Positions 1 to 64,000 of a stretch of 64,000 nt of DNA are shown here, piece by piece (positions within the stretch are counted from its first letter, which is position 1; every line of letters begins with the position of its first letter). Source of the DNA: Citreicoccus inhibens (GTDB lineage: Bacteria > Myxococcota > Myxococcia > Myxococcales > Myxococcaceae); assembly GCF_019039035.1 (NCBI RefSeq), contig NZ_JAHNZT010000011.1, forward strand, positions 1-64,000. The letters are read 5' to 3'. Position numbers and translations under genes: made by a program. The notes beneath the pieces are model-generated. The model saw only the letters and a program-made list of their open reading frames with translations. It was not told the origin of the DNA and did no database searches.

Positions 1-2
1 TG

Positions 3-2252
3 GTGTTGTGTGAGGCCACGTCCCAGGCGCCCGCGCCCACGGAGGCGCATCCACCCGTGGCTCGCGCTGCGTCGCCGCGCGACTCCGCGTCCACCCGAGA
101 GTCCGCCGCCCCGTCGTCGAGCGCGCACTCGGAGTTGGAGGATGATCTCGCGCTCTACAGCGCCGAGGACACCCTGGCGCTGGCGACGCGCCACGAGGAG
201 AAGGTCCGGACCGTTCCGGCCATTGGCTCGTCGTTCGGCCGGGATCAGCTGCGCGCCCTGGGCGCGAGGACCGTGGCGGACGTGCTCGATGTGGTGCCGG
301 GCCTGTCGGTCAGCCGTGACGTGCAGGGCTTCCATCGCACCGCCATTCGCGGCCTGCGCAGCGACGCCGAGGTGCTCTTCCTCCTCAACGGGCACCGGCT
401 GAACAACTTCTTCGACGGCAAGGCGCTGATGAACCTGCCGGTGGAGAACCTGGAGCGCATCGAGGTGATCCGCGGCCCGGGCTCGGCGCTCTATGGCGCG
501 GGCGCATTCCTGGGCGTGGTCAACATCGTCACGGACCGCTCCGAGGGCGTCCGCATGTCGGCGTCGGGGGGCGGCTTCCCTCAGGATGGCGGAGGGCTGG
601 CGCTCACCACGGATGGGCATCTGTCCGCCGCGACGACGTCGGGCGAGCTGCGCCTGTATGGCGACGCGGACGTGTGGCACCAGAATGGCGATTCGAAGGT
701 CATCGAGCACGACTCGCTCGATGATGAGTCGCTGACCCAGGGACTCCGCGATGTGTTGGTTCCGGCGGGCCACACGCGCGACAACCGGTTCCTCGTCAAC
801 GTGGGGGGCGGCGCGAGCTACAACCTGGGGGGCGCCGGAACGATGGGCGCCTCGGTGCGCTTCCTCACCGAGAAGCGCGGCGCGCTGCTGGGCCTCTTCG
901 ACACGGTGGGCGAGGACTCGGAGCTGCGCTGGAACGTGCTCCTGGCGGACCTCACGTGGGAGCGCGACCTGGGCGGCAACGTCCAGCTGCGCGCGCGGGC
1001 CGCGTATGATCAGCAGTCCACCGATCGCCTCTTCCAGCTGACGCCCAAGGGCTTCCGCACGGGCGATGGCGGCGATCAGCTCTTTCCTTCGGGGCTCCGG
1101 GAGCAGACGCGCGTGCTGGTGCGCACGCTGGCGGGCACGCTGGACGCGGATGTCGCGGTGGCACAGGGCAACCGGCTGACGCTGGGGCTGGTGGCCGAGC
1201 AGCAGATGCTCGCGCGCTACGACTACGAGACGAACTACACGCTGGACGGGAAGCTGCGGCCCGCCTTCGCGGTGCCCGAGGGCGTGGTGGACCTGACGCA
1301 GCTGGCGAATGGCGCGGCCACACGGCGGCTGACGGTGGGCCTGTCGGCCCAGGACCAGTGGACGGTCATTCCGGCCCTGACGCTCACGTTCGGGGTGCGC
1401 CTGGACGCCACGCAGCTCCCGACGGTGGATGGCGCGGGCGTGCTGAACGGCTCCAAGTTCGTGCCGCGGATCAACCCGCGCATGGGCCTGGTGTTCTCGG
1501 CCACGGACGCGTTGGTGCTCAAGGCCCTGTACGGGCGTGCCTTCCGCGCGCCCACGCCGCAGGAGCTGGTGGAGCGCATCCCGGACACGACCTACAACCA
1601 GGGTCGCTTCGAGGGTGACCCGAGCCTCCAGCCGGCCACGGTGGACACGTTCGAGCTGGGCGTGGACCTGGTGCAGACGGCGGGCGATGCGCGCGTGCGT
1701 CTGCGCGGCAACGTGTTCCTCGAGAACTTCGCGTCGCCGATTGTTCCGGTGGATACCACGGGCAACATCGTCCCGCTGGAGAACCGCGAGCTGGGCGTGC
1801 GCGTGTACGGCGTGGAGGGCGAGGCGCGGCTGGAGGCGTCCCGTCGCGCGGCGGCGTGGATCAACGCGAGCGTCTCGCGCGCCCAGGACCTGGAGCTGCC
1901 GAGCCAGTCCCGCCTGCTGACGGACGTGCCGCAGGCGCGCTTCAACGCGGGCGTGTCCATGCCGATTGGCGACTGGGTGAACTTCGACGTCATCCTTCGC
2001 TCCGGAGCCGAGCGCCGCAACAACAGCCGCTCCACGCTGGAGCTGATCCGCCGCTACAAGATTCCCGCCTACAGCCTCATCACGGCGCAGCTGCGCACCG
2101 AGCCGCTGATGGACCACTGGGAAGTCGCCCTGGTGGCGCAGAACCTCTTCGACCACGACTTCCGGGACGATGTCCCGCGCCCGGACCGCGTCACCGGATT
2201 GCTGCCGCGTGAGGGAGTCTCTGGCTATCTCACCGTGAGGGCCCGCTACTGA
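3..2252 (+). CDS. TonB-dependent outer-membrane receptor (5' end cut by window edge)
   Basis: The reading frame is open from the window edge, so the true start and signal peptide are probably upstream. The visible part is about 749 residues. A TonB plug domain lies near residues 70-180 ('ADVLDVVPGLSVSR', 'IRGPGSALYGAGAFLGVVNI'), followed by a long beta-barrel region with alternating hydrophobic strands ending in the aromatic C-terminus 'YLTVRARY'. Such receptors import scarce ligands across the outer membrane using TonB/ExbBD energy. The stop codon overlaps the next start by one base (TGATG), so this receptor and the downstream nucleotidase-domain lipoprotein are very likely translationally coupled. 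The ligand cannot be read from sequence; the neighbour suggests a nucleotide or phosphorylated compound, which is inference. The residues before about 60 are Ala/Pro/Ser-rich. Confidence 0.88.
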   Translation: MLCEATSQAPAPTEAHPPVARAASPRDSASTRESAAPSSSAHSELEDDLALYSAEDTLALATRHEEKVRTVPAIGSSFGRDQLRALGARTVADVLDVVPGLSVSRDVQGFHRTAIRGLRSDAEVLFLLNGHRLNNFFDGKALMNLPVENLERIEVIRGPGSALYGAGAFLGVVNIVTDRSEGVRMSASGGGFPQDGGGLALTTDGHLSAATTSGELRLYGDADVWHQNGDSKVIEHDSLDDESLTQGLRDVLVPAGHTRDNRFLVNVGGGASYNLGGAGTMGASVRFLTEKRGALLGLFDTVGEDSELRWNVLLADLTWERDLGGNVQLRARAAYDQQSTDRLFQLTPKGFRTGDGGDQLFPSGLREQTRVLVRTLAGTLDADVAVAQGNRLTLGLVAEQQMLARYDYETNYTLDGKLRPAFAVPEGVVDLTQLANGAATRRLTVGLSAQDQWTVIPALTLTFGVRLDATQLPTVDGAGVLNGSKFVPRINPRMGLVFSATDALVLKALYGRAFRAPTPQELVERIPDTTYNQGRFEGDPSLQPATVDTFELGVDLVQTAGDARVRLRGNVFLENFASPIVPVDTTGNIVPLENRELGVRVYGVEGEARLEASRRAAAWINASVSRAQDLELPSQSRLLTDVPQARFNAGVSMPIGDWVNFDVILRSGAERRNNSRSTLELIRRYKIPAYSLITAQLRTEPLMDHWEVALVAQNLFDHDFRDDVPRPDRVTGLLPREGVSGYLTVRARY

Positions 2253-3088
2253 TGGAACGCCGTCCACTCTTCACCGCGTTGGTGCTCGCGCTCTGCGCGC
2301 CCGCCCTCGGCTGCCTCGCGTACAACGACTCGTGCACCCCGCTCGTGGATGACCCCGACGCGGTCGTGGGGTACCTGGGAGAGGATGTCTTCCTGGACAA
2401 GCCCTTTGCCCGCCACGCGAACAACGCGCTCGGGCAGCTCTCCGCGGATGCCTTGCTGCACGCCGAGGATGGCTCGTCCAAGCCCGCCGAACTGGGCGTG
2501 GTCAACGGCGGCTCGCTGCGCGCGGAAGGGCTGTGCGTCACGCGCTCGTCCGTGCGCAAGGGGCCGCTCACGGACGGCGTGCTGCACGAGATCATGCTCT
2601 TCGAGAACCTCGTGGTGACGGTGGACCTCACCGAGAAGCAGCTCGTGGAGGTCTTCGAGAACTCGGTGGGCGCGCTCTATGCCGAGGGCCAGTACATCTC
2701 GTCGCCCTCGGGCGCGTTCCTCCACGTGTCCGAGGGGACGTCGGTGCGCGTGGACTGCTCGCATACCAAGGGCCAGCGCATCCGCGAGCTGAAGGTGGGC
2801 TCGCGCGTCGTGCAGATTCCCGCGCGGACGGATGAGTCCATCCGCTACCGCGTGGCGATGTCCGCCTTCTTGTTGGGAGGAGGGGACGGCTACGGCGCCA
2901 TCCTGGGCAGCGTGGGGCAGGACCCCTCGCGCAACCCCGTGCAGGCCCGCAAGCTGGGCGGCACGGACGTGAACCTCACGGCGGCGTACATGAAGGAGAA
3001 GTATCCGAACGCGTCGCAGGCGCTGACCGAGGCGCCGCGTGTCGTGTTCGAGAACTGCGCCCTGCCGGTGCGGCCCGCCACGCGATAG
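2252..3088 (+). CDS. Lipoprotein with 5'-nucleotidase C-terminal domain only
   Basis: This is a 278-residue protein with a signal peptide and lipobox (APALGC, lipidated Cys near residue 21). The rest matches the 5'-nucleotidase C-terminal (substrate-binding) domain: 'GQLSADALLHA' followed by 'GVVNGGSLRAEG' and 'LTDGVLHEIMLFENLVVTVD', then a 'LLGGGDGY'-type motif near the end. Classical UshA-like 5'-nucleotidases are about 550 residues and start with a metallophosphoesterase domain carrying the metal ligands. That catalytic domain is absent here, so hydrolysis is unlikely unless a partner supplies it. Start ATG overlaps the stop of the TonB receptor by one base. I infer an envelope-anchored nucleotide or ligand-binding partner of the receptor. 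The family is clear, the role is not. Confidence 0.8.
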   Translation: MERRPLFTALVLALCAPALGCLAYNDSCTPLVDDPDAVVGYLGEDVFLDKPFARHANNALGQLSADALLHAEDGSSKPAELGVVNGGSLRAEGLCVTRSSVRKGPLTDGVLHEIMLFENLVVTVDLTEKQLVEVFENSVGALYAEGQYISSPSGAFLHVSEGTSVRVDCSHTKGQRIRELKVGSRVVQIPARTDESIRYRVAMSAFLLGGGDGYGAILGSVGQDPSRNPVQARKLGGTDVNLTAAYMKEKYPNASQALTEAPRVVFENCALPVRPATR

Positions 3089-3119
3089 CGAGGTGGCGGG
3101 CCGGCGGAGCGGGGGAACC

Positions 3120-3392
3120 TCAGGACTTCGGGGGCTCGCCCGCGGCTGCTGTCGCGACGACAGGGGCCGAGGATGCCGTGGGCGCGGGCGCCGGGGCCGC
3201 GTGCCGAGGAGGCAGCGGGCTCAGCACGTCGTTGACCGAGGGCATCTTGCGAATGTCGGCCCGGGCCACCTTCCACGCCTGCTGCACAATCCACGACAGC
3301 GAGCGATCCTGTCGGTTCGCTTCGCGTTGGATCTCCTCGAGCATCTCCTCGGGGAAATACAGCGACTGCTTGCGGTGGTCCGTGGTGGCCAT
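3120..3392 (-). CDS. Small ribbon-helix-helix-like protein, paralog A
   Basis: This is a 90-residue protein. Residues 1-50 contain 'KQSLYFPEEMLEEIQREA' and 'NRQDRSLSWIVQQAWKVA', a short beta-strand followed by two helices, as in CopG/MetJ-type ribbon-helix-helix DNA-binding proteins. The C-terminal 35 residues are a Pro/Ala tail without predicted fold. It matches a small protein family I remember from myxobacteria (TIGR04563; unverified). It lies 7 bp downstream of a clear paralog with the same N-terminal half, so the pair comes from tandem duplication and is probably co-transcribed. Likely a dimeric regulator or antitoxin-like protein. No toxin gene is adjacent. Confidence 0.75.
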   Translation of the reverse strand: MATTDHRKQSLYFPEEMLEEIQREANRQDRSLSWIVQQAWKVARADIRKMPSVNDVLSPLPPRHAAPAPAPTASSAPVVATAAAGEPPKS

Positions 3393-3399
3393 GGCGTCG

Positions 3400-3603
3400 C
3401 TACTCCTCGCGCGGATCCTGCCGCTCGTCGCCAGTCACGTCGTTGACCGCAGGGAATGACTTGATGCGCTCACGGGCGATCTTCCATGCCTGCTGCACCA
3501 CCCACGAGAGCGAGCGGTCCTGCCGGTTCGCTTCCTCCTGGATCTCCTTCAACATCTCCTCGGGGAAGTACAGCGACTGCTTGCGCTTGTCGGTGCCTGC
3601 CAT
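3400..3603 (-). CDS. Small ribbon-helix-helix-like protein, paralog B
   Basis: This is a 67-residue protein whose first 45 residues are nearly the same as paralog A ('KQSLYFPEEMLKEIQEEA', 'DRSLSWVVQQAWKIA') and whose tail ends in acidic residues. The frame stays open upstream, but I chose the ATG at 3603 because it aligns exactly with the start of paralog A and is preceded by a GGAG at good spacing. Same inferred ribbon-helix-helix fold; function unknown. It is the first gene of the two-gene minus-strand unit. Both the shared core and the diverged tails suggest the two could form homo- and heterodimers, which is inference. Confidence 0.72.
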   Translation of the reverse strand: MAGTDKRKQSLYFPEEMLKEIQEEANRQDRSLSWVVQQAWKIARERIKSFPAVNDVTGDERQDPREE

Positions 3604-3783
3604 ACCTGAGTCTCCGGGTCCGGGGCGGATTCGAGGTGACGACCTGAACACACCGGGGCCGTTATCCGACAGACGCCCTGAAGGGTCAACGGTTTCGGAG
3701 GACTCGTGCCGTGCCCCCGGATACTGAACGTTCAGGCACACGCGGGCGTGCAGCGGGGCGCGAAAAGGGGGGCGCAAAAGGAA

Positions 3784-3817
3784 ACGCCCCGGACCTCGGG
3801 GACGAGGACCGGGGCGT
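3784..3817 (-). terminator. Strong GC hairpin, terminator-like on the minus strand
   Basis: The arms ACGCCCCGG (3784-3792) and CCGGGGCGT (3809-3817) pair perfectly. An inner CCTCG/CGAGG stem closes a four-base loop. On the minus strand it is followed by a T-rich run (TTTCCTTTTG), as expected of an intrinsic terminator. On the plus strand no T-tract follows. Confidence 0.5.
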
Positions 3818-3930
3818 CTCGGAAAGAGGGACCGCCGAGAGCGAATCTCTCAGCGGACCCGTGGGCCCAGAGGGGGAGGGGGGGGACCCCTAGGCCCAAC
3901 ATCCAGAAATCAGAGCCGTTCTTTCAACAC
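3784..3930 (-). ncRNA. Candidate small structured RNA (minus strand)
   Basis: The 457-bp gap between the small-protein pair and tilS has no convincing gene, but three inverted repeats lie close together at 3784-3817, 3832-3856 and 3863-3897. Read on the minus strand, they give a stem-loop with a C-rich loop (CCCCCCCTCCCC), then a second stem, then a perfect GC-rich hairpin followed by a T-rich stretch. A C-rich loop could pair with Shine-Dalgarno sequences, as in several known sRNAs. No clear promoter was found. The 5' limit is a guess. Confidence 0.28.
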
Positions 3931-4060
3931 GCGGGGTGGCGCGTCCTATTTCCACCCAATCCGCGCCCGGTGTGAGGATCATAAGAATCCTCCCCCTCTG
4001 CCTTCAACCGACGGCGCCTCTGTAACCTTGTTACCGGACACTCGATTCCGAAGCTGTTCG

Positions 4061-5413
4061 ATGCCCCTCACTCGTCCCGCCATCCGACTGCTGTTGAACA
4101 CCCTCTCGCGCGCCTATCGGCGTCACGGGCTGGAGGGGCGCGGCGTGCTGCTCGCGGTGTCGGGCGGCGCGGACTCCACCGCGCTGTTGGTGGGCACCGC
4201 GCGCGTGAGCGAGGCGCTGGGGATGAAGCTGGAGGTCGCCACGCTGGACCACGGCCTGCGGCGCGAGGCCACGAGCGAGGGCGAGGCCGTCGCGCGCCTC
4301 GCGTACGGGCTGGGCCTGCGCTGCCATCGCCGCGCGCTTCACCTGGAGGCTGGCGCGGGCGTGGAGGCTCGCGCGAGGGCCGCGCGCTACGAGGTGCTGG
4401 AGGCGCTGCGGCGCGAGCGTGGGCTGGCGGCGGTGGCCACGGGGCACACCGCGGATGATCAGGCGGAGACGCTCCTCATGCGCCTGGCGCGGGGCAGCGC
4501 GCTGCGGGGCGCGCGCGGCATCCATGCGGCCGGGGGGGCGCTCGTCCGACCTCTGCTCGAGCGCACGCGCGAGGACGTACTCGCCTTCCTGCGCGAGGCG
4601 GATGTCGCGTACTTCACGGACCCGATGAACGCGGACGCCACGCTCTTTCGCACGCGCATCCGGCAAGGGGCGCTGCCCGCGTTGTCGGCCGCGGCGGGCT
4701 TCTCCGTGACGCGCCACCTGGCGACGTTCGCGCGGGTGGCGGCCGAGGACGACGCGCTCCTGGCCGCGCTCGCGGACGCGGCCTGGGAGCGCGTGCGGGT
4801 GGCGCCCGGCACGCTCGATGCGGTGGGGGTCAGGGCGCTGGAACCGCCGCTGCGCCGGCGCGTGCTCGCGCGGCTGGTGGCCGAGGCAGGGGCCCTGGTG
4901 GACCACGCGACGCTGCTGCGCGCGGACGAGGCCGTGGCGCGGGGTGGGTCCACGGCGCTCAGCGGCGGGCTGCGGCTGAAGGCGGCGGGAGGTCGTGTGC
5001 GGTGCGCGCGCCCTCCTGGGGTGGCGCCCGCGCCGTTGCTGCTCGCGGGGCTGGGGGCGCAAGGCTCGCTCGGCGAGACGGGCTGGCACTTCTCCATCGA
5101 GCCCACGCCGCCTCCCGCGGGCATGGCGGGGCTGGCACTGGGGCCCGGCACGCGCTGGCCCCTCACCGTGAGGACCCGCCGGCCGGGCGATCGAATTCGC
5201 ACGGGGGCGGGACAACGCAAGCTGCAGGACGTGTTGGTGGATCTCCGGGTGCCGGAGGAAGCGCGTCATGCGCAGCCGGTGGTGGCGGACGCCGCGGGAA
5301 CGGTTATGTGGATTCCGGGCGTCCTGACAGCAGTGCCCACTGCGGCTGCTTCCGGACAGTACATCTGGGCGTCTCTCGCGGCCGCGAGCAATCACGAGAC
5401 GCCAACGTTATAG
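4061..5413 (+). CDS. tilS: tRNA(Ile)-lysidine synthase
   Basis: This is a 450-residue cytoplasmic enzyme that adds lysine to C34 of the CAU-anticodon tRNA-Ile, changing its identity and codon reading; it uses ATP. The PP-loop signature SGGADS (residues 34-39) lies in 'LAVSGGADSTALL'. Further family landmarks are 'TLDHGLR', 'TGHTADDQAETLLMR' and the C-terminal domain start 'RRPGDRI'. Length is typical for the two-domain form. I start at ATG 4061; an in-frame TTG at 4028 would add 11 residues but lies in a GTAAC-CTT-GTTAC palindrome and has no better ribosome site. The gene precedes ftsH, a tilS-ftsH order common in bacteria. Confidence 0.92.
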   Translation: MPLTRPAIRLLLNTLSRAYRRHGLEGRGVLLAVSGGADSTALLVGTARVSEALGMKLEVATLDHGLRREATSEGEAVARLAYGLGLRCHRRALHLEAGAGVEARARAARYEVLEALRRERGLAAVATGHTADDQAETLLMRLARGSALRGARGIHAAGGALVRPLLERTREDVLAFLREADVAYFTDPMNADATLFRTRIRQGALPALSAAAGFSVTRHLATFARVAAEDDALLAALADAAWERVRVAPGTLDAVGVRALEPPLRRRVLARLVAEAGALVDHATLLRADEAVARGGSTALSGGLRLKAAGGRVRCARPPGVAPAPLLLAGLGAQGSLGETGWHFSIEPTPPPAGMAGLALGPGTRWPLTVRTRRPGDRIRTGAGQRKLQDVLVDLRVPEEARHAQPVVADAAGTVMWIPGVLTAVPTAAASGQYIWASLAAASNHETPTL

Positions 5414-5457
5414 AGTGGAACCGTCGCTTCAGGGGATGGCCGTGACCCCCTAAATAG

Positions 5458-5486
5458 TTGAGGGCTTTTTGCTGTTGCTGATACGG
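5458..5486 (+). promoter_or_regulatory. Possible sigma70-type promoter before ftsH
   Basis: TTGAGG (5458-5463) is followed after 17 bases by ATACGG (5481-5486), or GATACG with a 16-base spacer. The match to -35/-10 consensus is partial. Between it and ftsH is a GCTGGG/CCCAGC hairpin with a T-rich loop at about 5538-5556. Confidence 0.28.
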
Positions 5487-5597
5487 TCCGTCGCTGGTTG
5501 GGTCGTTCTGACAGGCGCCGGGCAACTCATGAAACAGGCTGGGTTTTTTGCCCAGCGCGGCCCTCATCCCGCCGAGTACCGAAAGGGCAGCTGACAC

Positions 5598-7514
<1,917 letters not shown>

Positions 7515-7538
7515 GCCGCTCGGAGCCGCTGCATGAAC

Positions 7539-7571
7539 GAAGGCCCTTCCCGAGTCTCGGGAGGGGCCTTC
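7539..7571 (+). terminator. Terminator after ftsH
   Basis: A 16-bp stem (GAAGGCCCTTCCCGAG with its complement, one G-T pair) closes on a single-base loop 25 bp after the ftsH stop. It is followed by TGCTTTG, so the T-tract is poor, but the stem is very stable. Confidence 0.6.
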
Positions 7572-7612
7572 TGCTTTGTCGCCCTGGATTCCTCGCTGGA
7601 GTTGCCGCCGCC

Positions 7613-8848
7613 ATGATTCGCGCCCGCCCCATCTGCCTCGATCGCCCCGAAGACCTGGAGCTGGCCTTGCGTCGCATGGGGCTGCCGGTGGCCTTGCGTG
7701 AGTCGTCGCGCGCGACGCTGCCCCATGCGCACGTGCTCCTCACGGGGCTGACGTCCCACGAGGAGCGCTTCCTTCAATCGCTTGCAGCGAACCCACGGGG
7801 TCCCGGGCGCGAGGCGTTTCCGGCGTGGATGCCGGGGGCGCCGGATGCTCGGCCAGGGACGGGCTTGCTGTCGGGGAGTCGCGCGCGGCTCGAGCGGCTC
7901 GTGGCGGAGGCTCGTGGGGAGGGTGTGCTGTCGGAGTTGGTGCTGGCGCTGGTGCGCGTGCTCGAGGTGAGCGCTCCGCTCCCGCCGCTCGTGTTGGGCG
8001 GGCGCACGTTTGAGCTGGGCTCCCGCACGCATGTGATGGGCGTGGTGAACGTGACGCCTGACAGCTTCTCGGATGGCGGGCGCTACTTCGGCGTGGAGGC
8101 GGCCATCGCGCGTGGGGTGGCGTTGGCGGAGGCGGGCGCGGACGTGCTCGACGTGGGAGGAGAATCCACGCGCCCTGGTTCGCAGCCGGTGTCTGTCGAT
8201 GAGGAGCTGGCGCGGGTGATGCCCGTGCTGGAGGGGCTTCGCGCCCGTACGCAGGTGCCGCTGTCGGTGGACACCACCAAGGCGGAGGTGGCTCGCGCGG
8301 CGCTTCGGGCGGGGGCGTCGCTCGTCAACGACGTGACGGGCTTCCACTCCGACTCCGCGCTGCCGGCGGTGGTGGCCGAGGCCGGAGCCGCGTGCTGCCT
8401 CATGCACACGCAGGGGGCGCCCGCCACGATGCAGCAGGCGCCGCGCTACGACGACGTGGTGGATGAGGTGCTCGCGTACCTGGAGGCGGGCGTGGCGCGG
8501 GCTCGGGCCGCGGGGGTGCCTCGCGAGCGCATCCTGGTGGACCCCGGCATCGGCTTCGGGAAGACGGCGGGGCACAACCTGCTGTTGCTGCGGCGGATGG
8601 GCGAGCTGCGCGTCTTGGGGCTGCCCCTGCTCGTGGGCACCAGCCGCAAGCGCTTCCTGGGGACGCTGACGGGAGACAAGCCGCCCTCCGAGCGGCTGGC
8701 CGCGACGCTCGGCTCGGTGGCCGCCCTGGCGGCCTTGGGGGGCGCGGACTTCGTGCGGGTGCACGACGTGGCCGAGGCCCGGGATGCGCTCGCGGTGGCG
8801 GATGCCTTGCGTGGGGCCGAGGAGGGCGGGGCGTTGTATTCGCGCTGA
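7613..8848 (+). CDS. folP: Dihydropteroate synthase with N-terminal extension
   Basis: This enzyme condenses p-aminobenzoate with 6-hydroxymethyl-dihydropterin pyrophosphate in folate synthesis. The catalytic TIM barrel starts near residue 127 and shows 'MGVVNVTPDSFSDGG' (pterin/phosphate-binding loop 1), 'DVGGESTRPGS' (loop 2), 'VNDVTGF' and 'GTSRKRF'. Usual bacterial FolP is about 280 residues; this one has 411. The extra 125 N-terminal residues are not a domain I recognise. They read as helix-rich and contain no signal peptide. Because codon use is uniform and the frame is continuous from ATG 7613, the extension looks genuinely coded, although a shorter start inside cannot be excluded. Confidence 0.9.
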   Translation: MIRARPICLDRPEDLELALRRMGLPVALRESSRATLPHAHVLLTGLTSHEERFLQSLAANPRGPGREAFPAWMPGAPDARPGTGLLSGSRARLERLVAEARGEGVLSELVLALVRVLEVSAPLPPLVLGGRTFELGSRTHVMGVVNVTPDSFSDGGRYFGVEAAIARGVALAEAGADVLDVGGESTRPGSQPVSVDEELARVMPVLEGLRARTQVPLSVDTTKAEVARAALRAGASLVNDVTGFHSDSALPAVVAEAGAACCLMHTQGAPATMQQAPRYDDVVDEVLAYLEAGVARARAAGVPRERILVDPGIGFGKTAGHNLLLLRRMGELRVLGLPLLVGTSRKRFLGTLTGDKPPSERLAATLGSVAALAALGGADFVRVHDVAEARDALAVADALRGAEEGGALYSR

Positions 8849-8935
8849 GGCGGCTGTGGGCTCCTGGACACGCCGGATGTCTCGCAGCGGCACGGGCGAT
8901 TCTCCCGGGCTTCAGGTATGGATGCCGTGCTTGCA

Positions 8936-8950
8936 TGGTCGGGCGGTTGC
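8936..8950 (+). promoter_or_regulatory. Possible sigma54-type promoter before glmM
   Basis: The sequence TGGTCGGGCGGTTGC has the invariant GG and GC doublets of a -24/-12 element at the correct spacing and a full TTGC. It differs from consensus in the CA after GG. It lies about 110 bp before the glmM start. No activator site was identified. Confidence 0.3.
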
Positions 8951-9058
8951 CCGGGGAGCGCGGGGTTCCTAGCTTCGAGCCCACGTGGGGGACGGGATAT
9001 AAGCCCCGTCGCCGCGAGCCCGGAGCTGGCCCGGCGTTGGAAAGGTGGATCGGCACAC

Positions 9059-10453
9059 ATGGCGTACAGGATGAACATGCCCCCGAAGGAGGGGCGCACC
9101 GCGGAGCGGCTGTTCGGCACCGACGGCGTGCGCGGCACGGCGAACGTCTACCCGATGACCGCCGAGGTCGCGATGCAGCTCGGTCGCGCGCTCGCGTATC
9201 TCATCCGCAATGGCCCGCACCGGCACCGCGTGCTCGTGGGCAAGGACACGCGGCTGTCGGGCTACATGCTGGAGCAGGCCCTGGCCGCGGGCATCATCTC
9301 CATGGGCGTGGACGTGGAGCTCGTGGGGCCGCTGCCGACGCCAGGCATCTCCAACCTCACCACGTCCATGCGCGCGGACGCCGGCGCGGTCATCTCCGCG
9401 TCCCACAATCCGTACCAGGACAACGGCATCAAGTTCTTCTGGCGCGATGGCTTCAAGCTGCCGGACGAGACAGAGGCGAAGATCGAGGAGCTGCTGTCGA
9501 GCGGCGCCATCGACTCCATCCGCCCCACCGCCACGAAGATTGGCCGGGCGTTCCGCATGGAGGACGCGCGCGGGCGCTACATCGTCTACCTGAAGGCCAC
9601 GTTCCCTCGCGAGCTGACGCTGGAGGGGCTGACCATCGTGGTGGACTGCGCGAACGGCGCGGCGTACCGCACGGCGCCCCTGGTGCTCGAGGAGCTGGGC
9701 GCCAAGGTGATTGCCATTGGCGTGCAGCCGGACGGCAAGAACATCAACCACAAGTGTGGCGCGCTCTATCCGGAGAACCTGGCGCGCGCGGTGGTGAAGC
9801 ACGGCGCCCACCTGGGCATCGCGCTGGACGGCGACGCGGACCGCCTCATCGTCGTGGATGAGAAGGGAAAGGTCGTGGACGGCGACGCCATCATGGCCAT
9901 CTGCACCGGCGAGCTGGTGGCGCGCAAGGAGCTGAAGAAGAAGACGCTCGTGGCCACGGTGATGAGCAACATCGGCCTGGAGCGCGCGGTGTCGCAGTGG
10001 GGCGTGAAGGTCGCGCGCACCCGCGTGGGTGACCGCAACGTCGTCGAGGAGATGCGCCGCAACGGCTACAACCTGGGCGGCGAGCAGAGCGGCCACCTCA
10101 TCTTCCTGGACCACACCACCACGGGCGACGGCACCCTCGCGGCGCTACAGCTCCTGGCGGTGATGTGCCGCCAGGGCAAGCCCTTGAGCGAGCTGGCCTC
10201 CATCTTCGAGCCGGTGCCCCAGACGCTGCTCAACGTCGTGGTGAAGCAGAAGCGCGAGCTGGGGGAGCTGCCCGAGGTGATGAAGGTCATCAAGAGCGTG
10301 GAGCAGCGGCTGGGCAAGTCCGGCCGCGTGCTGGTGCGCTTCTCCGGCACCGAGCCCAAGGCCCGCGTGCTCATCGAGGGCGAGGACGCGGCGCGCAATC
10401 AGGCCTTCGCCAAGGAGATTGGCGACGCGCTGGCCAAGGCCCTCAGCCGGTAG
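9059..10453 (+). CDS. glmM: Phosphoglucosamine mutase
   Basis: This 464-residue enzyme converts glucosamine-6-phosphate to glucosamine-1-phosphate on the way to UDP-GlcNAc, the precursor of peptidoglycan and LPS. Landmarks in order are '[18 protein letters not shown]', the active-site serine loop '[17 protein letters not shown]' (phosphoserine near residue 115), the metal-binding loop 'ALDGDADR', the sugar-binding 'GGEQSGH' and the phosphate-binding '[15 protein letters not shown]'. The frame is open further upstream, but ATG 9059 has GGAAAGGTGG at suitable distance and gives the usual N-terminus apart from about 15 extra residues. In-frame ATGs at 9071 and 9077 are alternatives. Confidence 0.95.
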
Positions 10454-10467
10454 GGGCCTCTGCTGGG

Positions 10468-10496
10468 TTGACTTCCGGACGCCGGCCCTCAATAGA
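10468..10496 (+). promoter_or_regulatory. Possible sigma70-type promoter for pdxJ-acpS-nnr-tsaE
   Basis: TTGACT (10468-10473) is followed after exactly 17 bases by AATAGA (10491-10496). It sits 15 bp after the glmM stop and 64 bp before the pdxJ start. Confidence 0.45.
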
Positions 10497-10505
10497 AGGG
10501 CCGGC
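10481..10505 (+). terminator. Hairpin after glmM, overlapping the pdxJ promoter
   Basis: The arms GCCGGCCCT (10481-10489) and AGGGCCGGC (10497-10505) pair perfectly around a seven-base loop. No T-tract follows. It may end glmM transcription or act as an operator, because it covers the -10 region of the candidate pdxJ promoter. Confidence 0.45.
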
Positions 10506-10559
10506 ACGGCCCGGGCCCGCTGAGAATCCCGAGGCCGCCCGCAAAGCGAGGAGCGGTCG

Positions 10560-11285
10560 ATGGGACAGCGACTGGGTGTCAACGTGGATCATGTGGCGAC
10601 GCTGCGGCAGGCGCGTCGCACCCCTTATCCGGATCCGGTGACGGCGGCCGCGCTGGCGGAGTTGGCCGGCGCGCGGCAGATCACCATCCACCTGCGCGAG
10701 GACCGGCGTCATATCCAGGATCGTGATCTGCGCATCCTGCGCGACACGGTGCAGACGCTGCTCAACCTGGAGATGGCGGCCACCGCGGAGATGGTGAAGA
10801 TCGCCTACGAGTACAAGCCGGACGTGGTGACGCTCGTGCCCGAGCGCCGCGAGGAGCTCACCACGGAGGGCGGGCTCGAGGTGGCGGGTCAGCGCGAGCA
10901 GATCGCGAAGATCATCAAGAACCTCAAGGACGGCGAGATTTCCGTCTCGCTGTTCATCGATCCGGACCTGGACCAGGTGCGCGCGGCGCACAAGGTGAAC
11001 GCGGACCGCATCGAGCTGCACACCGGGCGGTACTGCGAGGCGCGCAACGAGCGGGAGCGGGCGCGGGAGCTGGCGCGCATCGTGGATGCGGCGAAGGCGG
11101 CGGCGAAGCTCGGCATGGGCGTGGCGGCGGGGCACGGCCTCAACTACGACAACGTGCAGCCCATCGCGCGCATCCAGGAGATCGACGAGCTGAACATCGG
11201 CCATGGCATCGTCGCGCGCGCCGTGCTCGTGGGCTTCGAGCGCGCGGTGCGCGAGATGCTCGAGCTGATGCGCGACGCGGGATAG
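10560..11285 (+). CDS. pdxJ: Pyridoxine 5'-phosphate synthase
   Basis: This 241-residue TIM-barrel enzyme condenses 1-deoxyxylulose 5-phosphate with 3-amino-2-oxopropyl phosphate to make pyridoxine 5'-phosphate (DXP-dependent B6 route). It begins '[17 protein letters not shown]', the family N-terminus with the catalytic His. It also has '[15 protein letters not shown]', '[16 protein letters not shown]', 'IELHTGRYC' and '[12 protein letters not shown]'. Length is normal. It is followed after 4 bp by acpS, the same pdxJ-acpS order seen in E. coli, and is the first gene of a four-gene unit. Confidence 0.96.
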
Positions 11286-11289
11286 CGCC

Positions 11290-11670
11290 ATGTCCATCAT
11301 CGGCCTGGGCCTGGACATCTGCTCCATCGAGCGCATCCAGCGCATCATCACCGGGCCCCGGGCGGAGGCGTTCCTCGCGCGCGTGTTCACGGATGGCGAG
11401 CGGGCCACCTGCTCGCCGCGCCACGACGCGGCGAGTGCCTACGCGGCGCGCTTCGCGGCCAAGGAGGCGCTCGTGAAGGCCCTGGGCGCACCCAAGGGGA
11501 TCCGCTGGCGGGACATGGAGGTCGTGCGCGAGGACGGGCCGCCCCGCTTCGCGCTCGCTGGCGTGGCTCGCGAGGTGATGGAGGCGCGAGGGTTGGAGGC
11601 CTTCCTCGCGCTCACCCATGACGCTGGCGTGGCCGCCGCCACGGTGGTGCTTCAGACGAAGGGGGTGTGA
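11290..11670 (+). CDS. acpS: Holo-[acyl-carrier-protein] synthase
   Basis: This 126-residue enzyme transfers 4'-phosphopantetheine from CoA to apo-ACP, activating fatty-acid and possibly polyketide carriers. The N-terminal 'IIGLGLDICSIERIQRI' contains the Mg-binding Asp, and 'FAAKEALVKALGAPKGIRW' contains the second metal Glu and CoA-binding Lys. Size and motif spacing are standard for the trimeric AcpS type. It starts 4 bp after pdxJ and ends 3 bp before nnr, so co-translation is likely. Confidence 0.95.
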   Translation: MSIIGLGLDICSIERIQRIITGPRAEAFLARVFTDGERATCSPRHDAASAYAARFAAKEALVKALGAPKGIRWRDMEVVREDGPPRFALAGVAREVMEARGLEAFLALTHDAGVAAATVVLQTKGV

Positions 11671-11673
11671 GCC

Positions 11674-13206
11674 ATGCTGCGAGTCCTCACCGCCGAGCAG
11701 ATGCGTCAGGCCGAACAGGCCGCCGAGCAGCACCACGGCATGCCCTCGGGTCTCCTCATGGAGAACGCGGGCCGAGGGCTCGCGGAGGTGGTTCGCGAGC
11801 TACTCGCTCCCACGGGGCGCGCGGTGGTGGTGTGCGGTCCGGGCAACAATGGTGGGGATGGGCTGGTCGCGGCCCGCTTCCTTCGGGCGAGTGGGGCGCA
11901 AGTCCTGGTCGCGCGGGTGGGTGACGTCGCGAAGCTCACGCCCGAGGCGCGACGCAACCTCGAGGCGCTCCGGGGCTTCGGCGTGGAGCCGACCTTGTTG
12001 GACACGATGCCCGCGCTGCGAACGGGCGATGTGGCCGTGGATGCGCTGTTCGGCACGGGCCTCAGCCGCGCGCCGGGTGGCGCGTTCGCCGCGGCCATCG
12101 AGGTGCTGGCGCGGTGGCGTCAGGCGGGCGCGACGGTCGTGGCGGCGGATGTGCCCTCGGGGCTGCGCAGCGACACGGGCGAGGCGTTCTCGCCGTGTGT
12201 CGAGGCGGACGTGACGGTGACGTTTGGCTTCCTCAAGCCGGGCCAGCTCTTCGAGCCTGGCGCGGCGCGATGTGGCGACGTGCGGCGCGTGGACATCGGG
12301 ATGGGCAGCGCGGTGGCCCAGTCGGTGTCCGGTCCCGAGCTGCTGTGGCTGGAAGAGTCCGATGCTCGCGAGTCCTTGCCCGTGCGCCGGGCGGACACGC
12401 ACAAGGGCACCTATGGCCACGTGCTCGTGGTGGCGGGGAGCCCCGGCAAGACGGGGGCCGCGGCGATGGTGGCCCTGGCGGCGCTGCGCAGCGGGGCGGG
12501 GCTCGTCACGGTGGCTACGCGTCCCTCCGCGTTGGGGCATGTGCTCGCGCACGCACCGGAGATCATGGGTGAGGCGCTGGAGGCCGAGGGGCCGTTGGGG
12601 CTCGGAGACCTGGACGCGCTGCTGGCCGCCGCCGAGGGCAAGGACGCGCTCGTGATGGGGCCAGGGATTGCCCGGGGGCCTCAAACGGCGGCCTTGATTG
12701 GCGAGTTGCTGTCGCGCGTGGAGGTGCCCGTTGTCCTCGATGCGGACGCGCTCAATGCCGTAGCCGAGGACCTCTCCGTGCTGCGGCGCGCTCGCGGTCC
12801 GGTGGTCCTCACGCCACATCCGGGAGAGATGTCGCGCTTGCTGAAGCAGTCGACTCGCGAGGTCCAGGAGCACCGCTTGGATGTGGCACATCGGCTGGCT
12901 GCTTCATCGGGCGCGACGGTGGTGCTCAAGGGCTCGCGGACGCTCATCGCCGAGCCCGGGGGCCGCGTGTTCATGAACCCCACGGGCAACCCGGGCATGT
13001 CCACGGGGGGCTCAGGCGATGTCCTGTCAGGTGTCTGCGGGGCGCTGCTGGGGCAGGGGCTGCCTGTGTCGAGCGGGGTGTGCACCGCCGTGTACGCGCA
13101 CGGGTTGGCGGGGGACCTCGTGGCGGCGCGGCGCGGGCAGCTCGGGCTCATCGCCACGGACTTGCTCAAGGGACTCTGTGAGGTCTGGGTGAGGTGGGGA
13201 CGATGA
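11674..13206 (+). CDS. nnr: Bifunctional NAD(P)HX epimerase/dehydratase
   Basis: This 510-residue repair enzyme reverses hydration damage to NADH and NADPH. The N-terminal YjeF/NnrE epimerase domain (about 1-215) has 'MLRVLTAEQMRQAE', 'CGPGNNGGDGLVAARFL' and 'VDALFGTG'. The C-terminal ADP-dependent dehydratase domain (about 230-505) has 'HKGTYGHVLVVAGSPG', 'LVMGPGI', 'VLTPHPGEMSRL' and the nucleotide-binding 'GTGGSGDVLSG'-type loop written here as 'STGGSGDVLSGV'. Its stop overlaps the tsaE start by three bases (ATGA). The nnr-tsaE pairing is widely conserved in bacteria. Confidence 0.95.
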   Translation: MLRVLTAEQMRQAEQAAEQHHGMPSGLLMENAGRGLAEVVRELLAPTGRAVVVCGPGNNGGDGLVAARFLRASGAQVLVARVGDVAKLTPEARRNLEALRGFGVEPTLLDTMPALRTGDVAVDALFGTGLSRAPGGAFAAAIEVLARWRQAGATVVAADVPSGLRSDTGEAFSPCVEADVTVTFGFLKPGQLFEPGAARCGDVRRVDIGMGSAVAQSVSGPELLWLEESDARESLPVRRADTHKGTYGHVLVVAGSPGKTGAAAMVALAALRSGAGLVTVATRPSALGHVLAHAPEIMGEALEAEGPLGLGDLDALLAAAEGKDALVMGPGIARGPQTAALIGELLSRVEVPVVLDADALNAVAEDLSVLRRARGPVVLTPHPGEMSRLLKQSTREVQEHRLDVAHRLAASSGATVVLKGSRTLIAEPGGRVFMNPTGNPGMSTGGSGDVLSGVCGALLGQGLPVSSGVCTAVYAHGLAGDLVAARRGQLGLIATDLLKGLCEVWVRWGR

Positions 13207-13688
13207 CCGCGGCACGGCAGGTGCGCACGCGCGTGTCCGCGTCGCCGGAGGAGACGCACCGGTTGGGGGTTCGGCTGGGCCAGCTGCTGGCCCCTGGTGA
13301 CTTCGTGGGACTCATCGGCGACCTGGGCGCGGGCAAGACGCACCTCGTGCGCGGCGTGGCCGAGGGAGCGGGGGTGGCTCGCTCCGAGGTGGCGAGCCCC
13401 ACGTTCGCCATTGTCTATCCCTACGCGGGCCGCATCCCGCTGTACCACGCGGACCTCTACCGCCTCGCGGACTACGACGAGCTGTACGCCACGGGCTTCC
13501 TGGACGTGGTGGGCAACGACGGCGCGGTGCTGGTGGAGTGGTTGGATCGCATCCCCGAGGCCGCGCCGCGCGAGTACCTGCGCGTGACGCTCGGCCACGC
13601 GGGCGACGATGCGCGGACGCTCACCGCCGAGGCGTTCGGGGAGCGGCCCACGGCGCTGTTGGAGAAATGGTGGGCCGAGGAGGGCTGA
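13203..13688 (+). CDS. tsaE: tRNA t6A biosynthesis ATPase TsaE
   Basis: This 161-residue P-loop ATPase works with TsaB, TsaC and TsaD in N6-threonylcarbamoylation of A37 in ANN-decoding tRNAs. The Walker A loop is 'GDLGAGKTHLVRG', followed by 'SPTFAIVYPYAG' and 'LYHADLYRLAD', all family signatures. I start at ATG 13203, which overlaps the nnr stop in ATGA; an in-frame GTG nine bases upstream is possible but unneeded. It is the last gene of the pdxJ unit and ends only 3 bp from the stop of the convergent amidotransferase gene. Confidence 0.93.
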   Translation: MTAARQVRTRVSASPEETHRLGVRLGQLLAPGDFVGLIGDLGAGKTHLVRGVAEGAGVARSEVASPTFAIVYPYAGRIPLYHADLYRLADYDELYATGFLDVVGNDGAVLVEWLDRIPEAAPREYLRVTLGHAGDDARTLTAEAFGERPTALLEKWWAEEG

Positions 13689-13691
13689 TCC

Positions 13692-14537
13692 TCAGGAGTG
13701 CTGCGTCGCGGGACGGACCGCCAGCTCCTGCACCTTCCACTTGCGGAAGACGAGGCCCTGGTCCACGCCGACCACGTCCTCTTCCTCCAGCGGCAGCCAG
13801 TGCGGACCGCCGCACAGCGACTCGCTGGAGACGATGAACTGCTCCAGAGCCGCGCCGGGCGCGGGCGCCTGTCCGGAGCCGAAGCAGCTGCGCGGTCCCG
13901 CGGACATGAACAGGGTGCGGTTGCGGCGCGTGGCGACCATCACCTCGCCGTTGGTGACGAGAAAGTTCATGGCCGAGCGGCACTTGGGCTCGTTGCCCGG
14001 GACGTCGGTGATGGAGGCCACCAGGCTCATCGTCTCGGCGAGCGCGCCCGCGACCTGATCCAAACCCACCGAACCGCCCAGCGAGACGCGCTGCGAGAGC
14101 CGGGTGAGGAAGAGATAGAAGCAGCGCTCGCTGTCCGTCGTGCCCTTGATCTGCGCGAGCAGGTCCGCGCGGATGTGCGCCTCGATGGCCGACTGGTGCT
14201 GGGCGAACTCGCGCAGCGTGCCGTTGTGCACGAAGGACCAGCGCTCGAACGAAAAGGGATGGGAGTTGCTCAGCTGCACCGTGCCCACGCTGGCCAGTCG
14301 GATGTGGGCCACCACGGTGCGCGCGGAGACGCCGCTGGAGACGCGCTCGAAGTCCGGATCGTTGAACGCGGCGCCCACGCCATGCTCCACGTGAGGGAGC
14401 GGCTCGGGGCCGTAGGCGGCGATGCCCCATCCGTCCTTGTGCTCACGGGACTGCCGGAGCAGCGAGTTCTTCTCCGTCACCAACGCGGAGTGGACGGCGG
14501 CGGGCACTGCGGAGCGGATTCCAAAGAGTCGGCACAT
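13692..14537 (-). CDS. Class II glutamine amidotransferase (YafJ/EgtC-like)
   Basis: This 281-residue N-terminal-nucleophile amidotransferase has its catalytic Cys at residue 2 (MCRLFGIRSA) after Met removal. It shows 'EHKDGWGIAAYG', 'VVAHIRLASVG', 'LSNSHPFSFE' and 'FVHNGTL', the glutaminase-domain landmarks. There is no attached synthase domain, so the ammonia acceptor is unknown. Proteins of this size are usually called YafJ-type; some relatives act in ergothioneine or secondary metabolism. It sits 86 bp downstream of hutI, on the same strand. A TATAAG-like -10 at 14552-14557 would give it its own promoter with a very short leader. Confidence 0.85.
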   Translation of the reverse strand: MCRLFGIRSAVPAAVHSALVTEKNSLLRQSREHKDGWGIAAYGPEPLPHVEHGVGAAFNDPDFERVSSGVSARTVVAHIRLASVGTVQLSNSHPFSFERWSFVHNGTLREFAQHQSAIEAHIRADLLAQIKGTTDSERCFYLFLTRLSQRVSLGGSVGLDQVAGALAETMSLVASITDVPGNEPKCRSAMNFLVTNGEVMVATRRNRTLFMSAGPRSCFGSGQAPAPGAALEQFIVSSESLCGGPHWLPLEEEDVVGVDQGLVFRKWKVQELAVRPATQHS

Positions 14538-14623
14538 GGCGGCAGTTGGTACTTATAACGGCCGACGTGGGCGGATAGTCCCGCCCTGTCGTCCGGCGGA
14601 CGGCGCGGCCTCCGCGTCGCCCC

Positions 14624-15883
14624 TTACTGACAGGAACTCATCCGCGCGCGATGCACCACCTGTCCACTCTTCACCACCACTCGCGCGTGGTTGATGCCCA
14701 GATGGTAGGGCAGGTGCCGGTAGCTGGGACAGCCAAACACCACCAGGTCGCCTGCATCCCCCACGGCCAGGCGGCCATGCTGTTGGAGTCCCAAGCATTG
14801 CGCCGCGCCGCGCGTGGCGGCCCAGTAGGCCTCGGCCGCGCTCAATCCATTCTCCAGACAGGCGAGTCCTAGGACGAGCGCGTGGTTCTCCGTCATGGAC
14901 GAGCCCGGATTGACATTGGTGCCCAGCGCGACGTTGAGGCCGGCGTCGCGCAGCTTGCGGCCGGGCGCGTAGGGGCGCATGCGCAGGAAGAGGGTGGAGG
15001 TGGGCACGAGGCAGGCAGTGACGTTCGCGGCGGCGAGCGCGCGGATGCCCTCGTCGGTGATCTGCTCCAGGTGGTCGGCGCTGGCGGCGCCCAGTTCGGC
15101 GGCGAGCTGCGAGGCGCCCATGGCGGTGAGCTGATCCGCATGGAGCCTCGGGACGAGGCCCAGCGCGCGGCCCGCGAGCAGGAGTCGGCGGGACTCGTCC
15201 ACGGTGAAGGCGCTGTCCTCGGTGAAGACGTCGCAGAAGCGCGCGAGCCCCTCGCGCGCCACGGCGGGGAGGATGTCGCGGATGCACAGCTCCAGGTAGT
15301 CCTCGCGGCGGCCCTTGTATTCCTCGGGGACCGCGTGCGCGCACAGGAGCGTGGGCACCAGCTCCATGGGCGTGTGCGTGCCCAGGCGGCGCACCACGCG
15401 CAGCATCTTCAGCTCGTGCTCCACGGACAGCCCGTAGCCGCTCTTGACCTCCGCCGTCGTCACGCCGAACGACAACAGCCGCTCGATTCGCGGCAGCGCG
15501 AGCTGGATGAGCGTTTCCTCGCTGGCGGCGCGCGTGTTGCGCACCGTGTTCGCGATGCCTCCTCCCGCGCGAGCAATCTCCAGGTAGGTGGCGCCCTGGT
15601 TGCGCAGGTCGAACTCGGCGGAGCGCTCGCCCGCGAAGACGAGGTGCGTGTGCGGGTCCACGAAGCCGGGGCCCACGAAGCCGCCCTCTGCGTCCACCAC
15701 CTCGGTGGCGGGGCCGATGGCGTCAGCGGGCAGGTCCGACTCGGGGCCGACATAGGCCACGCGGCCCGCACGCAGGCCCACGCAGGCGAAAGGGCGCGGG
15801 GTGAGCGCCGCTTCGGCCGCTTCGCGGTGCGTGCCTTCGACGGTGAGGACTTCGGAGGTGTTGCGAACGAGCAGGTCCAACAT
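14624..15883 (-). CDS. hutI: Imidazolonepropionase
   Basis: This 419-residue amidohydrolase performs the third step of histidine degradation, opening imidazolone-5-propionate to N-formimino-glutamate. The metal ligands are visible in 'GFVDPHTHLVFAG', and further family motifs are 'KSGYGLSVEHELKMLRV', 'LHADQLTAMGASQLA' and 'ALGTNVNPGSS'. Although the frame is open 29 codons upstream, ATG 15883 ('MLDLLVRNTSEV') gives the normal length and lies 10 bp after the preceding lipoprotein stop. It is third in a hutU - lipoprotein - hutI unit. hutH is not in this window. Confidence 0.94.
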   Translation of the reverse strand: MLDLLVRNTSEVLTVEGTHREAAEAALTPRPFACVGLRAGRVAYVGPESDLPADAIGPATEVVDAEGGFVGPGFVDPHTHLVFAGERSAEFDLRNQGATYLEIARAGGGIANTVRNTRAASEETLIQLALPRIERLLSFGVTTAEVKSGYGLSVEHELKMLRVVRRLGTHTPMELVPTLLCAHAVPEEYKGRREDYLELCIRDILPAVAREGLARFCDVFTEDSAFTVDESRRLLLAGRALGLVPRLHADQLTAMGASQLAAELGAASADHLEQITDEGIRALAAANVTACLVPTSTLFLRMRPYAPGRKLRDAGLNVALGTNVNPGSSMTENHALVLGLACLENGLSAAEAYWAATRGAAQCLGLQQHGRLAVGDAGDLVVFGCPSYRHLPYHLGINHARVVVKSGQVVHRARMSSCQ

Positions 15884-15893
15884 GGTCAGGGCC

Positions 15894-16622
15894 TCAGCGG
15901 GCGCCTCGCACGCCCACGATGGGAACGTTCCAGGAATCTCCCGTGCCCAGGCGCGTGCGCCCGAAGCCACCGGAGATCTCCATCTGGTTGGCGCCGCGGC
16001 CCAGCGTCACGCGCGCGGCCACGACGGCGCCGTAGTACACGGCCCAGGTAGAGGTCGCCTCGCGGGCGAACGTCTGGTTCCAACTGAAGAAGGGCACCAG
16101 GCCCAGCGCTACGCCGGGCTCGGGCTGAAGGGCGAGCGCGCACGTCGCCTCGGCGCCAATCATGCTGCCGGGGCCACCTCGTCCCGTGAGGCCGAAGTCC
16201 GAGGCTCCGCGCACGGACAGGGCGGGTCCCAGGCCCACGCGCTCCGTCCCCAGATAGTACGACGCGCCGGCATAGACGCCGTAGCCGGGCATGGGCACCG
16301 TCACGGGCGTCACCTCGCCCTGCGCGCCCGCGTGCAGCGACAGCCGCTCCGAGAGTGGGAAGGTCACCGCCGCGTCGTAGGCGAGCCCCCATTGCTGCGT
16401 GGCCAGGGTGCTGGTGTCGCCGCGGAACGGCGTGGTGGAGGTGCTGTTGAGGGACGCGCTCAGCCGGGGCCCGGAGCGGATGCCCAACTGAAAGAGCCGC
16501 GCGTCGGGGTTGCCCGGGCCCAGCCGCATCACGGCCGGGCCCAGGGTGGTGGGCGCGCAGCCCCCGAGCGTCGTGAGCGCGCAGGCGACCGCCAGGCAGT
16601 TTCGGACGTTCGGGGGAGTCAT
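15894..16622 (-). CDS. Probable outer-membrane lipoprotein inside the hut operon
   Basis: This is a 242-residue protein with a signal peptide and lipobox TLGGC (Cys near 22). The mature part alternates short hydrophobic strands and turns ('YGVYAGASYYLG', 'ALGLVPFFSWNQ', 'VVAARVTLG', 'MEISGGFGRTRL'), which looks like a small beta-barrel of 8-10 strands. I recognise no named family. It lies 8 bp after hutU and 10 bp before hutI, so it is co-transcribed with histidine catabolism. A role in envelope passage or sensing of histidine or urocanate is conceivable but only inferred from position. Confidence 0.7.
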   Translation of the reverse strand: MTPPNVRNCLAVACALTTLGGCAPTTLGPAVMRLGPGNPDARLFQLGIRSGPRLSASLNSTSTTPFRGDTSTLATQQWGLAYDAAVTFPLSERLSLHAGAQGEVTPVTVPMPGYGVYAGASYYLGTERVGLGPALSVRGASDFGLTGRGGPGSMIGAEATCALALQPEPGVALGLVPFFSWNQTFAREATSTWAVYYGAVVAARVTLGRGANQMEISGGFGRTRLGTGDSWNVPIVGVRGAR

Positions 16623-16630
16623 GCCGTGTC

Positions 16631-18286
16631 TCAGAGCGTGATGCCGGGGATCTTCACGCCGCGCTCCTTGGCGACGTCGACCGCCTCGGTGTAACCCGCG
16701 TCCGCGTGGCGCAGCACGCCCATGGCGGGATCCGAGGTGAGCACGCGCTCGATGCGCCGCGCGGCCTCGGGCGTGCCGTCCGCGACGATGACCTGACCGG
16801 CGTGGAGCGAGTAGCCCATGCCGACGCCGCCGCCGTGGTGGAACGACACCCAGGACGCGCCGTTCACGGCGTTGACCAGGGCGTTGAGGATGGGCCAGTC
16901 CGCCACCGCGTCCGTGCCGTCCTTCATGGCCTCCGTCTCGCGGTTGGGCGACGCCACCGAGCCGCAGTCGAGGTGATCGCGCCCGATGACGATGGGCGCC
17001 TTCACCTCGCCCTTGCGCACCAGCTCGTTGAACGCGAGGCCCGCCTTGGCGCGCTCGCCGTAGCCCAGCCAGCAGATGCGCGCGGGCAGACCCTGGAACG
17101 CGATGCGATCCTGCGCCATGTCCAGCCAGCGCTTGAGCGAGGCCTTGTGCGGGAACAGCTCCAGCACGGCGCGGTCGGTGCGGCGGATGTCCTCGGGGTC
17201 TCCGGACAGGGCCACCCAGCGGAAGGGCCCCATGCCCTCGCAGAACAGCGGGCGGATGTAGGCGGGCACGAAGCCGGGGAACTCGAACGCGTCCGTCATT
17301 CCGCCGAGCTGCGCCTGTCCGCGCAGGTTGTTGCCGTAGTCGAAGACGAAGCTGCCGGCGCGCTGGAAGTCGTTCATCGCGTCCACGTGCATCATCATGG
17401 ACTCGCGCGCGCGTCGGACGTACTCCTGCGGATCTCGCTGGCGCAGCTCGTGCGCGGCCTCCAGCGACAGGTCCGTGGGGATGTAGCCGTTGAGCGGATC
17501 ATGCGCGCTCGTCTGATCCGTCACGAGGTCGGGCTTGATTCCGCGGCGGTACAGCTCTCGGAACACCGACGCCGCGTTGCCAATGATGCCGATGGACTTG
17601 CCCACGCGCCGCTGCATCGCGTCCTTGGCCAGCGCGAGCGCCTCGTCGAGGTCCTTGGCGACGACGTCCAGGTAGCGCGTCTCCACGCGGCGGCGGGCGC
17701 GCGTGGGGTCGATCTCCACGCCGAGGAACACGGCGTTGTTCATGGTGGCGGCCAGCGGCTGCGCGCCGCCCATGCCCCCCAGACCTCCGGAGAGGATGAG
17801 GCGGCCGGCCAGGTCATCGGTGCCGAAGTGGTGGCGACCGGCGGCGGCGAAGGTCTCGTAGGTGCCCTGCAGGATGCCCTGCGTGCCGATGTAGATCCAC
17901 GAGCCGGCCGTCATCTGGCCGTACATCATCAGGCCCTTCTTCTCCAACTCGTGGAAGTGCTCCCAGTTGGCCCAGCGGCCCACGAGGTTCGAGTTGGCGA
18001 TGAGCACGCGGGGCGCATCCGGGTGGGTGCGCAGCACGCCCACGGGCTTGCCGGACTGCACGAGCAGCGTCTCGTCGTCGGTGAGGTTCTGGAGGCTGGA
18101 GACGATGCGGTCGAACGACGGCCAGTCGCGCGCGGCCTTGCCCGTGCCGCCGTAGACGACGAGATCCTCGGGGCGCTCGGCCACGTCGGGATCGAGGTTG
18201 TTCATCAACATCCGGAGCGCGGCCTCCTGGACCCAGCCCTTGCAGGACAGGGTGGAGCCACGGGGGGCGCGGATGACGCGGGACAT
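16631..18286 (-). CDS. hutU: Urocanate hydratase
   Basis: This 551-residue NAD+-dependent cytoplasmic enzyme converts urocanate to imidazolone-5-propionate, the second step of histidine breakdown. It shows '[18 protein letters not shown]', '[15 protein letters not shown]', '[11 protein letters not shown]', '[11 protein letters not shown]', '[11 protein letters not shown]' (NAD-binding) and '[15 protein letters not shown]' with the active-site Cys. It also has '[12 protein letters not shown]' near the end. Full typical length. The start ATG has AGGAG at seven-base spacing. It is the first gene of the hut unit. Confidence 0.96.
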
Positions 18287-18387
18287 GCGAAGACTCCTGG
18301 AGCCGGGGGCTCGGACAAGTCGAGGGCCGGCACACTACCCGAAGCCCTCCAGGGCGGGGGTGTCTCTTGCTCCACGACGCGGTGGGA

Positions 18388-18415
18388 GCCCGCGCCACTG
18401 AATCGTGACGCGGGC
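18388..18415. terminator. Hairpin between BON gene and hutU
   Basis: A perfect GCCCGCG/CGCGGGC stem with a 14-base loop lies 28 bp past the stop of the BON-domain gene, on its downstream side. No T-tract is present, so this is a weak terminator candidate. It could also lie in the hutU upstream control region. Confidence 0.3.
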
Positions 18416-18443
18416 GGACATGGACCGGTGGTCCCAGGGGACC

Positions 18444-19466
18444 TCAGCTCGACGGACGGTGGGCGTCCTCCGGGGCCGGGGGCGGGGTGGGCTCCGAGGC
18501 GTGGTCGGCCTGGTGGATCCGCAGGTGGTTGTGGATGTCCTTCACCCCCAGCTCCCCGTCGGCCACATCCTCGATGGCGCGCTTCTCGTCACGGCTGCTC
18601 ACCGTGCCGCGCAGGGTGACCTCGCCGGCCTCGACGTGGACGTCCACTTCGCTGGCGTCCATCCACTCGCGCATCAGGCGTTCGCAGATCTCCTCGCGGA
18701 TCCTCGAGTCCGAGCGCGTGTAGCTCCGAGGCCCGCGCCCCGCGGGTCGCGGCACATGGCCTCGCCCCAGGTAGCCGCCGTGCCCCAACTCGTGGTCCTG
18801 CGGGCGCGAGGGGCTGGTCCAGTAGCCCATCTGCGGAGGCGCCATGTTCTCGCGGCCGGGGCCGTGGGGGCCGGGCTCGGTGCCGCCATATCGAACGTCT
18901 TGCTCCGGGAGCGGAGCCCCCCCTCGAGCGCGGCGCGGTGGTCCTCTTCGATGGCGGCCCGGGGGCGGCTCGGGGGGGAGCTCGTGGAAGGAGCCGCTCG
19001 GGCTGAAGCCGGGGCGGCGGAGGCTCTGCTCGGGCTCGAACTCGCGCGCGCGGCGATCCCTCTCGCGGTAGGGGTCGAAGTGGCGCGGCGGTGGACGCGC
19101 GCGGTCCAGGTCCTGCGCGGCGACGTGGAAGTCCTGGTCCAGGTCGAACTCGCGCGTGTCGTGATCGCGGGCCAGATACCGCTCGTCGCGGTCCCAGGCG
19201 AAGTCCCGGGACTCGCCCTGGCGATCCGGATCCGAGTCCCAGTCCCCCGCGTGGACCCGCCGGTCCCGGGCCTCGTCCCGGGCGTCGTCCAGGTAGTGCG
19301 CCGCGTCGCGGTGGGCCCGGCCCAGGAGCGGAGACTCATGGGCGAGGGGGTCGCCCGCTCGGGCTGCCTCCCACCCGCCGGACAGCCCCTCCCCGGGCCG
19401 CTCGTGCTTGCGCCCCTTGGGGCCATGGCCTCGTTTGCGCTTGCCGTCGTGGTGCCTGCCGCTCAT
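18444..19466 (-). CDS. BON-domain protein with charged low-complexity region
   Basis: This is a 340-residue protein. Residues 1-25 are basic (KRKRGHGPKGRKHE). Residues 45-130 are dominated by Asp, Arg and aromatic residues ('DWDSDPDRQGESRDFAWDRD'). A Pro/Arg/Gly-rich linker follows. One BON domain lies near the C-terminus: 'REEICERLMREWMDASEVDV', 'VTLRGTVSSRDEKRAIEDVA', 'VKDIHNHL'. BON domains usually bind phospholipid membranes or mediate interactions, often in the periplasm (OsmY), but this protein has no signal peptide. The start at 19466 has GAGGAGG at ideal distance. Several other starts upstream in the open frame lack this. Function unknown. Confidence 0.75.
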   Translation of the reverse strand: MSGRHHDGKRKRGHGPKGRKHERPGEGLSGGWEAARAGDPLAHESPLLGRAHRDAAHYLDDARDEARDRRVHAGDWDSDPDRQGESRDFAWDRDERYLARDHDTREFDLDQDFHVAAQDLDRARPPPRHFDPYRERDRRAREFEPEQSLRRPGFSPSGSFHELPPEPPPGRHRRGPPRRARGGAPLPEQDVRYGGTEPGPHGPGRENMAPPQMGYWTSPSRPQDHELGHGGYLGRGHVPRPAGRGPRSYTRSDSRIREEICERLMREWMDASEVDVHVEAGEVTLRGTVSSRDEKRAIEDVADGELGVKDIHNHLRIHQADHASEPTPPPAPEDAHRPSS

Positions 19467-19674
19467 CGCGCCGCCTCCTCGGGGTGCCGTGCGCTGTCGC
19501 ACTCCGCTCCAAGACGTTCGTGCCGATGGGAGGTGACGGCAACGTGGGGTGGGTGGGGGGAGACGGAGGAAGGACCATCCTCGGGCGTCACCTCGCGCCT
19601 CGGGCGCGGTAGGATTGCGCCCGCCCGGGCGGCGGCGGAACGGTCGCGCGCACGGGTTTCTGGGAGGGCGGTTC

Positions 19675-22062
19675 ATGGCGGACGTGCAGCAGATGGAGGG
19701 ACAGACTCGGCCCGCGCCGGCTCCCGGGGCCGTGCTGGCGCCCGTGCTGCCGAGCGCCCAGCCTCCCGAGGAGACCCATCCGCCTGACGTGCGCCCGGTG
19801 GAGACCGTGGCCGGCGGCATGACCGCGGTGGTCACGGCCATGCGCCACGTGTTCAGCGAGGCCGGCCCGGTGCGCGGCACCCAGCTGCTGCTCCAGGTGA
19901 ACCAGGAGCACGGCTTCGACTGCCCGGGCTGCGCGTGGCCGGACCCCAAGGCGCACCGCTCCGTGGCGGAGTTCTGCGAGAACGGCGCGAAGGCGGTCGC
20001 GGAAGAGGGGACGCGCGCGCGCGTGACGCCCGAGTTCTTTGCGAACTGGAGCGTGGCGGAGCTGTCGCACCAGTCGGACCTGTGGCTGGGCAAGGCCGGT
20101 CGGCTCACGCACCCCATGGTGCTGCGCGAGGGCGCCACGCACTACGCGCCCATCTCCTGGGACGAGGCCTTCGCGTTGGTCGCCGAGGAACTCAACGCGC
20201 TGGGCTCACCCGACGAGGCGTGCTTCTACACGTCAGGGCGCACGAGCAACGAGGCCGCGTTCCTCTACCAGCTCTTCGTGCGGCAGTACGGAACGAACAA
20301 CCTGCCGGACTGCTCGAACATGTGCCACGAGTCCAGTGGCCGGGCGCTCACGGAGACGGTGGGCATTGGCAAGGGCACCGTCACGCTGGAGGACTTCGAG
20401 CAGGCGCAGGCCATCTTCGTCGTGGGGCAGAACCCCGGTACCAATCACCCGCGCATGCTCTCCGCGCTCCAGGCCGCCGCGCGGCGCGGGTGTGAGATCG
20501 TCAGCATCAACCCGCTCCCCGAGACCGGCCTCAACCGCTTCAAGCACCCGCAGGAGGTGCTGCGGCTCCTCGGGCCGGGCACGGCCATCAACACGCTGTT
20601 CCTCCAGGTGCGCATCAACGGCGACGTGGCGCTCTTCCAGGGACTGGCCAAGGCCCTGTTCGAGATGGAGGACGCGCGGCCGGGGTCGGTGGTGGCGCGC
20701 GGCTTCATCGACGAGAAGACGCTCGGCTTCGAGGCGTACGCCGACCACGCGCGCGCGGTTTCTTGGGATGACGTGGTCGAGCAGAGCGGCGTGCCGCGCG
20801 ATCAGATTGTCGCCGCAGCGGAGATCCTCGCGCGCTCCGAGCGAGCCATCTGGTGCTGGGCCATGGGCCTCACGCAGCACCGCAACGCGGTGGCCAACAT
20901 CCAGGAGATCGTCAACCTGGCGCTCCTGCGGGGCGGCGTGGGCAAGCCGGGCGCGGGCCTGTGTCCGGTGCGCGGCCACAGCAACGTGCAGGGCGATCGC
21001 ACCATGGGCATCTGGGAGCATCCCAAGCCCGAGTTCCTGGATGCCCTGGCGCGGGAGTTCCAGTTCGAGCCGCCGCGCCACTCGGGGCTCGACACCGTGG
21101 CCACGCTGCACGGGATGCTCGCGGGGCAGGTGAGGGTGTTCTTCGCGCTCGGCGGCAACTTCCTGTCCGCCTCGCCCGACACCGAGCGGACCGCTGAGGC
21201 CCTGCGGCGCACGCGCCTCACGGTGCATGTGTCCACCAAGCTCAATCGCGCGCACCTCGTGCACGGCCGGCGCGCGCTCATCCTTCCGTGCCTGGGCCGC
21301 ACCGAGCGGGACGTCCAGGTGGCCGGTGCGCAGTTCGTCACCGTCGAGAACTCCATGGGCATCGTGCACGCGTCGCGCGGCGCGGTGCCTCCCGCGTCGG
21401 AGCACCTGCTGAGCGAGCCCGCGCTGGTGGCGAGGCTGGCCCAGGCGGTGCTCGGTGCTCGCTCGAGGGTGGCGTGGACGTGGCTGGTGGAGGACTACGA
21501 CCGCGTGCGCGACCTCATCTCGCGCTGCATCCCGGGGTTCACGTCCTTCAACACGCGCGTACGCGAGCCGGGGGGCTTCGCCCTGCCGAACGGGCCGCGT
21601 GAGGGGCGCTTCACCACCGCCAGCGGCAAGGCGCACTTCACGGTGCATGAGATGCCGCGGCTGCGCCTGGAGCCCGGTCAGCTCCTCATGATGACGCTGC
21701 GCACGCATGACCAGTACAACACGACCATCTACGGCCTGGATGACCGCTACCGAGGCATCCGAGACGGGCGGCGCGTGGTGTTGCTGCACCCCGGGGACGT
21801 GAAGGACCTGGGGTTCGAAGCGGGCCAGTGGGTGGACCTGACGAGCCACTTCCAGGGCGAGACACGCGTGGCGCGCCGGTTCGTGGTGGTGCCGTACAAC
21901 ATCCCCCGGCGCTGCGCCGCCACCTACTTTCCCGAGGCCAACGTTCTGGTGCCGCTCGACAGCTTTGCGGAGAAGAGCCGCACCCCCACGTCGAAGTCCG
22001 TGGTCATCACCCTGTCGCCGAGCGTGGATGCCCCCGCGCTGGTCGCGGGCGTGAGCCCTTGA
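19675..22062 (+). CDS. FdhF/YdeP-family molybdopterin oxidoreductase
   Basis: This is a 795-residue enzyme of the molybdopterin oxidoreductase superfamily, closest by motif to the YdeP branch. The N-terminus has the YdeP-type 'FDCPGCAWPDPKAHRSVAEF' plus 'CENGAKAVAEEGTR'. It continues with 'SWDEAFALVAEEL', 'TSGRTSNEAAFLYQLFVRQY', 'NMCHESSG', 'FVVGQNPGTNHPRML', 'RGHSNVQGDRTMGI' and a molydopterin dinucleotide-binding C-terminal domain ('LMMTLRTHDQYNTTIYGLDD'). There is no four-cysteine ferredoxin-like motif as in classical formate dehydrogenases. The physiological reaction of this branch is uncertain; E. coli YdeP is linked to acid resistance. Start ATG 19675 follows GGGAGGG. The unknown 22090 gene follows after 27 bp. 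Confidence 0.88.
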   Translation: MADVQQMEGQTRPAPAPGAVLAPVLPSAQPPEETHPPDVRPVETVAGGMTAVVTAMRHVFSEAGPVRGTQLLLQVNQEHGFDCPGCAWPDPKAHRSVAEFCENGAKAVAEEGTRARVTPEFFANWSVAELSHQSDLWLGKAGRLTHPMVLREGATHYAPISWDEAFALVAEELNALGSPDEACFYTSGRTSNEAAFLYQLFVRQYGTNNLPDCSNMCHESSGRALTETVGIGKGTVTLEDFEQAQAIFVVGQNPGTNHPRMLSALQAAARRGCEIVSINPLPETGLNRFKHPQEVLRLLGPGTAINTLFLQVRINGDVALFQGLAKALFEMEDARPGSVVARGFIDEKTLGFEAYADHARAVSWDDVVEQSGVPRDQIVAAAEILARSERAIWCWAMGLTQHRNAVANIQEIVNLALLRGGVGKPGAGLCPVRGHSNVQGDRTMGIWEHPKPEFLDALAREFQFEPPRHSGLDTVATLHGMLAGQVRVFFALGGNFLSASPDTERTAEALRRTRLTVHVSTKLNRAHLVHGRRALILPCLGRTERDVQVAGAQFVTVENSMGIVHASRGAVPPASEHLLSEPALVARLAQAVLGARSRVAWTWLVEDYDRVRDLISRCIPGFTSFNTRVREPGGFALPNGPREGRFTTASGKAHFTVHEMPRLRLEPGQLLMMTLRTHDQYNTTIYGLDDRYRGIRDGRRVVLLHPGDVKDLGFEAGQWVDLTSHFQGETRVARRFVVVPYNIPRRCAATYFPEANVLVPLDSFAEKSRTPTSKSVVITLSPSVDAPALVAGVSP

Positions 22063-22089
22063 GGCACGGGGTGATGCATCCGAGGTCCC

Positions 22090-24339
22090 ATGTCGTCGTT
22101 CGTTGAGAGCGGGTGGCCGGAGTCGATCCGGTCCCTCTATGAGCAGGTCGCCCAGGTCTCGCCCGCGGAAGCCGTGGACGCGAGCGCCGGTTGGCGAGAG
22201 ACGTTCGCGCAATGGGTGCGCGGCGCGTCGCTGGAGGAGCGCACCCAGGCGCAGGCCGCCGCGTGGGCTCGGCTGTCTCCGGGCGAGCGGACGTCCGGGG
22301 AGCTGTTGTTCCTCGTGTCCACGTGCAGCGAGCTGCTGTGGCCCTACGCCGAGCCTCCCGCGGGACTGCTGCGGCAGCTCCTCGCGCGGCAGGCCGAGGC
22401 GGTCCACGCGCTCATCGCCGCGGGAGACGGCGGTGGAGCGTTGCGCGTGCGGCGCGAGACGGACGCGTCCATGTCCACCGTGCTCACGCGTTATCTGCGG
22501 CGACATCCGGAGTCCTTGCTCGCGCTCGTCGAAGGTGTGCCGTGTACGTTCGATGGTCGAGCGCTGCGCTTCCAGGACGTGGTGGAGGTGGACCTCAAGC
22601 AGGTGCTCGGGACGGGCGTGAAGTCCGTGGGTCTGCTGGAGCAGCTGCGCACGCTGTTGCCAGACACGCGTGAGGAGGGACGGGATCGGCTGGCGGACTT
22701 CATCCGGACTCGCGCGGCGCGCATCCCGTGGGCCGAGGCCAGTGAAGTGCTGGGCGAGCGACTGTTCGCGCTGGCCATGTCGCCCGAGGGCCGCAGCGGC
22801 ATGCGTGGCTTCCTCGCGTGCTATCCGAACGGTCGCAAGGAGCCGGACTGGTGCTCGCGCGCGGGCATGCTGTTGGCGCGCACGGTAGAGGTGGGTGGGC
22901 CGCAGGCGGTGGTGGAGAACCTGTGCGAGCTGCTGACGCTGTTCGACTCCTCTCCGGTGGATGGACTCCGAGGGGCGTTGGGGGCGCTCGTGCAGAGCGA
23001 CCTGGAGGCCGCGGCGGATCTCCATCACGCGCGCTTCGTGTTGGATCACTGTCAGGCCACGCTGCGCAAGAACGAGCCGGGCCTGGCCCTCACCATCCTG
23101 TGGCTGGAGGAGCGCCTGTTCCGCGCGGCCGTGCGGCGCGGGGTTCCGGAGGCGTTCGAGCGCCGGGGCCGCGCGCGGGCTCGCATGGAGAAGCTGCCCG
23201 GCTTCGTCCACCTGTCTTGGTTGGCGGACGAGTGCGCGGAGCTGTGGCCTCGCTTCCGCGCCGGCGCGCGCCCAGGCCTCGATGAGCTGGCGGCGTGGCG
23301 GCAGCAGGTGGCGGTGCGCATGGGCCGCAAGCCGGTGCTGCGCAAGGCGGCCATCGAGTTCTTCCTGTGGTGTGCCCCGGATGAGGCGTCGTCCGAGGCG
23401 GAGCTGACGGTGCTGGGGCTGGCGCGCACCGCGACGGATCGACGTCTGGTGCGGCGCTTCCTGGAGCATCCGTCGCCTCGCGCTCGCTTCCGTGCGCTGG
23501 CGCTCCAGAACTGGTTCCAGGGTGGCGTGGGGAAGGGGACGAAGCCCCTCGCGCCGACGGAGCCCGCGACTCCGGCCACGCTCACGGAGGCCTTGCGCCA
23601 TCTGCACGCGACGCGCGCCGTGCCGATGGGGGGCCGCACGTGGTTGCGGGATCGCGACCTGGAGGAGCTGCTCCTCGGCGCGGTGGGCCGCGTGGAGTCC
23701 GAGTTCGCGCTGCGCTACGCGGAGCGCTTCCGCGAGCCGCCCGAGGAGTTGGTGGCCCACCTGCTGTCCGGCATTCAGGAGGAGTTCGCGCGGATCCGCG
23801 CGGACGTGTCGTCCCTGCTCGCGAATGGTCAGCCCGTGCCGGTGGAGCTGGGCTTCACCGTGCGGCGCAAGGCCCCCGTGCCCGAGCAGGAGCACGACAG
23901 CGTGGAGCTTGCCTTCGTCGTCACCGCCGAGATGGCGGGGATGGTGCGCACGCGCCGCGTCGCACGCATGCAGGTGGCGCGGCTGGAGCAACGGGGCGAG
24001 GGCCAGTGGCTGCCCACGTTCCGGCTCGCGCGCGAGCGTGTGGACGCGCTCCTGGCGCGCACGGAGTCCGCTTTCTGCCTGTTGCTGGTGCCCGCGTTCG
24101 TGCGACCTGAGTGCTGGGTGGTCCCCGCGAAGTTGGCGCGCGGCGTGATGGAGGCGCAGGGCTCACTGACGGGCTTGCCTCGCGAGCCGGCGCAGCGGGT
24201 GGCGAGAGGGCTCGCGCCGTGGCTCATCTACGACCTGCTGGGCCTGTGGACGGGAGACGAGCGACCGCAGGCGATGGATGAAGCCACGGTGGAGGAGGGC
24301 GGCCCTGACTTCCTGGTTGAGCTGAACCTCCGGGGCTGA
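22090..24339 (+). CDS. Unrecognised 749-residue protein
   Basis: I recognise no named family. Residues 1-480 look all-helical, with many Leu/Ala-Arg/Glu helices in repeated pairs, like a HEAT/TPR-type solenoid. From about 590 to 700 the pattern changes to strands and helices: 'VELAFVVTAEMAG', 'VARMQVARLEQRG', 'CLLLVPAF', 'ECWVVPAKLARGVMEAQ'. This order (acidic strand, a QxK-like strand where Lys is replaced, then a Pro-Ala strand) faintly recalls PD-(D/E)XK nuclease-fold domains. That is only a resemblance. No signal peptide or membrane segment. It is sandwiched between the molybdoenzyme (27 bp) and the FHA-sigma54 regulator (23 bp), so all three may be one transcript. Confidence 0.78.
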   Translation: MSSFVESGWPESIRSLYEQVAQVSPAEAVDASAGWRETFAQWVRGASLEERTQAQAAAWARLSPGERTSGELLFLVSTCSELLWPYAEPPAGLLRQLLARQAEAVHALIAAGDGGGALRVRRETDASMSTVLTRYLRRHPESLLALVEGVPCTFDGRALRFQDVVEVDLKQVLGTGVKSVGLLEQLRTLLPDTREEGRDRLADFIRTRAARIPWAEASEVLGERLFALAMSPEGRSGMRGFLACYPNGRKEPDWCSRAGMLLARTVEVGGPQAVVENLCELLTLFDSSPVDGLRGALGALVQSDLEAAADLHHARFVLDHCQATLRKNEPGLALTILWLEERLFRAAVRRGVPEAFERRGRARARMEKLPGFVHLSWLADECAELWPRFRAGARPGLDELAAWRQQVAVRMGRKPVLRKAAIEFFLWCAPDEASSEAELTVLGLARTATDRRLVRRFLEHPSPRARFRALALQNWFQGGVGKGTKPLAPTEPATPATLTEALRHLHATRAVPMGGRTWLRDRDLEELLLGAVGRVESEFALRYAERFREPPEELVAHLLSGIQEEFARIRADVSSLLANGQPVPVELGFTVRRKAPVPEQEHDSVELAFVVTAEMAGMVRTRRVARMQVARLEQRGEGQWLPTFRLARERVDALLARTESAFCLLLVPAFVRPECWVVPAKLARGVMEAQGSLTGLPREPAQRVARGLAPWLIYDLLGLWTGDERPQAMDEATVEEGGPDFLVELNLRG

Positions 24340-24362
24340 AGCGGTGCTAGCGTAGCGGGGAC

Positions 24363-25745
24363 ATGACTCCCCCCGAGCGGCCCTCTGGTTCCGCGCGCCC
24401 TGCCTCCAGCTCCGAGGATCCGCAGCAGACGTTGCCTGTCGGGACCCGGCGACCCGGCGCCACCGGCGCGGTCCGGCGCTTCCGGTTCACGGTGCTGGAG
24501 GGCCCGGAGCCAGGGTTCTTCCGCGAGTCCAGCGCGGACACGTACTCGCTGGGCTCACACGCCCTCAATGACCTGGTCATCGAGGAGCCCACTGTGTCGC
24601 GCTTCCACTGCGAGGTGAAGGTGGATCGCGATGGGGCTCGGGTGCGCGACCTGGACAGCCGCAACGGCACCATCCTGGACGGCGTGCACGTGCGCGAAGC
24701 GTTCCTGCGCGGCGGCAGCGTGCTGCGCCTGGGGCGCGTCAGCGTCCGCTTCGACTTCAGCCCCGAGAGCAACCGCCTGCTCATCTCCGAGCGCCCCGTG
24801 TTTGGGGACCTGGTGGGCACGTCCGTGGTCGCGCGGGTGAGCTTCGCCCTCATGGAGCGCGCCGCCGCGAGCGACGCCACGGTGCTTCTGGAGGGCGAGA
24901 CGGGCACGGGCAAGAGCCGCGCGGCCTTGGCCATCCATCGCGCCAGCGCGCGCGCCGCGGGGCCGTTCCTCACGCTGGACTGTGGCGCCATTCCCGCGAA
25001 CCTGCTGGAGAGCGAGCTGTTCGGTCACGAGAAGGGCGCCTTCACGGGGGCCCTGCAACGCCGCGTGGGTGCGTTCGAGGAGGCCGATGGGGGCACCATC
25101 TTCCTCGACGAGATTGGAGAGCTGCCCGCGGAGCTTCAGCCCAAGCTGTTGCGGGTGCTGGAGGAGGGGGAGATTCGTCGGCTGGGCTCGAACACGTATC
25201 AGCCGGTCAACGTGCGCGTCATCGCGGCCACGAACCGGGACCTGCGCGCCGAGGTGAACGGGGGGCGCTTCCGCTCGGACCTGTTCTTCCGGCTCGCGGT
25301 GGTGCGCATCCTCATCCCGTCGCTGCGAGAGAGACCCGAGGACATCGCGCTCATCACCGAGCGCATCCTGGCATCATTGGGCGCGACGCCCGCGCAGGTG
25401 GAGTCGCTGTCCGCCCCGGACTTCGTCGCGCAGCTCCAGCGCGCCGCGTGGCCCGGCAACGTGCGTGAGCTGCGCAATCACCTGGAGCGCTGTCTGGTGT
25501 TCCAGGACGCCATGCCGCCATCGTCCGAGGACGTGGGCGCCGCGCCAGGAGTCGCGCCGACGGCGATCGATCCCAAGCTGCCCTACGCGGAAGCACGCCG
25601 CCGGGCCCTGGAGTCCTTCGAGCGCGAGTACCTGGATGGGCTCCTCGCGCTGCACCAGGGCAAGGTGGCGGTAGCGGCGGCGGCGGCGGACATGGACCGG
25701 GTGTACCTCTACCGGCTCCTGCGTCGGCACGGCCTCAAGGTGTAG
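24363..25745 (+). CDS. FHA-domain sigma54-dependent transcriptional activator
   Basis: This is a 460-residue enhancer-binding protein. The N-terminal FHA domain (about 36-130) has '[20 protein letters not shown]' and '[10 protein letters not shown]', which bind phosphothreonine. The central AAA+ domain has Walker A GETGTGKS (178-185), an intact sigma54-contacting GAFTGA loop (225-230) and '[12 protein letters not shown]'. The C-terminal 40 residues form a Fis-type HTH ('[14 protein letters not shown]'). The FHA input means it is controlled by a Ser/Thr kinase rather than a His kinase, an arrangement common in myxobacteria. Two such kinases lie at 34.9-40 kb. The RND operon starts 116 bp downstream and could be a target. 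Confidence 0.93.
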
Positions 25746-25802
25746 CGCCGGTTGTGCGTGGCCGCGGTCGGTGTGTTCACCGCCGCGCAAGCAACCCCGC
25801 CC

Positions 25803-25817
25803 TGGTGTCTGACTTGT
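25803..25817 (+). promoter_or_regulatory. Weak sigma54-like element before the RND operon
   Basis: TGGTGTCTGACTTGT has GG and TTG at -24/-12 spacing, but the -12 doublet is GT instead of GC. It lies 45-59 bp before the adaptor start and directly after the sigma54 activator gene, which is the main reason to note it. A CCCCC/GGGGG hairpin follows at 25831-25846. Confidence 0.22.
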
Positions 25818-25861
25818 CCACGCGTGGCGTCCCCCTACCTTGGGGGCTCTGTCATGCGCGC

Positions 25862-27133
25862 ATGAATCCGCCGCCACCCGAGCCCGAGCCGTCTGGTCCA
25901 TCCTTGCGCGAGAAGCCGCGGCGCCGTCTCTGGCAGTGGTGGCTCGTCGGCCTCGGTGGCGTCGTCGTCGTGGGCGTCCTGCTCGCGCGTCGTCATGAGG
26001 CCAGCTCCGCCGCGAAAGCGGCGGGCGCGCGTGACACCGGGAAGCCGCAGCCAGTGGTGTCGGCCGTGGCGCGCACGCGTGATGTCCCCGTGCACCTCGC
26101 GGGGCTGGGTGCCGTCACGCCCACCAGCACCGTCACCGTCCGGACGCGCGTGGACGGACAGCTCATGCGCGTCGCCTTTCGAGAAGGGCAGCTCGTCAAA
26201 GAGGGCCAGCTGCTGGCCGAGATTGATCCGCGCCCTTTTCAGGTCCAGCTCGAACAGGCGCTCGGGCAGCTGCGCCGGGACGAGGCGTTGCTCGCGAACG
26301 CGCGGGTAGACCTCCGGCGCTACACCACGCTGTTCAGCCAGGACTCCGTCTCCCAACAGACGCTTCAGACGCAGAGAGCGCTGGTGCATCAGTACGAGGG
26401 CAACGTGAAGGCGGACCAAGGCACGGTCGCGTCGGCCCGCTTGAACCTCACCTATGCCCGCGTCACCTCGCCGGTCAGTGGGCGAGTGGGGCTGCGGCTG
26501 GTGGACCCCGGCAACATCGTCCACGCAGCCGACGCGAACGGTCTGGTGGTGGTCAACACCGAGCAGCCCATCGCGGTGATCTTCTCCGTGCCCGAGGACC
26601 GGGTGCCGGAGCTCCTCTCCCGACTGGCCACGGGGCAGACGCTGGCGGTCCGCGCGTTCGATCGCACCGGGACGAAGCTGCTCGCGAACGGGACGCTCCT
26701 CACGGTCGACAATCAGATTGACCCGACGACGGGGACCGTCCGGCTGAAGGCGACCTTCCCCAACTCGGACTTCGCGCTGTTTCCGCAGCAGTTCGTCAAC
26801 GCGTGGTTGATGATCGACACCCTGCGCGGCGCGACCGTGGTCCCCACCGCGGCCATTCAGCATGGCGTGAACGGGGCGTTTGTCTACCGCGTTCAATCGA
26901 ACGACACCGTCCAGGTGGTGCCGGTGAAGACGGGGCCCTCGGATGGGGATGACACGGTCGCGTCCACCGGACTCCAGCCCGGAGACCTCGTGGTGGTCGA
27001 GGGCGCGGACAAGCTCACGAATGGCGCGCCCGTGAAGCTCCAGTCGCGCGAGCCCGGGCCCGCCGTGGGAGGCAGCGGCCGAGATGGAGGCCAGGAGGAG
27101 CCCGCCGGCGTCGCGCCGGATGGCGGTCGGTGA
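25862..27133 (+). CDS. RND efflux periplasmic adaptor (MdtA-like)
   Basis: This 423-residue membrane-fusion protein links inner-membrane RND pumps to an outer-membrane channel. A membrane anchor lies near residues 25-43 ('WWLVGLGGVVVVGVLLA'). It is followed by the lipoyl and coiled-coil regions ('VTVRTRVDGQLMRVAFREGQ', 'LLAEIDPRPFQVQLEQALGQ') and beta-barrel segments ('ARVTSPVSGRVGLRLVDPGN'). Composition and order match MdtA. The start ATG 25862 gives a Pro-rich cytoplasmic head; the frame is open 36 codons further upstream. The stop abuts the first RND pump start with no gap. Confidence 0.9.
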   Translation: MNPPPPEPEPSGPSLREKPRRRLWQWWLVGLGGVVVVGVLLARRHEASSAAKAAGARDTGKPQPVVSAVARTRDVPVHLAGLGAVTPTSTVTVRTRVDGQLMRVAFREGQLVKEGQLLAEIDPRPFQVQLEQALGQLRRDEALLANARVDLRRYTTLFSQDSVSQQTLQTQRALVHQYEGNVKADQGTVASARLNLTYARVTSPVSGRVGLRLVDPGNIVHAADANGLVVVNTEQPIAVIFSVPEDRVPELLSRLATGQTLAVRAFDRTGTKLLANGTLLTVDNQIDPTTGTVRLKATFPNSDFALFPQQFVNAWLMIDTLRGATVVPTAAIQHGVNGAFVYRVQSNDTVQVVPVKTGPSDGDDTVASTGLQPGDLVVVEGADKLTNGAPVKLQSREPGPAVGGSGRDGGQEEPAGVAPDGGR

Positions 27134-30100
27134 ATGTCCGAGCCCTTCATCCTGCGCCCCATCGCGACGTCGCTGTTGATGCTCGCGCTCCTGCTCGCCG
27201 GGGTGCTCGCGTACCGATTGCTGCCGGTCTCGGCGCTGCCCGAGGTCAATTACCCGACCATCCAAGTCATGACCTTCTACCCGGGCGCGAGCCCGGACGT
27301 GATGGCCACCGCCATCACCGCGCCCCTGGAGCGCCAGTTCGGTCAGATGCCCGGCTTGGATCAGATGACCTCGTCCAGCTCGGGAGGGGCCTCGGTCATC
27401 ACCCTCCAGTTCACGCTGACCATGAGCCTGGACATCGCCGAGCAGCAGGTGCAGGCAGCCATCAACGCGGCCTCGAATCTGCTCCCGAGCGACCTGCCCA
27501 ACCCGCCCGTCTACAACAAGGTGAACCCCGCGGACACGCCCGTCATCACCCTGGCGCTGACGTCCGAGGTGATGCCGCTGCCGAAGGTTGAGGACCTGGC
27601 CGACACGCGGCTCGCGCAGAAGTTGTCGCAACTCCCCGGCGTGGGGTTGGTGAGCATCAGCGGGGGACAGCGGCCCGCCGTGCGCATCCAGGCCAATGCC
27701 ACGGCGCTGTCCGCGCGCGGGCTGACGCTGGAGAACATCCGCACCGCCGTGGCCGCGGCGAACGTCAACACGCCCAAGGGGAGCTTCGATGGGCCGCGCC
27801 AGTCCTTCACGATCAACTCCAATGATCAGCTCCTGACCAGCACGGACTACGCGCCGCTCATCCTCGCGTATCGCAATGGCGCGCCGGTTCGGCTGACGGA
27901 CGTGGCCCGGGTGTTCGATGGGGCGGAGAACGCGCGACAGGCCGCGTGGATGAACGCCGTCCCCGCGGTCATCCTCAACGTGCAGCGTCAGCCCGGCGCG
28001 AACGTCATCGCCGTGGTGGACAGCGTGAAGAAGCTGCTGCCCCAGTTGCAGGCCACGCTGCCCGCGACGGTGAAGGTCGCCGTGCTGACCGACCGCACGA
28101 CGACCATCCGCGCCTCCGTGCACGACGTGCAGGTGGACTTGATGTTCTCCATCGCCCTGGTCGTGCTGGTCATCTTCCTGTTCCTGCGCAACCTGCCCGC
28201 TACGTTCATCCCCAGCGTGGCAGTGCCGCTGTCGCTGGTAGGCACCTTCGGCGCGATGTACCTGCTGGGCTTCTCACTCAACAACCTCACGCTCATGGCG
28301 CTGACCATCGCGACGGGCTTCGTCGTCGACGACGCCATCGTGATGATCGAGAACATCAGCCGCTACATCGAAGGGGGCACGCCGCCGCTGGAGGCCGCGC
28401 TGAAGGGGGCGAAGCAGATCGGCTTCACCATCCTCTCGCTCACCGTCTCGCTCATCGCCGTGCTGATTCCGCTCCTCTTCATGGGAGACGTGGTCGGGCG
28501 CCTGTTCCGTGAGTTCGCCATCACCCTGGCGGTGACCATCCTCTTGTCCGCGGTGGTGTCGCTGACGCTCACGCCCATGCTGTGTGCACGCCTGCTGCGG
28601 CACCATGCGCCAGGAAACGAGAGCCGCTTCGAGCGCGCGATGGGGGGCGCCTTCCAGTGGCTCGTGGCGCGCTACGACGTCGCGTTGACCTGGGTGCTGC
28701 GGCACCAGACGGTGACGCTCCTCATCGCCCTGGGCACACTGGTGCTCACAGGGGCGCTGTTCTGGTTCATCCCCAAGGGCTTCTTCCCGGTGCAGGACAC
28801 CGGCGTGCTCCAGGGCATCAGCGAGGCGCCCCAGTCCATCTCCTTCTCCGCCATGGCCGAGCGGCAGCAAGCGCTGGCGCACGTCGTGTTGCAGGACCCG
28901 GCGGTGGAGAGCCTCACGTCGTTCATTGGTGTGGACGGGACGAACACCACGCTCAACAGCGGCCGGATGTTGATCAACCTCAAGCCGCTCGCGCAGCGGG
29001 ACGACTCGGCCACGCAGGTCATCCAGCGCTTGCGCGGGCCGCTCGCGCAGGTGCCGGGCATCGCGCTCTACCTGACCCCGGTGCAGGACCTGACCATCGA
29101 CACCCGGGTGAGCCGCACCCAGTACCAGTACAGCCTCAGCTCGCCGGACACCGCCGAGGTCTCGGCGTGGACCGGCCGGCTGGTCGAGTACCTCCGAGGG
29201 CAACCAGAGCTGGGTCAGGTGTCCAGTGACCTTCAGGACGAAGGGCTCCGGATGAACCTGGACCTCGACCGTGACACCGCCTCGCGCCTGGGCATCACCC
29301 CGCAGCAAGTGGACGACGCGCTGTACGACGCCTTCGGGCAGCGACAGGTCTCCACCATCTTCACGCAGCTCAACCAGTACCACGTCGTGCTGGAGGTCCT
29401 CCCCGAGCAGCGGCGCGCGGCCCAGCCCATGGAGGGGCTCTACCTCCAGTCGGCGGCGGGCTTGCCCGTTCCCTTGTCGGCCTTCACGCGCATGTCGTCC
29501 GGCGTGGGGTCGCTCACCATCAACCGACAGGGTCAGTTCCCGGTCGCCATCGTTTCCTTCAACCCCGAGCCCGGAACCTCGCTGTCAGAGGTCGTGCGGG
29601 TCTTCGAACGAGCGAAGGCGAGCCTGGGAGTGCCGCTGTCGGTGCAGACCCAGTTCGAGGGAACGGCGCGAACGTTCCAGGACTCACTGGCCAACGAGGG
29701 GTTCCTCGTGCTGGCGGCCGTCGTGGTCGTCTACCTGGTGCTCGGCATCCTCTACGAGTCGTACATCCATCCGCTCACCATCCTCTCCACACTGCCCTCG
29801 GCGGGGATGGGTGCACTGCTCGCGCTGTGGCTGTGCGCCATCGACCTGGGCGTCATCGCGCTCATTGGCGTCATCCTGCTCATTGGCATCGTGATGAAGA
29901 ACGCCATCATGATGATCGACTTCGCCCTGGAGGCGGAGCGCGTCCACGGACGCACCGCGCAGGAGGCCATCCACGAGGCGTGTCTCCTGCGCTTTCGTCC
30001 CATCCTCATGACGACGCTCGCGTCGATGCTCGGCGCGGTGCCGCTCGCGCTGGGCAGTGGCATGGGGGCGGAGCTGCGGCGGCCGTTGGGCATCGCCATC

Positions 30101-30247
30101 ATTGGTGGGCTGACGGTCAGTCAGCTGCTCACGCTCTTCACCACGCCGGTCATCTACATCGGCTTCGACAACCTCTCGCGCCGGTTCACGCGAGGCACGT
30201 CGCGTCGCGGAGGGATGACGCCCCCGCGGGAGGCGCCCTCGGAATGA
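27134..30247 (+). CDS. RND multidrug efflux transporter, MdtB/C-like (pump 1)
   Basis: This 1037-residue proton-driven inner-membrane pump begins '[16 protein letters not shown]', the RND N-terminal helix. Family motifs are '[20 protein letters not shown]', '[16 protein letters not shown]' in TM4 with the proton-relay Asp pair, and '[19 protein letters not shown]' in TM10-11. Twelve membrane helices and two large periplasmic loops are visible. It starts immediately after the adaptor stop. Pump 2 starts by a 4-bp overlap with this gene's stop, so the two are made together and, as in MdtBC, probably form a heterotrimer. Confidence 0.95.
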
Positions 30248-33200
30248 ACCTCTCGGCGCCCTTCATCGCGCGCCCCATCGCCACGTCGTTGCTCGCGCTG
30301 GGCACGGCGTTGTTGGGGGCGCTGGCCTTCACGCTGCTGCCCGTCGCGCCACTGCCGCAGGTGGAGTTCCCCACCATCAACGTGCAAGCGGCGCTTCCAG
30401 GGGCGAGCCCTCGCGTCATGGCGACGTCCGTGGCCACGCCGCTGGAGCGACAGCTCGGACGCATCGCGGGCATCACGCAGATGACGTCCTCCAGCGGTCT
30501 CGGCTCCACGAGCATCGTCGTGCAGTTCGACCTGTCTCGGAACATCGATGGCGCCGCGCGAGACGTGCAGGCCGCCATCAACGCCGCGCGCGGGAATCTG
30601 CCGGCCAACCTGCCCAACAACCCCACCTACCGGAAGGTGAATCCCGCGGACGCGCCCATCCTGCTGCTCGCGCTCACCTCGGCCACGTACACGCGCGGCC
30701 AGATGTATGACGTGGCGTCCACGCGGCTTCAGCAGAAGCTGTCCCAGGTGAAGGGCGTGGGGCAGGTCATCGTGGGCGGTGGCGCGCTGCCCGCCGTGCG
30801 CGTGGAGGTGAATCCCACCGCGGTGAGCAAGCTGGGCCTGGGGCTGGACGGTGTCCGCACCGCCATCGCCGCGCAGAACGCGAACCGGCCCAAGGGACAA
30901 CTGGAGGAGGGGCCTCGCACCTACAGCGTCACCGCGACGGATCAGCTCTTCACGGCGGCGCAGTACAAGGCCATCACCGTGCTGTCGCAGGATGGCTCGC
31001 AGGTTCGGCTGGAGGACGTGGCGGACGTCACGGACGACAACGTGGAGGACGTGCACAGCCTGGGGCTGGCGAACGGCAAACAGGCCGTGCTGCTCGTCAT
31101 CTTCAAGGAGCCTGGGGCCAACGTCATCGACACCGTGGACGCCATTCGCGCGCTGCTGCCGACGTTCCAGGCCTCACTGCCGGCGGGCATCGACATGGCG
31201 GTGACGATGGACCGGACGACCACGATTCGCGCCTCGCTGCATGACGTCGAGGTGACGCTCGTGCTGGCCATCGCCCTGGTCATCTTCGTGGTGTTCGTGT
31301 TCCTCGGCAGTGCGCGCGCGACGCTGATTCCGAGCGTGGCGGTCCCGCTGTCGCTGCTCGGCACCTTCGCGGCGATGTACCTGCTGGGCTACAGCTTGGA
31401 CAACCTGTCGATGATGGCGCTGACCATCTCCACGGGCTTCGTGGTGGATGACGCCATCGTGGTGCTGGAGGACATCCAGCGCCATTTGGAAGAGGGCATG
31501 ACGCCGCTGGAGGCGGCGCTGCGCGGCGCGCGCGAGGTGGGGTTCACGGTGCTGTCGATGAGCATCTCGCTCATCGCGGTGTTCATCCCCATCCTCTTGA
31601 TGGGGGGCATCGTCGGGCGCTTGTTCCGCGAGTTCGCCGTCACCTTGTCGGTGGCCATCTTCGTCTCGCTGCTCGTGTCGCTCACCGTCACGCCGGTGAT
31701 GTGCTCGCGGCTGCTCCGCTCACCCTCGCGAGCCGCGAAGAAGCCCTCGCGCTTCATGCGGCCCTTCGAGCGCATGCGGGAGGGCTATGCGCACAGCCTC
31801 GGCTGGGCGCTCGCGCACCCCGGGCTCTTGCTGCTCGTCATGGCCGCGGCCATCGCGCTGAACGGCTACTTGTTCGTCGTCGTGCCCAAGGGCTTCTTTC
31901 CCCAGCAGGACACGGGGCGCATCAGCGCGACCGTCCAGGCCGAGCAGGACATCTCGTTCGAGGCGCTGTCGCGCAAGTTCATCGAGTACGCACACATCAT
32001 CGGCGCGGATCCAGCGGTCGAGGCGGTCTCCGGCTCGGTGGGGGGCTCCGGAAGTTCGTCGAACTCCGGGTCGTTCTTCATCACGCTCAAGCCGTTGGAG
32101 GAGCGCAAGGTCACCGCGGACATGGTCATCAACCGGCTCCGAGGCAAGCTGGCCCGAGTACCGGGTTCTTCGCTGTTCATGCAGTCCGCGCAGGACCTGG
32201 TGATTGGCGGTCGGCAGGGTGGGGCGCAATTCCAATACACCCTGTCCTCGGACAACTTGTCGGTGCTGACGACCTGGGCGCCTCGGGTGATGGAGCGGCT
32301 CCAGCAGGTGCCGGGGGTTGCCGACGTCAACAGTGATCAGCGTGACCACGGGCTGGAGGCCTTCGTCACGGTCGACCACGACACGGCCTCTCGCTTCGGC
32401 ATCACCCCCGCGGAGATCGACAGCACGCTCTACGACGCCTTCGGGCAGCGACAGGTGTCGACGATGTACACCGAGCGCAACCAGTACCACGTCGTCATGG
32501 TGGTGCAGAAACAGTACTGGCAGCGCCCCGAGAGCCTCGACGTCGTCTATGTCCGAGGCGCGCAGGGCCAGCAGGTCCCGCTGTCCGCGTTCGCGACCTT
32601 CGCGCCCGCCTCGACGCTGTTGTCGGTGAACCACCAGGGGCAGTTTCCCTCGGCGACCATCTCGTTCAACCTGCTGCCGGGGGCCTCGCTGGGCACGGTG
32701 GTGAGCGCGGTGGAGGAGGCCGTGCACCAGATGGTCCTGCCCGCGCAGATTCGCGGGAGCTTCAGCGGGACGGCGCAGGCGTTCCAGTCCTCGCTCGCGT
32801 CGGAGCCGCTGCTCATCGCGGCGGCGCTGTTCGCGGTCTATGTGGTGCTCGGCATCCTCTACGAGAGCACGCTGCACCCCATCACCATCTTGTCCACGCT
32901 GCCTTCGGCGGGCGTGGGGGCGCTGCTCGCGTTGCTGCTGTGCCGGTTGGACCTGTCCATCATCGCGTTGATCGGCATCATCTTGCTGATCGGCATCGTG
33001 AAGAAGAACGCCATCATGATGATCGACTTCGCGCTGTCCGAGGAGCGCGGCGGCGCGAGCCCGCGTGACGCCATCTTCCGCGCGGCGCAGTTGCGGCTCC
33101 GCCCCATCTTGATGACGACCATGGCCGCGCTGCTGGGCGCGCTTCCGCTCGCGCTGGGGTCGGGGGTGGGGTCGGAGCTTCGCCGACCGCTGGGCATCGC

Positions 33201-33333
33201 GATTGTGGGGGGGCTCTGCGTGAGCCAGGTGCTGACCCTCTACACGACGCCGGTCATCTACCTGACCCTTGATCGGCTGGGGCTCCGGGCCCGGCGGCTC
33301 GTGCGGGGGACACCGCGCGCCGCGGCCCCTTGA
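30244..33333 (+). CDS. RND multidrug efflux transporter, MdtC/B-like (pump 2)
   Basis: This is a 1029-residue paralog of pump 1 with the same plan: '[17 protein letters not shown]', '[20 protein letters not shown]', '[16 protein letters not shown]' with the TM4 Asp pair, and '[19 protein letters not shown]'. ATG 30244 overlaps the stop of pump 1 (ATGA), which fixes the start although the frame is open for 139 codons upstream inside pump 1. The two pumps differ along their whole length, so this is an old duplication, as in E. coli MdtB/MdtC, rather than a recent copy. Confidence 0.95.
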
Positions 33334-33348
33334 TGTGTGGAGCGAGTG

Positions 33349-34857
33349 ATGCGCGGCGCCTTCTCATCATGGCGGAGTGGAGGGACGGTGGCGGTATGCC
33401 AGCGCTGGGGGCTCGTGCTGCTCGCGGGCTGCCTGGTGCTGGGATGTCCCGTGGGGCCGAACTACCGGCGCCCGAGCGTCGTGGTGCCCGCGCACTTCAA
33501 GGAGGCCTCGAACGGATGGATGCCCGCGCGCCCCAACGACGAGCGTGAGCGCGGCCCGTGGTGGGAGGTGTTTCAAGAGCCCGAGTTGAATGCGCTGGAG
33601 GCGCGCGTGGCGAGCGCGAACCAGACCGTCGCGGGCTTCGAAGCGGCCTACTGGCAGGCGCGAGCGCTCGTCGCTCAAGCACGCGCCGCGTGGTTCCCGC
33701 AGCTGGGGGCGTCGGCCTCCGCCACTCGGGCTCGGGGGGCATCGGGCACGGGGGGCACCGGCTCCACGCCTACGACGCCCACGCAGGTTCCCAGCACGGG
33801 GAGCAGTGGGGCGGGCAACATCTACCGGTTGTCGGTGGATGCTTCGTGGGAGCTGGACCTCTGGGGCCGAGTGCGCCGCCAACTGGCCAGCGCGAAGGCC
33901 TCGGCACAAGGGGCCGCCGCGAACCTGGCGAACGCGAAGCTGTCCGCCCAGGCCATGCTCGCGCAGAGCTACTTCCAGGTTCGCGCCCTGGATGCGAGCC
34001 AGCGGCTGCTGGATGACACCGTCGTCGCGAACGAGAAGCTCCTCACGCTCACGCAGAATCGCTACGCGCAGGGCGTGGTGTCCCGGGCCGATGTGCTTCA
34101 AGCCCAGACCCAGGTGCAGCTGGCGCGCGCCGCGGCGGTGGAGAACGAGATCGCCCGAGCGCAGTTGGAGCACGCGATCGCCGTGCTGGTCGGTGAGCCC
34201 GCGTCGGGCTTCGCGCTTCCGCGAACGCCGCTCCGGGCCGTGCCTCCGCCGCTCCCCCTGCGCCTCCCGTCGTCGTTGCTGGAGCGACGCCCGGATGTCG
34301 CCGCGGCCGAGCGCAAGGCCGCCGCCGCGAACGAGCAGATCGGCGTGGCGATTGCCGCGTTCTTCCCGGACCTGTCGCTCTCCGCGTCCACCGGCTTCAC
34401 CAGCGCGGCCTTGTCGCAATGGTTGAGCGCGCCCGCCTGGGTGTGGTCGCTCGGGCCGCAGTTGGTCGCGACCTTGTTTGATGGCGGGCAACGACTGGCG
34501 CAGACGGACGCGGCGCGCGCGGCCTATGCGCAGAGCGTGGCCGAGTACCGGCAGACGGTGCTCTCCGCGTTCCAGGACGTCGAGGATGCCCTCGTCTCGC
34601 TGCGCGTCCTCGAGGAGGAGCTGGTCTTCCAGCAGGCGGCGGTCGAGTCCGCGAAGCAGGCCCTGGAGATCTCCGTCAACCAATACAAGGCCGGCACGGC
34701 GACGTACCTGGAGGTGCTCATCGCGCAGACGACCGCCTTCGCCGCCGAGGAGAAGTGGGTGAACCTCTCCGGGCAGCGGATGGTCTCGGCGGTCGGGCTC
34801 ATCAAGGCCCTGGGCGGGGGGTGGGACGCGAAGGAGCTGGACCCCAAGGAGAAGTGA
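33349..34857 (+). CDS. RND efflux outer-membrane factor, NodT/OprM family lipoprotein
   Basis: This 502-residue outer-membrane channel completes the tripartite pump. A signal peptide ends in two possible lipoboxes (LLAGC, Cys near 28, or LVLGC, Cys near 33), followed by the family start 'PVGPNYRRPS'. Two tandem OEP repeats are visible with 'VDASWELDLWGRVRRQLASA' and 'SLLERRPDVAAAERKAAAAN', 'GPQLVATLFDGGQR', 'YKAGTATYLEVL'. I start at ATG 33349, preceded by GGAG at six bases; an in-frame GTG at 33337 is possible. It ends 6 bp from the convergent kinase stop, leaving no room for separate terminators. Confidence 0.93.
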   Translation: MRGAFSSWRSGGTVAVCQRWGLVLLAGCLVLGCPVGPNYRRPSVVVPAHFKEASNGWMPARPNDERERGPWWEVFQEPELNALEARVASANQTVAGFEAAYWQARALVAQARAAWFPQLGASASATRARGASGTGGTGSTPTTPTQVPSTGSSGAGNIYRLSVDASWELDLWGRVRRQLASAKASAQGAAANLANAKLSAQAMLAQSYFQVRALDASQRLLDDTVVANEKLLTLTQNRYAQGVVSRADVLQAQTQVQLARAAAVENEIARAQLEHAIAVLVGEPASGFALPRTPLRAVPPPLPLRLPSSLLERRPDVAAAERKAAAANEQIGVAIAAFFPDLSLSASTGFTSAALSQWLSAPAWVWSLGPQLVATLFDGGQRLAQTDAARAAYAQSVAEYRQTVLSAFQDVEDALVSLRVLEEELVFQQAAVESAKQALEISVNQYKAGTATYLEVLIAQTTAFAAEEKWVNLSGQRMVSAVGLIKALGGGWDAKELDPKEK

Positions 34858-34863
34858 GGCTCC

Positions 34864-36189
34864 TCAGGTCGGATCGGAAAGGAATCCGGGACCGATGCGA
34901 AGCGTTCCCGCCCGGCCTCCGGTGGCCCAGTGCTCCAGGTCTCGCGGCGCGCCGCGCGCGATGTCTGTGTAGAGCCGCACTTCGGCCCAGGTGTCGGCTT
35001 CGCGCATGGCTTCGCCCATCACCCGCTCGGCCACGGCCCTCACCTCGGCATGGGTGGGCGGCGCGTTCGACGGGAGGGCGCATCGGGCGAGCAGGGCGTT
35101 GCTGCTCTCGGCATCCAGTGTCCAGCCCGCGGCGCGGAGCGCCTCTCTTGCGTGGTCCACGGCGGCGTCGCGCGCGTCCATGGCCGCGTCGGAGGGCTCC
35201 TCGGTTCCCTCGGGGACGCGCACGTCCACGAACAGTGCCGCCACCCAAGGCGCGGTGGAAAGGGGAGGCTCGTGTCCGAGCGCCGCGCGCAGGGCACCGA
35301 GGAAGGTGGACACGTCTGGGAAGCGCTCCTCCGGGCGCTTGGCCATGGCTCGGCGGGTGGCTTCACACACGCCTGACGGGGCCTTCACCTGCTCACCGAG
35401 TCTCGGCGCGGGCGCGTGCAGGTGCTGCTCCTCCAACTCCACCGCGCTGGTCCCCGAGAAGGGCAGTCGCCCCGTGAGGAGCTGGTAGAGCAGGACGCCC
35501 AGCGCGTACTGGTCCGTGCGCGCGTCCACGGCCTGTCCACGAATCTGCTCCGGTGCCATGGCCGAGGGCGTCCCGAGCACCGCGCCCTCCGAGGTCAGCC
35601 CGCGGCTGCCTCCGCGCGCGCGAACCTGGGCGATGCCGAAGTCCACCAGCTTCACCCGGAAGCCCTCCGGCTGCGGGACCATCATCACGTTCTGGGCCTT
35701 CAGGTCGCGGTGCAACACGCCTTGCGCGTGGGCGAGTTGGAGCGCCGCGCCCAGCTCCTCCATGACGGTGAGCGCCTCCGCGAGAGAGAAGGGCCCCCGG
35801 TGCGCGAGCCACGCATCCACGCTCCCGCCGTCCAGCCACTCCATCGCCAGCCAGGGCCGCCCATCCGACAGCTCGCCGGACTCACGTACTTCGACGATGT
35901 GCGGGTGGATCAGCGCGCGAAGCGTGTCGGCCTCTTGCTGAAACCGGCGCAGCACCTCGCTCACCAGGGTGTATCGCGAGCGCACCACCTTCAGCGCCGC
36001 GAGCTCGCGCGTCTGCTCATGTCTGGCGCGATACAGCCAGGCGGTGATCCCGGGATGGACACGGGTCTCGACAATCCATGGGCCCACTCGCGCGCCGGGC
36101 TCCAACTCGTCACCGTAGAGCGAGAGTTCCGGTTCTGCATCGACGAGCGGTGTCGTCTCCTCGGGATGGCGCGGTCGATGGTTGCTCAT
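34864..36189 (-). CDS. Ser/Thr protein kinase with atypical P-loop
   Basis: This is a 441-residue Hanks-type kinase. The catalytic core has the VAIK-type Lys at 67 (AALKVV), HRDLKAQN with Asp near 162, DFG at 183-185 and 'MAPEQ'. The glycine-rich loop is unusual: where GxGxxG is expected there is 'VHPGITAWLYRARH', with one Gly. The activation segment reads GTPSAMAPEQ with Ala in place of the usual Tyr. The C-terminal 150 residues form a second region with 'VAALFVDVRVPEGTEE', which I cannot name. There is no membrane segment. ATG 36189 overlaps the stop of the upstream large kinase (ATGA), so the two are co-expressed. Confidence 0.88.
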   Translation of the reverse strand: MSNHRPRHPEETTPLVDAEPELSLYGDELEPGARVGPWIVETRVHPGITAWLYRARHEQTRELAALKVVRSRYTLVSEVLRRFQQEADTLRALIHPHIVEVRESGELSDGRPWLAMEWLDGGSVDAWLAHRGPFSLAEALTVMEELGAALQLAHAQGVLHRDLKAQNVMMVPQPEGFRVKLVDFGIAQVRARGGSRGLTSEGAVLGTPSAMAPEQIRGQAVDARTDQYALGVLLYQLLTGRLPFSGTSAVELEEQHLHAPAPRLGEQVKAPSGVCEATRRAMAKRPEERFPDVSTFLGALRAALGHEPPLSTAPWVAALFVDVRVPEGTEEPSDAAMDARDAAVDHAREALRAAGWTLDAESSNALLARCALPSNAPPTHAEVRAVAERVMGEAMREADTWAEVRLYTDIARGAPRDLEHWATGGRAGTLRIGPGFLSDPT

Positions 36190-39100
36190 GCCCTGGCCTC
36201 GGTGCGGTCCATCGGCGCGTGCGCGAGCGCATGGACGCGGTCGCTCCACAGCGGAGCGAGCCGCGTGGCGGTGTCTGCTTCTTCGAGGAAGGCGCGAAGG
36301 CGCGGCGAGTCCTCCGCCGCGCGCGCGGCCTCTGCTGCCGCGACGAGCACCTCCAGGCGTTCATCCGGCGTGCAGTGCTCCCGAGCCTCGGCGGCCAGGT
36401 GCGCCCACTGCGCGCCGTCGTACCGGTGGACTCCGCGGGCCTCACCCAGACTCCGCGTCACCGCCCGTTGGAGGACACGACCGCCCAGGGGCAGCCTCCG
36501 CGCGGCGTCCGTCTCGTCCAGCCACGCGAGCTGTTGCGCGGTGCCGTCCAGGTCGTCCACCGCGAGGCACAGGCGCGCCAGCAGCAATCCATCCTGGGCC
36601 ATGGAGTGCGGAAAGAATCGCTGGCTGAGTTGTCCCGCGCGCCGCGCGAGCGGAAGCGCCTCGGTCGTACGGCCCTGATAGAGCAGCAGCTCCGCGAGGT
36701 TGAACGCGGACGTGCGCTCGATCTGCACGTTGCCCCATTCTCGTCCCAGCGCCACCGCGCGCTCCAGGTCCGCGCATGCGCCCGCGACATCTCGCTGCGC
36801 CACGCGCAGGACCACGCGATTGTTGAGCGCGACGCCCAGGTGCAGCAGGTCCCCCGTGGCCTCACACCGCGCGATGGCTTCGTCGAAGCGTCGTTCGGAC
36901 TCCGCGGGTCGCTCCGTCCACGCGAGCATGGCGCCGAGCATGGCCAGGGAGATGACCTCCGCCTCGGTCTCACCCGCGTCTCGAGCGAGCCTCGCCGCGC
37001 GCTCCAGCGCGGGCACCGCCGTGGCCGCGTCGCCTCGGCGCACGATGACCCGCGCGCGGGCCAGTTCCTGGCGCGCGGCCAGCTCGGGCGGCGCGGGGTT
37101 CGCCACGCGGCCCAGGGCCCGCTCGAGCAGCGCGGTGGAGCCTTCCGTGTCGTCCTGCCAGTCCAGCGCGGTGGCTTCTTCCAGCATCAGGTCCACCGCC
37201 AGCATGGTGTCGCCCTGGGTCTCCGCGAGCGCTCGGGCGGCGCGGAGATCCGCCACGGCATCGTCGATGCGCTGAAGCCGGTAACGCACGCGTCCTCGGC
37301 CTGACAGGAGGAGTCTCCGGACGGGAGACTCGCCTCGCGTCAGCAGGCCCAGCGCGGCGGTGTAGTGTCGCTCGGCGTCCATCAGTCGGTGCTCGCGCCG
37401 CGCGGACTCCGCCAGGAGCGAGTGGAGGGCCAGCGCGTGGTCCATGTCTCCCGCGGCCTCGGCGAGTCGTGCGCGTCTCGGCGTGGGGGCATCTGGGAGC
37501 GCGGCGAGCGCGGCCTCGCAGACGCGGTGGGCGAGGGGCACGGGCAGGAGCGCCGCGAAGGCCTCGCGGAGGCTCGGGTGTTCGAAGCGCCACCGGCCCG
37601 GGCCCCGTGCGCTGAGGAGCCCCGTGCGCGCGAGCCGCTCCAGGCCCACGCCCGGATCATTCGAGAGGTCCAGTCCGCAGGATGGCTCCAATTGCGCGAG
37701 CGTGGCCGTCACCTCGTCCAGCCGAACCTCGTCGCCCAGCAGCGCGGCCACGAAGAGCAGGGCGCGCAGGCCCGAAGGCAGCGTCGCGAGCCCCCGCTCC
37801 GCGAGGCGCTCATCCGGGCTGTCGGTCGCGAGGCCATGCATCGCGTCCGTCGCCAGGTACCAGCCTTGACCATCCGCTTGGGAGCGCAGCGCCCCTGCCG
37901 CGCGCAGGGAGCGCACGGTCTCGGCCATGCGCAGGGGCGAGCCACCGCATCGCTCGCCCAGCGTTCGCAGCAGTCCCTCCGGTACCAGCTCCACGGGGCG
38001 CAGCAGCTGCCGCAGCACGGAGTGCGCGGCCTCGTCATCCAGCGGGGCGAGCACTCTGCGCGCGGAGTCCCGGGCACGTTCGCCCAGGTAGGGCCTCAGT
38101 CCCAGCAGGCCGTGCTGGCCCGCGAGCACCACGCACAGCGGCGCTTGCGTTGTCGCCAGGGTCGCCAGCTCCAGCGCATCCAGCGCGATGGGGTCGAGCA
38201 AGTGCGCGTCGTCCACCAACACGACCCGAGGTCCCTCCGCCGCGAGTCGCCCCAGCCGCTCCGCCACCGCGCGCGCGATGTGTTGCCGATGCGCCGCGGG
38301 ATGCTCCGTTCCGGAGGAGGACGGGAGACACTGTGGCGCGAGCAGCGCGCGCACGGCCTCGGCGGGAGGCGTATCGGAGGGCAGGCCCAGCACGGCGGCC
38401 ACGAGTTCTCGTGGCCCGCTGTCGCCGGTGCCCCCCTCGGATCGTGACGGGTCGACCCGAAGGCACCGCACGCCGGGCACATGCTCCAGCTCGCGGTGCC
38501 ACTCGGACAGCAGTCGGGTCTTTCCCAGCCCCTCGCTCCCCAGCAGCGTGAGCAACACCGGAGCCCCCGTCTGCCGTGCACGTGCGAGCCCGGCCCGCAG
38601 CCAGTCCAGGTCCGCGTGCCGTCCCTCGAAGGAGGAGCCCGGCGGGGCGAGTTCGGCCACGGGCGCTCGTGAGGTCTCTTCCCACGTGCCGCTGTGGGCG
38701 AGGGCCTCGGGGGTCCGAGGGACGGTGCCTGCTTCGACCGTCACGGGCCACCAGCGTTCCGGGTGCTCTAGCGCCGCGCCCGCGAGGGTGACGCGATGCG
38801 CCCGCTCGCGAACGCGCAAGGGCGCGCAATGGATCGCGACCCGCGAGCCTTCGGGCAAGAGCGGCGCGAGGGCCTCGGCGGCCTTCCTGGCGAAGTGCAG
38901 ACCTCGCTCCAACGTGGGCGCGTGCGGGAACGCGACGAGCACCTGGCCCGGCTCCATCCGCCCCAACACCGCCCCCCACGGGCTCAGCGGGGCGACGAGG
39001 GCCGCGGGAGACACGCGCGCCCGGATGCCCAGCAGCGCCACGTCCCGGACCGACGCGCGCGCACTCGACCCCGCGGGCCTCTCGAACGCCGGAGCGGAGA

Positions 39101-40016
39101 CTTCGGCCTCGGCGGGCACCGCCCGGAGCGCGTCAACGAGCGCTCGCGCATCCGCGAACCGGGCCTCGGGGGCCTTGGCCAACAGGCGCTGCACCAGGGC
39201 CGAGACCGCGAGCGGCACCTCCCCCGCGAGGGGTGGAGGTCTCAGCGCCACTTGCGCCTGCAGGACCGCGGACGCATTGCCCACGAAGGGCGGCCGTCCG
39301 CTCAGCAGCTCGAAGAAGACGACGCCCAAGCTGTAGAGGTCCGCGCGCGTGTCGATGCGCCGAGCGTCCTGGCACTGCTCCGGCGCCATGTACTCGGGGG
39401 TCCCCAAGCGCTGGCCCGTGAGCGTCACGGTGGGCGCCAGCGCGGGCTGCTCCAGGGTGTCCTCGGGGCGCGCGAGTCCGAAGTCGAGCAGCACCACCCG
39501 CGGACCCGCGAGCATCACGTTCTCGGGCTTGAGGTCCCGGTGGACGATGCGCGCGGCGTGCACGCAAGCCAGGGCCTCGGCCATGCCCAGCATCAACGCC
39601 TGGGCTCGGGGCCAGGGCAGGGCGCCCGTTCCGGGTTGGGTGGACAGGTGGTGCGCCAGGGTGATGCCCTCGATGGGCTCCATGGCGAGCACTGGCTCTC
39701 CTGCGGCCGTGATGCACTCGCCCAGCAACTCGGGAACGGCGGGAGGCCCGATCCGACGCAGCGCCTCGCGCTCGCGGCCCAGGCGGTCCTGGCTGTGTCG
39801 CTCCAGGACCTTGAGGGCCACGGGGTGGCCATCCGCCTCGCGTCTGGCGAGGTAGACGCGCCCGAAGCCTCCCTGACCGAGGACTCCCAGGGGCGTGTAT
39901 CCCGGGACGGTGGGCAGTGCGGGGGCGGGCGTCCCCTCGGCGCGCGGTGCGTTCGAGGGATGCTGGGGACACCGCTCCACCACGCGTCGGTGACAGGTCG
40001 AGCAGCGCATGCGCAT
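36186..40016 (-). CDS. Multidomain Ser/Thr kinase with AAA-type ATPase and TPR region
   Basis: This is a 1276-residue cytoplasmic regulator. Residues 1-20 hold a zinc-ribbon-like CSTC plus CPQH pair. The kinase domain runs from about 40 to 300, with GQGGFGRVY (47-55), ALKV Lys near 69, HRDLKPEN near 159 and LLDFG near 177. Residues 320-425 ('VALLGIRARV', 'GQVLVAFPHAPTLERGLHFA', 'RVAIHCAPLRVRERAHR', 'LAGAALEHPERWW') follow the plan of a class III cyclase domain without its metal Asps, so are probably a degenerate one. An AAA/STAND-like ATPase follows, with Walker A GSEGLGKT (493-500) and 'VVLVDDAHLLD'. The C-terminal half is TPR-like. It overlaps the next kinase gene by 4 bp. Confidence 0.88.
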   Translation of the reverse strand: MRMRCSTCHRRVVERCPQHPSNAPRAEGTPAPALPTVPGYTPLGVLGQGGFGRVYLARREADGHPVALKVLERHSQDRLGREREALRRIGPPAVPELLGECITAAGEPVLAMEPIEGITLAHHLSTQPGTGALPWPRAQALMLGMAEALACVHAARIVHRDLKPENVMLAGPRVVLLDFGLARPEDTLEQPALAPTVTLTGQRLGTPEYMAPEQCQDARRIDTRADLYSLGVVFFELLSGRPPFVGNASAVLQAQVALRPPPLAGEVPLAVSALVQRLLAKAPEARFADARALVDALRAVPAEAEVSAPAFERPAGSSARASVRDVALLGIRARVSPAALVAPLSPWGAVLGRMEPGQVLVAFPHAPTLERGLHFARKAAEALAPLLPEGSRVAIHCAPLRVRERAHRVTLAGAALEHPERWWPVTVEAGTVPRTPEALAHSGTWEETSRAPVAELAPPGSSFEGRHADLDWLRAGLARARQTGAPVLLTLLGSEGLGKTRLLSEWHRELEHVPGVRCLRVDPSRSEGGTGDSGPRELVAAVLGLPSDTPPAEAVRALLAPQCLPSSSGTEHPAAHRQHIARAVAERLGRLAAEGPRVVLVDDAHLLDPIALDALELATLATTQAPLCVVLAGQHGLLGLRPYLGERARDSARRVLAPLDDEAAHSVLRQLLRPVELVPEGLLRTLGERCGGSPLRMAETVRSLRAAGALRSQADGQGWYLATDAMHGLATDSPDERLAERGLATLPSGLRALLFVAALLGDEVRLDEVTATLAQLEPSCGLDLSNDPGVGLERLARTGLLSARGPGRWRFEHPSLREAFAALLPVPLAHRVCEAALAALPDAPTPRRARLAEAAGDMDHALALHSLLAESARREHRLMDAERHYTAALGLLTRGESPVRRLLLSGRGRVRYRLQRIDDAVADLRAARALAETQGDTMLAVDLMLEEATALDWQDDTEGSTALLERALGRVANPAPPELAARQELARARVIVRRGDAATAVPALERAARLARDAGETEAEVISLAMLGAMLAWTERPAESERRFDEAIARCEATGDLLHLGVALNNRVVLRVAQRDVAGACADLERAVALGREWGNVQIERTSAFNLAELLLYQGRTTEALPLARRAGQLSQRFFPHSMAQDGLLLARLCLAVDDLDGTAQQLAWLDETDAARRLPLGGRVLQRAVTRSLGEARGVHRYDGAQWAHLAAEAREHCTPDERLEVLVAAAEAARAAEDSPRLRAFLEEADTATRLAPLWSDRVHALAHAPMDRTEARA

Positions 40017-40131
40017 GGAGCAGAACGGTTGGTGGGGGCGTTTCTTCGACGAACAGCCCCCGCACGTCTGGGTCCACTCGCGGTGCGGCCCCAGGGTGCG
40101 TGAATACGCACACTCCGGGGCCGGGGTGGAC

Positions 40132-40380
40132 TCAGTCGCTCAGCTCAGGCAGGTCCGGCAGCGCATCCGGGTCAAGCTTCAGCAACACACACAGGCGCGT
40201 CAGCGTGGGGATGGTGGGCACCATCACCCCGCGCTCGACCCGGGCGAGGACTTCCACGGGGAGTTCCAGGTACTCGGCGACTTCTTCCATGGAGAGCCCG
40301 GCATGTTGCCGTGCCGCCTTCAGCGTCGAGCCCAATGCTTCGGCCCGCTCCCTGCGACTCGTCGTCATGGGCCCGAGCAT
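40132..40380 (-). CDS. XRE-family HTH transcriptional regulator
   Basis: This is an 82-residue protein consisting almost only of a Cro/C1-type HTH: 'LGSTLKAARQHAGLSMEEVA', 'EYLELPVEVLARVERGVMVP', 'TIPTLTRLCVLLKLD'. The start may be ATG 40380 or ATG 40368 (four codons shorter); neither has a strong ribosome site. It is 115 bp upstream of the multidomain kinase on the same strand and may control it, which is positional inference. The product has no effector domain. Confidence 0.8.
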   Translation of the reverse strand: MLGPMTTSRRERAEALGSTLKAARQHAGLSMEEVAEYLELPVEVLARVERGVMVPTIPTLTRLCVLLKLDPDALPDLPELSD

Positions 40381-40716
40381 GGCGCCATCCGGCCGTTCCG
40401 TCACCCCGAAACCTACACGCCCAGGACCCAGGACGACGCCCCGGGCGGGGACCGGAAGCGGGCGCCCCGTTGGCCGGCGGCCCGGGATGTTCCGGGAGGG
40501 GCTCGAAGGGACACGTCCGTCCTCGTGGCCCACCGATGCGACCTCCGAGGTAGGAATGGTGGGCCCGCTCGCCCGCCTGGAATGACCGGAGACCTGGGGC
40601 CCCTGGGCTGGCGGTTGGCGCGAGCCATGGACACGGTGCTCGGGTGGGAGAGGCATTGGCGAGGTACGGGGGGGTGTGCTAGTCCGCCGCTCCCCGTTCC
40701 ACGCGAGGAGATGCGA
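40381..40716. other. Divergent intergenic region without a gene
   Basis: 336 bp between the HTH regulator and the NUDIX gene. I see no open frame with a plausible protein, no RNA gene and no clear promoter. It is presumably the shared control region. Confidence 0.5.
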
Positions 40717-41124
40717 ATGGCCCGCCGTCACGTCCGCGTCGTCGGCGCGATGCTCCAGAACGATGAGGGGCGCTACCTCATCACCCAGCGGCCCCCGAAG
40801 GCGTCGCTGCCCCTGTTGTGGGAGTTCCCGGGCGGTCGCGTGGAGGAGGGCGAGGACGATGCCGAGGCGCTCGCCCGCGAGATTCGCGAGGAGATGGGCG
40901 TGGACATCGAGGTGCTCGAACAGGCGATGCACACGCGCCACGAGTACCCGACCTATGACATCGACTTCCGCGTGTTCCACTGTCGGCTGAGTGACGCTCG
41001 GGCCCCCATCCAGCACCTGCGGGTGCACGATCACCGCTGGGTCGGGTTGGACGAGATGTCGCAGTACCGCTTCCCGGACGCCGACGCGAAAACACTCGCC
41101 AAGCTGCTCGACCTGGATTCCTGA
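40717..41124 (+). CDS. NUDIX hydrolase (MutT-like)
   Basis: This 135-residue pyrophosphohydrolase has a complete Nudix box at about residues 41-63: G, five residues, E, seven residues, REIREEMG. The N-terminal 'VVGAMLQNDEGRYLITQRP' and 'LLWEFPGGRVEEGE' resemble MutT-type 8-oxo-dGTP diphosphatases ('LWEFPGGKVE'). The substrate is not certain. The start ATG 40717 is chosen because GAGGAG lies six bases before it; the ATG at 40711 overlaps that site. The next gene starts 1 bp after its stop. Confidence 0.9.
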   Translation: MARRHVRVVGAMLQNDEGRYLITQRPPKASLPLLWEFPGGRVEEGEDDAEALAREIREEMGVDIEVLEQAMHTRHEYPTYDIDFRVFHCRLSDARAPIQHLRVHDHRWVGLDEMSQYRFPDADAKTLAKLLDLDS

Positions 41125-41125
41125 G

Positions 41126-42043
41126 ATGCGGCGCGCCAGCGTCGTCCTGGGGTGTGTGCTGTCAATGGCCTGGGGCGCCTGTACGCGCCCGCAGGCGCTC
41201 TCCGGACTGGATGCTGGCACCGTCGCGGCCGAGGGCCTCCCGGGCTGCCTCCATTACGGCGAGCCGCGCCGCACTGGCACCGTGCCTCCCGAGTTGCCAG
41301 AGCTGTCCGGCCTGGCCGCCAGCCATCGCCACCCCGGGGTCTTCTGGGCGCACAACGACTCGGGGAATGCCTTCGAGGTGTTCGCGATCAACGAGGCCGG
41401 GCAGGTGCTCGCGCGGGTGACGCTCACGGGCGCGGAGTCGCGGGACATCGAGGACGTGGCGGTGGGCCCTTGTGCTCCGGGCGACACGCGGCCCTGCATC
41501 TGGCTGGCGGACACGGGCGACAACTTCGGGTTGCGGCGGGAGGTGCGGCTGTATCGCCTGCCGGAGCCGGAGGTGCTCGGGAACGCGACGCTGGCGGTGG
41601 AGACCCTGCCGTTCCGCTACCCGGACGGCACGCACGACACCGAGTCGCTCATCATCGAGCAGCAGACGGGGCGGCTCGCGGTCATCACCAAGACGCGCAA
41701 GTCGCTGGGCGAGGTGTTCGCGCTCGACGGCTTGCGCCCGGACAGCGTCACGGTGGCGACGAAACTGGGGACGCTGCACGCGCCCGGGGAAGACCATCGC
41801 TCCACCGCGGCGGACCTCCACCCGGGCGGTCAGCGGATGCTGGTGCGCACCTACTCCCGCGTCTGGGAGGTGCGGCGCCCCGGGGCCACGAGCCTGGAGG
41901 AGCTGGTGCACGGTGACGTGGTGGAAGTGCCCGGCGCGAGCCAGGCCCAGGCCGAGGCGGTGGCCTTCCTGCCGGATGGCCGCGGCTATCTGCTGGGCAG
42001 TGAGTTCACTGGCCAGCCCCTGGTCCGAGTGGATTGCCGCTGA
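41126..42043 (+). CDS. Putative lipoprotein, propeller-like
   Basis: This is a 305-residue protein with signal peptide and lipobox AWGAC (Cys near 19). The mature part has repeated strand-turn blocks ('GVFWAHNDSGNAFEVFAINE', 'RDIEDVAVGPC', 'IWLADTGDNFGLRREVRLYR', 'HDTESLIIEQQTGRLAVITK', 'DGRGYLLGSE') that look like blades of a beta-propeller, similar to phytase-like or SdiA-regulated-type proteins. I cannot name the family with certainty. It starts 1 bp after the NUDIX stop, so is probably in the same transcript, although the two compartments differ. Confidence 0.75.
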   Translation: MRRASVVLGCVLSMAWGACTRPQALSGLDAGTVAAEGLPGCLHYGEPRRTGTVPPELPELSGLAASHRHPGVFWAHNDSGNAFEVFAINEAGQVLARVTLTGAESRDIEDVAVGPCAPGDTRPCIWLADTGDNFGLRREVRLYRLPEPEVLGNATLAVETLPFRYPDGTHDTESLIIEQQTGRLAVITKTRKSLGEVFALDGLRPDSVTVATKLGTLHAPGEDHRSTAADLHPGGQRMLVRTYSRVWEVRRPGATSLEELVHGDVVEVPGASQAQAEAVAFLPDGRGYLLGSEFTGQPLVRVDCR

Positions 42044-42187
42044 CCGGACGTTGGCGCACGGACATCCCGAACAGGCCGTGGGGCGTTCCGGTTGACGGGC
42101 CGGCCGGGGTGATCATCTTTCGCCAGTCAGGTGGGGACGTCGCGCGACATGGGTCTCGCGCGTGTTGGGGGGCGGGGGAGGCCAAGC

Positions 42188-44236
42188 GTGCCGACGATGA
42201 AGCCACAGGATCTGCCGCCAGGGATGGGGCCCCGTGGAAAGAAGCCAGACAAACCCACGCCAGCGCGCGGCGGGTTCAAGTTCGGCTCGCCATTGGGCTA
42301 CATCCTGTTGCTGGTCCTGGGATTCTTGCTGTTCCGCAATGTCTTCCAGGACGCGGGCGTGCGGCGCGTGAGCTACAGCCAACTGCGCGACGCCATCGAG
42401 AACGGGCAGTTCAGCCGCGTTCAAATCTCCAACGAGTGGGTGAAGGGCTTCCTCAAGGAGAACGCGCAGCCGCCGGCTGGTGAGCAGAAGACACTGCGCT
42501 CCGAGCCGAGCGCGTTGCCGTGGATGGCCTACCGCGTCCCGGGGGATGACGAGCTCATCCCGCTGCTCGAGGAGAAGGGCATCCAGTTCGAGGCGGTGCC
42601 TCAATCCAGCTTCAGCGAGGTGCTGTGGATCTGGCTGCTGCCCATGGGCCTGCTCATCCTCTTCTGGAGCTTCATGATGCGCCGGATGACGGGCGGCATG
42701 GGCCAGGGCCCGCAGAGCGTGATGAGCTTCGGCAAGACGCGCGCGAAGGTGCAGGCCGAGTCGGACACGGGGGTGGGCTTCAAGGACGTGGCCGGCGTGG
42801 ACGAGGCGGTGGACGAACTGCGCGAGATTGTCGAGTTCCTCAAGACGCCCGAGAAGTTCCGGCGCCTGGGCGGACGCATCCCCAAGGGCGTGCTGCTGGT
42901 GGGGCCGCCGGGCACGGGCAAGACGCTGCTGGCGCGCGCGGTGGCGGGCGAGGCCGGGGTGCCGTTCTTCAGCCTCTCCGGCTCCGAGTTCGTGGAGATG
43001 TTCGTGGGCGTGGGCGCGGCGCGCGTCCGCGACCTCTTCGCGCAGGCCACCTCCAAGGCCCCCTGCATCATCTTCATCGATGAGCTGGATGCCATTGGCA
43101 AGAGCCGCAACGCGGGCATCGCGGGCGGCCATGACGAGCGCGAGCAGACGCTCAACCAGCTCCTCGCGGAGATGGACGGCTTCGACAGCCGCGCGGGCCT
43201 CATCATCCTGGCGGCCACCAACCGCCCGGAGATCCTCGACAGCGCGCTGATGCGCCCCGGACGGTTCGACCGGCAGGTGCTCGTGGACCGCCCGGACAAG
43301 CGCGGGCGCGAGCGGGTGCTGGAGATTCACTCGCGGGGCGTGAAGCTGGGGCCGGACGTGGACCTGCGCGTGATTGCCTCGCGCACGCCGGGATTCGTGG
43401 GCGCGGACCTGGCCAACGTCGTCAATGAGGCGGCGCTGCTCGCGGCCCGGCGCAACCGCGACGCGGTGATGCGCGCGGACTTCGAGGAGGCCATCGAGCG
43501 CGTGGTGGCGGGGTTGGAGAAGAAGAACCGCCGCATGAACGAGCGCGAGAAGGAGATTGTCGCGCACCACGAGGCGGGCCACGCGGTGGTGGGCTGGATG
43601 CTGCCCTACGCCGAGCGGGTGACGAAGGTCTCCATCATCCCCCGCGGACTGGCGGCGCTGGGCTACACCATGTCGTTGCCCTTGGAGGACCGCTACCTCA
43701 TGTCGCTGGAGGAGTTGCGCGACAAGATGGCGGGGATGATGGGCGGCCGGGCCGCGGAGGAACTCTTCGTGGGGGAGATCTCCACGGGCGCCTCCAATGA
43801 CTTGAAGCAGGCCACGGAGATCGCGCGAATGATGGTGCGCGACTACGGCATGAGCAGCCTGGGGCCGGTGGCGCTGGGCAGTGAGCACGGGCCGGGCTTC
43901 TTGCGCTCGGCGGGCCTGCCGGAGACGCGCTCCTACTCCGAGCAGACCGCGCGGATGATTGACGAAGAGGTCCACAAGATGGTGGCCGAGGCGCTGGAGC
44001 GCGCCCGCCATGTGCTCAACACCCACCGGGACAAGGTGCAGGCCGTGGCCGCGCGCCTGCTGGCGACGGAGGTCATCGAGGAGGACACGATGGTCACCAT
44101 CCTCGGGCCCAAGGTGGTCGCGGAGCGGGGCCTGCTGCACCCCGAGGCGCGCGCGGTCATCTCCGCCCACCCGGTGGCGCCGACCGAGCCGGAAACTCCG
44201 CCAACCCAGCACACCGATCCTCCCCTGGACGCCTGA
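42188..44236 (+). CDS. ftsH: ATP-dependent zinc metalloprotease FtsH (copy 2)
   Basis: This is a 682-residue second FtsH. A 35-residue Pro/Lys-rich cytoplasmic head precedes membrane segment 1 (about 35-52) and the second near 145-163. The AAA module has Walker A GPPGTGKT (239-246), Walker B '[10 protein letters not shown]' and '[19 protein letters not shown]'. The zinc motif HEAGH is at 461-465. GTG 42188 is preceded by GGGGGAGG at six bases, far better than upstream in-frame starts or ATG 42197. It differs from copy 1 by the longer head and a larger periplasmic segment. A possible TTGACG -35 element lies at 42092-42097. It stands upstream of grpE and htrA, a proteostasis neighbourhood. Confidence 0.94.
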
Positions 44237-44334
44237 ACGCTCGCCTCCCGTGCGGACCGCCGTCGGCTGCAACCGGCGGCGGCCTGCGGCGTCCAACAGG
44301 CGAAATTATCTTCAGGCCGAAGGGAGGAGTCGCC

Positions 44335-44580
44335 GTGGAGAACCGAATCGGCAGGAGCTACGTGGCCCGCAAGGCCCTCTTCGCCAAGGGGCTGAAGGCG
44401 GGGCGGCTCACGGTGCAAGAAATCGAGGAGGCCCTGCCCGCCGGGACGCTGACGGCGGCCGAGCGCTGGTTGCTGTACTACTCGCTGCGCGCCGCGCAGG
44501 TGGAGATCATCGACGAGGTGACGGGGCAGGTGGACCACGGGTTCATGGCCGAGTCACCCGCGGCGCCCTCCGAGCACTAG
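44335..44580 (+). CDS. Small protein resembling sigma70 region 1.1
   Basis: This is an 81-residue protein starting at GTG 44335, with AGGGAGGAG at ideal distance. Residues 11-60 ('ARKALFAKGLKAGRLTVQEI' and 'EEALPAGTLTAAERWLLYYS', then 'AAQVEIIDEV') follow the pattern of the autoinhibitory region 1.1 of primary sigma factors (helix, 'G-x-LT-x-x-EI-x-x-ALP', helices, 'I-x-I-x-DE'). No core-binding or DNA-binding sigma regions follow. It may be a stand-alone modulator that mimics region 1.1; this is inference from pattern only. It sits between ftsH2 and grpE, 68 bp before grpE. Confidence 0.7.
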   Translation: MENRIGRSYVARKALFAKGLKAGRLTVQEIEEALPAGTLTAAERWLLYYSLRAAQVEIIDEVTGQVDHGFMAESPAAPSEH

Positions 44581-44584
44581 CGCG

Positions 44585-44612
44585 TTGACATGACCGCCTC
44601 GGCGGTTAGGTT
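44585..44612 (+). promoter_or_regulatory. Probable promoter of grpE
   Basis: TTGACA (44585-44590), a perfect -35 hexamer, is followed after 16 bases by TAGGTT (44607-44612). It begins 4 bp after the preceding stop and lies 37 bp before the grpE start. The spacer contains the palindrome listed separately. Confidence 0.55.
44593..44606. promoter_or_regulatory. Palindrome in the grpE promoter spacer
   Basis: ACCGCC-TC-GGCGGT forms a perfect six-base dyad exactly between the -35 and -10 hexamers of the grpE promoter. A repressor bound here would block RNA polymerase. HrcA/CIRCE is not the protein-site pair, because the sequence is unlike CIRCE. Confidence 0.4.
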
Positions 44613-44648
44613 CGCGCGGCCCTCGACGATTGCAGGAATAGGCTCGAC

Positions 44649-45251
44649 ATGACCGGCAACACGCACAACGACACGCAGACGGAGGCCGCCGAGGCCGCGA
44701 CCCCCACCTCCGAGGGTGGCCCCGCCCAGGATGGCTCGGGCAAGGAGGCCACCCCGGCCGTGGATGTGGAGAAGGCGCGCCTCCAGGCGGAGCTGGACGC
44801 CTCGCGCCGCCGCGTGGATGAGCTCGCTCGGGCCTATCAGGCCCTCAACAAGGACCGCGAGGAGTTCAAGCAGCGCCTGACCCGCGAGCGCGAGCGGATG
44901 ATTGACGTCGAGCGCGGCGACGTGGCCGTCACGCTGCTGGAGGCCATCGACGAGTTGGATCGCGCCCTGAACGCGGGCGGCGAGGACGGATCCGCGCTGG
45001 CGCAGGGCGTCCGGATGATCCGCGACAGCCTGCTGCGCAAGGTGCAGGCGGCGGGCATCGAGCGGCTCCAGGTGGTGGGGCAGCCGTACGATCCCAACCT
45101 GGCCGAGGCCGCGGACATGGAGATCACCCCCGTGCCCGAGGACGACCAGAAGGTCGTCGCCGAGGTGCGGGCCGGCTACCGCCTGAAGGACCGGATCATC
45201 CGGCCGGCTCGGGTGAAGGTGGCCAAGTACATCCCGCCCGCGAACGCCTGA
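44649..45251 (+). CDS. grpE: Nucleotide exchange factor GrpE
   Basis: This 200-residue co-chaperone releases ADP from DnaK. The first 40 residues are acidic and flexible. A long coiled-coil helix follows ('ARLQAELDASRRRVDELARA', 'REEFKQRLTRER'), then the four-helix and beta domain with 'LLEAIDELDRAL', 'AQGVRMIRDSLLRKVQAAGI' and the family C-terminus 'VVAEVRAGYRLKDRIIRPA'. Length is standard. dnaK and dnaJ are not adjacent here; htrA follows after 57 bp. It has its own probable promoter. Confidence 0.94.
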   Translation: MTGNTHNDTQTEAAEAATPTSEGGPAQDGSGKEATPAVDVEKARLQAELDASRRRVDELARAYQALNKDREEFKQRLTRERERMIDVERGDVAVTLLEAIDELDRALNAGGEDGSALAQGVRMIRDSLLRKVQAAGIERLQVVGQPYDPNLAEAADMEITPVPEDDQKVVAEVRAGYRLKDRIIRPARVKVAKYIPPANA

Positions 45252-45308
45252 GGGCGGACCCGGCGGCCGGGAAGGGCCCGGCGGTGCGCGCTGTTGGGGC
45301 GGATCGCC

Positions 45309-46844
45309 ATGGCCCGCCGTGTAAGCTCCCGCTCCGTGCACCCTCGCTTCCTTGCCGTGTGTCTCGTGCTGGCGCTCGCTCCCCTGGCGGGCGCCGCCGA
45401 GGATCCGCTGGTCCCCTGGCTTCAGGCCCGCGCGCGGGAGCACGCCACCTACTTCGGCGTCCACGCGGCGGGAGCGGACGGGCGGACGGGCGCCATGGGG
45501 CTGTGGCGGGAGCGCGCCCCGGGCTCCTCGGGCCTGCCCAACTTCGTCCCGCCCACCTCGTTGGCGCCGCTGATCCGCGCCGTCGAGGCGGGCGTGGTGA
45601 ACATCACCGCGGTGAGTCCGGGCTCGGCCCCGGGCGGGGGGATGAAGCGCTCCACGGGCTCCGGGCTGGTGCTCACGCCAGACGGGCTGGTGGTGACCAA
45701 CAACCACGTGGTGGCCAACTCCCGCGCGCCCTCCATGGGCACGATGGTGAACCCCGATGCGCCGCGCGTGGAGGTCGGGGGCCGGGAGGGCTCCACCGCC
45801 CAGCAGATCTCCGTGCGCCTGGCGGACGGCCGCGAGTTCCCCGCCGAGGTGGTGGGCCGTGACGCCTCCACCGACGTGGCGCTCCTCCGCCTGAGCGGCA
45901 CGGAGATGGACAACCTGCCGGCCGTCTACCTGGGGGACTCGGACGAGCTCCAGGTGGGGGACTGGGTGGTGGCCATCGGCAACCCGTTCGGCCTGGACCA
46001 CTCGGTGGCGCACGGGATGATCTCCGCCAAGGAGCGCGTGCTGGGCGTGGGCCAGTTCGATGACTTCATCCAGACGGACGCGCTCATCAACCCCGGCAAC
46101 TCGGGCGGCCCGCTGTTCAACATGAAGGGCGAAGTCGTGGGCGTGGCCACGGCCATCATCAGCGAGGGGCAGGGCATTGGCTTCGCGGTGCCCATCAACC
46201 TGGTGAAGGACCTGCTGCCGAACCTGCGCGAGAACGGGAAGCTGGAGCGCGGGTGGCTGGGCGTCGTCATCAACGAGGACGGTGAGAACGGCGCCCAGCG
46301 CGCGCCCATGGTCCGCGACGTGTACCGAGGCAGCCCCGCCGCGGCGGCGGGCATCCGTCCCGGGGACCGGCTGGTCGCGGTGAACGGGCGCCCCATCGGC
46401 AGCTACCTGCAACTGCTTCGCAAGGTGGCGCTGCTCGCCCCGGGCACCGAGGCGCGGCTGACGCTCCTGCGCGGCACCGGGACCCAGGACGTGACGGTGC
46501 GGCTGGTGGCGCGCCCGGCGGCGGAGGCCACCTCGGGGCTGACCAACCGGGCCAGCAGCAGCGCCAATGACGTGGGGCTCCTGCTGCGGGATCTGACGCC
46601 CGAGGTGGCGGCGCCGCTGGGGTACGAGGCCTGGACCGGGGCGCTCGTGTCTGGCGTGCTGCCGCGCAGCGCGGCGGAGCAGGCCGGGCTGCGCGCGGGC
46701 GACGTGGTGACGGAGGTGAACCGGCGCCGCGTGAAGGATGCCGCGGGAGTCCGCGCCGCGTTGGAGCGGGGCAGCGCGGGGGCCAGCATCCTCCTGCGCG
46801 TGCAGCGGGGCACGGTGCTTCAGTACATCGCCATCGCCCGCTGA
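45309..46844 (+). CDS. HtrA/DegP-type periplasmic serine protease with two PDZ domains
   Basis: This is a 511-residue exported protease-chaperone. The signal peptide ends near 'PLAGAAED'. The trypsin-like catalytic triad is visible: His133 in 'VVTNNHVVA', Asp189 in 'DASTDVALLRL' and Ser265 in 'NPGNSGGPLFN'. A stretch of about 30 residues between the His strand and the next core strand ('SMGTMVNPDAPRVEVGGREG') is longer than in the most compact HtrAs and may be a regulatory loop. PDZ1 is at about 315-405 and PDZ2 at about 420-510. The start ATG 45309 gives a normal signal peptide. It lies after grpE on the same strand, in keeping with envelope stress. Confidence 0.92.
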   Translation: MARRVSSRSVHPRFLAVCLVLALAPLAGAAEDPLVPWLQARAREHATYFGVHAAGADGRTGAMGLWRERAPGSSGLPNFVPPTSLAPLIRAVEAGVVNITAVSPGSAPGGGMKRSTGSGLVLTPDGLVVTNNHVVANSRAPSMGTMVNPDAPRVEVGGREGSTAQQISVRLADGREFPAEVVGRDASTDVALLRLSGTEMDNLPAVYLGDSDELQVGDWVVAIGNPFGLDHSVAHGMISAKERVLGVGQFDDFIQTDALINPGNSGGPLFNMKGEVVGVATAIISEGQGIGFAVPINLVKDLLPNLRENGKLERGWLGVVINEDGENGAQRAPMVRDVYRGSPAAAAGIRPGDRLVAVNGRPIGSYLQLLRKVALLAPGTEARLTLLRGTGTQDVTVRLVARPAAEATSGLTNRASSSANDVGLLLRDLTPEVAAPLGYEAWTGALVSGVLPRSAAEQAGLRAGDVVTEVNRRRVKDAAGVRAALERGSAGASILLRVQRGTVLQYIAIAR

Positions 46845-46857
46845 GCCTTGGCGGTGC

Positions 46858-47493
46858 CTAGCGGCGCAGCTGCGCGTCCTTGCCGTTGAGCCACAGGCCG
46901 AACTGCTCGCCGGTGCGGCCCTCGGTCACCAGGATGGACTCGATGCGCGCGTTGACCCCGTAGACCTTCCCGCCGCCCTTCTTGGGCAGCACCCACACGC
47001 CCTGCGGCGAGAAGACGACCTGCGCCCGAACGCCGCGCATGGAGAACATCCGGGAGAACGTCCCGCCGTTCCACATCTGCGGCGCCGTGCCGCTCACCGA
47101 CAAGAGCGGCAGCACCGGGTTTCCCTGTGCGTCCGTCTTCTTCGGCGCGCCGTGCGTGAGCGCGTACTTCCCGGCCCCGAAGAAGGGCGTGATGTTGATG
47201 AGGTACTCGTTGGTGCCGGGGTTGAAGGCGCCCGGGGACAGCATGCTGGCGTCGTCCTCGGTGACGATCATGTACAGCCGCTTGCCCTGGTACTTCTTGC
47301 GGAAGGCCTCCGCCTGCGACTTGCACTGCGGGTCCACGAGCGCGCCCTCGCACTCGCCCACGTACTTCTCAAGGAACGCGCCCAGGCCCCCCAGCGGCTC
47401 GGACTCGTCGCGCAGCTTCGCGAAGCGGGAGTCCACATCAGCCAGGGCAAGCGCGGGCAGCAGGACGGCGGCGGCAACCAGGAAGCGATTCAC
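46858..47493 (-). CDS. Secreted protein of unknown function
   Basis: This is a 211-residue protein with a clear Sec signal peptide ('FLVAAAVLLPALALA', cleavage before DVDSRF). Two cysteines near 48 and 57 of the precursor could form a disulfide. The mature part mixes helix ('LGAFLEKYVGEC') and strands ('KRLYMIVTEDD', 'GTNEYLINITPFFG', 'AQVVFSPQGVWVLP'). I recognise no family with confidence. It is convergent with htrA (13-bp gap) and divergent from the PilZ gene. Confidence 0.78.
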   Translation of the reverse strand: MNRFLVAAAVLLPALALADVDSRFAKLRDESEPLGGLGAFLEKYVGECEGALVDPQCKSQAEAFRKKYQGKRLYMIVTEDDASMLSPGAFNPGTNEYLINITPFFGAGKYALTHGAPKKTDAQGNPVLPLLSVSGTAPQMWNGGTFSRMFSMRGVRAQVVFSPQGVWVLPKKGGGKVYGVNARIESILVTEGRTGEQFGLWLNGKDAQLRR

Positions 47494-47609
47494 GGTGTTG
47501 CGACTCCAGGAAACAGGGGGTTGGGACCTCGGATGCTGCCACCCCCGGCGCCCGTCCGGCAGCCCTTTCGGGGGAGGTGAGGGCGGGTAGCGACAGGTGA
47601 ATAAATTGC

Positions 47610-47630
47610 CTACATGTGGCTACCATGTAG
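47610..47630. promoter_or_regulatory. Inverted repeat upstream of the PilZ gene
   Basis: CTACATG and CATGTAG form a perfect seven-base dyad with a seven-base spacer, 39 bp before the PilZ start, in an AT-richer patch. TTGCCT (47607) and TAGGGT (47628) overlap it and could be -35/-10 elements with a short spacer. This is a plausible operator for a dimeric regulator. Confidence 0.4.
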
Positions 47631-47668
47631 GGTGTGCCTGTCACTTCCTGTTTCTGGAGGCACCCCGC

Positions 47669-48028
47669 GTGAACGAGCGTCAGCAGGACCGCCGCACCCA
47701 CCTGCGGTTCGACAAGGTTTTCACCGTGTATCTGTCCACCCAGGACGGAATGATGCGGGGAATCGGTCGCAACATCAGTGCGCGGGGCATGTTCATCGAG
47801 GTCCGGGATTCCCTGGGCCTGGGCGAGAAGCTGAAGGTGACGTTCGCGGGCGAGGACGGCACGGAGATGACGTGCCTGTGCGAGGTGCGCTACCAGGTGG
47901 CGCTGGCCTTCGGGCGCAAGGACGGCCGCCCGGGCAGCAGCCGCGGCGTGGGCCTGCGCATCGTGGCGTACGAGACCATGGATGACGCGCCGCTGCTCCT
48001 GGTGGACCGCGAGCGCGTGATGCACTGA
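47669..48028 (+). CDS. PilZ-domain protein (myxobacterial TIGR02266-like)
   Basis: This is a 119-residue single-domain protein. The start is GTG 47669, with TGGAGG eight bases before. The N-terminal 'RRTHLRFDKVFTVYLST' includes an RxxxR-like c-di-GMP motif in modified form (RRTHLR). The second motif is seen as 'NISARGMFIE', the equivalent of D/NxSxxG. Strands 'KLKVTFAGED' and 'CEVRYQVAL' complete the barrel. It resembles the PilZ paralog group described from Myxococcus. It may bind c-di-GMP and influence motility or polysaccharide, but the partner is unknown. Confidence 0.87.
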   Translation: MNERQQDRRTHLRFDKVFTVYLSTQDGMMRGIGRNISARGMFIEVRDSLGLGEKLKVTFAGEDGTEMTCLCEVRYQVALAFGRKDGRPGSSRGVGLRIVAYETMDDAPLLLVDRERVMH

Positions 48029-48078
48029 CGGGGGGGCCGGAACGCGGGGCCCGGGCAACGGGCCTTCCGGAAACGACA

Positions 48079-48113
48079 AAGGGCACGGTCCTTCCAAGGA
48101 AGGCCGTGCCCTT
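48079..48113. terminator. Bidirectional terminator between PilZ gene and gdh
   Basis: AAGGGCACGG (48079-48088) and CCGTGCCCTT (48104-48113) pair perfectly. An inner CCTTCC/GGAAGG stem closes a two-base loop. It lies 50 bp after the PilZ stop and 41 bp after the convergent dehydrogenase stop. Confidence 0.65.
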
Positions 48114-48154
48114 CGTGCGTCACGGGCCCAGAAACCGGGCCCGCTCGGCGCGGA

Positions 48155-49705
48155 TTACTGCGAGAAGCCTTCGAGCAGGTAGTGGGCCTCGATGCGCTTG
48201 AGCGCGAGGATCATCGCGGCGCAGCGCGGATCCACCGTCTTACCAATGCAGTACGGACGGCTGTCGTGCATCTCCGTCTTGCGCGGCTGGTTGCGCGAGA
48301 TGTCGCGGATGATGCGGTAGTTGCGCTTCATGGCGCGCTCGAGCCGCTGGTCGACCTCGGCCTCGCTCCAGCGCTCCATGCGCTTGTTCTGGATCCACTC
48401 GTAGTAGCTCACCGTCACGCCGCCGGCGTTGGCGATGATGTCGGGGATCATCTCGATGCCGCGCTTCTGCAGGACGCGATCGGCCTCGGGGGTGGTGGGG
48501 CCGTTGGCGCCCTCGGCGATGAGCTTGACCTTCAGCTTCTCGGCCACGTCGGCGGTGATCTCTCCGCCCAGCGCCGCCGGGATCAGGATGTCCGCCTGGA
48601 CCTCCCAGAGATCCTTCTTCTCGATCTTCTGGGCGCCGGGGAAGCCGATGACCGAGCGCTTGAGGTTCTTGGAGTCCGCCACGTAGGCGGCCAGGGCCTG
48701 CGCGTCGATGCCGTCACCGTTGTAGATGGTGCCGTCCGCGTCGTTCACCGCCAGCAGGCGAGCGCCCATGCTGGTGAGGATGAGGGCGGCGTGGCTGCCC
48801 ACGTTGCCGAAGCCCTGGAGCACGAAGGTCTTGCCCTTCACGCTCTCGCCGCGGTCCGCGTAGTAGTCCTCGATGCAGAACGCGACGCCCTGGCCGGTGG
48901 CCTTGCCGCGGCCCTCGGAGCCACCGATGCGCACGTCCTTGCCCGTCACGATGCCGCGCAGGTTGTGGCGCTCGCGCTCACCGTCGGAGAACTGGCGGTA
49001 GAGCAGGGCCATGATCTCCGGGTTGGTCCCCACGTCCGGCGCCGGGATGTCGATGTTCGGCCCGATGAGGCTCTTGAGCCGGTACATGAAGCGCAGCGTG
49101 ATGGCCTCCAGCTCCTCCTTGCCGTACTCGCGCGGATCAATCTGGATGCCGCCCTTGCCGCCGCCGAACGGGACCTCGGAGATGGCCGTCTTCCAGGTCA
49201 TCTCGGCCGCCAGGGCCTTGAACAGGTCCAGCGACACCTCGCGGTGGTAGCGCAGGCCGCCCTTATAGGGGCCACGGGCCTGGTTGTGCTGGACGCGGTA
49301 CGCCTTGAAGCGCTGCGACTCGCCGGGGACGAGCTGGTACACCTTGCCATCCGGCAGGCGCAGGTGGCCGCGGCTGATGGACACGTCCGAGCCGAGCAGG
49401 GCGCGGCCGTTCAGGATGATGTTGCCGTTGGCCAGACGCTCCAGGCCTTCGGGGTTGCGCACCTGGGTGACGGACAAGTCCGCGAACGACTTGGCCTCCT
49501 CCGGGAGGAGGGGCACGAGCCGGTCCTTGAGCTTGGCCGTGACGTAGAAGATGTGCTCGTAGTCGGGCTCTTCCAGCTCCAGGCGAACGCGCTTGTCGAG
49601 CCCGATGAGGTCCGCCGCGCGGTTGAAGATCTCCATTGCTTCCGTGAAGATCGTGCGCTTGGGCGAGGGGGCCGGGGCGCGCATGAAATTCTCTTCGCTG
49701 GCCAT
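48155..49705 (-). CDS. Glu/Leu/Phe/Val dehydrogenase family, probable glutamate dehydrogenase
   Basis: This 516-residue enzyme interconverts glutamate and 2-oxoglutarate plus ammonia, if the name holds. The family core is clear: 'VQHNQARGPYKGGLRYH', 'MTWKTAISEVPFGGGKGGI', 'PAPDVGTNPEIMALL', 'VLQGFGNVGSHAALILTSMG' (NAD(P)-binding Rossmann fold) and 'ANAGGVTVSYYEWIQNK'. Ordinary bacterial forms are 410-450 residues; here about 90 extra residues precede the core ('DLIGLDKRVRLELEEPDYEH' and on) plus an internal 'NGRALLGSDVSISRGH' part. The start is ATG 49705, with AAGGAG eleven bases upstream; ATG 49684 is an alternative. Cofactor choice is not settled. Confidence 0.88.
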   Translation of the reverse strand: MASEENFMRAPAPSPKRTIFTEAMEIFNRAADLIGLDKRVRLELEEPDYEHIFYVTAKLKDRLVPLLPEEAKSFADLSVTQVRNPEGLERLANGNIILNGRALLGSDVSISRGHLRLPDGKVYQLVPGESQRFKAYRVQHNQARGPYKGGLRYHREVSLDLFKALAAEMTWKTAISEVPFGGGKGGIQIDPREYGKEELEAITLRFMYRLKSLIGPNIDIPAPDVGTNPEIMALLYRQFSDGERERHNLRGIVTGKDVRIGGSEGRGKATGQGVAFCIEDYYADRGESVKGKTFVLQGFGNVGSHAALILTSMGARLLAVNDADGTIYNGDGIDAQALAAYVADSKNLKRSVIGFPGAQKIEKKDLWEVQADILIPAALGGEITADVAEKLKVKLIAEGANGPTTPEADRVLQKRGIEMIPDIIANAGGVTVSYYEWIQNKRMERWSEAEVDQRLERAMKRNYRIIRDISRNQPRKTEMHDSRPYCIGKTVDPRCAAMILALKRIEAHYLLEGFSQ

Positions 49706-49765
49706 GACTGAGAACGCTCCTTGGGGGCCGCCCAGATAGAGGGGGCCACAGGGGATAGCGGCGCC

Positions 49766-49795
49766 CTTATGTGCACAGGCGGTCCGAGGGGTCAA
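49766..49795 (-). promoter_or_regulatory. Probable promoter of the glutamate dehydrogenase gene
   Basis: On the minus strand TTGACC (49795-49790) is followed after 18 bases by CATAAG (49771-49766), a good sigma70-type match. The start codon is about 60 bp downstream. Confidence 0.5.
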
Positions 49796-49807
49796 CCACC
49801 GCGACAT

Positions 49808-49849
49808 GGGCTAACTGTCCGGATTATTAAGTTATTATGAGGGGTTAGC
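49808..49849. promoter_or_regulatory. AT-rich island inside a GGCTAAC/GTTAGCC inverted repeat
   Basis: Perfect seven-base arms at 49808-49814 and 49843-49849 enclose 28 bases with the AT-rich core ATTATTAAGTTATTAT, striking in this GC-rich DNA. It lies directly upstream of the dehydrogenase promoter and could be an activator site or UP-like element. Confidence 0.38.
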
Positions 49850-49850
49850 C

Positions 49851-49886
49851 AACGCGGTGTGTCAGCCGCGACAGACGCGGTGTGTC
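49851..49886. repeat. Direct repeat ACGCGGTGTGTCA, two copies
   Basis: The 13-base copies at 49851-49863 and 49874-49886 are identical and 23 bases apart (about two helical turns). Two further GTGTCAC or CGTCAC fragments follow at 49890-49912. Such spacing suggests a tandem binding site between the dehydrogenase and tRNA promoters. Confidence 0.45.
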
Positions 49887-49946
49887 ACGCGTGTCACGGT
49901 GATTTTCGCGTCACATCGGAGCCCGGAGAGGGCACATCATTTCTGC

Positions 49947-49975
49947 TTGCCCTACCCGAACCCCCATGGTACCTA
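49947..49975 (+). promoter_or_regulatory. Possible tRNA-Thr promoter
   Basis: TTGCCC (49947-49952), 17 bases, then TACCTA (49970-49975). Transcription would start about 12 bp before the mature tRNA 5' end. Confidence 0.4.
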
Positions 49976-49993
49976 CGCGCCGCCTTCGGTCAC

Positions 49994-50068
<75 letters not shown>

Positions 50069-50070
50069 TG

Positions 50071-50110
50071 AAACGGGTCGGCTGCGCAAGCAGCCGGCCC
50101 GTTTTTATTT
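50071..50110 (+). terminator. Intrinsic terminator of tRNA-Thr
   Basis: AAACGGG with CGGCTGC pairs with GCAGCCG and CCCGTTT around a GCAA loop, with a T/G mismatch pair in the middle. It is followed by TTATTTTCCC. This is the most canonical terminator in the window, starting 3 bp after the tRNA. Confidence 0.85.
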
Positions 50111-51079
50111 TCCCATTCTTCTTGTGCGGACGAGGCGCCGCGCGACCGCGCGTGAGCCAGGGCGCCGAGCCACGCTCCGCTCCCCGCCGGTTCGTTCGGG
50201 TGGCATCCCGGGATTGCGTGGGTGTGTCGGCCCAAGGCTCGGGAGCTGCGGCGAGCACCGAACGGTGCCGGCTCCAACAGGCGTCCGAGCCACGCCGATG
50301 TCGCCGGGCTGGAGGAGACGGGGGCTCCACGGGCGGCTCGCGATTCCGTGGCGGCGTCTCGGGTGGCCGCGAGGTGCGGCCCAGCGCATCAGGGCAAGGC
50401 GGTCCAACGTGCTCATGGGGCCGGTTCTCGGCCGGGGTTCCAGGCCGTGCTGAGTGGGCGTGGACAGTGTCCCGGTGGGCTCACGGTTCAATTCATCGCT
50501 CGCGTGTGGAGCGGTATCGCGTTCGCCGACCGTCTCTCGAAGAGCTTGCGAGACGCGGGCTTCGAGTTGAGAGGAATTGTCGCGTGCGGCCGCACGACAA
50601 CTCGAACGCGAGGGTGTGGTGCTTTGCGTGTCGAGATTATTTGTCTGGGTGTGCAATGAAAGCATGGTTTGTCTTGTGTTGTCTCGTTGCCGCTCGATGC
50701 TCCCGGGCGGGTGGCTGTTGGTCACGCTGCTTCAGGCCGAGCGGTAACACTCCGCTTCGAGGGCACGCCTGACGGCGCAAGGAGGCATCGCGTCGGCATT
50801 GATTCAGGCCCGTCGCCCCGATGTATGCCGGAGGGACGGGCCTCGGGCCTCGCGGAGCGCCCCGTGTGTACTCTCGCCCTTGCGGGAGGGTGGCTGAGCG
50901 CTGGCGTGCGAGGCTGTCCATGACGTCGAGCAAGGCTCCACTGGAGCGTTTCTGCTCTTCTCTGACTGGACCTCGGAGCCCCTGGTCGATCAGCGTGTCG
51001 TGCGGCAACGGGTCTCCTCGAAGTATCGGCCCGGACACTTCTGCGAGCGCGAACTCCCGGTCCTGCTGGCCGTGCGCTC
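50111..51079. other. Gene-poor region with nested inverted repeats
   Basis: About 970 bp between the tRNA terminator and the MFS gene. Open frames exist on both strands but read as low-complexity Arg/Pro/Ala-rich shadows, and none has a recognisable protein or good start. One short frame, 50656-50772, begins like a signal peptide (MKAWFVLCCLVAA) but is only 38 residues and lacks a clear ribosome site. Inverted repeats stand out at 50531-50555, 50554-50610 and 50806-50843. It may be degenerate coding DNA or contain an RNA gene. Confidence 0.5.
50554..50610. repeat. Long imperfect hairpin in the gene-poor region
   Basis: CGCG plus TTCGAGTTG (50561-50569) pairs with CAACTCGAA (50598-50606) plus CGCG. 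Inside is TCG-CG-TGCGG against CCGCACGA, with the palindrome centre CGTGCGGCCGCACG. A second 6-bp stem, CGTCTC/GAGACG, lies at 50531-50555. Together they resemble a structured RNA rather than coding sequence. Confidence 0.4.
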
Positions 51080-52396
51080 TCAGGTCGAGCGGCCCCCTGG
51101 AGGCCATCCTCCGTGACGCCCCGGCGTCTGCTTCTCCTGTCGCGACGGCGCAGAGTCCGCAGGAGCAGAGGCCCTGTGCGTTTCTCGCATGCGCAGCGCC
51201 ACGATGACTCCTGACGCCGCTGTGAGCAGGGCCACCAGGGTGATGGCCGCCGGAACGCCCAGCGCATCGGCCGTGATGCCTGCCACCACCGCACCTGCTG
51301 CGTAGCCTGCATCCCTCCAGAGTCGGTAGACGCCGACCGCGGACGAGCGCCAGGACGGGTGCGCCACATCGCCAATCGCCGCGAGCAGCGTTGGATAGAC
51401 CATCGCGGTGCCCAAGCCCATCAAGAGCCCTGCGGCGACGAAGAGGGAGGTGCTGCGCCCGCTCACCATCAGCGCGATGCCACCCGCTTGGACCCACATG
51501 CCGGAAGCAATCAGCCACTTCCGGCCCAGGCGATCCGACAGTGCGCCCGTGAAGAGCTGCGCGATGCCCCACGCGGCTGGATAGACGGCGGCCAGCGTCC
51601 CCACCTGCGCGAGTGAGAGGCCCGAGGCCAGGTAGACGAGAGGGAACAGCCCCCACGCCATGCCGTCGTTCAGGTTGTTGATGAACCCGGCTTGGGTGAC
51701 GCTCGACAGCTCTCGGTCCGTGAAGCTCGTTCGAACGAACACCCCGCGTGGAGGCTCGGAGGCCGCGCTTTGCATTCGGGCTTCAGCCCGTGCGTGCTCG
51801 CGTGTCTCGCGCACGAAGAAGACAGACAGCGCGAGTCCGAGCACCACATAGACAATGCCCAGATAGAACGGCGCGGGCCGTAATCCGTAGCGCGCCGCGA
51901 GATAGCCCGTGGCGAGCGCGGAGAGCGCCACCGCGACATAGCCGGCGAACTCGTTGAGGCCCATCGCGAGCCCTCGCTGCTTGGGGCCCGCCAGATCAAT
52001 CTTCATGATGACGGTGGTGGACCAGGTGAGGCCCTGGCTCGCGCCGAGCAGTCCGTTGGCTCCCAGAATCCATCCCCAGGTTGGCGCCCAGATGAGGAGC
52101 AGCGGAACGGGCACGGCCAGGAGCCACCCGGCCACCAGCACGCCCTTGCGTCCCCACGCATCCGACAGGCGTCCCGCGAAGTAGTTCGTGGCCGCCTTGG
52201 ACAATCCGAAGGCGACGATGAACGAGAGGACTGCGGAGCGGGCCACGAGGCCGAACGCGTGCTCGGCCAGACTGGGCAGGATGCTGCGCTCCAGGCCCAC
52301 CATCGCGCCCACGAAGGCGTTCACCAGGACCAGGAGCATGAACTGCCCGAGGTTGGCGCGCAGGCCCAGGTGGACCTCGGATTGGGCGGGCGTCAT
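51080..52396 (-). CDS. Major facilitator superfamily transporter
   Basis: This 438-residue inner-membrane protein has about 12 hydrophobic segments in two halves. Loop 2-3 motifs are present: 'FAGRLSDAWGRKGVLVAG' in the N-half and 'FTGALSDRLGRKWLIASG' in the C-half, both the MFS 'G-x-LSD-x-x-GR-K' signature. The central loop (about 200-230) is charged. The C-terminal 35 residues are polar. The substrate is unknown. It follows the ArsR-rhodanese regulator by 59 bp on the same strand, so is likely co-regulated and might export a toxic anion, metal-thiol or sulfur compound. Confidence 0.9.
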   Translation of the reverse strand: MTPAQSEVHLGLRANLGQFMLLVLVNAFVGAMVGLERSILPSLAEHAFGLVARSAVLSFIVAFGLSKAATNYFAGRLSDAWGRKGVLVAGWLLAVPVPLLLIWAPTWGWILGANGLLGASQGLTWSTTVIMKIDLAGPKQRGLAMGLNEFAGYVAVALSALATGYLAARYGLRPAPFYLGIVYVVLGLALSVFFVRETREHARAEARMQSAASEPPRGVFVRTSFTDRELSSVTQAGFINNLNDGMAWGLFPLVYLASGLSLAQVGTLAAVYPAAWGIAQLFTGALSDRLGRKWLIASGMWVQAGGIALMVSGRSTSLFVAAGLLMGLGTAMVYPTLLAAIGDVAHPSWRSSAVGVYRLWRDAGYAAGAVVAGITADALGVPAAITLVALLTAASGVIVALRMRETHRASAPADSAPSRQEKQTPGRHGGWPPGGRST

Positions 52397-52455
52397 GGCC
52401 CGCGTCCCGGGTTGAAGCGGAGGATCATCGAGACGCTCTCAGTGCGGGGTGCGAG

Positions 52456-53124
52456 TCAGTGCGGGAGGGACTCGGTGGGCAGGCCCGCGGCACGCCACTC
52501 GGGAAAGCCTTCATGAAGGCGTCGGGCCTTGCGTCCGTGGGCCCGCAGCAGTCGCACCGCCTCATCCGCGTAGACGCAGTAGGGGCCGCGGCAGTAGGCC
52601 ACCACCTCGCGCTGCTTCGGCAGCTCGCTCAGCCGCGACTCCAACTCCGCGATGGGGATACAGAGCGCGCGAGGGATGTGGCCCGCCGCGTACTCCTCGG
52701 ACGGACGCACGTCGAGCACGACGACCTTGCCGGCGCGCACCCGCTCCAGCAGCTCCTCGCGCGCCACCGCGTCGAGCGACTGGCGGTCTTTCAGATAGGT
52801 GTCCACCACCTGCTGCATGTCGGCCAGGTGCGCCTCCGCCACGCCACGCACGCCCTGCACCAGCGCGAAGACGGTGGGGCCCGCGAGCCGATAATGGGCG
52901 TAGGTGCCTTCCTTCCGAGACTCCACCACGTGCGCCTCGCGCAGCACCTGGAGGTGCTGCGAGGTGCTGGCCACGCTCAGCGACAGCTCGCGCGAAAGGG
53001 CCTCGACCGTCCGCTCGCCTTGGGCCAAGAGGTCCACCAGCTCCAGCCGCCTCGGATTGGCCAGCGCCTTGGCGACCCGCGCGAGCTGCTCGTAGAGCGC
53101 GTCCTTGAATGCTCGGTTGCCCAT
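52456..53124 (-). CDS. ArsR-family regulator fused to a rhodanese domain
   Basis: This is a 222-residue protein. Residues 1-100 are a winged HTH of ArsR type ('RVAKALANPRRLELVDLLAQ', 'LSLSVASTSQHLQVLREAHV'). The usual metal-binding ELCVCD box is replaced by 'ELSLSVAS', so it is unlikely to sense arsenite in the classical way. Residues 115-220 are a rhodanese domain with 'VVVLDVRPSEEYAAGHIPRA' and the active-site loop 'AYCRGPYCVYAD'. Such fusions are thought to respond to sulfane sulfur or thiols. GAGGAG lies six bases before ATG 53124. An AT-rich dyad overlaps the upstream region, pointing to autoregulation. Confidence 0.9.
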   Translation of the reverse strand: MGNRAFKDALYEQLARVAKALANPRRLELVDLLAQGERTVEALSRELSLSVASTSQHLQVLREAHVVESRKEGTYAHYRLAGPTVFALVQGVRGVAEAHLADMQQVVDTYLKDRQSLDAVAREELLERVRAGKVVVLDVRPSEEYAAGHIPRALCIPIAELESRLSELPKQREVVAYCRGPYCVYADEAVRLLRAHGRKARRLHEGFPEWRAAGLPTESLPH

Positions 53125-53135
53125 CGCTGCTCCTC

Positions 53136-53160
53136 AATTATTCAATTGAATGATTGAATA
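53136..53160 (-). promoter_or_regulatory. AT-rich operator-like dyad before the ArsR-rhodanese gene
   Basis: ATTCAAT (53140-53146) and ATTGAAT (53153-53159) form a perfect seven-base dyad with six-base spacer. The left arm is also part of ATTCAATTGAAT, a second perfect palindrome. It lies 15-36 bp before the start codon and is typical of ArsR/SmtB operators. An overlapping promoter is likely. Confidence 0.55.
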
Positions 53161-53209
53161 GTGGTGCGCCTGAGGCTTGTCAACGAGACCGGACGGGAGT
53201 GTCGGGTCG

Positions 53210-53731
53210 CTAGCCGACTCGATACACGCGGGTGGGCACGCCTTCGTAGTCGAGGGTGCGCTCCAACTTGAGGCCGATGCGCTCCGCGACGCGGATGGAC
53301 GGGGCGTTGTCGGGATGGATGAGGGCCACCAGGGGAATGTCCGGGGCGGCCTCGTGGGCGAAGCGCAGGGCTGCTTGGGCGAGCTCCGTCGCATAGCCGC
53401 GCCCCCAGGTCCGAGGCGAGAGGCGATACGCGAGGTTCAGCACGAGGCGGCCCTCGAACTCCTTGCGCCGCACGCCGCCGATTCCCACCATCTGTCCTGG
53501 AGACTCACGTGGCTCCACGGCCCAGTACCCCATGCCGTGCTGGGTCCAGTCCTCCTCCCAGCGCGAGAGCAGGGCGCGCGCCTCGTCCCGCGTATGGAGG
53601 ACGCCAATCGCGCCGGTGTAGCGCTGCGTCTCGGGGTCGGAGTGGAGGGTGAAGACCGTGTCCACGTCATCCGCATGGATGGGGCGCAGCAAGAGCTGCT
53701 TCGAGGTCAGGTGCTCGTGGGTGCGCGACAT
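53210..53731 (-). CDS. GNAT N-acetyltransferase (RimJ/RimL type)
   Basis: This is a 173-residue acetyl-CoA-dependent transferase. The RimJ/RimL pattern is clear: 'LTSKQLLLRPIHADDVDTVF', 'YWAVEPRESPGQMVGIGGV', 'LAYRLSPRTWGRGYATELAQ' (acetyl-CoA pyrophosphate loop with WGRGYAT) and 'HPDNAPSIRVAERIGLKLE'. The start is ATG 53731 (MSRTHEHL); the frame is open 14 codons further. The acceptor is unknown (protein N-terminus or small amine). It shares no clear operon with its neighbours. Confidence 0.9.
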   Translation of the reverse strand: MSRTHEHLTSKQLLLRPIHADDVDTVFTLHSDPETQRYTGAIGVLHTRDEARALLSRWEEDWTQHGMGYWAVEPRESPGQMVGIGGVRRKEFEGRLVLNLAYRLSPRTWGRGYATELAQAALRFAHEAAPDIPLVALIHPDNAPSIRVAERIGLKLERTLDYEGVPTRVYRVG

Positions 53732-53950
53732 GGAGAGTTCCGGGGCCAGGTCTCGCTCGGTGCACCAGCGCACAGGTCGGTGATTCCTGGACGGACGTCC
53801 TGTAGCGCGTGCCGGGGCGAATGGCCAGACGGGCGCGTGACTGGCTCCGGATCAGCAGTCCTCCAGTGGGTCGGGCGCCGCGTGAGAGGGCGCGTGTCAC
53901 TTCGCGCGCAGTCCGAAGCCCACCGCAGGAGGGGCATCGAGCACCTCCGA

Positions 53951-53982
53951 GCCGCGCCGGCGGCGTGGCTTGCCGGCGCGGC
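53951..53982. terminator. 11-bp GC-only stem-loop
   Basis: GCCGCGCCGGC and GCCGGCGCGGC pair perfectly around a ten-base loop. It is 57 bp past the stop of the minus-strand gene at 54040 and likely ends its transcript; a T-tract is missing. The remaining 53732-54039 stretch has no gene that I can see. Confidence 0.45.
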
Positions 53983-54039
53983 AATGAAAGACAGCCGAGC
54001 CGCCTCCAGGCTCGAGCCTCGAGGCCGCCCGGGGATGTC

Positions 54040-54450
54040 TCAGGTCTTGGAGATCGCCACGGTGATTTGTCCGAGCGACACGTTCTGGCCCGTGACGGCG
54101 TAGCCGCCGATGAAATTGACGGTGTCGATCCACGGAAGAGAGCCCCGGCCCATCACCGAGTCCTGGTCCTTCTGGTGTGAGTAGAAGGACGCCACCGAGT
54201 TGTTCTCCGAGTAGCTCGGGTCCCACACGCCCACGTTCAGCGTGTTGTCATCGTTGTATTGAGTCAACACGGTGACGCTGTTCTGACCGGAGCCCTGTGC
54301 GCCCAGCGTGGCGCAGGACAGCGAGAGGATCTGCGTCGAGTCCGGAGTGCTGACGACGACGCTCAGTGTATTGGCCGTCTGATTGACGAGGGTGGTCCGC
54401 AGTGAGTTCGCGTTGGTCATGGGCAACTGGGGGTTGGCCGGAATCGGCAT
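54040..54450 (-). CDS. Small beta-rich protein of unknown function
   Basis: This is a 136-residue protein without signal peptide, Asn/Thr/Ser-rich ('LRTTLVNQTANTLSVVVSTP', 'NSVTVLTQYNDDNTLNVGVW', 'VNFIGGYAVTGQNVSLGQI'), with regular short strands suggesting a beta-sandwich. It has a single cysteine and no catalytic motif. The amino-acid composition, low in Arg and Ala, is unlike the rest of the window. ATG 54450 is chosen because GGAG lies seven bases upstream. It is not a family I recognise; carbohydrate-binding or spore/coat-like roles are possible but unsupported. It is divergent from the large lipoprotein gene. Confidence 0.7.
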   Translation of the reverse strand: MPIPANPQLPMTNANSLRTTLVNQTANTLSVVVSTPDSTQILSLSCATLGAQGSGQNSVTVLTQYNDDNTLNVGVWDPSYSENNSVASFYSHQKDQDSVMGRGSLPWIDTVNFIGGYAVTGQNVSLGQITVAISKT

Positions 54451-54825
54451 CGTCGTCTCCGCAAGGTGCGAGGTGGCGATCGCGCACGGAGAAGGCGTCT
54501 CCGAGCCGAGCGTGTCCACCCCTTGAGCAATGCCCGTGCCGAGCCCCCGATGCAGGGCGCTTTCCTGTGTAACCGGCCTGCGTCATCGTGGCGCCTCGCC
54601 GTTCGACGTGTCGAAGCGGGTCGAGCGACTTGTCGACGCGGACACGCTGGGGTGAACGGTGGATTCGTCCCTCTCCTGGGCGGTTTCATCCCGCCCGTGT
54701 GGGGGTTGATCCCTTCTCGCTCCTTGCGTTGATCCGGGGGCGTAGAAACTCGGGTGCTGAACCACTCCAGCGGCATCAGGCCGCACAGTGCGTGGTCGCT
54801 GCAACGAGGCAGAGGGGGTTATCGC
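54451..54825. other. Divergent intergenic region without a gene
   Basis: 375 bp between two divergent genes. I see no protein-coding frame that looks real. There are several TCGA-rich short repeats around 54598-54640 and a TTGATCC repeated at 54706 and 54728. Promoters for both neighbours presumably lie here, but none is clear. Confidence 0.45.
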
Positions 54826-57800
54826 ATGCGATACATGAAGTCGTGGGGAGGCTCGCTCGTGGCGAGCGCCTGGTTCCTGTTGCTCGCGCCGGGGTGTCAA
54901 CCCGGCACAGACACGGGAGCTTCCGCGGAGGCGCCTGGCTCGCGCCCCGCATCCCAGACCCAAGCCATTACGTGTGGAACCAGCCAGGTTCCGGTGATGA
55001 CGAGCGCCACGTCGCCGAGCGGCATCGTGACCAGTTCGGGGATCTACAATTCGACCTATGACGCCTGGATGGCGTTCGACGGTGTCGACAGCACCAGTTC
55101 CATGTGGCTCTCGGGACTGCGCCAGTCTCCCGCCTGGATTGGGTATGAATGGACAGACGGCCCGCGGCGGATCATCCGCTACGCCATCCGCTTCGTGAAT
55201 GGCTCCACGCTCACGACTCGCGCGCCCAAGGACTGGACACTCCAGGCCTGGAACGGGTCGCAGTGGGTCGTGGTGGATACCCGAACCAACGAAGCGAACT
55301 GGGCTGGCTCGGAGCGCCGTGAGTACACCCTGCCGGCGAACGCGACCTACTCGAAGTTCCGTCTCAACGTGACGGATGACAATGATGCGCGCACGGGCAT
55401 CGAGGTCGTCTCGATAGGCCGGCTGGAGTTGCTGGGCTGTCAGCCGGACACGACGCCCCCTGTGACGCCGGTCCTGTCACACTTCAGCCCCGCCTCGCCG
55501 TCCAACATCGCGAATCCGAACCTGTTCGGGAGCGCGGAGACGGGCTCGACGGTGCGCGTCTACACCAATGCGACGTGCTCGGGGAATCCGGCGGTCTCGG
55601 TCACTGCCGCGACGGAGAACCTGTTCTCGGCGGCCGTTCCCGCGATCACCAATGCGACGACCGTCTTCAGCGTCACGGCGACGGATCCCGCCGGAAACGT
55701 GTCCGGTTGCTCTCAGCCGATGAGCTACGTGCACGACGGCACTGCTCCAGCGGCGCCCGTGATGACGGGCTTCCAGCCCGTGTCGCCGAGCAACTCGCTC
55801 ACGCCGCAGGTGCGAGGCACCGCGGAGAAGGGGAGCACCGTCCAGATCTTCAAGAGCGTGGGCTGTGTGGCGCCTGTCGTGGTGAGTGCCGTGGCGGATG
55901 CGTCCACGGGGGCGTTCTCGGCGGCCGTGACGGTCACGGCCAACACGACGACGGGTTACTCCGCGCTGGCCGTGGATGCGGCAGGAAACGTCTCGGCGTG
56001 CTCCTCGATCATCAACTACTTGCATGACAACATCGCTCCGGCGGTGCCCTCGTTGTCGGGCTTCCTGCCGGTGTCGCCGGGCAACACGCTGACACCCCAG
56101 CTGCGCGGCACCGCGGAGCGGGGGGGCACCGTGCAGATCTTCAAGGGCGCGGGCTGCGTGGCGCCCGTCGTGGCGAGTGCTGTGGCGGATGCCTCGACGG
56201 GGGCATTCTCGGCCCCCGTCACGGTGGGAGCCAACACGGCGACGAGCTTCTCCGCACGGGTCTTGGACCCAGCAGGAAACGTGTCGACGTGCGCTGTCGC
56301 GGTCAGCTACCGGCACGACAGCGTCGCGCCGCCCGCGCCGGTGTTCACCCCTGGCTTCATTCCCGCCGAGGGGAACGGCACGGTGGGCATCGTCGGCGCG
56401 TCGGGAGAGGCGGACTCGTTCATCACGCTGTTCACGGACGCTGCTTGCACCACGCAGTTCGCGCCCGCGGGTCCTTTCCTGATTGATCCGTTCGGTGCGG
56501 TGGCGGTCCCCCTGACCCAGAGCCAGCGGGCCGGGCCACTGTTCGCGAATGCGCGAGACGTGGCGGGCAATCGCTCCGGATGTGTTTCCGTGCCGGTGGC
56601 GTGCGACATCGGCTTCGCGGACTGCGATGGCAATCCAGCCAATGGCTGCGAGGTGGACCTGCTCTCGGATGAGGCGCACTGCGGGACGTGCGGCACGGTG
56701 TGCGCGGGCGGTCCGTCCGCCCATGCGGTGTGTGGCGCCGGGACGTGTGGTCTGGGCTGTGTGGTGGGGACCTTCGACTGCGATGGCAATCCGGCGAACG
56801 GATGCGAGTCTTCCACTGCGTGCGCGGCTCAGACGTGCAGCGTGGACGCTTTCTCCGAGTTGATGATCACCAACATGTCGGTGGTGGACGACCCGATGCG
56901 CACCACGGCGGATGGCGTCTGGACCTTCGGTCATCTCATGCGCGAGATGAATGGTGGACAGGATCCGTCGAACCTGGTGCGCAACTGGCTCAAGACCTGG
57001 AACACGGACCAACTCATTGGCGTCAGAAACGTCCTGTCTCGACCCAACATGAGCGGCATGGTGCTGACGCCGTGGGAGAGCCGCAGCGGCGGGCCGGGGG
57101 CCCCGCTCGACTTCGAGAGCGCGCCGTTCCGGCTCCTGGCCATCGTCAATCGCATGGATTTGCGCAAGGAAGGGCAGTTCGCGGGCGAGGGGCGCTTCGT
57201 GTTTGGCGTCACGGACCCTTTCGGCAGTCCCATGCCGTTCACCGTCATCCTGGAGTACGTCCTGCCCGGTGGTTCACCGGACGAGTTCCAGCGCTGGGCG
57301 CGTGACTGGCACGAACTCGGCCGCATTGGCGTCGGGAACCCGGGCTACAACGAGAAGCTCGAGGCGCTCACGGATCGCTTCACCCGATCGTTCGTCGCGC
57401 GAGGCGCGTACCTGGGGAGCGCCATCCACCAGGTCCGCAGCAATGAGAACGCGTTGAATCCGTTCTGGGAGCTTCGAGAGTTCCACCTGGGGGCAGGAGG
57501 GCTGGAGCCCGCGCACGTCGCGCTCACGCCAGACCTGGCCTTCAACGGGGCGCCCGTCTTGACGGATTTCATCAACCAGAACATGTCCTCCGTCCTTTCG
57601 GAGTCGCATACCCTTCCGGAGTTCTTCGGGGGCCAGCCCGTGCTCGCCGGCTCCGCGCTGACGCAGTTCAACTTCGCGTGGACCGTGCAGCAGGTCCCCA
57701 CCGAGGCGCGCTTCAAGTTCTCGGTGAACACATGCAGTGGCTGTCACTCTGGCGATACGTTCACCACCTTCCTGCATGTGCGCCCACGCTCTGCGGGGCA

Positions 57801-58065
57801 GGCTTCGGCCCTGTCTCCGTTCCTCCTTGGGACCGGGGCGATTCCGGACCGATTCGACTCGTCCGTTACGCATTCGTTCGCGGACCTGGCCCGCCGGGAG
57901 GCCGACCTGTCGGCGCTCGTGTGCGGCGTGCCACCGGCCAATCCGCTGGTGCAGGCGAAGACGTCTTTCGGAAGCTCGCTGCTCTCGGGCTCGAATCAGC
58001 CGGTCCGGCCCGCGGTGCCTGGCTTCCCGACGCCGTCCAACCTTCCGCCGGGTCGCGTCCACTGA
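54826..58065 (+). CDS. Large lipoprotein: discoidin-like, Ig-like repeats, Cys-rich, CxxCH
   Basis: This is a 1079-residue surface or periplasmic protein. The signal peptide ends in LAPGC (Cys near 24). Residues 52-204 resemble a discoidin (F5/8 C) carbohydrate-binding domain ('YDAWMAFDGVDSTSSMW', 'KDWTLQAWNGSQWVVVDT'). Four Ig-like repeats of about 97 residues follow (about 211-590), each ending 'DPAGNVSGCS'-like. A myxobacterial Cys-rich segment (593-665) has 'ADCDGNPANGCEVD' twice in related form. The C-terminal 410 residues are an unnamed domain containing one haem-c-type motif, C970-S-G-C-H974. ATG 54826 follows AGGGGG. Possibly a polysaccharide-binding redox or adhesion protein; this is inference. 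Confidence 0.85.
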   Translation: MRYMKSWGGSLVASAWFLLLAPGCQPGTDTGASAEAPGSRPASQTQAITCGTSQVPVMTSATSPSGIVTSSGIYNSTYDAWMAFDGVDSTSSMWLSGLRQSPAWIGYEWTDGPRRIIRYAIRFVNGSTLTTRAPKDWTLQAWNGSQWVVVDTRTNEANWAGSERREYTLPANATYSKFRLNVTDDNDARTGIEVVSIGRLELLGCQPDTTPPVTPVLSHFSPASPSNIANPNLFGSAETGSTVRVYTNATCSGNPAVSVTAATENLFSAAVPAITNATTVFSVTATDPAGNVSGCSQPMSYVHDGTAPAAPVMTGFQPVSPSNSLTPQVRGTAEKGSTVQIFKSVGCVAPVVVSAVADASTGAFSAAVTVTANTTTGYSALAVDAAGNVSACSSIINYLHDNIAPAVPSLSGFLPVSPGNTLTPQLRGTAERGGTVQIFKGAGCVAPVVASAVADASTGAFSAPVTVGANTATSFSARVLDPAGNVSTCAVAVSYRHDSVAPPAPVFTPGFIPAEGNGTVGIVGASGEADSFITLFTDAACTTQFAPAGPFLIDPFGAVAVPLTQSQRAGPLFANARDVAGNRSGCVSVPVACDIGFADCDGNPANGCEVDLLSDEAHCGTCGTVCAGGPSAHAVCGAGTCGLGCVVGTFDCDGNPANGCESSTACAAQTCSVDAFSELMITNMSVVDDPMRTTADGVWTFGHLMREMNGGQDPSNLVRNWLKTWNTDQLIGVRNVLSRPNMSGMVLTPWESRSGGPGAPLDFESAPFRLLAIVNRMDLRKEGQFAGEGRFVFGVTDPFGSPMPFTVILEYVLPGGSPDEFQRWARDWHELGRIGVGNPGYNEKLEALTDRFTRSFVARGAYLGSAIHQVRSNENALNPFWELREFHLGAGGLEPAHVALTPDLAFNGAPVLTDFINQNMSSVLSESHTLPEFFGGQPVLAGSALTQFNFAWTVQQVPTEARFKFSVNTCSGCHSGDTFTTFLHVRPRSAGQASALSPFLLGTGAIPDRFDSSVTHSFADLARREADLSALVCGVPPANPLVQAKTSFGSSLLSGSNQPVRPAVPGFPTPSNLPPGRVH
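55744..56325 (+). repeat. Tandem 291-bp coding repeat (two close copies)
   Basis: The copies start at 55744 and 56035, exactly 291 bp apart, in frame. They encode the second and third Ig-like units and share long near-identical stretches, for example around the VQIFK and VADASTGAFSA codons. The flanking first and fourth units are more divergent, so this pair is the most recent duplication or is kept alike by recombination. Confidence 0.75.
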
Positions 58066-58104
58066 CGTGACGTAGCGGAAACACAACGCAGTCAGCAGTC
58101 GGGG

Positions 58105-58132
58105 CAGGGCGCCGCGTGTCTCGGGCGCCCTG
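58105..58132 (+). terminator. Terminator after the large lipoprotein gene
   Basis: CAGGGCGCC (58105-58113) pairs perfectly with GGCGCCCTG (58124-58132), followed by TCTGTCTTTG. It lies 40 bp after the stop and also serves the convergent TerB-like gene. Confidence 0.6.
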
Positions 58133-58168
58133 TCTGTCTTTGCCGGGTGAGGCTGGGAATGTGAGGCA

Positions 58169-58507
58169 TCAGCTCGTCACGCCGAGCAGCTCGCGAATCT
58201 GGCGGAGCATGGCGATCTCCTCCGCGTGCACGCTGCCGTCGTGGGTGATGAGTTCCTGGGCGGCGCGGATGACCGCCGTGGGATCCATCCGCAGCAGGCC
58301 CAGGTTGGGGGCGGGGAGGGGAGAGCCGTGCTGGAGGCACTGGGTGAGCGCGGTCAGCTCCGCGAGCGGGACGCTCATCCCCCGGGCGGCCGCCACGAGG
58401 TGATCGATCTCCGCGCGGGTGACCCGATCATCGCTGGTGACGATCTGGAGCAACAGCTTGAGGACTTCGATGTGGAACTGGGAATCGGGGTCCGCGGGCA
58501 TGCTCAT
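58169..58507 (-). CDS. TerB-like domain protein
   Basis: This is a 112-residue all-helical protein with the twofold TerB pattern: 'VLKLLLQIVTSDDRVTRAEI' and, 60 residues later, 'AQELITHDGSVHAEEIAMLR', each with an acidic 'D-x-x-V-x-x-x-E' metal-binding-like loop. It ends in 'IRELLGVTS'. TerB-like proteins are linked to envelope stress and tellurite resistance in some bacteria. The start is ATG 58507; no strong ribosome site is visible. It is divergent from the MMPL exporter gene. Confidence 0.72.
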   Translation of the reverse strand: MSMPADPDSQFHIEVLKLLLQIVTSDDRVTRAEIDHLVAAARGMSVPLAELTALTQCLQHGSPLPAPNLGLLRMDPTAVIRAAQELITHDGSVHAEEIAMLRQIRELLGVTS

Positions 58508-58639
58508 TCGGGCTGGTCCATGGGAATTCCCCAGGCTGTCCCGTTCTGGCGGGCGCGTCCAGTCGTCGTCCCCGGGTGGCGTGGGACAGGCGGGCAGGCC
58601 AGTAGGAGTGGGTTGCGCGAATGGCCCATCCCGGGAAGC

Positions 58640-61114
58640 ATGCGCGACCGCATGGATGCCCTGTCCCCCCTCTTCGCGCTGCACGACCGGATCCGCGCCC
58701 ATCCTGTCTGGACCGTCCTCCTCTGCCTGCTCGTCCTGGGAGGCGCTGGAGCGATCGCCAGCCGGGTCCATCTGGACGAGAACGTCGCCGCCCTGTTGCC
58801 AGGGGGCCCGGGCTCTCCGGGCGAAGCCGCCACGCTGCTGTCCGAGTTCGGCGCGCTGGACACGTTGCTGCTGGACCTGTCGTTGCCCGGCGGATCGCGG
58901 GACGAGTTGATCGCGCAAGGGGACGCGCTGGTCGCGAGGCTGAAGGCGACGAACCAGTTCTCACAGCTCTACTCGGGACCCTCCCAGGCCGAGCTGGTGA
59001 AGCTGGGCGCCCTGGTGCTCCCCAAGCGGCTGTACCTGTTGGAGAACCCACGCGAGGAACTGGAGGCGCGCCTTTCTCCCGAGCGGCTGAGCCAGAGCCT
59101 CGCGCGGTTGAAGCTGTCCCTGGCCGCGCCCGAGGCGATGGGCCTCAAGCAGCTGTTGCTCGCGGACCCCTTGGGGTTGAACACGGACCTGCTCGGGCGG
59201 CTCGCGAAGCAGGGCGGGGAGCTTCAGTTGGATCGCGGGCACCTGTTGTCCGCGGATGGCACCCACCTGTTGCTCGTGGGGACACCGGCGCGGCGGGCGC
59301 TCGACGTGGATGCCTCACAGGCGTTGATGGATGAGCTGGGGCGGGTCTCCGGCGAGCTGAAGCAGACGACGGGCGGGCGCGCGACGCTGCGCTGGGTGGG
59401 GGGGCCGCGCTTCGCGGCCGAGAGCGCCGCCGCCATTCGCCACGACATCTCCGACAACTTCATCCTCTCCACGGTGGTGATGCTCGCCGTGTTCGTGTTG
59501 CGCTTCCGGGGGCTGCGGCTCCTGGTGCTCGCGTCGGTGCCGCTCGTGTTCGGCGTCGTGGGCGGGGTTGCGGCCATGGCGCTGCTGCAAGGGCACATGC
59601 ATGGGCTCACGCTGGGCTTCGGGTCCGCCTTGGTGGGCATTGCCATGGACTACCCGCTGCATCTCATCAACAGCGCGGCCGCCGAGCCGGGAGATCGCGC
59701 GCACGCGTACACCTCGACGACGCGGGCGGTATTCCAAGGGCTGTGCCTCGGGTTCTTCACCACCGCGATGGGGTTCCTCGCGCTGTTCCTCTCGGAGTTC
59801 CCCGCGCTGCGCGAGCTGGGCTACTTCTCCACCATCGGACTGGTGTTGGCGTTCCTCGCCAACTTCGTGCTCGTGCCGCCGCTGTGCGCGCGGCTCGGGC
59901 CTCGGCAGGCGACTCCTTCGGGCATGGCGCCGCGCCTGCTTCGCTTCGCGTTGCCGCCGCGCGCGGCGCTGGTGACGACGCTGGTCCTGTTGGCCCTGGG
60001 GGGGGGGTTCTCGCGGAGCCTCGTGTTCGATGGAGACTTGCGGAAGCTCGACTCGCAGAACGCGCGGACGCTGGCGGACTATGACGAGGTGCTCGCGCTG
60101 TTCCGCCAGCCGTCGAGTTCCTCGCTCGTCGTGTCGAGCGGGCCGACGTTGGAGGACGCGCTTCGGATCAACGACGCGGTGGCTCGGTCCATCGAGCCCT
60201 TGAAGCGCTCAGGCGTGCTCTCGTCCGCGATGAGTCTGGCGGCGCTGGTTCCCTCGGCGGAAACCCAGCGGCAGCGCGCGGAGCAGTTGCGTGGGATGGA
60301 CCTGGAGGCCGCGAGGCAGAAGCTCTCCGCCGCCAGCGTCGCGGCGGGCTTCACCCCCGAGGCCTTCACGCGCTTCTGGCAGGAGGTGGGCGCGGTGGCT
60401 CGAGGTGAGGTGGCGCCCATCACGCCCGAGGAGCTCCAAGGCACGTCCTTGGGAATGCTGTTGTCGCGCGCCATCCGCTGCGAGGGCGCAGAGTGCCGGA
60501 TCGCGACGACGTTGGAGCGCCGCGCGGGAAGCTCATTGGAGGCGGTGAGTTCGGTCCTGCCCGCGGGGGCGCGCATGGTGGACAGCGAGGCCTTGGCCAA
60601 CCGCGCGGTGGCGGAGATTCCCCGGCAGATCGCCATGCTGTGCGTGCTCGGCGTCTTCGGCAACCTGCTGTTCCTCTCCTGGGTCTATCGCTCCGTGCGG
60701 CAGGCGATCCTCACGTGTCTGCCCTGCGCGGTGGCCCTGGTGCTGACCGTGGGGCTCATGTCGCTCTTGGGCCTGCCGGTGAACCTCGTGTCGGCTGGAG
60801 GGTTGGTGCTCGTGTTCGGCTGCGGCGTGGACTACGGCCTGTTCGCGCTGGAGGGGCTCGCGGGGAATCAGCCCGACGGCGTCGAGCAGCTCGGTGTCCT
60901 GCTGGCTGCCTTCACGACGCTCGCGGGCTTCGGCACGCTGGCCATCGCGCAGAACGGGGCGATGCGAGCGCTCGGCATCTCCACGGGGCTGGGGACCGCC
61001 ATCAGCGCCGCCGTGGCGTTGGTGTTGCTGCCGGGACTGGCGGCGCGATGGCTGCGCCCTGCTGCTCAGGGGGCGAGCAAGAACGCCCTGACCTCGGATG
61101 TTACCTCGGAGTGA
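58640..61114 (+). CDS. MMPL/RND-superfamily exporter
   Basis: This is an 824-residue inner-membrane protein with two halves, each with one N-terminal helix, a periplasmic loop and five clustered helices. Key segments are 'LGFGSALVGIAMDYPLHLIN' and 'GGLVLVFGCGVDYGLFALEG', the paired TM4/TM10 segments with Asp-Tyr typical of MMPL proteins. It is close in plan to the predicted exporters of COG4258, often for lipids or hydrophobic products. ATG 58640 has GGGAAG just before; ATG 58652 is an alternative. Its last 49 bp overlap the convergent hydrolase gene. Confidence 0.88.
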   Translation: MRDRMDALSPLFALHDRIRAHPVWTVLLCLLVLGGAGAIASRVHLDENVAALLPGGPGSPGEAATLLSEFGALDTLLLDLSLPGGSRDELIAQGDALVARLKATNQFSQLYSGPSQAELVKLGALVLPKRLYLLENPREELEARLSPERLSQSLARLKLSLAAPEAMGLKQLLLADPLGLNTDLLGRLAKQGGELQLDRGHLLSADGTHLLLVGTPARRALDVDASQALMDELGRVSGELKQTTGGRATLRWVGGPRFAAESAAAIRHDISDNFILSTVVMLAVFVLRFRGLRLLVLASVPLVFGVVGGVAAMALLQGHMHGLTLGFGSALVGIAMDYPLHLINSAAAEPGDRAHAYTSTTRAVFQGLCLGFFTTAMGFLALFLSEFPALRELGYFSTIGLVLAFLANFVLVPPLCARLGPRQATPSGMAPRLLRFALPPRAALVTTLVLLALGGGFSRSLVFDGDLRKLDSQNARTLADYDEVLALFRQPSSSSLVVSSGPTLEDALRINDAVARSIEPLKRSGVLSSAMSLAALVPSAETQRQRAEQLRGMDLEAARQKLSAASVAAGFTPEAFTRFWQEVGAVARGEVAPITPEELQGTSLGMLLSRAIRCEGAECRIATTLERRAGSSLEAVSSVLPAGARMVDSEALANRAVAEIPRQIAMLCVLGVFGNLLFLSWVYRSVRQAILTCLPCAVALVLTVGLMSLLGLPVNLVSAGGLVLVFGCGVDYGLFALEGLAGNQPDGVEQLGVLLAAFTTLAGFGTLAIAQNGAMRALGISTGLGTAISAAVALVLLPGLAARWLRPAAQGASKNALTSDVTSE

Positions 61115-62061
61115 GTCAGGAAGAAGTAGTGGTGTGTCCCGCGCAGCTCCACGACGCCTGCCGCGGGCAGTTGGCGCTGAAGGCGTGAGCGCGCCTCGGT
61201 GCCCACCACCTTGAGGGACGCGAGCACTCCCAGGGCCTGTTCACGGGCCGGCGCGTCGAGCCTCGCGACCCAGGGCTGGACGATGTCCGCGGACTCCTCC
61301 ACCACGTAGTAGGCGAGCACAGGCGCGTGGACGCGCGAATAGTCGGGCGCCGCGTTGCCTTGCGAGAGTTGTTCGTAGACGAAGGGCGGCGTGGCGTCCT
61401 CGGTCCATTGTCCGCTGGGCACGAAGACGTTGCTCGCCCGCACCTCGGACTCGGGAATGGTGATGCCTTGGAGCCGCGCCTGCCAGGCTTGGAAGGCGCG
61501 GGGCGAGGCGAGATCCTCCGGCGTGGGGGGCGGGAGCGCGGGTGCGTCCCTCACCGCCGCGTCGATGGCGGGGTGGTCATACGCGGCCTCCAGGTACACG
61601 AGCTTGTGCACGCGCTCCGGATACGCCCCCGCGAACGCGGTCAGCTCGTCGCCTGCGACCGAGTGACCCACGAGGGACACCTTGTCCAGGTGCAGGGCCT
61701 CCAGCGCCTGACGGAGATCCTCCACGCGGGTGCGGAGATCATAGCCCGCGGCGGGCCTGCTGGAGGCTCCGAAGCCACGTCGCGTGAGGGCGACCACATG
61801 GAACGTATCCGTGAGGCGCGGGGCATAGTCATCGAAGATGTGCGCGGTGTTGCCCAGGCCCGCGAGCAACACCACGGGCGCGCCCTGGCCGCCGAAGTCG
61901 AGGTACTCCAGCGCCACATCCTCGCCGACGCGAACGCTGCCCACGCGGTGCGCGGCGGGATCCATCCAGGGGGACGCCTCGCGGAGGGCGGCGCGAGGTG
62001 CGCAGCCCAGCAGGAGCAGCAGCGCGGCGAGTCCAGGGAGGGACACGCGTGGATGCGTCAT
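61066..62061 (-). CDS. Alpha/beta-hydrolase lipoprotein
   Basis: This is a 331-residue exported hydrolase. A Leu-rich signal peptide ends in LLLLGC (Cys20). The alpha/beta-hydrolase fold is shown by 'VVLLAGLGNTAHIFDDYAPR', 'ALTRRGFGASSRP', the nucleophile elbow VGHSVAG (Ser), 'LVYLEAAYD' and the late His in 'GTHHYFF'. It resembles epoxide-hydrolase or haloperoxidase-like esterases in plan. The substrate is unknown. Start ATG 62061 has a G-rich run directly upstream. The coding 3' end overlaps the convergent exporter by 49 bp. Confidence 0.87.
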   Translation of the reverse strand: MTHPRVSLPGLAALLLLLGCAPRAALREASPWMDPAAHRVGSVRVGEDVALEYLDFGGQGAPVVLLAGLGNTAHIFDDYAPRLTDTFHVVALTRRGFGASSRPAAGYDLRTRVEDLRQALEALHLDKVSLVGHSVAGDELTAFAGAYPERVHKLVYLEAAYDHPAIDAAVRDAPALPPPTPEDLASPRAFQAWQARLQGITIPESEVRASNVFVPSGQWTEDATPPFVYEQLSQGNAAPDYSRVHAPVLAYYVVEESADIVQPWVARLDAPAREQALGVLASLKVVGTEARSRLQRQLPAAGVVELRGTHHYFFLTHSEVTSEVRAFLLAP

Positions 62062-62110
62062 CCCCCTCGCATCGCCAACGCCGCCGAGGGCGCGAGGCCC
62101 CCTGATGGAC

Positions 62111-62578
62111 TCAGTGCGCGGGCGCATCGGGTGTCGCCGAGACATGGGGGCAGGCCCGGGTGAGGCGCTCCTTCCGTTCGCAATGACATGCACACGACGT
62201 GGGGCTGAAGCAGGCGTCTATCTGCTTGGGCTGGGCGCAGTCGCACTCGGGGCGGGCTGGCATCTCGCGCAGCTCTTGCTCCGCGCGACGCGAGCAGGGA
62301 TCGCAGGGGGCGCAGTCGCTCGGGCAGGCGTCCTGCGACGCCGCCTCGGAGTTGTACCAGGGCTGGACCGAGCCGGCCTCAGCGCCACCTGTCCAGCTTC
62401 GGACCGTGCAACCTCCAGGAGAGGGGTCGCAGCATCTCGCGCAGCCAGACTCGTCGGGCGCGCGGCAAGCCCGCGGCGCCGAGGCCCCCGGAGGTTCGGA
62501 GGGCTTCTCTTCGGGCGTGTGCTTGCATCCCGTCACGCACAGCCACAGCACGGCCCAGCACCACCATGAGCGGGACAT
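62111..62578 (-). CDS. Very Cys-rich small lipoprotein
   Basis: This is a 155-residue protein with signal peptide and lipobox CVTGC (Cys18). The mature part has 16 further cysteines, many in pairs ('GCARCCDPSPGGC', 'DACPSDCAPCDPC', 'CDCAQPKQIDACF', 'CACHC'), an even number suited to eight disulfides or to metal binding. GAGGAGGAA precedes the ATG 62578. I do not recognise a family. It is 49 bp upstream of the hydrolase gene on the same strand and divergent from the CCA-adding enzyme gene. Confidence 0.75.
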   Translation of the reverse strand: MSRSWWCWAVLWLCVTGCKHTPEEKPSEPPGASAPRACRAPDESGCARCCDPSPGGCTVRSWTGGAEAGSVQPWYNSEAASQDACPSDCAPCDPCSRRAEQELREMPARPECDCAQPKQIDACFSPTSCACHCERKERLTRACPHVSATPDAPAH

Positions 62579-62712
62579 CGTTCCTCCTCGGATGGGCGCC
62601 AGGTCCTCGCGGCGCAGGCGGGGTGTAGCAGGCAGGGCTTCGCGCGAGCGACCCGGTTGGCAAACAAGGGTGAAGCGGGCAACGTTGGCGTACTCCTCAC
62701 GCCGTCCCCTTC

Positions 62713-63987
62713 ATGATCGCCAACCTCCACAACGCCGACATCCCTCGCCCTGTCATCGAGGTCATCTCCCGCCTGCGCGAGCTGGGCCACGCCGTCTACC
62801 TGGTGGGCGGCTGCGTCCGAGACATGGTCCGGCAGGTCCAGCCCAAGGACTTCGATGTCGCCACGAGCGCGCTGCCTCAGGAGGTCCAGGCCGCGTTCCG
62901 CAAGGTGATTCCCACGGGTATTCAGCACGGCACCGTCACGGTCGTGACGGGTGGCAACCACGTGGAGGTGACCACCTTCCGATCGGAGGGCGACTACCTG
63001 GATGGCCGGCGTCCCAGCTCCGTGGCGTTCGAGCGGGACATCGTGAAGGACCTGTCCCGGCGCGACTTCACCATCAACGCGATGGCCTACAACCCGCTCG
63101 ACCGTGAGCTGGTGGATCCGTTCGAAGGGCAGAAGGATCTCCAGGCCCAGCTCATTCGCTGCGTGGGCTCGGCTCAGGAGCGCTTCTCCGAGGATGGACT
63201 TCGGCCGCTGCGCGCGGTGCGCTTCGCCGCCGTGCTGGGCTTCACGCTCGACGCGTCCACGCGCGATGCCATCCCCGCAACGTTGGACGTGTTCCGCAAG
63301 GTGGCGCTGGAGCGCGTGCGCGAGGAGTTCGTGAAGCTGCTCATGTCGCCCCGCGCGGAGAGCGGGCTGCTGTTGCTCGAGCAGACCGGATTGCTCGACG
63401 TGTTCCTCCCCGAACTGGCGCGGGCCGAGCCCGAGGTTGCGCGGCAAGCACGGCACGCGGCGCAGGTGGCGGCGCATGCGCAGGAGATCCGGCTCGCGGC
63501 GCTGCTCGCGGACCTGAGCACCGGGCCGCACGCGCGCGACCTCTGTCTGCGCCTCAAGTTCTCCAACAAGGCGGCGGACCTGGTCGGGCTCCTGGTGGAG
63601 CACGCGAAGCTGGAGGCTCGGCTGGAGGACTCGGATCCCGCGCTGCGGCGGCTGCTTGCGCGGTTGGGCGTGCCTCAGCTCCCGGACTTGCTGGCGGTGG
63701 CCCGCGCGAGGGTGGAGGCCCGAGCCCCCGAGCTGCGGCCCGCGCTGGAGCAGCTCGGCGCGCGACTGGAGGCGATCGCCGCCACGAAGCCGCCCCTGGT
63801 GGCCAGGGATCTGGCGCTCACGGGCAAGGACATCATGGCCACGCTGGGGGTGAGCCCTTCGCCCATTGTCGGCGAGGCGACGCGGTTCCTGGTGGAGGCG
63901 GTGCTCGACGACCCATCGCTCAACACCCCCGAGCGGCTCCAGGACGCGCTGCGAAACTGGAGGTCGCGTCCGACGGGCGGCGCCTGA
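62713..63987 (+). CDS. CCA tRNA nucleotidyltransferase / poly(A) polymerase family enzyme
   Basis: This 424-residue class II nucleotidyltransferase carries 'YLVGGCVRDMV' (phosphate loop), the catalytic pair D46 and D48 in 'KDFDVATS', 'RDFTINAMAYNP' (ribose selection) and 'EDGLRPLRAVRFAAVLGF' (base-recognition helix). The family contains both CCA-adding enzymes and poly(A) polymerases, which are hard to separate by eye. The length and lack of a basic C-terminal tail favour tRNA CCA addition or repair. The tRNA-Thr in this window encodes its own CCA, so repair would be its role there. The stop falls 13 bp before the window end. Confidence 0.9.
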   Translation: MIANLHNADIPRPVIEVISRLRELGHAVYLVGGCVRDMVRQVQPKDFDVATSALPQEVQAAFRKVIPTGIQHGTVTVVTGGNHVEVTTFRSEGDYLDGRRPSSVAFERDIVKDLSRRDFTINAMAYNPLDRELVDPFEGQKDLQAQLIRCVGSAQERFSEDGLRPLRAVRFAAVLGFTLDASTRDAIPATLDVFRKVALERVREEFVKLLMSPRAESGLLLLEQTGLLDVFLPELARAEPEVARQARHAAQVAAHAQEIRLAALLADLSTGPHARDLCLRLKFSNKAADLVGLLVEHAKLEARLEDSDPALRRLLARLGVPQLPDLLAVARARVEARAPELRPALEQLGARLEAIAATKPPLVARDLALTGKDIMATLGVSPSPIVGEATRFLVEAVLDDPSLNTPERLQDALRNWRSRPTGGA

Positions 63988-64000
63988 GGGGGGAGCCCCG

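Follow-up and report, generated by a model that had tools for sequence, protein, structure and literature searches.

What does a 749-residue protein without a family name do between a molybdoenzyme gene and the gene of an FHA-sigma54 regulator, and does the nuclease-like fold glimpsed in its C-terminal part still cut? The question is raised by an open reading frame in a 64,000-nucleotide stretch of Citreicoccus inhibens DNA (the window), whose product we call P. The answer that we prefer, and to which we give an even chance of being right, is that P is a soluble, lineage-specific and probably non-catalytic scaffold or adaptor, in which a solenoid is joined to a PD-(D/E)XK-fold domain that binds and does not cut.

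P is a real gene, found in one lineage

The reading frame lies at 22090..24339 on the + strand and has the predicted length of 749 codons for amino acids. Its ATG at 22090 is the sole ATG, GTG or TTG in the open frame before about codon 20, and the GC contents at its three codon positions are 0.75, 0.51 and 0.89. Comparison with the orthologue of a congener (G001, 94% identity) gave a dN of 0.031 and a dS of 0.320, the differences at codon positions 1, 2 and 3 numbering 43, 17 and 146. Hence, with coding-type GC, one plausible ATG start and purifying selection against the congener, P is a real gene.

The description of P as unrecognised in the original prediction still applies. Pfam, NCBIfam and PADLOC returned 0 families for P at E <= 1, and the best PHROGs match was only about E 0.03 (all at E 0.032 or above). 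Pfam scans of all 24 rows of alignment A1 and all 13 rows of alignment A2 gave one stray weak match each, in a single member. Sequence searches of the PDB reached E 0.33 with P itself, and 0.15 and 1.9 with two profiles.

Orthologues were present in 26 genomes from 7 of 46 genera in a search of 98 relatives. A profile search of the phylum found them in 60 of 195 genomes (7 of 90 genera), and all matches listed fell in the window's own family (f1). When a profile of the C-terminal domain was run over 193 phylum genomes, 60 genomes matched at E < 1e-60 and the next best reached only E 0.017. Coverage beyond the phylum came from scanning 84,980 genomes, one for each species, with two peptide patterns; both of these lie outside the C-terminal domain, such that distant relatives of that domain could escape the scan. 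The scan returned 24 loci, and 23 of these are titled Corallococcus, Myxococcus, Pyxidicoccus, Archangium or Myxococcaceae MAG. As far as was searched, the sequence comparisons indicate that the P family is special to the Myxococcaceae in the wide sense.

The 24th locus (L060, BNCN01000007.1) is titled 'Comamonas sp. KCTC 72670'. Its genes run urocanase - molybdoenzyme - P - FHA, as they do in Myxococcus, and the record seems to be mislabelled.

The N-terminal region is predicted to be solenoid-like

A whole-protein AlphaFold2 model built with 24 sequences (mean pLDDT 72, pTM 0.54) predicts residues 10-478 (22117..23523, + strand) to be alpha-helical and alpha-solenoid-like, with most 10-residue blocks at pLDDT 75-95 up to residue 470. 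There follows a low-confidence hinge at residues 479-521 (23524..23652, + strand), pLDDT being under 50 at 479-527, and the model fails at residues 632-722, where pLDDT is again under 50.

Foldseek and VIA rows for the helical region were solenoids such as importin, AP2 and the PP2A scaffold, all of them weak; the best VIA Z was 8.6 against the figure of about 13 that the tool asks of helical models, and the TM-scores were 0.08-0.18 by query length, matches of a kind common among helical models. As modelled, P has stacked helices like those of the HEAT/ARM-type alpha-solenoids (importin, AP2 alpha, PP2A scaffold), but differs from them in the low TM-scores and in having no Pfam HEAT/ARM match, the repeat signature being absent in the window's P and a scan of 24 orthologues yielding one unrelated weak match. 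PomY is a Myxococcus protein reported to have HEAT repeats. As modelled, the N-terminal two thirds of P would form an alpha-solenoid offering a binding surface.

The modelled C-terminal domain resembles the PD-(D/E)XK fold

Residues 495-749 were folded separately with 54 sequences from a shallow alignment (Neff 1.9), which gave a model with pLDDT 84 and pTM 0.83; the five models of this single run span pLDDT 69 to 84. Helices are predicted at 522-546, 551-577, 648-657 and 680-689, followed by three more, and strands at 586-593, 605-615, 619-636, 639-645, 661-666 and 676-679, with a last one at 741-748. A helical N-terminal part and a strand-helix C-terminal part had been anticipated, and both are borne out by the models. 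The PD-(D/E)XK core is given in a passage of one source as alpha-beta-beta-beta-alpha-beta (PMC9635880). The modelled domain, residues 551-748 (23740..24333, + strand), has its elements in this order (551-577, 586-593, 605-615, 619-636, 648-657, 661-666) and carries an extra strand at 639-645.

In a VIA-align comparison with 994 chains, Rep15 took ranks 1-3 (Z 7.2-7.6) and RecU, Hjc and the virus nuclease D212 took ranks 4-10 (Z 6.5-6.8), followed by I-Ssp6803I, Hje, SPARDA chains, NaeI, NhoI, Eco15I and PvuII, the last of these rows being rank 28 with Z 3.5. Every one of the 27 rows that exceed Z 3.5 is Rep15 or a nuclease of the PD-(D/E)XK class. The first protein of another kind stands at rank 29 with Z 3.5, about 3 Z units below the top. 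These scores are to be read with the tool's warning that unrelated structures, too, typically reach a Z of 7 to 8, and that a Z under 8 may reflect no more than a common arrangement. Foldseek against the PDB placed RecU (three rows) and Rep15 (five rows) at ranks 1-8, with a best E of 0.056 and no row at E <= 0.001. In the viral structure library BFVD, RecU was at rank 1 and phage RecU was among the weak top rows, none at E <= 0.001.

The RecU / PrfA Holliday junction resolvases (2fco, 1zp7, 5fdk, 1rzn, 1y1o) have the same core order of helices and strands as the model of P and align with its C-terminal domain over 130-135 residues at 3.6-3.9 A (VIA Z 6.5-6.8), the best Foldseek row being one of theirs. 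They differ in sequence, at 5-9% identity, and P is without their (D/E)xK and carries a solenoid. Archaeal Hjc (2wcw; VIA Z 6.8, 113 residues, 3.3 A) differs in belonging to an active resolvase family. The top VIA row was human Rep15, an effector of Rab15/Rab3 (8a4c; Z 7.6, 158 residues, 3.9 A), which at 8% identity is eukaryotic and has no solenoid in the 8a4c chain.

These relations were not recovered by sequence. P never matched RecU, and RecU was not found in the window's genome; an Hjc model gave 0 matches in 58 genomes of the phylum and did not detect P. A profile-profile search with hhalign, in which the domain alignments were set against 11 myxobacterial DUF4365 sequences (profile comparison being confined to this one PD-(D/E)XK-type family), returned a probability of 0.2% and E 0.27-0.29, the only aligned stretch being the helix after the third strand. 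By eye DUF4365 (PF14280) has a P-like run of strand, helix and strand after its Q-x-K strand, but it keeps the Asp and the Q-x-K in 11/11 rows of alignment A4, whereas P does not. A direct BLASTP match of P to a DUF4365 protein (E 0.19) lay in a non-corresponding stretch and was rejected.

Since the profile test with this one family failed and Pfam gave no match, support for the fold comes from structure prediction and not from sequence. The match is favoured in spite of its low Z because one fold class fills the VIA list well above the rest, and we regard a PD-(D/E)XK-like fold of the C-terminal domain as supported at the level of the model. We think it quite unlikely that the likeness is an accident of a model from a shallow alignment and that the domain has some other alpha/beta fold. 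Such an accident would fit the Z below 8, the failed hhalign comparison and the region that failed in the whole-protein model, but it sits poorly with the lead of a single fold class over the first unrelated row and with the confident domain model. The fold search gave no confident match to an unrelated fold, the result by which the original prediction would have fallen.

The canonical catalytic motif is missing

We counted residues over the 48 sequences covering the columns of the C-terminal domain. Glu606 (23905..23907, + strand) is in the second strand, where strand order would put the catalytic Asp/Glu, and is E in 47/48. The third strand, where (D/E)xK is expected, has residues 628-633 (QVARLE; 23971..23988, + strand). 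Position 628 is Q in 22 sequences, P in 12, R in 7, L in 4 and H in 3, and position 630 is V in 17, A in 15 and R in 13, with T, G and M once each. Position 631 is K in 46 and R in two, namely the window's P and its congener; position 633 is E in 47 and V in one. No sequence (0/48) has (D/E)xK within residues 619-636. If strands 2 and 3 form a simple hairpin, in a register derived from the strand ends and not measured, 606 would face 628, and 628 and 630 would be the sites of the lost acid and lysine. The fold with altered catalytic residues that the original prediction had seen faintly is a point on which model, structure rows and column counts agree, although it is statistically soft (Z <= 7.6, Foldseek E 0.056).

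The missing (D/E)xK weakens the case for an active nuclease but leaves that for the fold as it was; inactive homologues still count as members of the PD-(D/E)XK superfamily (PMC9014873). The residues invariant in 48/48 include T621, R623, G636, W640, R648, D652, C663, P668, R672, E674, P679 and R684, a pattern that in the alignment suggests strong constraint other than on the canonical motif.

The near-invariant Glu606, Lys631 and Glu633 could instead be a displaced active site. P would then be an active nuclease with Glu606 on strand 2 and a K-x-E (Lys631/Glu633) on strand 3, and its solenoid would pick the substrate. The conservation of these three residues (47, 46 and 47 of 48), that of R648, D652, R672 and E674 in all 48 and the occurrence of the fold mostly in nucleases are in keeping with this. 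However, the canonical spacing and order are missing in every one of the 48, the simple hairpin register, as judged from the strand ends, would put 631 and 633 on the sheet face opposite 606, and Lys631 is replaced by Arg in both the window's P and the congener. We therefore consider an active nuclease unlikely.

On our preferred reading of P as a scaffold, the C-terminal third would have the modelled PD-(D/E)XK fold without the canonical acid-x-lysine, and because this motif is missing from the sequences the domain most likely serves to bind a partner, be it protein or nucleic acid, and leaves it uncut. Rep15 offers a precedent by analogy for the binding-only use of an Hjc-like fold, this Rab effector reportedly sharing its (super)fold with Hjc at 2.9 A over 108 residues (PMC9308819).

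The loop joining core strands 1 and 2 can expand

In some orthologues the C-terminal region also carries a large insertion, which marks it out as a unit. The loop linking its first strand to its second, residues 594-604 (23869..23901, + strand), has 11 residues here and up to 466 in orthologues, as estimated from linker lengths in 44 loci. The extra residues lie between 593 and 605 in orthologues from Myxococcus and Pyxidicoccus (g23). Most near relatives have 9 or 11 residues in this linker and several have 30-78, while six Myxococcus/Pyxidicoccus loci (L038, at 8987-12625, and L062-L066) have 207-466; the shortest estimate, 5 (L057), comes from a truncated alignment. The big linkers are rich in Ser, Pro and acidic residues by eye, and any label of 'disordered' refers to that composition and not to a calculation. 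Some Myxococcus tolerate linkers of hundreds of residues, and hence the domain, it would seem, can function without a compact loop.

The molybdoenzyme neighbour marks one clade

P starts 27 bases after the stop of one gene and ends 23 bases before the next. The upstream gene (19675..22062, + strand; start uncertain, the ORF opening at 19549) encodes an FdhF/YdeP-family molybdoenzyme, matching TIGR01701 at 938 bits against a cut-off of 582. The downstream gene (24363..25745, + strand) encodes an FHA-sigma54 activator with FHA (PF00498, E 1.3e-13) and Sigma54_activat (PF00158, E 9.3e-66) domains. The identity of both neighbours was correctly foreseen in the original prediction; the conservation of the trio across myxobacteria held in part.

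The synteny set comprised 44 loci, including at least six pairs in which a single contig appears twice. The molybdoenzyme gene is directly upstream of P in 31/31 loci of g1, Corallococcus and Myxococcus/Pyxidicoccus, with 14-189 bp between match ends, and from these gaps P is probably co-transcribed with the enzyme in the Myxococcus-Corallococcus clade. Among the 13 loci without it, two (L047 and L072) are the same 4.9-kb contig, which starts inside P and is unreadable on the upstream side; none of the other 11, which belong to g8 (Archangium), g12 and g16, has the enzyme directly upstream. Eight g8 and g12 loci (seven contigs) carry a gene for an acyltransferase (PF01553) immediately ahead of P, with one for an arylamine-type N-acetyltransferase (PF00797) in the vicinity, and the g16 loci have neither beside P. 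Of the 31 linked loci, just 17 have the FHA gene at most 400 bp after P; in 12 it is 1.3-7.3 kb away, and in two it was not seen.

In the unlinked clade, 6/6 genomes have a molybdoenzyme orthologue elsewhere. Constant co-occurrence or linkage was not found: among 17 genomes picked for contrast all 11 with P also carry the enzyme, in 6/11 far apart or on different contigs, and the enzyme occurs without P in 3/14 genomes (G009, G015, G052). A tree of 24 rows sets the molybdoenzyme-linked sequences apart from the rest by a branch with full support (100/100). The context of five rows (L013, L017, L022, L024, L026) was assigned by genus with the neighbourhood unread, and a clade of nine molybdoenzyme-linked rows, all of them read, is independent of these. 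Because the unlinked clade keeps P, its enzyme lies elsewhere and the branch is fully supported, the molybdoenzyme link is an event or loss within the P family and not a defining property.

P might still be an accessory protein of the FdhF/YdeP enzyme, acting in its maturation or targeting, whose gene moved apart in some lineages. We doubt this. The unbroken linkage at short distance in one clade and the presence of the enzyme in every P-bearing contrast genome are what such a role would lead one to expect, but not the separation of the genes in 6/11 or the three genomes with the enzyme and without P; moreover, the modelled fold of P does not appear to resemble that of molybdoenzyme chaperones. 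Since another clade keeps P in other surroundings, the core function of P as a scaffold would be independent of this neighbour. Stops in three molybdoenzyme matches were considered as selenocysteine codons, a reading ruled out by their position at the very C-terminal ends.

The original prediction had also proposed that P is a component under the FHA-sigma54 regulator and kinase signalling. The regulator gene is indeed 23 bases downstream here and close by in just over half of the linked loci, but it lies kilobases off or was not seen in the others, and the window's activator has a paralogue, at 67%, as similar to it as the best copies of the other clade. Sigma54-like sites were not above chance (15 found, 25 expected), and control of this kind, which found no support there, we judge very improbable. 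No sigma70-like site was found in 18200-26200.

The window's activator is one of several FHA activators, the paralogue mentioned above lying in the same genome at G000:C57:371235-372548. Several Myxococcus loci (L038, 12632-14053; also L059, L062-L064 and L066) have a beta-CASP metallo-beta-lactamase gene (PF10996, PF07521) on the opposite strand, which either separates P from the FHA gene or stands where no FHA gene was seen. A urocanase gene (PF01175 with its N- and C-terminal domains; 16631-18286, - strand) is divergent from the molybdoenzyme gene in the window and is beside it in most linked loci. An AcrB-type RND transporter gene (PF00873; 27134-30247 in the window) is downstream of the trio in the window's genus.

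Implications

Against the reading of P as a scaffold stand the Z values under 8, the shallow alignment, the single fold run, the hhalign probability of 0.2% and the weak solenoid matches, and for us they leave that reading evenly poised. A more specific version, which we offer tentatively, is that P represents a new family with a PD-(D/E)XK fold that gave up cutting, and that fusion to a solenoid and an expandable tether between core strands 1 and 2 made it an interaction scaffold, recruited beside a molybdoenzyme in one clade. Its partner might be a small GTPase, as in Rep15. Small GTPases are prominent in the polarity and motility of myxobacteria.

A fold guessed from raw sequence, with its catalytic residues judged altered, can thus survive modelling. 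If the scaffold reading is true, P would show something rare in bacteria, a nuclease fold that has become a module for binding and sits on a solenoid arm, and this module would have been kept for long in one group of social bacteria. It would also single out P as a definite candidate gene among bacteria in which scaffolds and polarity proteins have drawn much study.

Follow-up and report, generated by a model that had tools for sequence, protein, structure and literature searches.

The R11 Locus

The window, the 64,000-nucleotide stretch of DNA that was analyzed, encodes an 81-amino-acid protein (R11) at 44335–44580 on the forward strand, of which GRLTVQEIEEALP is part. R11 is a stand-alone sigma70 region 1.1 protein. 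Its region 1.1 domain occupies 44371–44547 (+), corresponding to the Pfam match over residues 13–71, and contains helix 3 (residues 42–51), which has the invariant sequence AERWLLYYSL. Translation begins at a GTG codon, 5 bases downstream of the Shine-Dalgarno sequence GGGAGGAG (44322–44329, +). The relatives of R11 have AAAGGAGG or AGGAGG at the equivalent place, i.e., the same strong Shine-Dalgarno. Against nine full-length relatives, R11 gave dN values of 0.04–0.07 and dS values of 0.55–0.76, and a tenth, more distant relative gave values of 0.20 and 0.92, respectively (NG86); the dN/dS ratio is about 0.05–0.2, and most of the codon variation is at third positions. In most family members R11 is the best conserved protein of the locus; for M. 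xanthus (L033), identity to the window proteins is 95% for R11, 89% for FtsH, 75% for HtrA, and 58% for GrpE. R11 is a real gene under strong purifying selection, and a spurious open reading frame can be dismissed because of the dN/dS values, the conserved Shine-Dalgarno sequence, and synteny.

Upstream of R11 is ftsH (42131–44236), a paralog that co-occurs with R11, and downstream are grpE (44649–45251) and a gene for an HtrA/DegP-type protease with PDZ domains (45294–46844), all on the forward strand. A second FtsH gene in the window (5871–7406, +) has 56% identity to the FtsH adjoining R11. Beyond htrA, positions 46858–48028 contain a DUF6066 gene, which is on the minus strand, and a PilZ-domain gene; in many loci the place after htrA is taken by a relative of at least one of the two. 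The order FtsH–R11–(GrpE)–HtrA on one strand was found in all 70 of the loci first mapped (the window's family plus the genome_contigs set), as far as the contigs reach; no GrpE was detected in some of the metagenome-assembled genomes among these 70 loci. The gene neighborhood of R11, pointed out in a sequence-only reading of this DNA, has an old and conserved order.

The FtsH paralog is present in 101 of 103 genomes with R11, and R11 is present in 101 of 103 genomes in the reverse comparison, both as raw counts that ignore ancestry. R11 has no obligatory tie to FtsH, as the exceptions show: in G155, R11 is beside GrpE-HtrA with FtsH on a different contig; in G083, R11 is between MutT and HtrA with no FtsH; in G113, R11 is alone; and G006 (L147, C42) has FtsH-GrpE-HtrA with no R11 in between, a natural loss that is useful for comparison. 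FtsH is also kept without R11 in G164.

Two promoter-like pairs are proposed on the basis of conservation. The putative element CTGCGG-N17-TATCTT (44284–44312, +) is conserved upstream of R11, and TTGACA-N16-TAGGTT (44585–44612, +) is located between R11 and grpE. The TTGACA of the latter begins 5 bases past the R11 stop codon, is invariant in 15 myxobacterial genomes, and is followed about 16 nt on by a TAxGTT box; therefore, grpE probably has its own promoter here. A strict consensus promoter scan flagged neither pair. The ftsH, grpE, and htrA neighbors were the ground for the stress regulation role that was first suggested for R11, but the link is weak, given the promoter-like element that grpE seems to have for itself and the survival of R11 apart from ftsH in a few lineages.

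R11 Is a Homolog of Sigma70 Region 1.1

R11 matched the PF03979 family (Sigma70_r1_1) by hmmscan over residues 13–71 with a score of 25.2 bits (E = 1.6e-5), above the gathering cutoff of 22.5 bits, and 26 of 27 R11 relatives also matched the family (E ≤ 0.1). Profile comparison by hhalign with region 1.1 of Myxococcota RpoD gave a probability of 96.7 and an E value of 4.7e-10 for a gapless alignment of 56 columns with 27% identity. Among PDB sequences, the R11 alignment matched SigA (7l7b, E = 6.5e-4) and, weakly, T. maritima RpoD (2k6x, E = 0.44). In whole Myxococcota genomes, the next-best matches to the R11 profile after R11 itself were long frames; 14 of these were retrieved and all 14 were RpoD, with region 1.1 and the sigma region 2 motif.

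The AlphaFold (AF2) model of R11 has a mean pLDDT of 82 and a pTM of 0.68 and is composed of three helices and short strands. The top two Foldseek matches were B. subtilis SigA (9a58) and the sigma1.1 NMR structure (5mww), with probabilities of 1.00 and 0.97, respectively; their E values are weak (0.07 and 0.39) because the R11 domain is short. Structural realignment of the model gave Z scores of 8.0 for 9a58 and 7.6 for 5mww, followed by 5.8 for E. coli sigma70. Sequence, profile, and predicted fold together identify R11 as a stand-alone homolog of sigma70 region 1.1, which agrees with the initial description of an 81-residue region 1.1-like protein and is the outcome of two of the checks proposed for it, a family profile search and a structure prediction.

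The other sigma regions were also correctly described as absent: the R11 frame consists of the region 1.1 domain alone, regions 1.2–4 of a group 1 sigma factor are not on the same chain, and grpE comes next. The same genome encodes a normal RpoD (G000 C36, L071) with its own region 1.1, which scores 84.7 bits, so R11 is an extra stand-alone copy, and a split sigma factor is excluded by the intact RpoD. The two domains are homologous and of equal length, but RpoD is a full sigma factor with a strongly acidic region 1.1 (net −9). R11 is a paralog of the primary-sigma region 1.1 domain that is now a separate small protein.

Searches for a mobile origin gave no plasmid match and no match in viral_contigs. 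A phage or plasmid origin was rejected; the sole match in the phage collection was a bacterial dnaG-rpoD contig. L125 (MT836986.1), an unverified contig titled "Bacteriophage sp.", looks bacterial: it encodes a complete sigma factor of the RpoD type together with a bacterial DnaG.

R11 Is Kept by Most of the Myxococcales

R11 was found in 103 of 195 Myxococcota genomes (E < 1e-18), all of which belong to nine families of the order Myxococcales; Myxococcota genomes outside this order gave weak matches in long frames only. No small stand-alone PF03979 protein scored above the cutoff in 51 Myxococcota genomes, all but one outside the Myxococcales, where every match above the cutoff was in a frame of at least 478 amino acids. 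Likewise, 20 genomes chosen for the absence of R11 had no stand-alone PF03979 protein above the cutoff, and the matching frames were at least 426 amino acids long. Within the family to which the window belongs, several genera have RpoD only and no R11. R11 is kept by most of the Myxococcales. A record titled Comamonas sp. KCTC 72670 (L032, BNCN01000007.1) contains a complete myxobacterial locus with the same gene order and an R11 that is 94%–95% identical, and the record is probably mislabeled.

Loss of the Acidic Surface and Gain of an Invariant Helix 3

Ten positions that are mostly Asp or Glu in RpoD have no acidic residue in R11 when read in the ungapped R11/RpoD register (11, 14, 21, 28, 37, 42, 45, 46, 53, and 55); the R11 residues there are A, K, R, Q, G, W, or L. 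The net charge of the R11 core is +1 to +5 compared with −9 to −10 for RpoD region 1.1, and the acidic DNA-mimic surface that characterizes region 1.1 was not found in R11. In every member examined, the helix 1 region is basic, carrying a net charge of +4 to +8, and R12 and K13 are invariant. The C-terminal tail is acidic (net −1 to −12), although it is almost absent in L070. Longer acidic tails of 38–68 residues, with a net charge of −11 to −12, are present in L140, L060, L062, and L063.

The helix 3 sequence AERWLLYYSL (A42–L51) is invariant in 27 of 27 aligned R11 members, although some share as little as 48% identity with the R11 encoded in the window; L140, a further relative outside the alignment, has SERWLLYFSL. 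Invariance all around the helix suggests that one face may pack in the core while another binds a partner, with the exposure of individual residues read from the alignment register.

Discussion

Region 1.1 of sigma70 (PF03979; PDB: 5MWW, 2K6X, and 4LLG chain F) and R11 share a sequence family, a predicted fold, and a gapless domain alignment. R11 differs in that it is free of any sigma factor, its acidic surface has been lost, helix 3 is replaced by the invariant AERWLLYYSL, and, among the genomes searched, it is limited to the Myxococcales. A comparable domain layout is seen in RpoE, the delta subunit of RNA polymerase in Firmicutes, in which a stand-alone sigma1.1-like domain is followed by an acidic tail (PMC7749165). 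Delta belongs to a different phylum and has a far longer tail (net −47). The delta family (HARE-HTH) is absent from the Pfam matches of R11, for which it should be considered that HMMER filters drop weak matches.

It was originally proposed that R11 could act on sigma as an anti-sigma factor or regulate the polymerase at its cleft, i.e., that it would behave like region 1.1 within sigma by filling the main channel of RNA polymerase or masking free sigma. Region 1.1 is described as an acidic domain that mimics downstream DNA within the RNA polymerase channel, and isolated E. coli region 1.1 can act in trans, with sigma70 lacking region 1.1 and with sigma38 (PMC3778932). Activity in trans on EσΔR1.1 and Eσ38, together with the same predicted fold and the ungapped 56-column alignment, is consistent with such a role for R11. 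However, by itself the isolated E. coli region does not antagonize RNA polymerase lacking region 1.1 (EσΔR1.1; PMC3778932), the RpoD of the same genome retains a normal region 1.1, most of the acidic positions are lost, and helix 1 is basic. A plain DNA mimic or blocker in the polymerase cleft is improbable because R11 has lost the acidic property on which mimicry depends, and we consider the proposal as a whole very unlikely. No anti-sigma domain was detected in R11, and, in contrast to what is seen for anti-sigma factors, the adjoining genes include no sigma factor. Pairing of R11 with the acidic N-terminal segments or region 1.1 of RpoD, by which it would antagonize RpoD, is suggested by the charge of the R11 core, which is opposite to that of the RpoD N terminus, but the reasoning is purely electrostatic and this is the reading in which we place least credence.

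The change in charge could equally mean that R11 binds DNA or RNA or has a target outside transcription. A small winged-helix-like domain that contacts nucleic acid through helix 1 would fit the net charge of this region, the invariant R12 and K13, and the three helices and short strands of the model; it is an unlikely reading, given that the fold matches are to sigma1.1 with no DNA-binding domains among them and that conservation is highest in the aromatic helix 3 and not in a basic stretch. As an adaptor or regulator of the adjoining FtsH protease or the chaperone system, R11 might, for example, present sigma factors to FtsH. The gene order in 70/70 loci and the co-occurrence in 101/103 genomes in either direction are what would be expected of such a partner, but R11 occurs away from FtsH in G155, G113, and G083, FtsH occurs without R11 in G006 and G164, and the co-occurrence counts disregard shared ancestry and loss of the locus as a single block. 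We regard this role, too, as quite unlikely.

Our preferred explanation, a tentative one, is that R11 is a trans-acting factor accessory to RNA polymerase or to sigmaA. The preference arises because the layout of R11 resembles that of the delta subunit, in a different phylum. In Firmicutes, the sigma1.1-like N-terminal domain of delta sits on the beta-prime shelf/jaw, outside the channel, and its acidic tail competes with sigma1.1 (PMC7749165). R11 would act in trans on the transcription machinery, either on RNA polymerase or on sigmaA; it would dock via helix 3 (W45/L46/Y48/Y49), and the short acidic C-terminal tail would be a second element. Against this accessory role, the tail of R11 is far shorter than that of delta and nearly lacking in L070, and the conserved neighbors of R11 are proteostasis genes, with no transcription genes among them. 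A more specific form, which we think somewhat unlikely, is that R11 is a lineage-specific RNA polymerase subunit derived from sigma region 1.1, with its charge changed and a new aromatic face for binding polymerase or sigmaA; it would be delta-like but independently evolved in a Gram-negative order.

The region 1.1 domain family is known, and a literature search of limited, mostly non-subscription coverage found no description of a stand-alone region 1.1 protein, nor of a conserved member that has this domain alone and lacks the acidic surface. As a natural region 1.1 that lacks this surface, R11 could be used to test the role of the surface. If R11 does bind polymerase, then a sigma domain would have given rise to a dedicated subunit that occurs across an order whose complex development is well known.
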